Part shown: positions 1 to 37,977 of the stretch, piece by piece
Numbering within the stretch: the stretch's first letter is position 1
Layout: each line of letters starts with the position of its first letter
NCBI GenBank assembly: GCA_018646105.1
Contig: JABGVJ010000009.1
Coordinates: forward strand, 1-37,977
DNA: 37,977 bases
Origin: a bacterium
GTDB taxonomy: Bacteria; Margulisbacteria; Marinamargulisbacteria; JABGVJ01
Direction: 5' to 3'
The notes under the pieces: generated by a model
Seen by the model: the letters and a program-made list of their open reading frames with translations, nothing else
Database searches by the model: none
Told to the model about the DNA's origin: nothing
Program-made: the position numbers and the translations under genes

Positions 1-47
1 CCACCCAGCCACGGATAATATAATTTATTGATTTGTAATATTTCCAT
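1..47 (-). CDS. GT4-type glycosyltransferase, N-terminal start only (partial)
   Basis: Read on the minus strand, ATG at 47-45 opens a frame that runs off the left edge and reads MEILQINKLYYPWLGG. This closely resembles the N-terminus of GT-B glycosyltransferases of family 4, where the first beta strand is followed by a Tyr-Pro-x-x-Gly-Gly loop that contacts the acceptor or nucleotide sugar. A Shine-Dalgarno-like AAGGAT at 59-54 sits 6 nt upstream of this ATG and favours it over the in-frame ATG at 62-60. Only 16 residues are visible, so the family call rests on the N-terminal motif alone. Its divergent orientation suggests that further glycan genes continue to the left of the window. Confidence 0.55.
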   Translation of the reverse strand, partial: MEILQINKLYYPWLG

Positions 48-160
48 AATTCTATCCTTCATATATTATGATAACAGAAAAAGAAGAAGACTATCATAAT
101 CCCCCCTCTCCACTTGTGGAGTGTGTTTTAAAACAGCTGGACTAGTTTTGAGAAAGTTAA
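48..160. promoter_or_regulatory. Divergent intergenic region with inverted -10-like boxes
   Basis: This spacer separates the leftward glycosyltransferase from the rightward Wzy_C gene. It holds a perfect 9-bp inverted repeat, ATTATGATA at 65-73 and TATCATAAT at 92-100, with 18 nt between the arms. Each arm contains CATAAT reading outward (minus strand 70-65, plus strand 95-100), which matches a sigma-70 -10 box at 5 of 6 positions. A plus-strand -35 candidate is ATAACA at 71-76, 18 nt from CATAAT. The arrangement suits back-to-back promoters or an operator, but no transcription start can be proved from sequence. Confidence 0.4.
103..121. repeat. GC-rich palindromic repeat, copy 1
   Basis: CCCCTCTCCACTTGTG occupies 103-118, and within it CTCCAC (108-113) pairs with GTGGAG (116-121) as a perfect 6-bp hairpin with a TT loop. 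The element is markedly GC-richer than its surroundings. The same 16-mer, with 14 of 16 matches, occurs on the minus strand at 4711-4696. It looks like a degraded copy of a dispersed intergenic palindrome rather than a classical terminator, because no T-run of useful length follows. Confidence 0.45.
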
Positions 161-2164
161 ATGGAAAAAACAAAAGTAAACACTATTTTTAATAGTATTT
201 TTATCACTTTACTTTTTGCCTTAATTATAGGTAACGCGCTTTTCTTTTCTACTATGACGCACGCGGTTTTTGAGGTCAATAAACTGCTTTGGCTACGTCT
301 GATTACGATGGTAGTTTGTTTTGTCTGGTTTTTTAAATATTTATTATTTAAAGACAACGATTTAATGCCAAAACAAAATTTTTTAGCGTCATTTAAAAGT
401 TTACAAATAGGTTTAGGCATACCCTTGTTGCTTTGGTTACTTGTTAATATCCTTTCCACTATTTTTTCTCAAAATATCAGATTAAGTATTTTGGGATCAT
501 ATGATCGTTGGGAAGGCATTATCACCATTATTAATTATGTATTATTAATTTATATGTACGCAAAATTAGTTACTAAACAAAAACATTTTCTATGGTTAGT
601 TTTGGCTATTATTCTGTCTGCATCACTTTCTTCTGTGTACGGAGTGCTCCAAAGTTTAAATGTCGAATTTTTTTCTTGGAGCATGGACTCGGCCAAACGA
701 GTATTCGCCTGTATCAATAACCCTGTGCATTATAGCGCTTATGTGGGCATGATTGTGCCTTTATGTATAAGCTGTATTTTATATTTAACTGAAAAACATC
801 ATGCAACGAATTCTTTCTTTTGGACTAAAATTGCTCCCTTAGTTATTTTTCTGGCCATAGTTTTAATTTATTACAATCAATTTTTATCTTATTCACGCGC
901 TACTTGGATAGGGTTTATTGGCGCTATGACTATTTTTTATCTTTTAGTTTTAGGTAATTTTAATCCTCATCCACAACGCGCTTCGAAAAAACTTTTTTTT
1001 CTGGACTTTTTTGTTACTTCTTTAGCAATTGCTGTTTTTTATCTTTATGTTATTTTTAATTTTCATTTAGCAAACCCTTTTATCGCTATGTTTATTTTTA
1101 TCATTATGGTTAGTTATCTTATTTTTAATTATTTTATTTTGGTTAATCCAACATTCAAACCACGATTCTTTTCTTTGGAAACATTTCGTGAAATATGTTT
1201 TATAGCCGGTGGTATATTACTTTTTTATTTTCTTTTTCTTTTTAATTTTTATCAATATTTAGGCACAATAGGTCATTATTTGTATCTTGCGTTAGGAGTT
1301 ATTTATATCTTCTTTTGTAAAAAACTAAAACCAGCATTAAAGCCCTTTTTTTTAAGGATCGTAATTATGCTTATTTTCTCCTCATTACAATTTGTATCTA
1401 TTTCCTGGACCTCGATGTATCTTTATCTTTTATTGATAATAGGTTTCTATTATTTTAGTTTTCAAGATTCTACAGAACGTGTCGAAAAGACATTTTATGA
1501 TAGCTTAACGCTTAGAAACAAAAACTGGTTATTATTATTCATTGTAGTTTTTGCGATTATTTTAATAGTGCCCACAATACCGGCTCATTTACAGAAATTA
1601 ATTTCTCAGCCCAGCTCAACACAAACACAAGATTTTCAAATTTTAGAAAATGTTTATAGTAAAGTCGATTCCTATAAAACCATTGCTATTCAAGGCTCAG
1701 CCCGGACTTCTATGTGGCGCAGCTCACTTCCCTGGATTAAAGATTTTTGGTTATTAGGTAGTGGTCCAGATACCATCAAATATATGTATCCGGATTATCG
1801 TGAGCCTCAATATGGTATTTTAGAAGGCGGGCATAACTTCACACCGGATCGCCTACATAATGAGTATTTAAACGTTTTAGCCACTAAAGGAATATTAGGT
1901 TTTATTATCTATTATTTGGGGGTGATTTTAGGGTGGTATATTTTAATTTTAAATGGCTATTATCAGTTACGTACCCATGCTTTTCGTTTTTTTCTCGCGG
2001 GCTGTCTGGCCGGGGTTACTATTTATTTAGGGCAAGTAATGTTTAATTTCGGGGTCGTAGCTACTTTAGTACTGTTTTATATTTTTATGGGATTAGGTCT
2101 GGCTATTATTAAATATCCTGATTTTAGAACAAATGAAAATATCGCTAGAGATCATAAATTATGA
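161..2164 (+). CDS. Wzy_C-family O-antigen ligase/polymerase-like membrane protein
   Basis: This 667-residue integral membrane protein has at least a dozen hydrophobic helices from about residue 8 to 655. The Wzy_C signature is visible in parts: Ser-Arg-Ala-Thr-Trp near residue 243, an Arg-x-x-x-Trp stretch near 515 followed by a Gly-Ser-Gly-Pro turn, and Arg-Leu-His-Asn-Glu-Tyr-Leu near 564. The conserved His at about 566 lies in the large extracytoplasmic loop. The family transfers undecaprenyl-linked glycans to an acceptor (WaaL or PglL type) or polymerises repeats (Wzy). A better Wzy candidate lies at 36371, so a ligase role is plausible. The TGA stop overlaps the ATG of the following TPR gene, implying translational coupling. 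The start is ATG 161; GAGAAAG upstream is a modest ribosome site. Confidence 0.8.
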   Translation: MEKTKVNTIFNSIFITLLFALIIGNALFFSTMTHAVFEVNKLLWLRLITMVVCFVWFFKYLLFKDNDLMPKQNFLASFKSLQIGLGIPLLLWLLVNILSTIFSQNIRLSILGSYDRWEGIITIINYVLLIYMYAKLVTKQKHFLWLVLAIILSASLSSVYGVLQSLNVEFFSWSMDSAKRVFACINNPVHYSAYVGMIVPLCISCILYLTEKHHATNSFFWTKIAPLVIFLAIVLIYYNQFLSYSRATWIGFIGAMTIFYLLVLGNFNPHPQRASKKLFFLDFFVTSLAIAVFYLYVIFNFHLANPFIAMFIFIIMVSYLIFNYFILVNPTFKPRFFSLETFREICFIAGGILLFYFLFLFNFYQYLGTIGHYLYLALGVIYIFFCKKLKPALKPFFLRIVIMLIFSSLQFVSISWTSMYLYLLLIIGFYYFSFQDSTERVEKTFYDSLTLRNKNWLLLFIVVFAIILIVPTIPAHLQKLISQPSSTQTQDFQILENVYSKVDSYKTIAIQGSARTSMWRSSLPWIKDFWLLGSGPDTIKYMYPDYREPQYGILEGGHNFTPDRLHNEYLNVLATKGILGFIIYYLGVILGWYILILNGYYQLRTHAFRFFLAGCLAGVTIYLGQVMFNFGVVATLVLFYIFMGLGLAIIKYPDFRTNENIARDHKL

Positions 2165-3297
2165 GTAAAAATAAATCAAATAAAAATTTAAAAGTAGAAA
2201 ACACAAAGCAATTTTTAGATTTTAAAAAAATTACGTTTAGTTCGTGACTTCTTGTTTTTAGCTCTTTTTGCTTATTGATTTTTTTGATCTGGCAAGCTTT
2301 TTTACCGTTTAAAGCCGAAATTAAATTTAAAAGTAGTGCGCTTTTTATTTCTAGAGCAAAATGGCAAACTTCAAAAATAACTCAATATCCCAAGGCAGAA
2401 CAAGAACAAGTCAAAGAATATGTTTTGAATTTATATCGCTATGCTATCACCGATCTGCAAAAAGCCGTGGCGTACGCTCCTTGGGAAGTTAAATATTATG
2501 TAGAATTAGGTAAAGCATATCAAAGATATTTTGAGGCGATCGAGGACCCTGCTCAGAAACTAGCAGCCTTGAAAAATGCCGAAACAATGTATCAACAAGC
2601 ATCAAAATTAGATCCAAAAAATCCCTGGAACTATGAAAGATTAGGCAGTGTTTATCATTCATATTACGAACTCGTGTCCCTGGAACAAAAAAAGCCCTTT
2701 TTAAAACTAGCTAAAGATTATTTTTATAAAGCAGCTCAAGCGGGTCCCTTTAATCCTCTGTTTCAATTAAATTACGCTTATTTTTTGCAAACTAATAATT
2801 TTTCAGATGAAGCGATCCAGTATTATGAGAAAACAGTTAGTTACGATGGCCGTATTTTGGAAGCTCGTTATAATCTAGCCGCTATTTACACCAAGACAGG
2901 TGCTCTGGACAAAAGCTTGGCGCAATATCTGGCTATTCAGAAAACAGATCCCGATTATAGAAATATAAATTTTTATATAGGTTATATTTATTATGCTCAA
3001 AAGAAATATGAACAGGCCGCTACTTATTTTAGGACTGGACTTCAAAATCATCCGAACAACACTAAAATTTTTCATAATTATTTATTAAGTCTTTATCATC
3101 TTGGAAAATGGACAGAACTTATCAAGCTGCATGAACAAAGATTAAATAATACTAGTTATTATAAAGCCTATATTACACAGTATTTGGACGCTCTCATCAA
3201 AGCGGATAAAAAACAGAAGGCCTTTAAAGTGGCCCGTACAGCCATCGTGAAACATCCTCAATTAAAAAAGAATATAAATAAACTGTTGGGGTTATAG
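2161..3297 (+). CDS. Membrane-anchored TPR protein with in-frame TGA at 2245
   Basis: An ATG at 2161 overlaps the stop of the preceding ligase-like gene and reads 28 codons before TGA at 2245-2247. The same frame then continues without interruption to TAG at 3295-3297. Around the TGA it encodes a basic cytoplasmic leader and one hydrophobic segment (LLVFSSFCLLIFLIWQAFL). The next 300 residues form about six tetratricopeptide repeats from residue ~100, with repeated Tyr-x-x-Ala-x-x-x-x-Pro patterns. The only start after the TGA is TTG 2275, which lacks a Shine-Dalgarno site and would cut into the membrane helix. The gene is therefore a recent nonsense mutant, a readthrough gene, or carries a base error (TGG to TGA would give Trp). 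O-antigen ligases often carry or neighbour TPR domains, so the two probably work together. Confidence 0.75.
2245..2247 (+). other. In-frame TGA within the TPR gene leader
   Basis: The codon follows TCG and precedes CTT, so the stop is TGA followed by C, a context known to be leaky in E. coli. Codons on both sides make sense as one protein. No extended stem-loop typical of a bacterial SECIS is evident just downstream, so selenocysteine is unlikely. Confidence 0.8.
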
Positions 3298-4550
3298 TGA
3301 ATTTAGATAATCATAAAGTTTTATTATTGGGTATAGATAAAAAGGAAGAATGGTCTCTTACTGATTCTTTAGCTGAACTTGCGGAATTAGCTAAAACCGC
3401 AGGCTTAAGCGTAGCCGGAGAAGTTACACAAGTACGTACAGCTCCTCATTATAAATATTATTTAGGTTCAGGTAAAATACGCGAACTGCAGCCTCTTTTA
3501 AAAGATCAAGATATTCAGATCGTGATTATCGATGACGAGCTCACCCCTTCACAGCAAAAAGCGTTAGAAGAAATATTAGCCGTCAAAATTATTGATCGTA
3601 CCCAGCTTATTTTAGATATTTTTGCCGTCAGAGCTAAAACCCATGAGGCGCAACTACAAGTAGAATTAGCCCAATTAGAATATATGTTTCCGCGCCTTAC
3701 CAGAATGTGGACGCATTTATCCAAACTAGGAGGAGGTATTGGGACACGTGGTCCTGGCGAAAAACAGTTGGAGGTAGATAAAAGACAAATTCGTAAAAGA
3801 ATTATTCTTATCAAAAAAGAATTAAAAAGTGTCAAAAAACATCGGCATACTACACGGGCTAAAAGGCAAAATATACCGCTGTTAACAGGTGCTTTAGTGG
3901 GCTACACTAATGCCGGTAAATCTACCTTAATGAACTTGCTTACCAAAGCTTCAGTTTTAGTAGAAAATAAACTTTTTGCTACGCTGGATCCTACTACCAG
4001 AAAAGTTATCTTGCCGGATAACAGTGAAATTTTAATTACAGACACCGTGGGTTTTATCAAGAAATTGCCACATCAATTAGTGACTTCGTTTCATTCTACT
4101 TTAGAAGAGGTCCAAGAAGCGGATTTTTTAATCCATGTTTTAGATGTCTCTCATCCAAAATTTGAAATTCTTTTACAAACCTCAGGCGAACTTTTACAAG
4201 AATTAAATACTTCAGATAAACCGTGTCTTTTAATCTTAAATAAACTTGATCAGGCTCAGGCTAATTTACCGGCTTTAAAATTATTTTTAGAACATCAACA
4301 AAATTATTTGGTAATTTCCGCCTTAGACCCTGAATATTTGCCTTTAATTTTAAATAAAATCAATCAGCTTTTAGCGCATTATTATGATGTGCGTACCTAT
4401 CACATACCGTATCAACGTATGGATATTGTGGATCTTTTACATACCAAAGCTCAAGTTCTCCATGAAGAATATCAAGATCAGGAAATTGTGCTCAAAGTTA
4501 AAGTTAATTCTATTCTAGGAGACAAATTAATGGGCGCGCTTTATAAATAA
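3297..4550 (+). CDS. hflX: Ribosome-associated GTPase HflX
   Basis: HflX is a GTPase that binds the 50S subunit and splits stalled or heat-damaged ribosomes. The 417-residue length fits the family. The N-terminal HflX domain contains YLGSGK near residue 55, and the glycine-rich linker LSKLGGGIGTRGPGEKQLE lies near residue 142. The G domain has G1 GYTNAGKS at about 202, G2 FATLDPT, G3 DTVGF and G4 NKLD. The start is GTG 3297, overlapping the TAG of the TPR gene, with GGGG at 3288-3291 five bases upstream. It is a housekeeping gene lodged between a glycan ligase pair and dnaX, and its coupling to the TPR gene suggests one transcript. Confidence 0.96.
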   Translation: MNLDNHKVLLLGIDKKEEWSLTDSLAELAELAKTAGLSVAGEVTQVRTAPHYKYYLGSGKIRELQPLLKDQDIQIVIIDDELTPSQQKALEEILAVKIIDRTQLILDIFAVRAKTHEAQLQVELAQLEYMFPRLTRMWTHLSKLGGGIGTRGPGEKQLEVDKRQIRKRIILIKKELKSVKKHRHTTRAKRQNIPLLTGALVGYTNAGKSTLMNLLTKASVLVENKLFATLDPTTRKVILPDNSEILITDTVGFIKKLPHQLVTSFHSTLEEVQEADFLIHVLDVSHPKFEILLQTSGELLQELNTSDKPCLLILNKLDQAQANLPALKLFLEHQQNYLVISALDPEYLPLILNKINQLLAHYYDVRTYHIPYQRMDIVDLLHTKAQVLHEEYQDQEIVLKVKVNSILGDKLMGALYK

Positions 4551-4626
4551 CTCATACCTATTTTTAAGCGGTTAGCAAAATCACTAGCATTAAAATCACC
4601 TAATTTTTTTCTTTCCTCCTTGCTCG

Positions 4627-4673
4627 TTATATTTTCATATAAATGATTATATGAGATACTATATGAAATATAA
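4627..4673. repeat. Long AT-rich imperfect inverted repeat between hflX and dnaX
   Basis: The left arm TTATATTTTCATATA (4627-4641) is nearly the reverse complement of the right arm TATATGAAATATAA (4660-4673), with one extra T in the left arm and 18 nt between. It could form a long AT-rich hairpin in RNA or act as a protein-binding site. No T-tract of terminator type follows directly. The rest of the 179-bp spacer (4551-4729) shows no gene. Confidence 0.45.
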
Positions 4674-4687
4674 AAATCAAAAATAAA

Positions 4688-4717
4688 CTCCTCGTCACAC
4701 GTGAAGAGGGGTAGGGG
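4688..4717. repeat. GC-rich palindromic repeat, copy 2 (inverted)
   Basis: On the plus strand CCTC, G, TCAC, AC, GTGA, A, GAGG forms a hairpin at 4690-4709 with one mismatch, followed by GGTAGGGG. On the minus strand 4711-4696 reads CCCCTCTTCACGTGTG, matching the element at 103-118 in 14 of 16 positions. It also supplies purine-rich sequence upstream of dnaX. It resembles the short dispersed palindromes common in intergenic regions of many bacterial genomes. Confidence 0.45.
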
Positions 4718-4729
4718 TAAAGCCTAATA

Positions 4730-6328
4730 ATGAGTCATACAACTTTTTATCGCAAATACAGATCAGAAACTTTTGTTGAGCTTGTAGGTCAAGAACACAT
4801 TAAACAGACTTTAAGTAATGCCATTAAGTTTGAGCGTTTATCACATGCTTATATTTTTTCCGGCCCCCGAGGTACTGGCAAAACCAGTGTAGCTAGAATC
4901 CTAGCCAAATCTTTGAATTGTGAAAAAGGCAAATCAGATACGCCATGTTTAACTTGTAAAATCTGCCAAAAAATTGCCAAGGGTAATGCCGTAGATGTTA
5001 TCGAAATTGACGCGGCTTCCAATACTGGCGTAGATAATATTCGCGACCTTAACGATCGTGTGAATTATATGCCTATAGAATGCCGCTATAAAATATATAT
5101 TATTGATGAAGCGCATATGTTAAGTACTGGAGCTTTTAATGCTTTGCTTAAAACTTTGGAAGAACCACCCCAAAACACGCTTTTTATTTTAGCTACTACG
5201 GAACCACATAAGATTCCTATTACTATCCATTCCAGATGTCAAAAACTGAATTTCAGACGCTTAAGTTTAAGCGAGCTGGTTAGCCAATTACAAAAAATTG
5301 CTACTGCCGAAAATATCCAGGTTTCCGAAAAAGGTATGCAGATTATTGCTAAAAACGCTTCTGGCTGTATGCGTGATGCCATTTCTTTACTTGATCAGCT
5401 TTATTCGTTTAAAGGAAATGAAATCACAGACGATGATATTATTATGATGTTAGGAACTTTGAATTTCGATTCGTTATATGACTTAATTAGTAATTTTCTT
5501 CATCAGAATATTCAAGAAACTATTCTCAATTTAAATAAATTTATTGAAGAAGGTATAAATATTAATCAGCTTGTTGCGGACATTCGTGACTTTTTCAGAC
5601 ATTTATTATTTATCAAAATGGATTTACAGAATTTATTGGAATTTGATAATGCTAAAATAGAGCAGTTACATAAATTAGCGCATAATTTTTCTTATCAACA
5701 ACTTCAGGAATATTTAGAAATTTTCGCAAAAACAGAAATGGATTTAAGATGGGCCTCAAATCCAGAACTATTATTACAAGTTCGTTTTTTAAGTCTTTTA
5801 AAAAAAGCGCCAGTTCTAAATCCTAAACCTTTGCAAAAAGAAGTAGCCCCTATAACCACCCCCGCGGCCTCAAACCTTAATTCAAAACCCCATCCAGTAG
5901 TAGTAGAGCTAGAGCCAGTAGTTGAAAAAAAATTAACAGACGAAGCCGAATTAGACCCGAATTTATATTTTCAGAACTGGCAAGAAGTATTAGGTATTTT
6001 AAAAAAAGAAAAGCCTAGTTTATATCTGCTTTTAGCAGACGCTACTTTTATAAACTTAGAAAAAAACATTATTTATATAGCTTTAAAAGAAGATTATAAA
6101 TTTCATCAGGAAAAAATCAAAGAAGAAACAAGTCAAATTATTTTAAATAAGATTTTTTCCCAAGTATACAATCGTCAAGATTTAAGGCTAGCCTTAAGCA
6201 AAAATAATTTGATCGCATCAGCAACTGATCCGTCTGCGTCGCTTACTACGGCAAATTTGCATCACGAGACGCCAGATGCTCAAAAAATCAATCAAATTAT
6301 TGAAATATTTGAAGGAAAATTAGTTTAA
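4730..6328 (+). CDS. dnaX: DNA polymerase III subunit tau (and possibly gamma)
   Basis: DnaX is the clamp-loader ATPase that assembles the replicase. The N-terminal AAA+ domain shows Walker A GPRGTGKTS at residues 45-53, four zinc-binding cysteines at 64, 73, 76 and 79 (the same numbering as E. coli), Walker B IIDEAH, and the sensor motif HSRCQKL near 163. Domains II-III extend to about residue 360. A Pro/Glu-rich linker and a C-terminal domain complete the 532-residue tau form. At codons 357-359 the run of seven A (5800-5806) creates an A-AAA-AAA slippery heptamer in frame. A -1 shift there would end at TAA 5824-5826 and give a 365-residue gamma-like protein, just at the end of the collar domain. 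Start ATG 4730. Confidence 0.95.
   Translation: MSHTTFYRKYRSETFVELVGQEHIKQTLSNAIKFERLSHAYIFSGPRGTGKTSVARILAKSLNCEKGKSDTPCLTCKICQKIAKGNAVDVIEIDAASNTGVDNIRDLNDRVNYMPIECRYKIYIIDEAHMLSTGAFNALLKTLEEPPQNTLFILATTEPHKIPITIHSRCQKLNFRRLSLSELVSQLQKIATAENIQVSEKGMQIIAKNASGCMRDAISLLDQLYSFKGNEITDDDIIMMLGTLNFDSLYDLISNFLHQNIQETILNLNKFIEEGININQLVADIRDFFRHLLFIKMDLQNLLEFDNAKIEQLHKLAHNFSYQQLQEYLEIFAKTEMDLRWASNPELLLQVRFLSLLKKAPVLNPKPLQKEVAPITTPAASNLNSKPHPVVVELEPVVEKKLTDEAELDPNLYFQNWQEVLGILKKEKPSLYLLLADATFINLEKNIIYIALKEDYKFHQEKIKEETSQIILNKIFSQVYNRQDLRLALSKNNLIASATDPSASLTTANLHHETPDAQKINQIIEIFEGKLV
5800..5826 (+). other. Candidate -1 frameshift site in dnaX
   Basis: The reading frame is TTA AAA AAA GCG, so the seven A bases satisfy the X-XXY-YYZ pattern for tandem slippage. 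After a -1 shift the new frame adds six residues (Ser-Ala-Ser-Ser-Lys-Ser) and stops at TAA 5824-5826. No clear stimulatory hairpin or internal Shine-Dalgarno is seen. Two further A runs in the same gene (5925-5932 and 6001-6007) weaken the specificity. Confidence 0.35.
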
Positions 6329-6373
6329 TATTAAAATTAGATAAATAGATTTTTTAATTAAAAAGGATTATAT

Positions 6374-9058
6374 ATGAAATTTGCTAAACAATTATTTTTT
6401 TTCGGCAGTGTTTTTTTAATTTCTGTTTTTTTAAATTTAACCCCCATTTCCGCACTTTCTCTACCTGGGGTAGACGCTTCCGATTTACAGCTTTATCAAA
6501 ATTTAACAGCAGAACAAAAAGCCAGTCTTTTTCAAAATCTTACTCAAAATCAGAGTTCTACCACCACAGATGAAGAGGTAGATGAAACCCCCTATTCTAC
6601 AGAGGATTCTACGTACAATGCCGGACAGTCTTTTCAGGCCAAGCAAAAGAGTTTTCAGTTTTCTAGTCAAAAACTAACTCTTTCTCGTATTGAAAAAATG
6701 TTTCTTAAAAGAAGCAAAACGCAAACTCAAAAAAAAGATTTATTAGCTTTTACTAAAAAACAAAAAGAACCAAAAATAAAAGCACAAGATCAAGCATCGA
6801 TCTCTAAGCAAAGTGAATTTGGGTTTTTAAATAAAGATAAAAATACCGCTAAAGAAAAAGCTGAAAACGATCAAGCCAAAACGCTTACTCCAGAAGAGGA
6901 AACCTATTTGAATCAATTGTTTTTAGCAAATCAAGCTTCAAAAACCGCCTCTGAAAAATACGTAGAAATTGATCAGCAAAAGTTTTTTGAAAAAGATGTT
7001 ATCTGGCAGTATGGTTACGATATTTTTAAAAAACCATGGCGTCAAAGTAAAACCGATTCATTTGTTTATACAGATATTCCCGTAGGCGCAGACTATCTTT
7101 TAGGACCCGGCGATACCATTATTGTTAATATTTGGGGTAAAGTAGAAGAAAAACTAGAGCTTACTTTAGATCGTGAAGGTAAAGTTTTTTTGCCACAGAT
7201 AGGTTATATCTATTTGGCAGATCAGAGTTTTAGCGATGTTCAGAAAATATTGAAAGGTGAATTTAGTAAATATTATGTAAATTTTAAAATCAATGTTTCT
7301 ATGGGGAAACTTAAAACCATTAAAATTTTCGTTTTAGGTGAAGCAAAAACCCCGGGTGCTTATAACTTACTTTCTTTGTCCACGATTTTCCAGGCTTTAT
7401 ATATAGCTGGCGGACCTACGAAAATGGGGTCCTTGAGAAACATTAAACTTATCCGTAACAATAAAATTATGGCTAAACTTGATTTGTATCAGTATTTACT
7501 ATACGGCACACATAATACTATTTATAAATTGCAAGCAAATGATACTATTTTTATTCCTCCGATTGGCAAGGTAGTTCAAATAGACGGCATGGTTAAAAGA
7601 CCAGCTATTTATGAAATTAAAAAAGACGATAAAGTATCTAATTTAATCCGTATGGCCGGAGGTTTAACTTATGAGACTTTTTATAAGAGAATCCAAATAG
7701 ACCGTATCGATCAAGGCAAAAATCGACTTATCGAAGACCTCAATTTCAAGAATGTTCAGGATATGCAGCGCAAGACACGTCATGTTTCTATTAAAGATGG
7801 AGACATAGTTCATATTTTAGCTATTAGCCCGGAAATCAAAAATTATATTACGGTTATAGGTAATGTCCACAAACCAGGCGATTACGAATATCGTCCTTCC
7901 TTAAAACTAAAAGACCTTATAAAAAATACCGAAGGATTTAAAAAAGACAGTTATTTGAAACGCATAGAAATATATCGGTATGTTAATGATGACGAAAGAA
8001 AAATTCTGGTTGTAAATTATCATAATGCTAAAGATCAAAGTTTTGTTTTACAGGATCGCGATCTGATTAAAATTTATTCTGCCTCAGAAATTGAAGGTGA
8101 GAAATTTGTCAAACTTTCTGGTGCTATTAAAGAGGCCGGTCAGTATAAATTATTAGAAGGCATGCGTGTTTTGGATTTAGTGCATTTTGGTAAATTAGAG
8201 CCCTTTGCAATTTTAAATAATGCAGAATTATTTAGGCAGGACAATGATCAAGAAAAAATTATCGCGCTTGATTTAACTGCGATTATGGATAATCCGGCTA
8301 GTACCGCTAATGTTTTATTGCAGGCCGAAGACCAGCTTTTTATTAGGACCAAAACAGACATTACCAAGCAAAAAAGCGTGCGTTTATCTGGCCAGATAAT
8401 TTATCCAGGAGAGTATGCTATCCGAGATGGCGAAAGGCTTAGCTCCATCATCAAAAGAGCAGGCGGTTATACAGAGAAAAGCTTTTTAAAAGGAGCTGTT
8501 TTTACCAGAAAATCTATTCGACAAACCGAACAAGATGGACAAATCAAGGTATTACAAGGTGAATATAAAAGACAGATTTATCAACCAGATAAAAATATCG
8601 ATAATTCAGGGGCTTTAACTTTTTTAGAAACCCAAATAGAAAAAACTAAAGGTCGTTTAGTCGTAAAATTAAAAACAGTCACTGAACTACAAAATAGCCC
8701 GGATGATATTATTTTGGAACCAGGAGATAATCTTTATATACCTACCACTCCTTTCTCTGTTCATTTAATTGGCGGGGTTAATATGCCTACCTCTATTATG
8801 TATTTGCAAAATAAAGAGGCTGTTTTTTATATCTCTCAGGCTGGCGGATTTACCGAATATGCTGATAAAAATAGAGTTTATATTATTAAAGCAGATGGTT
8901 CTGTTACCAAAGATTTACAAACTGTAGAATTAGGCGATACGATTTATATACCGGAAAAAATCACCCCAAAAATAGATTGGCTGGATATTATTACGAAAGT
9001 GACCACTACTTTTGCCAATGTTTTAGCTACCATCGTTTTATTGAACCAGGTTATTTAA
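6374..9058 (+). CDS. Wza-like polysaccharide export protein with six SLBB domains
   Basis: This 894-residue protein is predicted to be secreted and to form the outer-membrane or periplasmic export channel for the polysaccharide. Residues 1-28 are a signal peptide (Lys4-Gln-Leu, a phenylalanine-rich core, then ISALS). There is no lipobox cysteine, unlike E. coli Wza. Residues 30-235 are low-complexity and rich in Gln, Lys and Thr. The Poly_export domain starts near 238 (YLLGPGDTIIVNIWG). SLBB repeats start near residues 317, 399, 491, 576, 667 and 794, each with a Gly-x-x-x-x-Pro-Gly-like turn followed by an Ala-Gly-Gly-like turn. A hydrophobic C-terminal helix (866-890) may span the outer membrane as in Wza. 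AAGGAT upstream supports ATG 6374. It heads the run of glycan genes. Confidence 0.9.
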   Translation: MKFAKQLFFFGSVFLISVFLNLTPISALSLPGVDASDLQLYQNLTAEQKASLFQNLTQNQSSTTTDEEVDETPYSTEDSTYNAGQSFQAKQKSFQFSSQKLTLSRIEKMFLKRSKTQTQKKDLLAFTKKQKEPKIKAQDQASISKQSEFGFLNKDKNTAKEKAENDQAKTLTPEEETYLNQLFLANQASKTASEKYVEIDQQKFFEKDVIWQYGYDIFKKPWRQSKTDSFVYTDIPVGADYLLGPGDTIIVNIWGKVEEKLELTLDREGKVFLPQIGYIYLADQSFSDVQKILKGEFSKYYVNFKINVSMGKLKTIKIFVLGEAKTPGAYNLLSLSTIFQALYIAGGPTKMGSLRNIKLIRNNKIMAKLDLYQYLLYGTHNTIYKLQANDTIFIPPIGKVVQIDGMVKRPAIYEIKKDDKVSNLIRMAGGLTYETFYKRIQIDRIDQGKNRLIEDLNFKNVQDMQRKTRHVSIKDGDIVHILAISPEIKNYITVIGNVHKPGDYEYRPSLKLKDLIKNTEGFKKDSYLKRIEIYRYVNDDERKILVVNYHNAKDQSFVLQDRDLIKIYSASEIEGEKFVKLSGAIKEAGQYKLLEGMRVLDLVHFGKLEPFAILNNAELFRQDNDQEKIIALDLTAIMDNPASTANVLLQAEDQLFIRTKTDITKQKSVRLSGQIIYPGEYAIRDGERLSSIIKRAGGYTEKSFLKGAVFTRKSIRQTEQDGQIKVLQGEYKRQIYQPDKNIDNSGALTFLETQIEKTKGRLVVKLKTVTELQNSPDDIILEPGDNLYIPTTPFSVHLIGGVNMPTSIMYLQNKEAVFYISQAGGFTEYADKNRVYIIKADGSVTKDLQTVELGDTIYIPEKITPKIDWLDIITKVTTTFANVLATIVLLNQVI

Positions 9059-9070
9059 AGAAAGGGCACT

Positions 9071-9748
9071 ATGACCAATAGAACATTACTTGAAGATGAT
9101 ATTAATTTTATTGATTATTTAAAAATTATTTTTAACTATAAAAAAACGGTTTTGTTTTTTACAATTATTGGTTTTTTGGTAACGGTATGCTATCTCGTTT
9201 ATTTTATGCCGCCCCCCAAATATACTGCCAAAACCGTGTTTTTTCTTAAAACAAGTACACCCGCCACTTCTTCATTAGGTGGGGTATCAAGTTATTTAAA
9301 AGTATTAGGTGTTTCCGGGGGCAACAACGCAGATAGTTTTGTAGTAGCACTTTTATATAGCAACAAAATGCAGACTTTAGTGCAAAATGATTTACAGAAA
9401 TATCTTCAGAAACATCATTTGGCTCTTAATGGAAAAACCGAATATTCACCCCACAAAGGCGGTACTTTTGTTTTGAAATATACACATCAAAATTCTGTGT
9501 TATCTTATCTTGTTATTAAGAGTTATCTCAAAAATTTAAAATTACTTAATCAAAAATTTGAGTTAAGCGCTCAAAAAAAAATATTTGAAATTTTAGATCC
9601 GGTAGAAATTCCGCAATCACCAGTACAACAAAGCAAAATACTTATTTTATTGTTAGGACTTTTAGCTAGTAATTTATCAGGTATTATCTTTGTTTTAATT
9701 TTTAATTATTTTTATCAGGCATTTAATAATCAAAAAGAAAACGTTTAA
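9071..9748 (+). CDS. Short Wzz-type chain-length determinant
   Basis: This protein sets the length of the polymer made by the Wzx/Wzy route. Residues 10-50 hold the N-terminal Wzz segment (DDINFIDYLKIIF) and the first transmembrane helix, followed by Met-Pro-Pro-Pro. A second helix spans about 190-213, preceded by the proline pattern DPVEIPQSPVQQSK that is typical of the family. At 225 residues it is much shorter than most Wzz proteins (over 300), so the periplasmic coiled-coil part is reduced. There is no C-terminal tyrosine kinase domain. It lies 12 bp after the SLBB export gene, the usual pairing for these two. AAAGGG upstream gives a fair ribosome site. Confidence 0.82.
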   Translation: MTNRTLLEDDINFIDYLKIIFNYKKTVLFFTIIGFLVTVCYLVYFMPPPKYTAKTVFFLKTSTPATSSLGGVSSYLKVLGVSGGNNADSFVVALLYSNKMQTLVQNDLQKYLQKHHLALNGKTEYSPHKGGTFVLKYTHQNSVLSYLVIKSYLKNLKLLNQKFELSAQKKIFEILDPVEIPQSPVQQSKILILLLGLLASNLSGIIFVLIFNYFYQAFNNQKENV

Positions 9749-9771
9749 TTAACAAAGGAGATTCGGAAAAT

Positions 9772-11082
<1,311 letters not shown>

Positions 11083-11099
11083 AAAAAGGAGTTTAATTC

Positions 11100-12140
11100 A
11101 TGAAAAAAGCGTTGATTACCGGTATTACCGGCCAAGATGGATCTTATTTAACAGAATTATTATTAGAAAAGGGGTACGAGGTTCACGGTATTATTCGCCG
11201 TAGCTCGTCTTTTAATACCGGCCGTATTGATCATCTGTATCATGATAGGCACGAAAAAGGGTTGCCTTTACATTTACATTATGGGGATTTAAATGATGGT
11301 AGTGTCTTAAATAGATTGCTTGCCAAAATTCAACCACACGAAATCTATAATTTAGCTGCGCAAAGTCATGTGCGTGTTAGTTTTGATATCCCTGAATATA
11401 CGGGGGACGTTGATGGTTTGGGTACTTTAAGATTATTAGAAGGAATTCGCGAAATAGGTCTTAAACCTAAATTTTATCAGGCCTCTTCCTCTGAACTTTA
11501 CGGTAAAGTCCAGGAAATTCCGCAAAAAGAAACCACTCCCTTTTATCCCCGCAGCCCTTATGCTGTAGCCAAACTTTATGCTTATTGGATTACCAAAAAT
11601 TATCGTGAAAGCTATAATATGTTTGCTTGTAACGGTATTTTATTTAACCATGAATCACCGCGTCGTGGACGCACTTTTGTTACTATGAAAATAGTGGAAG
11701 CTCTAGTACGTATTAAATTAGGATTACAACAAACTTTATATTTAGGTAATTTAGATGCTAAACGAGACTGGGGTTTTGCAGGTGATTATGTGAAAGCTAT
11801 GTGGCTGATGTTACAACAAGATAAACCAGAAGATTACGTTATAGCTACCGGCGAAACGCATTCGGTACGTAATTTTTTACACAGATGTTTGGGAAAACTA
11901 GATATCAAAGCCGAATCTAATGGTAAAACAGGTTTGAAAGAACAATATATCGATCAAGATACCGGTAAAGTCATTGTCGCGATTGATGAACGTTATTACC
12001 GCCCTGCAGAGGTAGAGCTGTTGATTGGAGATAGTACCAAAGCGCGTAAAGAGTTGGGATGGACTCCAGAACTGGATCTGGAAGGTTTGGTTGATTTAAT
12101 GATTACAGAAGAAATGAAGTTGTATAAGAAGAAAATTTAA
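11100..12140 (+). CDS. gmd: GDP-mannose 4,6-dehydratase
   Basis: Gmd converts GDP-D-mannose to GDP-4-keto-6-deoxy-D-mannose, the first step to GDP-L-fucose, in the cytoplasm. The 346-residue extended SDR has [10 protein letters not shown] near residue 8 for NADP binding. Its active site includes SSSELYG near 130 and Tyr154-x-x-x-Lys158 (YAVAKLY). The family stretch [19 protein letters not shown] follows at about 215. Its usual partner fcl is not adjacent but lies 13 kb downstream at 25271, beside a fucosyltransferase. The gene is 17 bp after the dehydrogenase and 12 bp before rfbF, with AAAGGAG upstream, so it belongs to the same transcript. Confidence 0.96.
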
Positions 12141-12152
12141 AAGGAGTAATTT

Positions 12153-12923
12153 ATGAAAGTTCTTATTTTAGCAGGTGGCTTTGGTACCAGACTCTCAGAG
12201 GAAACCGAAATCAAGCCTAAACCCATGGTAGAAATTGGTGGTAAACCGATTATCTGGCATATTATGAAATTGTACAGTCATTATGGGTTTAATGAGTTTG
12301 TCGTGCTTTTAGGGTATAAAGGCTATTATATTAAAGAATATTTTGCTAATTATTTTTTACATCAAAGCGATGTCACCATAGATCTTAAAGATAATAGTAT
12401 GGAAGTTCATAATAATTCTGCAGAACCTTGGAAAATTACTTTGTTGGATACAGGAGCGGGAACAATGACTGGGGGTCGTATCAAACGAGCCCAAAAATTT
12501 ATAGGTAATGAACCGTTTATGCTTACCTATGGAGATGGTGTATCCGATGTTGATATTAAAGCACTTTTAAAATTTCATAAAAAACATGGGAAATATCTTA
12601 CAATGACTACTATTAAACCAGCGGGCAGGTTTGGCTCCGTGGGTATTGATGAACAAAATAAAGTGCATTCCTTTATAGAAAAACCTAAAGGCGATAACCG
12701 CTGGATTAATGGCGGTTTTTTTGTTTGTGAACCGCAGATTTTAAATTATCTAGACGGAGATACTACTGTTTTTGAAAGAAAGCCTTTAGAAAAATTAGCT
12801 AAAGATAATCAGTTATATGCCTATAAACACCAGGGCTTTTGGCAATGTATGGATAATTTGAGTGATAAAAATAGTTTAAATAATCTTTGGGATAAAGGAG
12901 AAGCCCCTTGGAAAATATGGTAA
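12153..12923 (+). CDS. rfbF: Glucose-1-phosphate cytidylyltransferase
   Basis: This enzyme makes CDP-D-glucose from CTP and glucose 1-phosphate, the entry to CDP-linked 3,6-dideoxyhexoses. The 256-residue nucleotidyltransferase has the signature LILAGGFGTRLSEETEIKPKP at the N-terminus, then MVEIGGKPIIWHIMK. It continues with LTYGDGVSDVD near residue 125 and the ending DKNSLNNLWDKGEAPWKIW, all typical of RfbF/DdhA. The length is that of the family. It overlaps rfbG by 16 bp, a tight coupling also seen in other rfbFG pairs. AAGGAG upstream of ATG 12153 is a good ribosome site. Confidence 0.96.
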   Translation: MKVLILAGGFGTRLSEETEIKPKPMVEIGGKPIIWHIMKLYSHYGFNEFVVLLGYKGYYIKEYFANYFLHQSDVTIDLKDNSMEVHNNSAEPWKITLLDTGAGTMTGGRIKRAQKFIGNEPFMLTYGDGVSDVDIKALLKFHKKHGKYLTMTTIKPAGRFGSVGIDEQNKVHSFIEKPKGDNRWINGGFFVCEPQILNYLDGDTTVFERKPLEKLAKDNQLYAYKHQGFWQCMDNLSDKNSLNNLWDKGEAPWKIW

Positions 12924-14014
12924 TAAAAAGTTTATTTAAAGATCTTTATCAAAATAAAAAGGTTTTAATTACTGGTCACACTGGTTTTAAAGGTTCCTGG
13001 CTCACCTTATGGCTAAAAGAACTAGGTGCAGAAATTTTAGGATATTCCTTAAGCATTCCAACCAAACCCTCTCATTTCGAACTTTTAGGCTTAGATATTA
13101 AAACAGTCTTTGGGGATATCAGAGATGCTGAAAAATTAAAACAAACTTTTCAGGAGTTTCAGCCGGAAATCGTGTTCCATCTGGCAGCTCAGCCCTTTGT
13201 AAGGGCTTCGTATAAAGATCCTCGCTATACGTATGAAACCAATGTTATGGGTACAGTCAATCTTTTTGAGGCGGTCAGGCAAACCCCTAGTGTGAAGGTC
13301 GTTGTCAATATCACCACAGATAAATGTTATGAAAACAGAGAATGGGTTTATGGCTATCGAGAAAACGATCCCATGGGCGGCTATGATCCATATAGTAACA
13401 GTAAAGGCTGTTCAGAATTAATTACCGCATCATATCGCAATTCTTTTTTTAATGCTGAAGATTTTGGTAAAACGCATAACGTATCCCTAGCATCTGTTCG
13501 AGCAGGTAATGTTATCGGCGGAGGCGACTGGGGCGAGGATCGCTTGATTCCGGATTTTGCGCGTGCTCTTAGTAAAAGTGAGACTTTAGTCCTTCGAAAC
13601 CCGCAAGCTACGCGACCTTGGCAACATGTGTTAGAACCGTTATCCGGTTATTTAAAACTGGGTTCTTTGATGTATCAGAATGGTGCTAAATATAGTAGTG
13701 GTTGGAATTTTGGCCCTCAAGACAGTCATCATTTAACAGTAGAAGAAATCGTGAAACAGAGTCTTAAAATATGGGGTAGTGGGAAATATAAAGTTATTCC
13801 AGATAAAGAGTTACATGAAGCTATGCTCTTAAAACTCGATATCAGCAAAGCGCAATATTATTTAAATTGGCAGCCAGTTTATGACTCAGCCCAAACGATT
13901 GAAGAAAGTATTAAATGGTATAAAGAGTATTATAGCGGGCATCATAATATGAGAGCTTATTCTATAAAGCAAATAGAGGATTATATTGACAAAAGAAATG
14001 TTAAAGAAAATTAA
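12908..14014 (+). CDS. rfbG: CDP-glucose 4,6-dehydratase
   Basis: RfbG converts CDP-D-glucose to CDP-4-keto-6-deoxy-D-glucose with NAD. The N-terminus has VLITGHTGFKGSWL, the NAD-binding motif typical of this subfamily. VNITTDKCYEN and Tyr162-x-x-x-Lys166 (YSNSK) form the active site, and RAGNVIGGGDWGEDRLIPD is another RfbG hallmark. Two starts are possible: TTG 12908, 7 nt after AAGGAG (12895-12900), and ATG 12917, 16 nt after it. Spacing favours TTG, although the choice changes only three residues. It overlaps rfbF by 16 bp and the next gene by 29 bp. Confidence 0.95.
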   Translation: MENMVIKSLFKDLYQNKKVLITGHTGFKGSWLTLWLKELGAEILGYSLSIPTKPSHFELLGLDIKTVFGDIRDAEKLKQTFQEFQPEIVFHLAAQPFVRASYKDPRYTYETNVMGTVNLFEAVRQTPSVKVVVNITTDKCYENREWVYGYRENDPMGGYDPYSNSKGCSELITASYRNSFFNAEDFGKTHNVSLASVRAGNVIGGGDWGEDRLIPDFARALSKSETLVLRNPQATRPWQHVLEPLSGYLKLGSLMYQNGAKYSSGWNFGPQDSHHLTVEEIVKQSLKIWGSGKYKVIPDKELHEAMLLKLDISKAQYYLNWQPVYDSAQTIEESIKWYKEYYSGHHNMRAYSIKQIEDYIDKRNVKEN

Positions 14015-15296
14015 AACTGTATTATTTCAACCTGTTTTCAAACGGAATAATAAAATAGAATTAGTTAGCTTAATTCTTTTAATTGGGTTTGTAGCAGCAG
14101 TTTTTTTTCATTATATCCTGGGGGCATATTTTAATTTAGGCCATCCTTATAATTCTTTTTTATTTACACCAGCAGATAAATTCAATGATTTTTTTAACAG
14201 TATTCGTATGTGGTATCAATATTTAGTGTTAGAGCCCAATCCCTATACATGTTATTTCCCCTTAACCTATGGCTTTATCAATATTTTTCGTTTTATCAAA
14301 CCTGATATTTTATCTCTTAGTATATTTTTATCACTTTTCGTGCTTTTTTTTGTTTGGTATGCTTGGCAAAATCTAAAATTAGAAAATAAAATAGCTAAGA
14401 TAAAAAATGTATTTATTTATTCTTTTCTTTCTTTTCCAGTTTTGTTTGCTATTGATCGGGCTAATTTTGAAAATTTTGTTTTTATTTTTATGGCTCTTTT
14501 TATATTTTTTTATGTTAAGAAAAATTATTTTATTAGCACAATTTTTTTAGCCTTAGCTATTGCTATGAAACTCTTTCCAGCTGTATTTTTAATATTGTTT
14601 TTCACAGATAAAAAATACAAAGAAATTATTTATACGCTTATTATAACCATTTTATCTACAGTAGTTACCTTGATTTTTTTTCAGGGTTCAATTATGGAAA
14701 ATATTCTGAGGATGATTCAAAACCAGGGCTTAAATGCTCAAATGTATGCCATTGGTCATGCCGGGCTCAATTATGGTCATTCTCTCTTTGGCTTTTTTAA
14801 AGTACTAATAGCTTTTTTTATTAAAAAAGCTGATTTTGTATATTATTTACAGCTTTATGTCCCATTTATTTTGATTTTATTTACTTGTTTAATTTTATAT
14901 ATCATTTTTGTGGAAAAACAATTTTGGAAAAAAGTAGCTATTTTAGTTTTTGCCATGTGTTTTTTCACACCTTATGCAGGTGATTATAAATTAATGCATT
15001 TATTTATCCCATTATATTTATTTATTAATGATGATAGTCCAGATAAATATAATGTTATTTATACAATTCTTTTTGCTTTATTATTAATCCCTAAAAATTA
15101 TCTCAGTTTAGTAGGGATAGATTATATTTATGGCGGAGTATTATTGGATCCACTTCTTATGTTAATATTTTTAGCCTTGATTTTATACAATGGATTTAAA
15201 CAACAAACTTTAAAAGTATTATTAGCAAATTCTAAAATAATTTTTTTTGATCAGGTGCAAGCTTTAAAAACTATGTTTAAATTACGAAAATTATGA
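13986..15296 (+). CDS. GT87-like (GT-C) polytopic membrane glycosyltransferase
   Basis: This 436-residue protein has about ten hydrophobic helices, beginning near residue 23. The first periplasmic loop carries acidic residues (PADKFNDFFN) and later NPYTCYFPLTYG. A central segment reads DRANFENFVFIFMAL, then AIAMKLFPAVFLILFF. The pattern Asn near a helix start followed by Lys-x-x-Pro is characteristic of GT87/DUF2029 mannosyltransferase-like enzymes that use polyprenyl-phosphate sugars. It may add a sugar on the outer face of the membrane, but the donor is unknown. TTG 13986 lies 5 nt after AGAGGA, whereas ATG 13998 is 17 nt away, so TTG is preferred. The stop TGA overlaps the next ATG. Confidence 0.65.
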   Translation: MTKEMLKKIKTVLFQPVFKRNNKIELVSLILLIGFVAAVFFHYILGAYFNLGHPYNSFLFTPADKFNDFFNSIRMWYQYLVLEPNPYTCYFPLTYGFINIFRFIKPDILSLSIFLSLFVLFFVWYAWQNLKLENKIAKIKNVFIYSFLSFPVLFAIDRANFENFVFIFMALFIFFYVKKNYFISTIFLALAIAMKLFPAVFLILFFTDKKYKEIIYTLIITILSTVVTLIFFQGSIMENILRMIQNQGLNAQMYAIGHAGLNYGHSLFGFFKVLIAFFIKKADFVYYLQLYVPFILILFTCLILYIIFVEKQFWKKVAILVFAMCFFTPYAGDYKLMHLFIPLYLFINDDSPDKYNVIYTILFALLLIPKNYLSLVGIDYIYGGVLLDPLLMLIFLALILYNGFKQQTLKVLLANSKIIFFDQVQALKTMFKLRKL

Positions 15297-16174
15297 ATAT
15301 TCTACTCACCGGCGGCAGCGGCTTTATTGGTAAAAATATTTTAGAGTCTTTTTTGGCTCAAAAATACCATATTATAGCACCCAGACATCAAGAGCTTGAT
15401 TTAATTGATGAGAATTCCGCAGATCATTTTTTCAAAAATAACCAGATAGATATTGTGATCCATGCTGCTTGTAAACCAGGACATCGCAATGCCAAAGATC
15501 CCACTAATCTTTTTTATCATAATACGCGCATGTTTTTTAATCTCATTCGTAATGCCAAGTATTTTAAAAAAATGATTATCACTGGCTCTGGAGCTGTGTA
15601 TGACCATCGTTATTATCAACCTAAAATGAAAGAAGCCTATTTTGGAGAGCATATACCGGCTGATGAACATGGTTTTAATAAATATGTAATTGGTAAGTAT
15701 ATAGAACATATGGATAAAGTAGTTGATTTAAGAATTTTTGGTATTTTTGGTAAGTATGAAGATTATACAATTCGCTTTATTTCTAATCTTATTTGCAAAG
15801 CTATTTTTGATCTTCCACTTACGATGCGTCAAAACAGGAAATTTGATTATTTATACGTTGATGATTTAATGCCTATTCTAGATTATTTTATCCAGCACAC
15901 TGGTAAACATAGGGCGTATAACGTCACGCCAAACAAATCTTTGGAACTCTCTGAAATCGTACAGAAAATAAAGACTGTTTGTGGCAAAGATTTACCCATT
16001 AAAATCGCCAAACCAGGATTAGGGCTGGAATATAGCGGAGATAATACGCGTTTAAGGCAAGAAATAACCAATCTTCAATTTACCCCCATGGATAATGCCA
16101 TAAAATATTTATACGATTGGTATCTTGAAAATAAAAAGTTAATTCATAAAGAAGCCTTAATGGTGGATAAATAA
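15293..16174 (+). CDS. Extended SDR, candidate YerF-like sugar reductase
   Basis: This 293-residue NAD(P)-dependent epimerase/dehydratase-family protein has the cofactor motif GGSGFIG at residues 7-13. Its active site is Tyr131-x-x-x-Lys135 (YVIGK), and a later YLYVDDL segment is typical of sugar-nucleotide SDRs. It lies between rfbG (via the GT87-like gene) and the ThDP enzyme at 16188. In yersiniose loci the ThDP enzyme YerE is paired with a reductase, YerF, that reduces the newly added acetyl group. Position makes that role likely here, but sequence alone cannot separate it from a 4-ketoreductase or an epimerase. ATG 15293 overlaps the previous TGA. Confidence 0.7.
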   Translation: MNILLTGGSGFIGKNILESFLAQKYHIIAPRHQELDLIDENSADHFFKNNQIDIVIHAACKPGHRNAKDPTNLFYHNTRMFFNLIRNAKYFKKMIITGSGAVYDHRYYQPKMKEAYFGEHIPADEHGFNKYVIGKYIEHMDKVVDLRIFGIFGKYEDYTIRFISNLICKAIFDLPLTMRQNRKFDYLYVDDLMPILDYFIQHTGKHRAYNVTPNKSLELSEIVQKIKTVCGKDLPIKIAKPGLGLEYSGDNTRLRQEITNLQFTPMDNAIKYLYDWYLENKKLIHKEALMVDK

Positions 16175-16187
16175 AAGGAGGAAAGTA

Positions 16188-18005
16188 ATGATAAAAGTAG
16201 CAGACTATATTATGCAAAGATTGGTGGAAAAACATGGTGTAAAGGACATATTTATGATTTCCGGCGGTGGCGCCATGCATCTTAATGATGCCATCGGTAA
16301 ATGTGAAGGGTTAAATTATATTTGTAATCATAATGAGCAGGCGACTGCGATTGCCGTAGAAGGGTATGCTCGCGTTACCGGTAAGATTGGAGTAGCTAAT
16401 GTCACTACTGGTCCTGGCGGGGCTAACGCTATAGGGGGGCTTATTAGCTCCTGGCTGGACTCTATCCCAGCGTTATTTATTTCAGGGCAGGTGAAGTTGG
16501 AAACGTGTTTAGCTAACTATGAAAATATAGGGTTGCGTCAAATTGGCGACCAGGAGATCAATATCATTGATATGGTAAAACCTGTGACTAAATATGCGGA
16601 GATCATTAAAGAGCCTAAACAAATAAAAAAAATGTTAGATAAAGCTATTTATTTAGCTACTCATGGTAGAAAAGGACCGGTCTGGCTGGATATTCCACTG
16701 GATATTCAGGGCGCTATGATAGATGAAAGCGAACTAGCAGAATATGATGAACAAGAAGATAAAAAAGAAATCAATCAACAATATCTCGAATCAAAAGTAG
16801 CTGAAGTTATCAAAGAATTAAAACAAGCTAAAAGACCAGTTTTAGTTGCCGGACATGGTATTAGATTGGCAAATGCTCAAAAAGAATTTTTACAAGTGGT
16901 AGAAAAATTAGGGCTGCCTGTGATTTCTACTTTTAACGGCTTTGATTTGATCCCTACGGATCATCCTTTATATGTTGGTCGTATGAGTACTATTGGCACC
17001 AGAGCTGGTAATTTTGCTGCACAGAATTCCGATGTTTATTTAAGCGTAGGATCACGTAATAATGTCCGTCAGATTAGCTATAATTGGAAAGTAGTAGCTA
17101 GAGAAGCTACTAAAATTATTGTAGATATCGATCCCTTAGAACTAAAAAAACCAACTTTAAAACCGGATTTACCAATTAATTTGGATGCTAAAATATTTTT
17201 ACAAGAATTATTAAAACAAGCTGAAACAGCAGATTTACCCGCTTATACGGATTGGGCTGATTGGTGTCGTGTCCGTAGAGATCGCTATCCCGTAGTATTG
17301 CCAGAATATAGAAATAATAAAGAAGACATTGAGCCATACACTTTTTTTGAAAGCTTAACAAAACAAATGCCTGAGGGAGCGATAGCTACTGCGGGTAATG
17401 GTACAGCTTGTGTGTGTTTATTTCAGGCAGGAATTGTTAAAAAGAATCAGCACATTTTTTGGAATTCTGGCAGTGCCGCCATGGGCTATGATTTGCCAGC
17501 TGCTATTGGGGCATGTGTGGGAAGTGATAAAAAGGATGTAGTCTGTGTAGCTGGAGATGGTAGCTTGATGATGAATATTCAGGAATTAGCTACGGTAGCT
17601 CATAATAAGCTACCTATTAAAATTTTTATTATGAATAACGATGGCTATATCTCTATCCGGCAAACTCAGGCTAATTTTTTTGATAAACGTTGGATAGCTT
17701 GTGACGATAATAGTGGTGTTGGTTTCCCTGATTTTGCTAAAACCGCAGCGGCTTTTGGCCTTCCATATCAACTAATCAATGAACAGTCTTCTATGGAAAA
17801 ACAAATTGCCGAAGTATTAAACACCAAAGGTCCGATTATTTGTGAGGTTAAACTCAAAAGAGAGTATACCTTTAGCCCCAAACTTTCTTCCAAAAAATTA
17901 CCAAATGGCAAAATGGTCTCTAAACCACTCGAAGATTTATTTCCTTTTCTATCCAGAGAAGAGTTTTTAGAAAATATGATTATAGATCCATTGTCAGAGG
18001 AATGA
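16188..18005 (+). CDS. ThDP-dependent acetolactate-synthase-like enzyme, YerE-like
   Basis: This 605-residue protein belongs to the thiamine diphosphate/FAD family of acetohydroxyacid synthases. It shows the activating Glu50 (NHNEQATAI), a central domain near 200-330, and the ThDP/Mg motif Gly456-Asp457-Gly458 ending about 30 residues later in NNDGY. The N-terminal ISGGGAMHLNDAIG is characteristic of homologues found in O-antigen loci rather than of housekeeping IlvB. In Yersinia, YerE transfers a two-carbon acetyl unit from pyruvate to C4 of CDP-4-keto-3,6-dideoxyglucose. Co-occurrence with RfbF, RfbG, RfbH and an SDR supports that role. A true amino-acid-pathway enzyme is unlikely without an IlvN subunit nearby. 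AAAGGAGG precedes ATG 16188. Confidence 0.78.
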   Translation: MIKVADYIMQRLVEKHGVKDIFMISGGGAMHLNDAIGKCEGLNYICNHNEQATAIAVEGYARVTGKIGVANVTTGPGGANAIGGLISSWLDSIPALFISGQVKLETCLANYENIGLRQIGDQEINIIDMVKPVTKYAEIIKEPKQIKKMLDKAIYLATHGRKGPVWLDIPLDIQGAMIDESELAEYDEQEDKKEINQQYLESKVAEVIKELKQAKRPVLVAGHGIRLANAQKEFLQVVEKLGLPVISTFNGFDLIPTDHPLYVGRMSTIGTRAGNFAAQNSDVYLSVGSRNNVRQISYNWKVVAREATKIIVDIDPLELKKPTLKPDLPINLDAKIFLQELLKQAETADLPAYTDWADWCRVRRDRYPVVLPEYRNNKEDIEPYTFFESLTKQMPEGAIATAGNGTACVCLFQAGIVKKNQHIFWNSGSAAMGYDLPAAIGACVGSDKKDVVCVAGDGSLMMNIQELATVAHNKLPIKIFIMNNDGYISIRQTQANFFDKRWIACDDNSGVGFPDFAKTAAAFGLPYQLINEQSSMEKQIAEVLNTKGPIICEVKLKREYTFSPKLSSKKLPNGKMVSKPLEDLFPFLSREEFLENMIIDPLSEE

Positions 18006-18012
18006 TCATCAG

Positions 18013-18699
18013 ATGAATAAAAAATATTTAAAGCTATTAATCTTATTTGGAATAGCAATTACTTTGATTGTTATATATCAAACAAAATTAAATGTTTTTT
18101 TTAATTTAGAATTTTTAAAAGCTAATATAGACGCCCTGATCAATTGGTATCAATCTGACAGTGTTTTTTTTATTTTTATTTTAGCTATAATTACCATTCT
18201 TTGTATAGCTTTTTCTTTACCGGTAGTAGCGCTTTTAGCCTTAGCTAGTGGCGCCATTATAGGTCCTTTGTATGGAGGGGTCTTAGTTAGTTTGTTTTCT
18301 GTAATAGGGGCGAGCCTATCTTTTTTAATAGCAAGATATATTTTCAGAGCGGAACTTGAAAAAAAATATCAAAATAAAGTAAATACGATTAACAAAGGAT
18401 TGCATAAAAACCTTTGGAATTACTTGTTTTTCATAAGAATAGCCGCGGTTTTTCCTTTTTTTATAGTTAATATAGTTTTAGGTTTGAGTAGAGTTTCACT
18501 TAAGAATTTTTTTATCAGTACTTTTATAGGGATGTTGCCCGTAATTTTTATTTATGCGTTTGCTGGAAGGCAATTAGTGCAATTGAATTCTCTCAAGGAT
18601 GTATTTTCTTTTAACATTTTAATCGTATTTTTTCTATTTGGATTATTATTATTAGCCCCCATTATTTTAAAAAAGATAACAAGAAAAATATATAAATGA
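18013..18699 (+). CDS. TVP38/TMEM64 (VTT-domain, DedA-superfamily) membrane protein
   Basis: This 228-residue protein has about six hydrophobic segments. The VTT-domain pattern is clear: LASGAIIGPLYGGVLVSLFS and GASLSFLIARY near residues 75-112, then RIAAVFPFFIVNIVLGLSRV near 140-160. DedA-superfamily proteins include undecaprenyl-phosphate flippases and lipid scramblases, so a role in recycling the glycan carrier lipid is a reasonable inference, not a proof. It is sandwiched between the ThDP enzyme (7 bp gap) and the reductase at 18696, with which its stop overlaps. Confidence 0.85.
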   Translation: MNKKYLKLLILFGIAITLIVIYQTKLNVFFNLEFLKANIDALINWYQSDSVFFIFILAIITILCIAFSLPVVALLALASGAIIGPLYGGVLVSLFSVIGASLSFLIARYIFRAELEKKYQNKVNTINKGLHKNLWNYLFFIRIAAVFPFFIVNIVLGLSRVSLKNFFISTFIGMLPVIFIYAFAGRQLVQLNSLKDVFSFNILIVFFLFGLLLLAPIILKKITRKIYK

Positions 18700-19589
18700 A
18701 AAAAAACATATTACTTACAGGCGCAACAGGTTTTTTGGGCAGCAACTTGCTTAAAGCTTTACTTCAAAATGAATATAATGTAATTATTTTGAAACGAAGT
18801 TTTTCTAATATTTTTAGAATTGAAAGCCTTATAAAAAAGGTTGTTTATTATGATGTTGATAAAATTGATCTCCATAAAATTTTCCAGGAAAACAAAATAG
18901 ATATTATTATACATTGCGCGACTTCTTACGGGAGAAAAAAAATAGAGCCGCTGTCTACTTTAGACGCGAATCTTGTTTTCCCCCTTAATTTATTAGAGTT
19001 AGGTACGAAATATGGCGTTAAGGCATTTTTAAACACAGATACAATTCTGGATAAAAGAATTAATTATTATTCACTTTCTAAAAATCAGTTCAAAGATTGG
19101 TTAAAAATGTATTCCAATAAGTTGGTTTGTATTAACATAGTCCTGGAACATTTTTATGGCCCTAACGATGACAATTCAAAATTTGTAACTTTTATTATTA
19201 ACAGCTTGTTAATGAAGCCGGTCAAAATAGATTTAACGGAGGGGGATCAAATCAGAGATTTTATATATATAGACGATGTAGTTAACGTCTTCATCGTGAT
19301 TTTAAAAAATATAGAGGAATTCAAACAAAATTTATATAATTTGGAAGTTGGCACTAACAAACCCATCTCGATAAAAAGTTTTGTAAAAACCGTAAAAAAA
19401 ATAATAGGGAACCATAAAACTTTATTGAATTTTGGAGCCTTGCCTTATAGACGAAACGAAATAATGAGTTTCAAGACAAACACAGAAGCAATAAGAGACT
19501 TAGGATGGGTACCTAAAATTTCCTTGGAAGAGGGATTGAAAAAAACGATGGAAGTAGAAAAAGAAAAGATTAGAAAGGAAAAAAAATGA
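18696..19589 (+). CDS. CDP-paratose/abequose synthase-like 4-ketoreductase (RfbS/RfbJ type)
   Basis: This 297-residue extended SDR has the NADP motif GATGFLG at residues 9-15 and an active site at Tyr125-x-x-x-Lys129 (YSLSK). Later come DFIYIDDVVNVF and a C-terminal DLGWVPKISLEEGL. RfbS and RfbJ reduce C4 of CDP-4-keto-3,6-dideoxyglucose to give CDP-paratose or CDP-abequose. The downstream RfbE-like 2-epimerase uses CDP-paratose, so RfbS-type stereochemistry is the better guess. Start and stop both overlap their neighbours by ATGA, so it is translated as part of a tight block with 18013 and 19586. Confidence 0.72.
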   Translation: MKKNILLTGATGFLGSNLLKALLQNEYNVIILKRSFSNIFRIESLIKKVVYYDVDKIDLHKIFQENKIDIIIHCATSYGRKKIEPLSTLDANLVFPLNLLELGTKYGVKAFLNTDTILDKRINYYSLSKNQFKDWLKMYSNKLVCINIVLEHFYGPNDDNSKFVTFIINSLLMKPVKIDLTEGDQIRDFIYIDDVVNVFIVILKNIEEFKQNLYNLEVGTNKPISIKSFVKTVKKIIGNHKTLLNFGALPYRRNEIMSFKTNTEAIRDLGWVPKISLEEGLKKTMEVEKEKIRKEKK

Positions 19590-20608
19590 AATATTTAATA
19601 ACAGGAGGCTGCGGATTTTTAGGGTCGAATTTAGCTGCAGAAGTTTTATCAAAGCAAGAAGAACTCTATATTTTAGATAATTTATCGAGAAAAGGCAGTG
19701 AACTAAATTTAGCTTGGTTAAAAACAAAAGGTGAATTTAAATTTTTCAAGTCAGATATCAGTAGCAAAAACGAAATAAACAAAATTATAAAAGAAGTAAA
19801 ACCAGACGTCATTTTTCATTTAGCAGGACAAGTAGCAATGACGACGTCCATAAACAATCCGCGTCTAGATTTTGAAACTAATGTATTAGGTTCTTTTAAT
19901 TTATTAGAAGCCGTTAAAAATTTTTCAAAAGATAGCCTTATAGTTTATTCCTCTACTAACAAGGCCTATGGGGATTTAGAATGGGCTAAATATGAAGAAA
20001 CAAAGATGAGATACAAAGTCGTTGATTTCCCACAAGGATTTTCAGAGAATAGTCCTCTTGAATTTCATTCGCCATATGGATGTTCTAAAGGGGCTGCGGA
20101 TCAGTATATGTTGGATTTTTATAGAATTTTTGGGGTTAAAACAGTAGTATTCAGACACTCCTCAATGTTTGGAGGAAGGCAATTTTCAACAAGCGATCAA
20201 GGATGGATTGGTTGGTTTTGCCAAAAAGCAATAGAAGCTAAAAAAGGAATATTAAATAAACCTTTTACAATATCTGGTAATGGAAAACAAGTAAGAGATG
20301 TGTTATATGCTGATGATATGGTTGATCTGTATTTTAAAGCTATTGAAAATATAGATCATACAAAAGGACAAGTTTTTAATATAGGAGGAGGGATGGATAA
20401 TAGTTTATCCTTATTAGAGCTTTTTGAAATCTTAGAAAAGAACTTAGATATAAAATTAAATTACATTAAACTCCCACCTAGAGAAAGTGATCAAAAAGTT
20501 TTTGTCGCCGACATTACTAAAGCAAAAAAACTAATGGGCTGGAGCCCCAAAATTACTAAGGAAGTAGGTATTAAAAGAATGTTAGAATGGGAAAAAGAAA
20601 ATGACTAA
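19586..20608 (+). CDS. rfbE: CDP-paratose 2-epimerase (RfbE/tyvelose epimerase type)
   Basis: RfbE interconverts CDP-paratose and CDP-tyvelose at C2 through a bound NAD. The 340-residue SDR has GGCGFLGSNLA at the N-terminus and LAGQVAMTTSINNPRLDFE near residue 77, a signature of this epimerase. It also has SSTNKAYGDLE near 125, Tyr164-x-x-x-Lys168 (YGCSK), and FRHSSMFGGRQ near 187. The C-terminal half has GNGKQVRDVLYADDMV, also characteristic. It follows the reductase with a 4-bp ATGA overlap and runs 8 bp into the next GT2 gene, forming a compact tyvelose-type unit. Confidence in the family is high; the true substrate in this organism is inferred. Confidence 0.87.
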   Translation: MKYLITGGCGFLGSNLAAEVLSKQEELYILDNLSRKGSELNLAWLKTKGEFKFFKSDISSKNEINKIIKEVKPDVIFHLAGQVAMTTSINNPRLDFETNVLGSFNLLEAVKNFSKDSLIVYSSTNKAYGDLEWAKYEETKMRYKVVDFPQGFSENSPLEFHSPYGCSKGAADQYMLDFYRIFGVKTVVFRHSSMFGGRQFSTSDQGWIGWFCQKAIEAKKGILNKPFTISGNGKQVRDVLYADDMVDLYFKAIENIDHTKGQVFNIGGGMDNSLSLLELFEILEKNLDIKLNYIKLPPRESDQKVFVADITKAKKLMGWSPKITKEVGIKRMLEWEKEND

Positions 20609-21299
20609 AAATATGAATTTTTCAGTAATAATCCCGGCATATTTAGAAGAAGAAAATCTGCAAATAATTTTGCCTGAATTGCAAGAAGAGATAGCGAAAA
20701 TAACAAAAGAGTATGAAGTTTTAGTCATTGATACCATGAAAAGCAAGGATAATACTAAAGACGTTTGTTCAAAGCATGGCGCTGTCTATATAAATAGAGA
20801 GCACGGGGATAATTATGGGGATGCAATTGTAACAGGTATTAAATATGCTAAAGGGGAATATGTGCTTTTTATGGACGCAGATGGGTCCCATTCTCCTTTT
20901 TTTATAAAAAATTTATATAAATATAAAGACGAATACGATGTTGTGATTGCCTCAAGATATGTTGAAGGAGGTTCTACTGATAATAGCTCTGTTTTAATAT
21001 TAATGAGCAAAGTTGTAAATATTTTGTACTCGGTTATTTTAAATTTGAAATGTAAAGATGTTTCAAATAGTTTTAAATTGTATAAAGGTCAACAATTAAA
21101 AAAACTGAATTTAAAATGCCAAAATTTTGATGTTGTGGAAGAAATTTTATTTAAATTAAACAAGCATAATAAAAATTTAAGCATAAAAGAAATTCCATTT
21201 GCTTTTAAAAAAAGAATGTTTGGTAGTACTAAAAGGAATTTGTTCGCATTTATTTTTTCGTATTTAGTAACTATTTTAAAATTAAGGTTTGGGAAATAG
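20601..21299 (+). CDS. GT2 family glycosyltransferase, DPM1-like
   Basis: This 232-residue GT-A fold protein starts FSVIIPAYLEEENLQIIL. A DADGSHSP metal-binding motif lies near residue 94, and VIASRYVEGGSTDNS near 115 is a feature of polyprenyl-phosphate-sugar synthases. Unusually, the first nucleotide-binding stretch reads VIDTMKSKDNT, where most family members have Asp-Asp-x-Ser-x-Asp. It lacks the C-terminal membrane helices of GtrB-type enzymes. Because it directly follows the RfbE-like gene it may transfer the 3,6-dideoxyhexose, or make a polyprenyl-linked donor. Start ATG 20601 overlaps rfbE; ATG 20613 is also possible. Confidence 0.75.
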   Translation: MTKNMNFSVIIPAYLEEENLQIILPELQEEIAKITKEYEVLVIDTMKSKDNTKDVCSKHGAVYINREHGDNYGDAIVTGIKYAKGEYVLFMDADGSHSPFFIKNLYKYKDEYDVVIASRYVEGGSTDNSSVLILMSKVVNILYSVILNLKCKDVSNSFKLYKGQQLKKLNLKCQNFDVVEEILFKLNKHNKNLSIKEIPFAFKKRMFGSTKRNLFAFIFSYLVTILKLRFGK

Positions 21300-21325
21300 C
21301 CTATTTTGCGATCAGGTACAACCTC

Positions 21326-21354
21326 TTATCACGTATCAAAGTCTTTAGTATAAT
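21326..21354 (+). promoter_or_regulatory. Sigma-70-like promoter before the aldolase-SDR-cyclase module
   Basis: A perfect TATAAT lies at 21349-21354. TTATCA at 21326-21331 gives a -35 box with 4 of 6 matches at the ideal 17-bp spacing. It falls in one of the few gaps in the cluster (21300-21393) and is followed by AAAGGAGG just before ATG 21394. This suggests the downstream module can be transcribed on its own. Confidence 0.5.
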
Positions 21355-21393
21355 AAAATAACTTAAAAAATATACTGTCCAAAGGAGGCCCTA

Positions 21394-22209
21394 ATGAATA
21401 ATTTAGAGAAAAGAATGGTAGAGGCTTTAAAAGATTTAAAAGAAAATCATTGTGTAATAGGGATTAAGGCCGAATTTGAGGCTGAAGGCACGCGTATGGA
21501 AGAGGCTCTTCGTCTCAAAGAAGTAGTTACCAGAGCAGGGTTGGATCTAACGATAAAAATAGGGGGCTGTGAAGCGTTAAAAGATATGTATGACGCGAGG
21601 GCCATTGGCGTATCCCGTATTGTAGCACCGATGATTGAATCTGCTTATGCGGTTAAAAAGTTTTTAAAATCAGCTAAATTAGCTTTTCCTGCAGATGAAA
21701 TAGCAGAAGTTGATTTATTGATCAACGTTGAAACCGAACAGGGCTACAAAAATTTTGATGAGATGCTAGCCCTTCCGGAAATCAAACAATTGACGGGTAT
21801 AGTTTTGGGCAGAGTGGATATGACCGGATCACTAGGCCTTAGCCGTGAAAATATTAATTCACCTCAGATTTTTGAAATAGCAAATAACCTTATGAGTAAA
21901 GCCCAGGCTAATTCTTTAGAAGGGGTTATTGGCGGAGGTGTTTCCAAAGAATCCTTACCGTTTTTCAGGGAATTACCAAAAGGTTCTTTGCATCATTATG
22001 AAACCAGAAAAGTAATTTTTAAATGCCCTGAAGCTTTAAACGCTAATGCAGACAAGGGTATCTTAAAAGCTGTCGGATTTGAGCTTATGTGGTTGAAAAA
22101 CAAACGTGATTTTTATGGTAAAATTTTTGATGAAGATAAAATCAGGTTGGAAATGTTGGAAAAAAGATACCACAAATTAATTCAAGAGGCCGGAGGGCTA
22201 GATGCCTAG
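21394..22209 (+). CDS. HpcH/HpaI (CitE-like) aldolase family protein
   Basis: Members of this family are metal-dependent class II aldolases or lyases that join or split pyruvate-type units. The 271-residue protein has IKIGGCEALKDMYDARAIGV near residue 56 and VAPMIES near 77. Candidate metal ligands are Glu113 (NVETEQG) and Asp142 (GRVDMTGSLG), spaced as in HpaI-type barrels. It is divergent from the degradative HpaI enzymes and stands in a glycan cluster, so it may act on a sugar or ulosonate. It has its own promoter-like sequence and an AAAGGAGG site, and its stop overlaps the SDR start. The substrate is unknown. Confidence 0.8.
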   Translation: MNNLEKRMVEALKDLKENHCVIGIKAEFEAEGTRMEEALRLKEVVTRAGLDLTIKIGGCEALKDMYDARAIGVSRIVAPMIESAYAVKKFLKSAKLAFPADEIAEVDLLINVETEQGYKNFDEMLALPEIKQLTGIVLGRVDMTGSLGLSRENINSPQIFEIANNLMSKAQANSLEGVIGGGVSKESLPFFRELPKGSLHHYETRKVIFKCPEALNANADKGILKAVGFELMWLKNKRDFYGKIFDEDKIRLEMLEKRYHKLIQEAGGLDA

Positions 22210-22873
22210 AAAACAAACAGCTTTAATTACCGGTGCTTCAAGAGGTATTGGTGAGGCTATTGCTAAACTTTTTATTTTAAACAATATTGAAGTTTTAATG
22301 CCTACGCGTCAAGAAATGGATTTATCCGATAATGACTCCATAGATAAATATATTTCCTTAATAGATAAACCTATTGATATTCTTGTTAACAATGCAGGTA
22401 TCAATAATATTGAAGAAATACAAAAGCTTTCAGATAAAAATATTGTTGAAACGTTACAAATTAATTTAGTTTCAGCGCTTAGATTGACGCGTGAACTCAG
22501 TAAACAAATGCTTTTACAAAAATACGGCAGAATTGTAAATATTAGTTCTATTTGGAGTGTTGTATCAAAGCCAGGTCGCTCAATCTATTCTATAAGCAAA
22601 GAAGGGTTAAATGCCTTATCACGATCTTTAGCAGTAGAACTGGCTAAAGATAATATTTTGATAAATTCAGTTGCACCTGGTTTTGTAAATACAGAATTAA
22701 CCAAAAAAAATAATTCAGAAAAAGTTTTAAAAACAATTGCTCAAAATATTCCAGCTCAAAGACTCGCAGAACCCACAGAAATAGCTGAATTAGTCTATTT
22801 TTTATGTTCGTCTAAAAACACTTATCTTACAGGACAAACCATCTTAATTGATGGGGGATATACATGTCAGTAG
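22202..22873 (+). CDS. Classical SDR oxidoreductase (FabG-like)
   Basis: This 223-residue classical short-chain dehydrogenase has TGASRGIG near residue 9 for NAD(P) and NNAGI near 64. Its catalytic Ser115/116, Tyr129 and Lys133 lie in SSIWSVVSKPGRSIYSISK. A VAPGFVNTEL segment lies near 158, and the C-terminus TGQTILIDGGYTCQ is typical. It resembles FabG, but its position between an aldolase and a dehydroquinate-synthase-like cyclase points to a keto-group reduction on a sugar or carbocycle. Starts and stops overlap on both sides (8 and 10 bp), so the three proteins are probably made together. GGAGGG precedes ATG 22202. Confidence 0.85.
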   Translation: MPRKQTALITGASRGIGEAIAKLFILNNIEVLMPTRQEMDLSDNDSIDKYISLIDKPIDILVNNAGINNIEEIQKLSDKNIVETLQINLVSALRLTRELSKQMLLQKYGRIVNISSIWSVVSKPGRSIYSISKEGLNALSRSLAVELAKDNILINSVAPGFVNTELTKKNNSEKVLKTIAQNIPAQRLAEPTEIAELVYFLCSSKNTYLTGQTILIDGGYTCQ

Positions 22874-23934
22874 ACGTAATAAATTTAAGATCCAATATCA
22901 AAGATTATATAGCTATATTTCCTGAAGATAACAGTTTTTTGCAAGAAATAAATCAAGAACAGCATAAAATATTTATTATTGACCAAACTGTAGACAAGTT
23001 ATATGCCTCAAAATGTTTAAATGTGTTAGGCAACGCAGAGAAAATAATTTTTAAAGTGCATGAAACCAGCAAAAATATTCATGGGGTAATCGCCTTATAT
23101 GATCAAGTAATGAAGTTTCAACCCAAAAAAAATACTACCATTATTTCAATAGGGGGGGGGATTATGCAAGACCTCTCCGGGTATGTTGCTTCAACGTTAT
23201 TTAGAGGGGTTAAATGGATATTCATTCCCACTACTCTTTTAGCTCAAGCAGATAGTTGTATCGGCGCCAAGACTTCTTTGAATTATAAAAAATATAAAAA
23301 TTTAATGGGAACGTTTTATCCGCCTAATACTATCTATATTTATCCAAATTTTTTACAAACTCAAAATGAGACTGATTATTATAGTGGCGTGGGCGAAGTT
23401 GCTAAGTTGTTATTAATGGGTGGAGAAGATGCCACTCAATTTTTTTTAAAACATCTAGCTGAAATTAAAAAAAGGGATTTTCTTGTATTATCACAAATCA
23501 TAAAAAAATGTTTGCTAATTAAAAAAGCATATATTGAGGAAGATGAATTTGATATGGGTAAACGTAATATGCTTAATTTTGGACATTGTTTCGGACATGC
23601 TCTAGAAACCGCTACAAATTTTATTGTACCGCATGGCCAAGCGGTTGTTTTAGGAATTATATTAGCAAATTATATAGCAGAAAAAAGAAATGTTTTATCA
23701 GCAAAAAAAAGAGAGTACCTTCAAAAAAATATTTTAACTGAAATATTAAAAATAGATATTAACAGTATAAAAATAAACTTAACAGAAGTTATTGCTGCTA
23801 TGAAAAAAGATAAAAAACGGATTGGCCAGGATCTCCCTCTGATTATGCTTAATGATAATTATGAAATGCTCAAAATAAATGATTTAAAAGAGACAGAAGT
23901 TGAATACGCATTAAAAAAAATAGGTTGGCTATAA
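22864..23934 (+). CDS. Dehydroquinate-synthase-like sugar phosphate cyclase
   Basis: This 356-residue protein is homologous to AroB and the sugar phosphate cyclases that form carbocycles from ketose phosphates. NAD binding is shown by IGGGIMQDLSGYVAS near residue 97. The metal ligands are preserved: Glu178 (GVGEVAK), His241 (NFGHCFGHALE, with His245 catalytic) and His257 (PHGQAV). KKDKKR near 316 is also present. In the PTTLLAQADSCIGAKTSLN stretch it has Cys and Ala where AroB normally has Ser and Gly (DSSVGGKT), near the substrate site. That difference and its location in a glycan locus suggest a dedicated cyclase rather than the housekeeping shikimate enzyme. AroB function cannot be excluded. 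Confidence 0.82.
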   Translation: MSVDVINLRSNIKDYIAIFPEDNSFLQEINQEQHKIFIIDQTVDKLYASKCLNVLGNAEKIIFKVHETSKNIHGVIALYDQVMKFQPKKNTTIISIGGGIMQDLSGYVASTLFRGVKWIFIPTTLLAQADSCIGAKTSLNYKKYKNLMGTFYPPNTIYIYPNFLQTQNETDYYSGVGEVAKLLLMGGEDATQFFLKHLAEIKKRDFLVLSQIIKKCLLIKKAYIEEDEFDMGKRNMLNFGHCFGHALETATNFIVPHGQAVVLGIILANYIAEKRNVLSAKKREYLQKNILTEILKIDINSIKINLTEVIAAMKKDKKRIGQDLPLIMLNDNYEMLKINDLKETEVEYALKKIGWL

Positions 23935-23935
23935 T

Positions 23936-23942
23936 AAAGGAG
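23936..23942 (+). promoter_or_regulatory. Shine-Dalgarno fixing the rfbH start
   Basis: AAAGGAG ends 6 nt before ATG 23949. The frame is open back to TTG 23925, but that codon lies upstream of this ribosome site, so ATG 23949 is the real start. Confidence 0.8.
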
Positions 23943-23948
23943 ATAAAT

Positions 23949-25274
23949 ATGCAATATAATGAAACTTTAAAACAAGAAATTCTACAAAAAGTAACAGAAT
24001 ATTACCAGGCTGTTCATGCTAAATCGGACAAGGATTTTGTGGAGGGTAAGTCCCGCGTTAATTACGCTGGACGTGTCTTTGATGAGACCGAAATGCAAAA
24101 TCTTGTCAGCGCCAGTCTTGATTTTTGGCTTACGCAAGGAGAATGGACTGATAAGTTTGAAAAAAAATTAGCTGAGTTTTTAGGCGTGAAATATGCTTCT
24201 TTTGTCAATTCCGGTTCCTCTGCCAATTTACTTGCTTTTATGGCCTTAACTTCTTCTAAACTTGGCGATAAACGCATAAAAAAAGGGGACGAGGTTATTA
24301 CGGTCGCGGCTGGGTTTCCTACTACCGTAGCCCCTGTTGTGCAGTATGGGGCGGTTCCTGTTTTTGTGGACGTTGATCTTGAGACATTTAATATTGATAC
24401 TACGCAATTGGCAAAAGCCTATTCATCTAAAACCAAGGCTGTCATGCTCGCGCATACGCTGGGAAATCCTTTTGATATTAGTGCTGTTAAAACTTTTTGT
24501 GAAAAACATCATTTATGGTTAATCGAAGACAATTGTGACGCTTTAGGTAGCATGTATGATAATAAGTACACCGGCACTTTTGGACATATAGGAACTTCTA
24601 GCTTTTACCCCCCTCATCATTTAACCACAGGCGAAGGCGGAGCAGTATATACGAATGATATAAAGCTGTATAGAATTATCAATTCTTTTCGTGACTGGGG
24701 ACGTGATTGCTGGTGCCACTCAGGCAAGGACGATACTTGCCATAAAAGATTTACGCAGCAGTTTGGCACATTGCCTTTTGGCTACGATCATAAGTATGTT
24801 TATAGTCACCTAGGATACAATCTCAAGGCTACAGATCTGCAAGCTGCTATTGGTGTAGCGCAGCTAGCAAAGCTACCAGCGTTTATTAAAAAAAGAAGAG
24901 TTAATTTTGATATCTTATATAATGGGCTTAAAGAATTAAATCATATTTTTATTTTGCCACAAGCTACAGCTAAGGCAATGCCTAGTTGGTTTGGTTTTTG
25001 GCTAACTATTAAAGATCATACTAAGCTTAATAGAAATGATTTGGTGAAATATTTAGAGCAAAATAATATTCAAACCAGAAACCTTTTTGCTGGTAATATT
25101 ACCAGGCATCCTTGTTTTACAGAATTAGAGGTCAATAAAGATTATAGGATTGTTGGCAAATTAGAAAATACAGACAAAATTATGAGTGCTGCTTTTTGGG
25201 TTGGGGTTTATCCGGGCATGAAACCGGAAGCTCTGCAATTTATGGTAAAAAAAATCAAGGGGTTTGTAAAATGA
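23949..25274 (+). CDS. rfbH: CDP-4-keto-6-deoxyglucose 3-dehydratase (E1, PMP and 2Fe-2S)
   Basis: RfbH removes the C3 hydroxyl of CDP-4-keto-6-deoxyglucose, using PMP and an iron-sulfur cluster. The 441-residue protein has the aminotransferase fold, but His223 ([14 protein letters not shown]) stands where PLP enzymes have Lys, the hallmark of E1. Cysteines 196, 254, 256 and 264 correspond to the four cluster ligands of Yersinia E1 with a constant offset of three (193, 251, 253, 261), and His223 to its His220. It lies 14 bp after the cyclase gene and overlaps fcl by ATGA. The E3-type reductase (RfbI/AscD) that recycles the cluster is not in this window. Confidence 0.96.
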
Positions 25275-26218
25275 ACAAGCATTCTAAAATTTATATTGCA
25301 GGTCATCTCGGTTTAGTCGGGTCTGCACTGCTCAGGTTATTACAGAAACGAGGCTATACTAATTTTCTTACCAGAACCATACAAGAATTAGACTTAACCA
25401 ATCAAGCTGCGGTAAATGAATTTTTCGCTAAAGAAAAACCCGAATATATTTTTTTAGCCGCTGCTAAAGTTGGCGGTATCCAAGCTAATAATACATATCC
25501 GGCAGAATTTATTTATGATAATTTGATGATTGAAGCCAATGTTATCCATGCCGCTTATCAAAATAAAATAAAAAAATTATTATTTTTGGGTAGTACGTGT
25601 ATTTATCCGAAACTTGCCCCCCAGCCTCTAAAAGAGGAATACTTGTTAACCTCAGCTTTAGAGCCTACCAATGAAGCATATGCCATTGCTAAAATTGCGG
25701 GTGTAGAGCTTTGTAAATTTTATCAAAGACAATATGGGTGCAATTTTATTTCTGCTATGCCGACCAACCTCTACGGCTTAAACGATAATTTTGATTTAAA
25801 TAGTTCCCATGTGCTTCCGGCGTTAATCAGAAAAATTCATGAAGCTAAAATTAAGCAGGAAAAAGAAGTCGTCATCTGGGGAACCGGTAAACCAAAACGA
25901 GAATTTTTGTTCGTAGATGATCTGGCTGATGCGTTACTGTTTTTAATGCAAGAGTATCATGAGGAAGGACATATCAATGTGGGCACAGGTCAAGATATTG
26001 AAATTATAGAGCTAGCTAAACTTATCAAAGAAATAGTAGGTTTTAGTGGCGAGATCAAACATGATTTGTCCAAACCAGATGGCACGCCCCGAAAATTAGT
26101 GGATGTGTCAAAGCTTCATTCATTAGGATGGAAACATCAAACCAGTTTAAAAGAAGGAATTAAAAAAGTTTATGCATGGTATGAACTACAATCCAGAGAA
26201 AAATCTATATGCAAATAG
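25271..26218 (+). CDS. fcl: GDP-L-fucose synthase
   Basis: Fcl epimerises and reduces GDP-4-keto-6-deoxy-D-mannose to GDP-L-fucose. The 315-residue SDR has [13 protein letters not shown] at residues 8-20, [18 protein letters not shown] near 65, [12 protein letters not shown] near 107, and Tyr137-x-x-x-Lys141 (YAIAK). [12 protein letters not shown] near 160 follows, all typical. The frame extends upstream to 25196, but the homology starts at ATG 25271, which overlaps the rfbH TGA. It completes the pathway begun by gmd at 11100, and the next gene is the enzyme that would use its product. Confidence 0.95.
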
Positions 26219-27228
26219 GAATTTTTAATTATTATCAGGAATTTAATACTCAAAATAAAATATTTGATCCCAATACCTATACTATAGGAGAAAATTTAGG
26301 GTATCCAGTCATGCTTTTAAAAGCAGAACTCAATAAAATAGGTATAAAAATTGATACTTTAGATATTCATCCAATTGAAAAATATGACAAAATATTATTT
26401 CTTGATTTTCCGAACCCCAAAAAAATTTCATTAAATGAATTGCGAAAAATCGGAAAAGAATTATATTTAATTATCCTGGAATCACCTATCATAAAACCTA
26501 ATAATTGGAAAAAAAAGAATCATAAATTTTTCAAAAAAATATTCACCTGGAACTCAGAAATCGTTGATGGGGAAAAATATATTCATATGAATTTAACTAA
26601 CAAAATTAGTTCTGATTTTGATTTTGCAGCGTCGAAAAAAAATTTATGTACATTGATTGTCGCCAACAAAACTAGTTTAAATAAGAAAGAATTGTATAAT
26701 GAACGTAAAAAAGCTATCAGGTGGTTTGAAAAAAATCATCCCTCTGAGTTTGATTTATATGGCATGAATTGGGATCAGCGAATTTTCAAGCGTCCTTTTA
26801 GCATTTTCAATAGATTTGATTTTTTTAAAAAACTTTTTTATCAAAAATATTCTAGTTATCAAGGTCCTGTCAAATCAAAAAAAGTAGTCTTAGCCCAATA
26901 TAAATTTTGTATTTGTTATGAAAACGCTAAAAATATTCCTGGGTATATCACGGAAAAAATTTTTGATTGCTTTTTTGCCGGCTGCGTACCCATCTATTTA
27001 GGTGCCCCTGATATTGCCGAGCAAATTCCAGTAAATACTTTTATAGACAAAAGGGACTTTAAAACATATGAAGCCTTATATGCCTTTATTAGTAATATGG
27101 GTGACGAAGAGTATTTAGGATATTTAAAAAATATTAAAGCGTTTTTAAATAGTAAAAAGGCTTACAAATTTTCAGCAGAAAATTTTGTTGATACTATTAT
27201 TAAAACTTTAGATTTGAAAAAACAATAA
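26209..27228 (+). CDS. GT10 alpha-1,3/4-fucosyltransferase-like protein
   Basis: GT10 enzymes transfer L-fucose from GDP-fucose. In this 339-residue protein the family signature is clear near residues 232-256: YKFCICYEN, then [20 protein letters not shown] and YLGAPDI. This matches the Glu-Asn, Tyr-x-Thr-Glu-Lys and Val-Pro motifs that bind the GDP-sugar. The N-terminal half is divergent, as usual for the acceptor domain. It overlaps fcl by 10 bp, so supply and use of GDP-fucose are physically linked. No membrane segment or signal is visible, which fits a cytoplasmic, membrane-associated enzyme. The acceptor is unknown. Confidence 0.88.
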
Positions 27229-27231
27229 AAT

Positions 27232-28785
27232 ATGAATAATAAGAAAAATTATTTTTTTACTTTATTTTCTGGTTTTGGGGTTCAAATAGCCGCTACTATT
27301 ATAGTTTTATTTCTTATACCAATTAGTTTGAATTATTGGGGGCCTGAAAGATATGGGGCTTTAGCTATTTTGACTTCTCTGATGGTTTATTTGGGTGTTT
27401 CAAATTTAGGGGTGACTAGTGCTGCTTCAGTTTTAATTGCCAAAAACAATAATGTAAAGTGTAAGCTGGATATCTTAAAACGAGCTTTTTTTCTTTTGAT
27501 TTTTAGCGCCATTGGTTTTTCTTTTGTTTTTTTTCTGATCAATTGTTTTTTTAAAAATTGGGTATATCTTTTTGGTAAAATACCGCCTGCTATAACAGAA
27601 GAACTATCCCTGGCGTTATTAATGCTATTTATAACTTTTCTTATTAATATGCCATTTGCAATTATGCAGGCGGTTTTCCAAGGGTATCAAAAGCTTTATC
27701 TGGAAAGATTTTTTGCGCTTCTTGATACTATGTTTTTATTTATCGCTTTGATATTAACTATCTTTTTTAAACAAAATTTAGTTTTTTTTGTTTTAATTAG
27801 AGGCTTATTTTTAATTTTAAACAATTTTTTTAGATTTTTATTTTTTTATATTACCTTATATAAAAAAGATTTAAGTTCTGAATATCATGAGATCTATAAT
27901 TATTTAGATGTTAAATATAGAACCATTTTTATTACAGGCATCAGGTTCCTTTCTGTAGGCATCGCCGCCCTTATTGTCTGGAATACCGATAATTTAGTGA
28001 TTAGTCATTTTTTGGGTCTGGAATATGTCACGCCATATTCTATTACCTTTAAAGCTTTTGGTTTTGCGTTTACTTTTATTTCAGCCATAAATATTTCTAT
28101 TTTTCCTTTAATGGCCAAAGCCATGGGCAGTCACGATTGGGATTGGATAAATGCCACCTACAAAAAGCTGATCGTAACCATATCAGTAATGGGCGGAGCT
28201 GCTTGGCTTGGAACAGTCCTTTTTTTAAGAGAGCTCCTTCATTTATGGGTGGGTACTTCCGGAGATGCTGGCCTTGTAGTTATTGTGGCTTTAGGAGGAT
28301 ATACCTATTTACTAGGTCTGATTAATCTAAATAATGGTTTAATTAATACTTTTAATTTTCTTAAAAATACAATTTGGATTAGTTGGTTAGAAGCCATAAT
28401 CAATATTAGCGTTTCTATATATTTATTACAATTTTTAGGGTTAGGAGGAGTTGCTTTAGGAACTTTTTGTGGCGGTATTTTAGGCGCTATTTTTTTATAT
28501 CCTTTTATTTTAATGAAAAAAAGTCAATATAAAATCAAATATGATTTTATGTTTATTATCAAACATATTGGTTTCATTATTTTACCATTATTGATTGTGT
28601 CAGTTTTAAATACTGTATTTGTTTCTAATTTGGTTTTTAAAATTTTAATTGGGATTATTATTCTTTCAGTTTATGGTTTAGCTAGTTGGCAGCTAGCTTC
28701 GAAAGAGGTTAAAGAATTTTGGCTGATGATTTTGTTTAAGTTTTTAAAAAAAGTTCCAAAACCCTTAGGTTTAAAAAGTTTATAG
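27232..28785 (+). CDS. wzx: Wzx-type lipid-linked oligosaccharide flippase
   Basis: This 517-residue polytopic protein of the polysaccharide transporter (MOP superfamily) has about 12-14 hydrophobic segments. Its N-terminal helix starts LFSGFGVQIAATIIVLF, followed by PISLNYWGPERYGALAIL, a common Wzx pattern. Positive residues sit in loops between helices, and WNTDNLVISHFLGLEYVTPY near residue 243 also fits. Wzx flips the undecaprenyl-linked repeat unit across the inner membrane. It is the only flippase seen in the window, so it probably serves the whole locus. No strong ribosome site precedes ATG 27232, so it may depend on coupling to the fucosyltransferase 3 bp upstream. Confidence 0.88.
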   Translation: MNNKKNYFFTLFSGFGVQIAATIIVLFLIPISLNYWGPERYGALAILTSLMVYLGVSNLGVTSAASVLIAKNNNVKCKLDILKRAFFLLIFSAIGFSFVFFLINCFFKNWVYLFGKIPPAITEELSLALLMLFITFLINMPFAIMQAVFQGYQKLYLERFFALLDTMFLFIALILTIFFKQNLVFFVLIRGLFLILNNFFRFLFFYITLYKKDLSSEYHEIYNYLDVKYRTIFITGIRFLSVGIAALIVWNTDNLVISHFLGLEYVTPYSITFKAFGFAFTFISAINISIFPLMAKAMGSHDWDWINATYKKLIVTISVMGGAAWLGTVLFLRELLHLWVGTSGDAGLVVIVALGGYTYLLGLINLNNGLINTFNFLKNTIWISWLEAIINISVSIYLLQFLGLGGVALGTFCGGILGAIFLYPFILMKKSQYKIKYDFMFIIKHIGFIILPLLIVSVLNTVFVSNLVFKILIGIIILSVYGLASWQLASKEVKEFWLMILFKFLKKVPKPLGLKSL

Positions 28786-28801
28786 GAAAGAAGTATAAAA
28801 A

Positions 28802-29794
28802 ATGAATTTACCTTTAGTTTCCGTTTGTGTCGCCAACTATAATGGTGCCAAGTTCATCGAGGAAACTTTACGTTCCCTGATACGCCAAACTTACCAAAAC
28901 ATAGAAATAATTGTGGGAGACAATGTTTCCACAGATCAAAGTGTGGCTATTATCAAAAAAATTGCCACAGAGGATAGCCGGATAAAGTATTTCCAAAACA
29001 AAAAAAATATCGGATATTCAGGCAACTGCAATAAATTAATCCAAACTGCCCAAGGAAAATATGTCACTATTTATCATTCTGACGATGTCTATGAACCAAC
29101 TATTGTGGAAGAAGAAGTGGCTTTTTTAGAGGCCAATCCGGAATTGGCTGGAGTTTATACTTCACAAAAAGTAATTGATGAAAATAGGCAGCCGATTTCT
29201 AATGACGGGTTCATTTTAAATCAAATACCACATAAGTATTTAATTTTAGATTTAGTTCAATATTTGGATTATTTGATTAAACAAGATATTAACCCTATAG
29301 TGTGCCCTACTTCTATGATTAAAAAAAGCGTATATCAGGAACTAAAAGGGTACGATCTTAACTTAAAGTATGTAGATGATGTGGATATGTGGCTGAGAAT
29401 TTTAGAAAAATATAATGTAGGCATTGTCAATAAAAAATTAGTTAATTATAGAGTACATAGTGCCCAGGGTAGCCAGTATTATCGAGATTTAGAAAGAGAT
29501 GATCTTTTGATCCCAATTAAATTTCTGGCAGCTTATATAGAAAAAAACTCTGATCTTAAAGACCGTTATAAAATCGCCATTAAAAGATTAATTGCTTTGG
29601 ATTACAATAAAATAATTAAAAATTATATTATTCTGGGTCAAAGAGAAAAACTGGCAGCTTATTTAAAATTATCGCGTAACCATTATCGTTTTTTCTTTCC
29701 CTCTAAAGACTGGTTTGTGCAGCAAACAAATTTTCGGTTTATTTATTTAATAGTCCGGCTTTATTTATTATTAAACCCTAAAAGACAAAAATAA
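28802..29794 (+). CDS. GT2 family glycosyltransferase
   Basis: This 330-residue GT-A enzyme starts LVSVCVANYNGAKFIEETL, with GDNVSTDQS near residue 40 for nucleotide binding and a metal-binding SDD at Asp94-Asp95 (HSDDVYEP). The acceptor side has DVDMWLRILEKY near 195, with the acidic and aromatic pattern typical of repeat-unit transferases. It likely adds one sugar to the undecaprenyl-linked chain on the cytoplasmic face. The donor cannot be told from sequence. GGAAAG upstream of ATG 28802 is a modest ribosome site, 16 bp after wzx. Confidence 0.85.
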   Translation: MNLPLVSVCVANYNGAKFIEETLRSLIRQTYQNIEIIVGDNVSTDQSVAIIKKIATEDSRIKYFQNKKNIGYSGNCNKLIQTAQGKYVTIYHSDDVYEPTIVEEEVAFLEANPELAGVYTSQKVIDENRQPISNDGFILNQIPHKYLILDLVQYLDYLIKQDINPIVCPTSMIKKSVYQELKGYDLNLKYVDDVDMWLRILEKYNVGIVNKKLVNYRVHSAQGSQYYRDLERDDLLIPIKFLAAYIEKNSDLKDRYKIAIKRLIALDYNKIIKNYIILGQREKLAAYLKLSRNHYRFFFPSKDWFVQQTNFRFIYLIVRLYLLLNPKRQK

Positions 29795-29798
29795 ATTT

Positions 29799-30983
29799 AT
29801 GAGTAAAATTTTATTATTAACGGCAAATTTTCATATCGGCGGCGCACAAAGAGTACTAGCGAATTTAAGCTCCTTATTAGCAGAAAAACACGAAATATAT
29901 ATTGGTATTTTTGATGCCAGAAATATTGGTTATCGGTGTAAAGGTAAAATTATTGATTTAAATGTGCCGGTTTCTTCTAATCTAATTGGAAAAACGCTTA
30001 ACTTTTTGAAAAGAATTTATAAAACAGCTCGATTTAAAAAAAAAGAACATATTGATATTACAATTAGTTTTTGCGAAGGTGCCAATATTGTAAGTTTGCT
30101 TTCAGGATATAGCAAAAATATCCTTACCGTACATTCCTACAAATCTCGAGATAATTTTGGTTTTTACGGGTTTATTTTTAAATATTTAATGAAATTTTTC
30201 TATAATAGAGCCGATAAAATAGTTGCGGTTTCCGAAGGTGCCAGCAAAGATCTTATTACGAATTTTAGCGTCCAGGCTCAAAAAACTATCTCTATTCATA
30301 ATTTTATTGATCAACAAAAAATAACTCAACTTAGCACTGAAGCAATAGAGCCAGAACTAAAAAATATTTTTAAAACCCCCACCCTTATTACTGTGGGGAG
30401 GTTATCTGAACCTAAAGGACAATGGCATTTATTAAGAATTTTTAAGCAAACCAAAAAAACTATCCCCAACTTAAAACTTTTGATTTTGGGCGATGGTGAG
30501 TTAAGAGAAAAACTAATCAAGTTATCTCACGATTTATCTTTAAAAACCTATTCTGCTTGGGATCAAGCCAAGCTGCTGGATGATAGTTATGATGTCTATT
30601 TTTTAGGCTTTACAGACAATATTTTTAAATATATGGCTCATTCATCTATTTTTGTTTTTACTTCACTTTGGGAAGGCTTTGGCAATGTTCTTATTGAGGC
30701 GATGGCTTGCCGTCTTCCTGTAATTGCCACTGACTGTAAACATGGCCCCAGAGAAATTCTAGGCGCAAAATATGGTATACTCGTACCAGCTCTTAGTGAT
30801 CAATGGCTAAATACAGAAGAGTTAACCAAAGAAGAACAAAAATTTGCAAAAACTATTCTAATGTTATTAAATGATCCAGCGCTAAGCCAAGACTATCGGC
30901 AAAAAGGATATTTTAGAGCCCAAGATTTTGATGTAGCTCAAATCAAGGATCAATGGTTTCAAATAATTAAGGAATTGGGATAA
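29799..30983 (+). CDS. GT4 family glycosyltransferase
   Basis: This 394-residue GT-B enzyme has an N-terminal glycine-rich loop FHIGGAQRVLANLSSLL, and TVGRLSEPKGQWHLL near residue 196 starts the donor domain. The retaining EX7E motif is Glu292 and Glu300 (WEGFGNVLIEAMACRLPVIA), followed by HGPREIL. The C-terminal half strongly resembles that of the GT4 gene at 32922 (shared LWEGF-x-NVLIEAMAC and GPREIL blocks). The two look like paralogues flanking the asnB-like gene. The donor is unknown, but GT4 linkages retain the donor anomeric configuration. Confidence 0.88.
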   Translation: MSKILLLTANFHIGGAQRVLANLSSLLAEKHEIYIGIFDARNIGYRCKGKIIDLNVPVSSNLIGKTLNFLKRIYKTARFKKKEHIDITISFCEGANIVSLLSGYSKNILTVHSYKSRDNFGFYGFIFKYLMKFFYNRADKIVAVSEGASKDLITNFSVQAQKTISIHNFIDQQKITQLSTEAIEPELKNIFKTPTLITVGRLSEPKGQWHLLRIFKQTKKTIPNLKLLILGDGELREKLIKLSHDLSLKTYSAWDQAKLLDDSYDVYFLGFTDNIFKYMAHSSIFVFTSLWEGFGNVLIEAMACRLPVIATDCKHGPREILGAKYGILVPALSDQWLNTEELTKEEQKFAKTILMLLNDPALSQDYRQKGYFRAQDFDVAQIKDQWFQIIKELG

Positions 30984-30989
30984 GCTAAT

Positions 30990-32903
30990 ATGTGTCGCAT
31001 AACAGGTTTTTGGGATTTCAATGAAAATAAAAATTACGATTTTTCTAAAACATTAGAAAATATGCGTGATGTACTTACACATGGCGGGCCAGACGATGCC
31101 GGATCATACATCAAAAAAGAAACCGGGTTAGCTTTAGGGCATCGCCGGTTATCCATTCTTGACCTTTCCGCGGCGGGTCACAATCCGATGTGGGATGAGA
31201 CAAAACAATATGGAATTATTTTTAATGGTGAAGTATATAATTTTGCAGGAATAAAAAAAGAGCTATTAGCAAAAGGCCATAAATTTAATTCTGATACCGA
31301 TACAGAAGTTATTTTAAAAGCTTATATAGAATGGGGCCTAGATTCCGTACAGAAATTTCGAGGCATGTTTGCTTATGCTATTTGGGATAGGAAAAAAGAA
31401 CAATTAATTTTATGTAGAGATAGAGTCGGGGTTAAACCGTTATATTGGTATTTTAAAAACAAACTTTTTATGTTTGCTTCAGAGTTAAAATCCTTTCACC
31501 AACATCCTAAATTTGAAAAAGAATTAAATAAAGAAGCTTTATCTTTATTTTTACAATATGGTTATATTATTGCGCCACATTCAATTTTTAAAGATGCCTA
31601 TAAACTTGAGCCAGGACATTTTCTGATCATCAATAAAAATCAGGAAATAAAAAAAATAAAGTATTGGGATGTAGAAAACTCATATCAAAAAGGATTAAAA
31701 GAACGAAAAACGTGGCTAAAAAAAAGTGAAAATGAAATAGCTGAAGAATTAGAGGCTTTATTATTAGAAAGTTTTAAATTAAGAATGGTTTCAGACGTGC
31801 CTGTAGGTATGTTTTTGAGCGGAGGCGTAGATTCTTCTTTATTAACAGCTCTTTTGCAAAAAGAGTACAGTAAACCCTTAAAAACATTTACCATTGGTTT
31901 TAAAGAGCCTGAATACAATGAGGCAAATTGGGCCAGAAAAGTATCAGATCATTTAGGTACAGATCACACAGAACTTTATTGTAGTGCGCAAGACGCTTTT
32001 GAAGTTATTCCTAAACTCCCAGAAATGTATGACGAGCCTTTTGGTGACTCATCAGCCATTCCTACATATTTGGTTTCTAAACTTGCCAAGACTAAAGTAA
32101 AAGTAGCCTTATCAGCAGACGGTGGTGATGAACAGTTTTGCGGGTACACAGGCTATAATTTATTAGCCAAAATCCAAAAAATAAAATCCATCCCTTTAGC
32201 TAAAGAGTTTATAATTAATAAGGGGACATACAATTTAATAAAATTAGTAAGCAACTTTAAAACAAAATGGCAAAATTACGATGATAAATATGCAAAATTA
32301 AAAAAAGTTTTGTCTGCAAAAGGAACTCTTAATACAGCTGACGTTATTAATAAATATTTTTTTCCAGAAGAGCTTAAATCTTTAGGCTTAACTGAATATG
32401 CAACAAATACTTCTGTTTTAAGTAATGATTGTGCACAGACTAATGACATATCCCTAGCAATGCTTATGGATTTAAAAGCTTATTTGCCAGACGATGTTTT
32501 AGTTAAAGTAGATCGTGCTGGTATGCAAGTAGCATTAGAAGGCAGAGATCCATTCCTGGATCATAAAATAATCGAATATACGACTCAAATGCCATATGCG
32601 TTAAAAATAAAAAATAATGAAAATAAATATTTCTTAAAAAAAATACTCGGGCAATATTTACCCAGAGAATATTTTGATAGGCCTAAAAAAGGGTTTGGTA
32701 TCCCTATGTATGAATGGTTTCAGCAGGATTTAAAAGGATTATATCAGGAATATTTAAATGAAAATAGAATCAAAAACCAAGGTATTTTCAAGGCCGATGA
32801 AATCAAAAAATTATTAGACAAATTTTCAAACAATCAAGGTGTTCAAGCAAATAAATTATGGTATTTATTTATTTTTGCACAATGGCATGAAAAATGGATG
32901 TAA
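30990..32903 (+). CDS. asnB: Asparagine synthase (glutamine-hydrolysing), glycan-locus AsnB type
   Basis: This 637-residue class II amidotransferase has the nucleophile Cys2 directly after Met1 (MCRITGFW), so the start ATG 30990 is certain. The glutaminase domain has HRRLSILDLS and FNGEVYNF near residues 52-85. The synthetase domain has the ATP-pyrophosphatase loop Ser277-Gly-Gly-Val-Asp-Ser (SGGVDSS) and LSADGGDEQFCGY near 373. Such proteins in O-antigen loci often amidate hexuronic acids rather than aspartate. The UDP-uronate genes 34059 and 35044, and the HexNAc dehydrogenase at 9772, offer such substrates. The role in amidation is inferred from context. Confidence 0.92.
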   Translation: MCRITGFWDFNENKNYDFSKTLENMRDVLTHGGPDDAGSYIKKETGLALGHRRLSILDLSAAGHNPMWDETKQYGIIFNGEVYNFAGIKKELLAKGHKFNSDTDTEVILKAYIEWGLDSVQKFRGMFAYAIWDRKKEQLILCRDRVGVKPLYWYFKNKLFMFASELKSFHQHPKFEKELNKEALSLFLQYGYIIAPHSIFKDAYKLEPGHFLIINKNQEIKKIKYWDVENSYQKGLKERKTWLKKSENEIAEELEALLLESFKLRMVSDVPVGMFLSGGVDSSLLTALLQKEYSKPLKTFTIGFKEPEYNEANWARKVSDHLGTDHTELYCSAQDAFEVIPKLPEMYDEPFGDSSAIPTYLVSKLAKTKVKVALSADGGDEQFCGYTGYNLLAKIQKIKSIPLAKEFIINKGTYNLIKLVSNFKTKWQNYDDKYAKLKKVLSAKGTLNTADVINKYFFPEELKSLGLTEYATNTSVLSNDCAQTNDISLAMLMDLKAYLPDDVLVKVDRAGMQVALEGRDPFLDHKIIEYTTQMPYALKIKNNENKYFLKKILGQYLPREYFDRPKKGFGIPMYEWFQQDLKGLYQEYLNENRIKNQGIFKADEIKKLLDKFSNNQGVQANKLWYLFIFAQWHEKWM

Positions 32904-32921
32904 ATAGATAGGAATAAAAAA

Positions 32922-34046
32922 ATGACAACTATACTAACAATTTCATTAAGAGGCGGCGGTGCAGAAAGACAAATTAGCACATTGTCAAAACTCCTGCCAT
33001 TAAAAAAAATAGTTTTATTAGAACAAGGGATTGATTATGATATAAAAAATACAGAGATTCAAAGTTTGTCCCAACATAATGAAAACACGTTTATTTTAAA
33101 AAAAATATTGGGGCTCTTCTATTATGCATGGCGGCTAAAAAAGACCGCAAAAGATGAAGTGATTCTTAGTTTTATGGAGCGGGCAAATTTTGTAAATATT
33201 ATTGCGAAATTATTTTTCAAACATAAAGCGATTGTTTCAGAACGTATTTATCCGAGTATAGCCTTTAATAAAGGCTTAAGACGCATACAAAAATATTTAG
33301 TATCTTTTTTATATCCATATGCAGATTTAATTATTGCTAATTCAAAAGCTATAAAAGAAGATTTAATTGAAAATTTCAAGATTCCTTCTCATAAAATAAA
33401 AGTTATTAATAACATGTATGATATTGAGCAAATTGAAATCAAAGCTCAAAAAAAGATTTCACAGGAATTTGCCGAATTTTTTCAATCACCTGTGATCATA
33501 AACATAGGCAGTCATTCAACTCAAAAAGGCCAGAAGTACCTTATTAAAGCTTTTAAAAAGGTCGTAGAAACTTTGCCGCAAGTTAAATTAGCTTTTTTTG
33601 GCAGGGGCCCTTTAAAACCAGGTTTAATTAAATTGGTGCAAGATTTAAAACTAGAACCTAATGTTAAATTTTTTGATTTTGATGAAAATATTTTTAAATA
33701 TTTATCAAAATCAAAATTATTTGTTTTATCCTCATTGTGGGAAGGTTTTCCTAATGTGTTAATTGAAGCTATGGCGTGTAAGCTTCCTGTAATTGCATCA
33801 GATTGTAAGTCAGGCCCAAGAGAGATTTTAGCCCCAACCACAGACTGTTCTTGGCAAACCAAAGAGCTTGAATTCGCTGAGTATGGTGTACTGGTTCCGC
33901 CTGAAGAAGAAGAATTGTTATCTCGCGCCATCCTTAAAGTTTTAAAGGAAAATAACTTAAGCGAAAGTTATTCGGCCAAAGGTTATAATAGAGCAAAAGA
34001 TTTTACTATTCAAAATATGCTTAGTAAATGGAAGAAATATCTTTAA
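32922..34046 (+). CDS. GT4 family glycosyltransferase
   Basis: This 374-residue GT-B enzyme starts TTILTISLRGGGAERQISTL, with the glycine-rich acceptor loop at the N-terminus. NIGSHSTQKGQKYLI near residue 195 opens the donor domain. The EX7E pair is Glu274 and Glu282 (WEGFPNVLIEAMACKLPVIA), followed by SGPREIL. Its close similarity to the GT4 at 29799 suggests an old duplication, with asnB between them. It likely adds one residue of the repeat. AGG upstream at modest spacing supports ATG 32922. Confidence 0.87.
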   Translation: MTTILTISLRGGGAERQISTLSKLLPLKKIVLLEQGIDYDIKNTEIQSLSQHNENTFILKKILGLFYYAWRLKKTAKDEVILSFMERANFVNIIAKLFFKHKAIVSERIYPSIAFNKGLRRIQKYLVSFLYPYADLIIANSKAIKEDLIENFKIPSHKIKVINNMYDIEQIEIKAQKKISQEFAEFFQSPVIINIGSHSTQKGQKYLIKAFKKVVETLPQVKLAFFGRGPLKPGLIKLVQDLKLEPNVKFFDFDENIFKYLSKSKLFVLSSLWEGFPNVLIEAMACKLPVIASDCKSGPREILAPTTDCSWQTKELEFAEYGVLVPPEEEELLSRAILKVLKENNLSESYSAKGYNRAKDFTIQNMLSKWKKYL

Positions 34047-34058
34047 AGGAGCAATGAC

Positions 34059-35030
34059 ATGAAAACAATTTTATTAACAGGCTGTGCTGGATTTATTGGA
34101 AGCAAAACCACAGAAACACTATTAAAAGAGGGCAATAATGTCATAGGCCTAGATAATCTTAATGATTATTATGATGTCCGTTTAAAAGAATATAGATTAA
34201 AAGATTTAGAAAAATACCCTAATTTCAAATTTTATCAAGAAGACATTGAAAAAATCGATATTTTAGAAAAAATATTTAAAAACAATAAAATTTCAGCAGT
34301 TATCAATTTAGCTGCCAGAGCAGGAGTGAGAGCAAGTATAGAAAATCCGCATATCTATATGACCACAAATGCAAATGGAACCTTAAATTTACTAGAAATG
34401 ATGAAAAAATATAATGTAAAGAAAATGGTCTTGGCATCTACGTCATCATTATATGCAGACCAGAAAATGCCGTTTAACGAAAAATTAGCTGTGAACACGC
34501 CGATTTCACCATATGCTGCTTCAAAAAAAGCCGCAGAAGTAATGGCGTATTCATATCATTATTTATTTGGATTAGATATATCAGTAGTAAGGTACTTTAC
34601 TGTATATGGTCCAGCGGGACGACCGGATATGGCTATTTTTAGATTTATTAAATGGATAGACGAAGCTACCCCTATTCAATTATTTGGAGACGGTAGCCAA
34701 TCAAGAGACTTTACATATGTAGGCGATATAGCTAATGGCACAATAAAAGCGTTAAAAGAAGTGGGTTATGAGATTATTAATCTGGGAGGCGGTAGAAATC
34801 CTATCACTATAAATGATTTAATCAAGTTAATAGAAAAATATTTAGGGAAAAAAGCAAAAATAAATTATAAGCCATTTCATAAGGCTGATTTAAAAGAAAC
34901 TTGGGCAGACATAAGCAAGGCTAAGAAAATTTTAGATTGGGTTCCAGCTATTGATGTTGAAGACGGGGTCAAAAAAACAGTGGAATGGTATTTTCAAAAC
35001 AAAAATTTGGTAAAAAATATCAACGTTTAA
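34059..35030 (+). CDS. UDP-glucuronate 4-epimerase-like SDR
   Basis: This 323-residue extended SDR starts LLTGCAGFIGSKTTETLL. LDNLNDYYDVRLKEYRL near residue 32 is a signature of UDP-glucuronate epimerases. NLAARAGVRASIENP near 85, Tyr152-x-x-x-Lys156 (YAASK) and YGPAGRPDMAIFRFI near 180 also point to uronate substrates, where the Arg-Pro-Asp segment is typical. It would interconvert UDP-GlcA and UDP-GalA, with UDP-GlcA made by the next gene. AAAGGAG precedes ATG 34059, and the gap to the dehydrogenase is 13 bp, so the two form a natural pair. Confidence 0.88.
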   Translation: MKTILLTGCAGFIGSKTTETLLKEGNNVIGLDNLNDYYDVRLKEYRLKDLEKYPNFKFYQEDIEKIDILEKIFKNNKISAVINLAARAGVRASIENPHIYMTTNANGTLNLLEMMKKYNVKKMVLASTSSLYADQKMPFNEKLAVNTPISPYAASKKAAEVMAYSYHYLFGLDISVVRYFTVYGPAGRPDMAIFRFIKWIDEATPIQLFGDGSQSRDFTYVGDIANGTIKALKEVGYEIINLGGGRNPITINDLIKLIEKYLGKKAKINYKPFHKADLKETWADISKAKKILDWVPAIDVEDGVKKTVEWYFQNKNLVKNINV

Positions 35031-35043
35031 AAAGGAGATATAT

Positions 35044-36366
35044 ATGAAAATAGCAGTAATCGGTACGGGGTATGTAGGACTAGTTACCGGGGTTTGTTTA
35101 GCAGAGTTTGGTCATCAGATTACTTGTATGGATATTCACGAAGAAAAAATAGTAAATCTAAAAAAAGGAATTCTACCTATTTATGAACCTGGATTAGAAG
35201 AGGTGCTTGCCAGAAATTATAAAGAAAAAAGAATTGATTTTACTACGGATATAAAGAAAGTTATAAAAGAGCATGAAGTTTTATTTATTGCGGTAGGAAC
35301 TCCACCCAAAGAAGATGGAGGAGCAGATTTGAAACATGTTTTAGAAGTTGCTGCTCAAATAGGGCAAAATATTAATGAATATAAAGTAATCGTAAATAAA
35401 TCTACTGTGCCGGTCGGGACTGGTAAAAAAGTAGAAAATATTATTTTCGAAGAAATAAATAAGCAAAATAAAAAAATCAATTTTGATGTAGTTTCAAATC
35501 CAGAATTTTTAAGAGAAGGCAAAGCCGTAGAAGATTTTATGCATCCTGATAGAGTAGTGATTGGCTCAAAAAAAGAAAAGGTTGTGGAAATCTTAAAAGA
35601 AGTATATCGAGTTCTTTATCTTAATCAAACTCCTTTTGTTTTCACTAATTTGGAAACAGCCGAAATGATCAAATATGCTTCAAATGCTTTTCTGGCCGTT
35701 AAAATAAGTTTTATTAATGAAGTAGCTTTACTATGTGAAAAAGTAGGCGCTAACGTACAAGATGTAGCAAAAGCAATGGGCATGGACGGAAGAATTTCCT
35801 CTAAATTTTTGCACGCAGGTCCAGGTTATGGAGGAAGTTGTTTTCCCAAAGATACCAAAGCCTTAGTCCATATAGGAGAAATAGCAGAAGAAGAACTCTT
35901 TGTGGTGAAAGCCGCTATTGAAGCTAATGAAAAACAGAAAATTAAAATGGTAAAAAAAATAGAAAAGGAAGTAAAAGAAGTTAAAAATAAAACATTTGCT
36001 ATATTGGGTTTGAGTTTTAAGCCTGAAACCGATGATATGCGAGATGCTCCAGCATTGACAATTATTGAAGAATTAATAAAACTAGGTGCTAATATCAAAG
36101 CATACTGTCCGCAGGGTATAAAGGAAGCAAAATGGCGTTTAAAATTATATAAAGACAATATTGTATATTGTGACAATGAGTATGAATGCGCTAAAGACAC
36201 AGATGGCATAATTTTGATTACAGAGTGGAATCAATTTAGAGGTATGGATCTTAAAAAAATAAAAAATAATATGAAAGATAATTATTTTTTTGATTTAAGA
36301 AATGTTTACTTTCAAAATTTAAATATAAGAAAATTGTTTAAATATTTTGGAGTAGGGGTTTTATAA
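35044..36366 (+). CDS. ugd: UDP-glucose 6-dehydrogenase
   Basis: Ugd oxidises UDP-glucose to UDP-glucuronate with NAD. The 440-residue protein has the Rossmann motif GTGYVGLVTGVCLAEFGH at residues 7-24, TPPKEDGGADL near 87, and SNPEFLREGKAVEDFMHPDR near 153. The catalytic Cys266 lies in GPGYGGSCFPKD, and LSFKPETDDMRDAP near 328 is in the C-terminal domain. These motifs differ from those of the HexNAc dehydrogenase at 9772, so the locus has two distinct uronate sources. AAGGAG upstream supports ATG 35044. Confidence 0.95.
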   Translation: MKIAVIGTGYVGLVTGVCLAEFGHQITCMDIHEEKIVNLKKGILPIYEPGLEEVLARNYKEKRIDFTTDIKKVIKEHEVLFIAVGTPPKEDGGADLKHVLEVAAQIGQNINEYKVIVNKSTVPVGTGKKVENIIFEEINKQNKKINFDVVSNPEFLREGKAVEDFMHPDRVVIGSKKEKVVEILKEVYRVLYLNQTPFVFTNLETAEMIKYASNAFLAVKISFINEVALLCEKVGANVQDVAKAMGMDGRISSKFLHAGPGYGGSCFPKDTKALVHIGEIAEEELFVVKAAIEANEKQKIKMVKKIEKEVKEVKNKTFAILGLSFKPETDDMRDAPALTIIEELIKLGANIKAYCPQGIKEAKWRLKLYKDNIVYCDNEYECAKDTDGIILITEWNQFRGMDLKKIKNNMKDNYFFDLRNVYFQNLNIRKLFKYFGVGVL

Positions 36367-36370
36367 TAAC

Positions 36371-37561
36371 ATGTTAGGTGTTTTTATCAATTTTTTATTT
36401 ATAGTTTTTTATTGCTTCTTTTGTATATTTTTATATATAAGGTTAAGAAAAAATAAAAGTAAATTACCTGTAAATATAATTAGTTTATCTTTTTTGTATC
36501 ATCTGATTTTTTGTCTTAGCTATTGGCTAATGTCTATTGAGGGGATTGCAGATGCCAAGACTTATTATAATTATGTTGTGTATAGAATGCCAGAAAGTTG
36601 GCTTGATTATTTTGGTATAGGCACCTCTTTTATTCGTTTCTTTTTATTTCCTTTGGTAAAATATTTCCATCTTAGTTATTTTTCTTGTTTTTTAATTTTT
36701 AATTTCATTGGTTATTTAGGACTGCTTTTTTTTTATATAGCCTTAAGAAAAAAAATTTTCCATCATCTTAAACTAAGAAAGCTTTTAAATTTAGTCTTAT
36801 TTATTCCAGGCTTAAATTATTGGACATCAGCTATTGGTAAAGATTCTATTATTACTTTGGGTTTAGGGCTACTTTTGTATGGCTTAGGCTTAAATACGAA
36901 AAGTCTCAAAAAAAACGTTTTAATTTTTCTGGCCTTAATTACTGTTTTTGTAGTGCGTCCTCATATTGCTTTATTCATAGTGCTAGGTTTGTTTTTTGCT
37001 TTTTTCTTTTCCAAATTAAAAATTAATTTTCTCAAGAAAATATTGGTTTTAGCTTTGGTAATCTTCACCTTATTTTCAGCCAAATCATTTGTTTTAGAGT
37101 ATGCCGGTTTAGGTAAGGCGAATAATGTAAGAATGCTTTATGAGTTCGTAACTTATCGCCAAAGTTTAAATTTAGAAGGTGGTTCTTCAGTCAATATTTC
37201 CAACTATAGTGTGCCTATGAAGTTATTTACTTATCTTTTCAGACCACTTTTAGTGGATGCTAAAAATCCATTAATGTTTATTATTTCTTTTGAGAATTTA
37301 TTTTATATTATCTTATTCTCCAGTATATTCTCTTTAGGTTTTTGGCGTTTTTTGTTCAAAAATTTTAATTTTTATCTCAGATTCAACCTTTTTTATTTTT
37401 TGATTACTTTATTAGTAATGGCTAATACCACGACTAATTTAGGGATAGCAGTCAGACAAAAAACTATGATTATGTTTAGTCTTATTACAATTATTTTTTT
37501 ATATAAATGCTATCGTTTAGATGAAAAAGCTTGTGCTGAAAAAAATATTCCGTGTCTGTAG
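36371..37561 (+). CDS. Polytopic membrane protein, candidate Wzy polymerase
   Basis: This 396-residue protein has about ten hydrophobic helices and no soluble domain. It carries DAKTYYNYVVYRMPESWLDY near residue 57, and an extracytoplasmic loop RPLLVDAKNPLMF near 287 with charged residues. Wzy proteins share topology rather than sequence, and this one has EpsG-like helix order and a large loop, so repeat-unit polymerase is the best guess. It is the last gene before a palindromic spacer and the only Wzy-like candidate near Wzx. Start ATG 36371 is 4 bp after ugd. The function is not proved by motif. Confidence 0.6.
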   Translation: MLGVFINFLFIVFYCFFCIFLYIRLRKNKSKLPVNIISLSFLYHLIFCLSYWLMSIEGIADAKTYYNYVVYRMPESWLDYFGIGTSFIRFFLFPLVKYFHLSYFSCFLIFNFIGYLGLLFFYIALRKKIFHHLKLRKLLNLVLFIPGLNYWTSAIGKDSIITLGLGLLLYGLGLNTKSLKKNVLIFLALITVFVVRPHIALFIVLGLFFAFFFSKLKINFLKKILVLALVIFTLFSAKSFVLEYAGLGKANNVRMLYEFVTYRQSLNLEGGSSVNISNYSVPMKLFTYLFRPLLVDAKNPLMFIISFENLFYIILFSSIFSLGFWRFLFKNFNFYLRFNLFYFLITLLVMANTTTNLGIAVRQKTMIMFSLITIIFLYKCYRLDEKACAEKNIPCL

Positions 37562-37563
37562 AT

Positions 37564-37630
37564 ATTTTTCGAAAAATGGTAAGCTTATCTGCAGATACTA
37601 GAAACCTTAATAAGGTTTTGAGATTTTTTT
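37564..37630 (+). terminator. Tandem palindromes and terminator-like hairpin after the Wzy-like gene
   Basis: Three inverted repeats follow the stop at 37561. ATTTTTCGAAAAAT (37564-37577) and TATCTGCAGATA (37586-37597) are perfect palindromes. AAACCTTA (37602-37609) and TAAGGTTT (37611-37618) form a hairpin, followed by seven T at 37624-37630. The last fits a weak rho-independent terminator, although its stem is AT-rich. The two upstream palindromes may be operator sites. Confidence 0.5.
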
Positions 37631-37666
37631 AAAATAATTTAGATTTGCTTTTTCAAAGGATATTAT

Positions 37667-37977
37667 ATGCAAATACCATTTCATAAAACATATATTGAAC
37701 AAAAAGAAATTGATAATGTCGTTGATGCTATCAAATCCGGCTGGCTAACCATGGGACCCAAAACTGTTGAGTTTGAAAATAAATTTGCGGATTATATAGG
37801 CATAGAACATGCCATTGCTCTTAATTCAGGCACCGCAGCCCTTCATTTAGCGCTTAAAGCTATTGGCTTGGAAGAGAGTGATGAAGTCATTCTACCTACT
37901 AATACTTTTGTGGCCACAGCTGAAGTAGTGACCTATTTTAAAGCCATTCCGGTTTTATGCGATATTACAGACGACAC
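37667..37977 (+). CDS. DegT/DnrJ/EryC1-family sugar aminotransferase, partial
   Basis: A frame opening at ATG 37667 runs off the right edge after 103 codons. It begins MQIPFHKTYIEQKEIDNVVD, then SGWLTMGPKTVEFENKF, HAIALNSGTAALHLALKAIG, and DEVILPTNTFVATAEVV. This is the N-terminal part of a PLP-dependent sugar aminotransferase of the DegT/DnrJ/EryC1/StrS family, which makes amino sugars from keto-sugar nucleotides. AAGGA at 37655-37659 lies 7 nt upstream. It is distinct from RfbH, but its catalytic Lys lies beyond the window, so a dehydratase variant is not excluded. Confidence 0.88.
   Translation, partial: MQIPFHKTYIEQKEIDNVVDAIKSGWLTMGPKTVEFENKFADYIGIEHAIALNSGTAALHLALKAIGLEESDEVILPTNTFVATAEVVTYFKAIPVLCDITDD

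Follow-up and report, generated by a model that had tools for sequence, protein, structure and literature searches.

A putative route to a carbocyclic branched 3,6-dideoxysugar suggested by a conserved aldolase, reductase and cyclase gene set in bacterial polysaccharide loci

The closest described systems are the YerE-type pathways. In these, YerE couples pyruvate to CDP-4-keto-3,6-dideoxyglucose, whereas ErwE couples hydroxylated keto acids to it; ErwE and MMAR_2332, the YerE-like enzyme of caryophyllose synthesis, favour hydroxylated keto-acid donors (PMC12247030). JanthE is likewise a YerE-like carboligase (PMC12247030, PMC12188165). Monosaccharides with a carbocycle are also known from LPS, i.e., bradyrhizose and caryose; the genes for the synthesis of bradyrhizose were unknown when a candidate cluster was reported (PMC4743980). 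Next to the genes for a CDP-activated dideoxysugar and a YerE-like enzyme, the locus described here carries three genes that encode an aldolase (ALD), a short-chain reductase (SDR) and a sugar phosphate cyclase (CYC). We consider it somewhat probable that this triad contributes to the synthesis of a CDP-activated 3,6-dideoxyhexose that carries a carbocyclic branch at C-4.

The window, i.e., the whole stretch of 37,977 nucleotides that was analysed, is a portion of a polysaccharide locus in a genome of 1.56 Mb, and it contains the four genes by which a YerE-type pathway is recognised, namely rfbF, rfbG, rfbH and that of a YerE-like ThDP enzyme. Upstream of the triad are found, all on the plus strand, rfbF (glucose-1-phosphate cytidylyltransferase, 12153..12923; TIGR02623, 420.8 bits with a cut-off of 300), rfbG (CDP-glucose 4,6-dehydratase, 12908..14014; TIGR02622, 506.5 bits with a cut-off of 278), a GT87-family membrane glycosyltransferase (13986..15296; PF09594, 39.4 bits), which is a recurrent neighbour also present in L005, L007, L011, L016 and L021, the extended SDR epim293 (15293..16174; Pfam Epimerase, 89 bits), a conserved member kept beside the ThDP enzyme across loci, and the ThDP enzyme itself (16188..18005). 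The nearest solved structure to the latter is that of JanthE (8rph, 410 bits), followed by an acetolactate synthase with 252 bits; it shows a GDG motif where JanthE has CDG. A search of plasmids with this protein returned acetolactate synthases only, among the matches listed. Between the ThDP enzyme and ALD (18013-18699 and 18696-21299) there are a VTT-domain membrane protein, two more epimerases and a GT2 glycosyltransferase; these two epimerases and the GT2 gene recur in L005 and L011. Downstream of the triad come rfbH, a GDP-fucose synthase and glycosyltransferase genes.

The triad consists of ALD, an HpcH/HpaI-fold aldolase of 271 aa (21394..22209, plus strand; Pfam HpcH_HpaI, 33.7 bits), SDR, a classical short-chain reductase of 223 aa (22202..22873, plus strand; adh_short_C2, 164 bits), and CYC, a cyclase probably of the TIGR04425 clade with 356 aa (22864..23934, plus strand; DHQ_synthase N 115.7 bits and C 107.9 bits). 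ALD and SDR overlap by 8 bases, and SDR and CYC by 10. A preliminary description had reported these three overlapping genes together with a ribosome site, a TATAAT promoter and rfbH directly after them. The open reading frames are present at these places and their Pfam families agree with the reported ones; the ribosome site, AAAGGAGG, precedes the ALD start codon at 21394; and rfbH (CDP-4-keto-6-deoxyglucose 3-dehydratase, 23949..25274, plus strand; NF011936, 733 bits with a cut-off of 423) follows directly. The likely start of rfbH is the ATG at 23949, preceded by AAAGGAG, hence this gene does not overlap CYC. The promoter stood less well: a TATAAT box with 10 of 12 positions matched exists at 21326-21354, but such sites are no more common in the window than expected by chance (13 found against 16.7 expected), and the box adds no support.

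To see this gene set in other genomes, the window was joined with 20 loci from a scan of one genome per species and four class A loci from 74 genomes of the phylum, giving 25 non-redundant bacterial loci. SDR and CYC are neighbours in every one of them, usually with ALD before the pair, and the order of the triad is far beyond chance. The ThDP enzyme accompanies them in 24 of the 25, the exception (L013) being a contig whose end lies 64 bases short of ALD; a keto-acid-forming enzyme is equally present in 24, the exception here being a contig of 3.2 kb (L004). A strong match to rfbH was found in 15 of the 25, several of the others being cut by contig ends, and the CDP-3,6-dideoxyhexose genes rfbF, rfbG and rfbH are usually present in loci with CYC. 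The CYC records name Geobacteraceae, Melainabacteria, Wirthbacteria, Planctomycetota, Elusimicrobiota, Margulisiibacteriota, Pseudomonadota, Myxococcota, Actinomycetota and Chloroflexota, at least ten phyla in total. Conservation extends beyond the triad to a larger unit.

Several other arrangements were observed in this survey. A diverged version of the whole module (rfbH, ALD, SDR, CYC, ThDP and epim) is present on 17 contigs classed as viral (IMG/VR; L075-L077 and L079-L092, of 11-328 kb), whose ThDP and CYC copies form their own clades; of the few flanking genes checked, those of L085 gave two PHROG families of unknown function and those of L082 a weak match, so that the viral origin is putative. 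In two genomes of the phylum, rfbH contains an in-frame intein with splicing and LAGLIDADG domains (L022:1068-3821 and L134:11485-14253). A gene of the metallo-beta-lactamase fold adjoins or lies near the ThDP gene in L056 (12905-13654) and L058 (4843-5589), and also in L130 and L131.

The structural model of ALD (pLDDT 92.5) has HpaI, YfaU and HpcH as its best Foldseek matches, with an E-value of 1.2e-9 and a TM score of 0.53-0.58 for HpaI. The residues E113 and D142 are invariant and align to the metal ligands of the HpcH/HpaI class II pyruvate aldolases. K55, present in all 18 ALD rows, seems to occupy the place of the catalytic Arg70 of HpaI in an alignment made by eye, the aligned part of a further comparison stopping short of this residue. 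In four loci ALD is absent, and another enzyme is found near ThDP and CYC: an HMGL-type (DmpG-like) protein in L003, L007 and L053, and a NeuB-family protein in L009. The nearest solved relatives of the HMGL-type copy of L007 are the putative aldolase 3dxi and 4-hydroxy-2-oxovalerate aldolases. HpcH/HpaI, HMGL-type and NeuB enzymes all condense an aldehyde with pyruvate or PEP to form a 4-hydroxy-2-oxo acid. Since three unrelated makers of C-C bonds occupy the same slot, these swaps are strong indirect evidence that ALD would form a 4-hydroxy-2-oxo acid. Two tandem diverged copies replace the single ALD gene in L014 (317-1937) and L072 (4532-6158). A distant relative (37%) occurs on the plasmid pILYOP01 of Ilyobacter polytropus (L094:10001-10774), beside aconitase, isocitrate/isopropylmalate dehydrogenase-like genes and a 2-hydroxycarboxylate transporter, a setting that hints at another role of this aldolase family.

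The model for TIGR04425 gives CYC 391 bits against 269 for that of aroB; the curated cut-off of 400 is exceeded in three of the 74 genomes of the phylum. In a tree of 65 rows, CYC falls in a class A/B group with all the other cyclases of glycan loci, apart from 24 AroB rows, while DOIS and EboD are placed elsewhere; this tree comes from a quick search with SH-aLRT support only and has several long branches. A search of plasmids for orthologues of CYC retrieved nothing but AroB, DOIS and EboD-like proteins, with about 32% identity or less. As judged from sequence comparison, CYC belongs to a clade of its own that is not the housekeeping AroB and that has relatives in ten phyla. The AlphaFold model (pLDDT 93.4) superposes on the dehydroquinate (DHQ) synthases 1xag, 1xai and 5hvn with TM scores of up to about 0.88, and the 11 residues listed as DAHP contacts in the S. 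aureus enzyme (PMC6262012) are all invariant in 24 class A rows. The comparison with other cyclases covered DOIS and EboD: at S. aureus positions R235, N239 and K314, DOIS has A/G, E and N, and EboD has S/A, D and Q/R, while CYC keeps R, N and K (R234, N238 and K317); K220, changed in EboD, is also kept. Q102 and W118 are invariant and specific to CYC, with S138 and P153 nearly so. As all the contact residues are kept in classes A and B, the active site gives no indication of which members of the family would take a carboxylate substrate and which a non-carboxylate one.

From the gene content, its conservation, the protein families and the sub-module swaps that were observed, we infer the substrates, the order of the steps, the product and the size of its ring as follows. 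RfbF, RfbG and RfbH would provide CDP-4-keto-3,6-dideoxyglucose. ALD is predicted to make a phosphorylated 3-deoxy-2-keto acid of the DAHP type from pyruvate and a phosphorylated aldehyde, probably a tetrose 4-phosphate. The ThDP enzyme is predicted to couple this acid to C-4 of the keto-sugar, for which it would decarboxylate it and add the acyl unit to the C-4 ketone; a seven-carbon donor would thus place on C-4 the branch C(=O)-CH2-CHOH-CHOH-CHOH-CH2-OPO3, which would resemble the substrate of DHQ synthase, the sugar standing where that substrate has its carboxylate. On this branch CYC could carry out a transient oxidation, the elimination of phosphate and an aldol closure onto the branch ketone, leaving a six-membered ring with a tertiary alcohol and a ketone. 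The ring ketone is predicted to be reduced by SDR, which has FabG-like relatives in the PDB, and the glycosyltransferases of the locus would build the residue into a surface glycan. That DHQ-synthase chemistry takes place on a side chain bound to a nucleotide sugar, yielding a monosaccharide not seen before, namely a 3,6-dideoxyhexose with a cyclitol attached to C-4 through a C-C bond, is a tentative proposal, to which we give a little less than an even chance.

This scheme accounts for the joint presence of CYC, SDR, a keto-acid maker and the ThDP enzyme in all bacterial loci that are not cut by contig ends; it agrees with the known use of CDP-4-keto-3,6-dideoxyglucose by YerE-like enzymes, with pyruvate or hydroxy-keto acids (PMC12247030), and with the DHQ-synthase contacts and fold retained by CYC. 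Other points count against it. The kept residues R234, N238, K317 and K220 would suit a free-carboxylate substrate as well, the pocket of a DHQ synthase is tight for a CDP-sugar, a lysine apparently replaces the catalytic Arg70 of HpaI in ALD, and SDR-CYC also occurs without the ThDP enzyme in L054, L057 and L060. In addition, if epim293 were the counterpart of the yersiniose branch reductase, it would reduce the very branch ketone on which CYC depends.

The order of the steps bears on a different reading, in which CYC acts on the free keto acid that ALD produces, closing it to a dehydroquinate-like acid, SDR turns it into a quinate-like residue, and the ThDP enzyme separately makes a yersiniose-type sugar from pyruvate, the two being joined in the glycan. 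This would be literal AroB chemistry and fits the invariance in CYC of all 11 DAHP contacts, even those altered in DOIS and EboD; nevertheless, we consider it unlikely. ThDP and ALD occur together without SDR-CYC in L071, L072 and L074, and distant ThDP enzymes of the phylum (L126-L131 and L134) lie beside NeuB-family enzymes, also without CYC, so that the best interpretation of the keto acid is as the donor of the ThDP enzyme. Cyclisation would consume its keto group, which places CYC after the ThDP enzyme; moreover, the constant co-occurrence of both enzymes in these loci would be left unexplained by a cyclisation of the free acid.

It is rather improbable that SDR-CYC makes a cyclitol from another sugar phosphate, independently of ALD and ThDP, their clustering reflecting one shared glycan. 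Such independence is suggested by the class B loci (L054, L057 and L060), where SDR-CYC is found without ALD or ThDP and in the company of a 2-hydroxyacid dehydrogenase or a MocA oxidoreductase, with a SIS isomerase in L054. These loci, of which L057 also has a cytidylyltransferase-cupin gene, resemble a distinct glycan pathway of the cyclitol type, and SDR-CYC can be separated from the rest as a sub-module. However, the tree places the class B cyclases apart from the bacterial class A group, which is well sampled, and the association of class A with a ThDP enzyme and a keto-acid maker, constant over ten phyla, is too tight for two unrelated residues.

The phosphate of the substrate gives a further clue. 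A HAD phosphatase or motif lies next to ThDP or ALD in eight of the ten CYC-less loci with a donor enzyme, detected by Pfam in L071, L128, L129 and L130 and by the signature motif only in L126, L127, L131 and L134, although most of these loci form one clade and the ten cases are not independent. In contrast, no HAD motif was found near ThDP in any of 23 CYC-bearing bacterial loci, and no HAD family was among the 25 most common ones when 81 neighbours of CYC loci were scanned with Pfam. L071 falls inside the CYC-bearing ThDP clade, and its HAD phosphatase sits between ALD and epim293, the place of SDR-CYC in its relatives. A cyclase that needs the phosphate of its substrate would explain this distribution. 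There is very little probability, in our judgement, that CYC is only a phospho-lyase or redox enzyme and that the branch stays acyclic, as a caryophyllose-like chain; long acyclic branches of this type are known products of YerE-like pathways (PMC12247030), yet CYC keeps all the contact residues of DHQ synthase, and a phosphatase alone would suffice, as the CYC-less loci seem to use. Finally, in spite of its AroB-like fold and residues, CYC can be practically discounted as a housekeeping or duplicate dehydroquinate synthase, since the genome has a second DHQ-synthase gene (aroB, contig C26), a DAHP synthase (C111) and a type I DHQase (C28) elsewhere, and CYC lies outside the AroB clade with Q102 and W118 as its own invariant residues.

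Both of the outcomes that would have spoken against the preliminary description, a cyclase grouping tightly with housekeeping AroB in a genome without another aroB and a module not conserved beside glycan genes elsewhere, were looked for, and neither was found. The triad had been viewed as a possible dedicated glycan route with a shikimate-like logic; an aldolase, a cyclase and a reductase do lie beside dideoxysugar genes, but they would not make a self-contained pathway of this kind, because ALD belongs with the ThDP enzyme, with which it is paired in cyclase-less loci, and SDR-CYC is separable. As to the product, a dideoxyhexose with a carbocyclic C-branch appears more likely than a free carbocycle.

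In the literature searched, no paper was found on these genes or on TIGR04425 together, although surveys of the YerE family may hold an earlier description; as far as found, no such pathway has been characterised. If the proposed pathway is correct, it would be the first proposed genetic route to a carbocyclic branched glycan residue of this kind, as far as found, and would unite two textbook reactions, ThDP carboligation and sugar phosphate cyclisation, within a single pathway. It would also predict that the envelopes of Geobacteraceae, Sulfuriferula and many uncultured phyla contain a sugar not seen before; the records of Geobacter sp. AOG1 and Sulfuriferula multivorans TTN are not MAGs, so that their glycans can be analysed directly.

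Bradyrhizose and caryose resemble the predicted residue in having a carbocycle in an O-antigen sugar. Both were set aside as products for want of a matching mechanism or gene list: no synthesis genes for caryose were found in the literature, and this sugar, a cyclopentane, does not follow from a DAHP-like precursor. With the pathways of yersiniose, erwiniose and caryophyllose the locus shares the supply by RfbF, RfbG and RfbH and the YerE-like carboligase; it differs in the addition of a cyclase and a classical SDR and in the missing phosphatase, and no described member with a cyclase was found. With AroB and the other cyclases (DOIS, EEVS/ValA and EboD) CYC shares the fold and the metal and substrate-contact residues of DHQ synthase, but it forms a separate clade in glycan loci, and three or four contact residues differ from those of DOIS and EboD. 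The family that fits it best, TIGR04425 ("AroB-related putative sugar phosphate phospholyase (cyclizing)"), whose cut-off CYC narrowly misses and some of its orthologues surpass, is named but uncharacterised and also takes in the class B loci; for this family the proposed pathway would provide a testable function.
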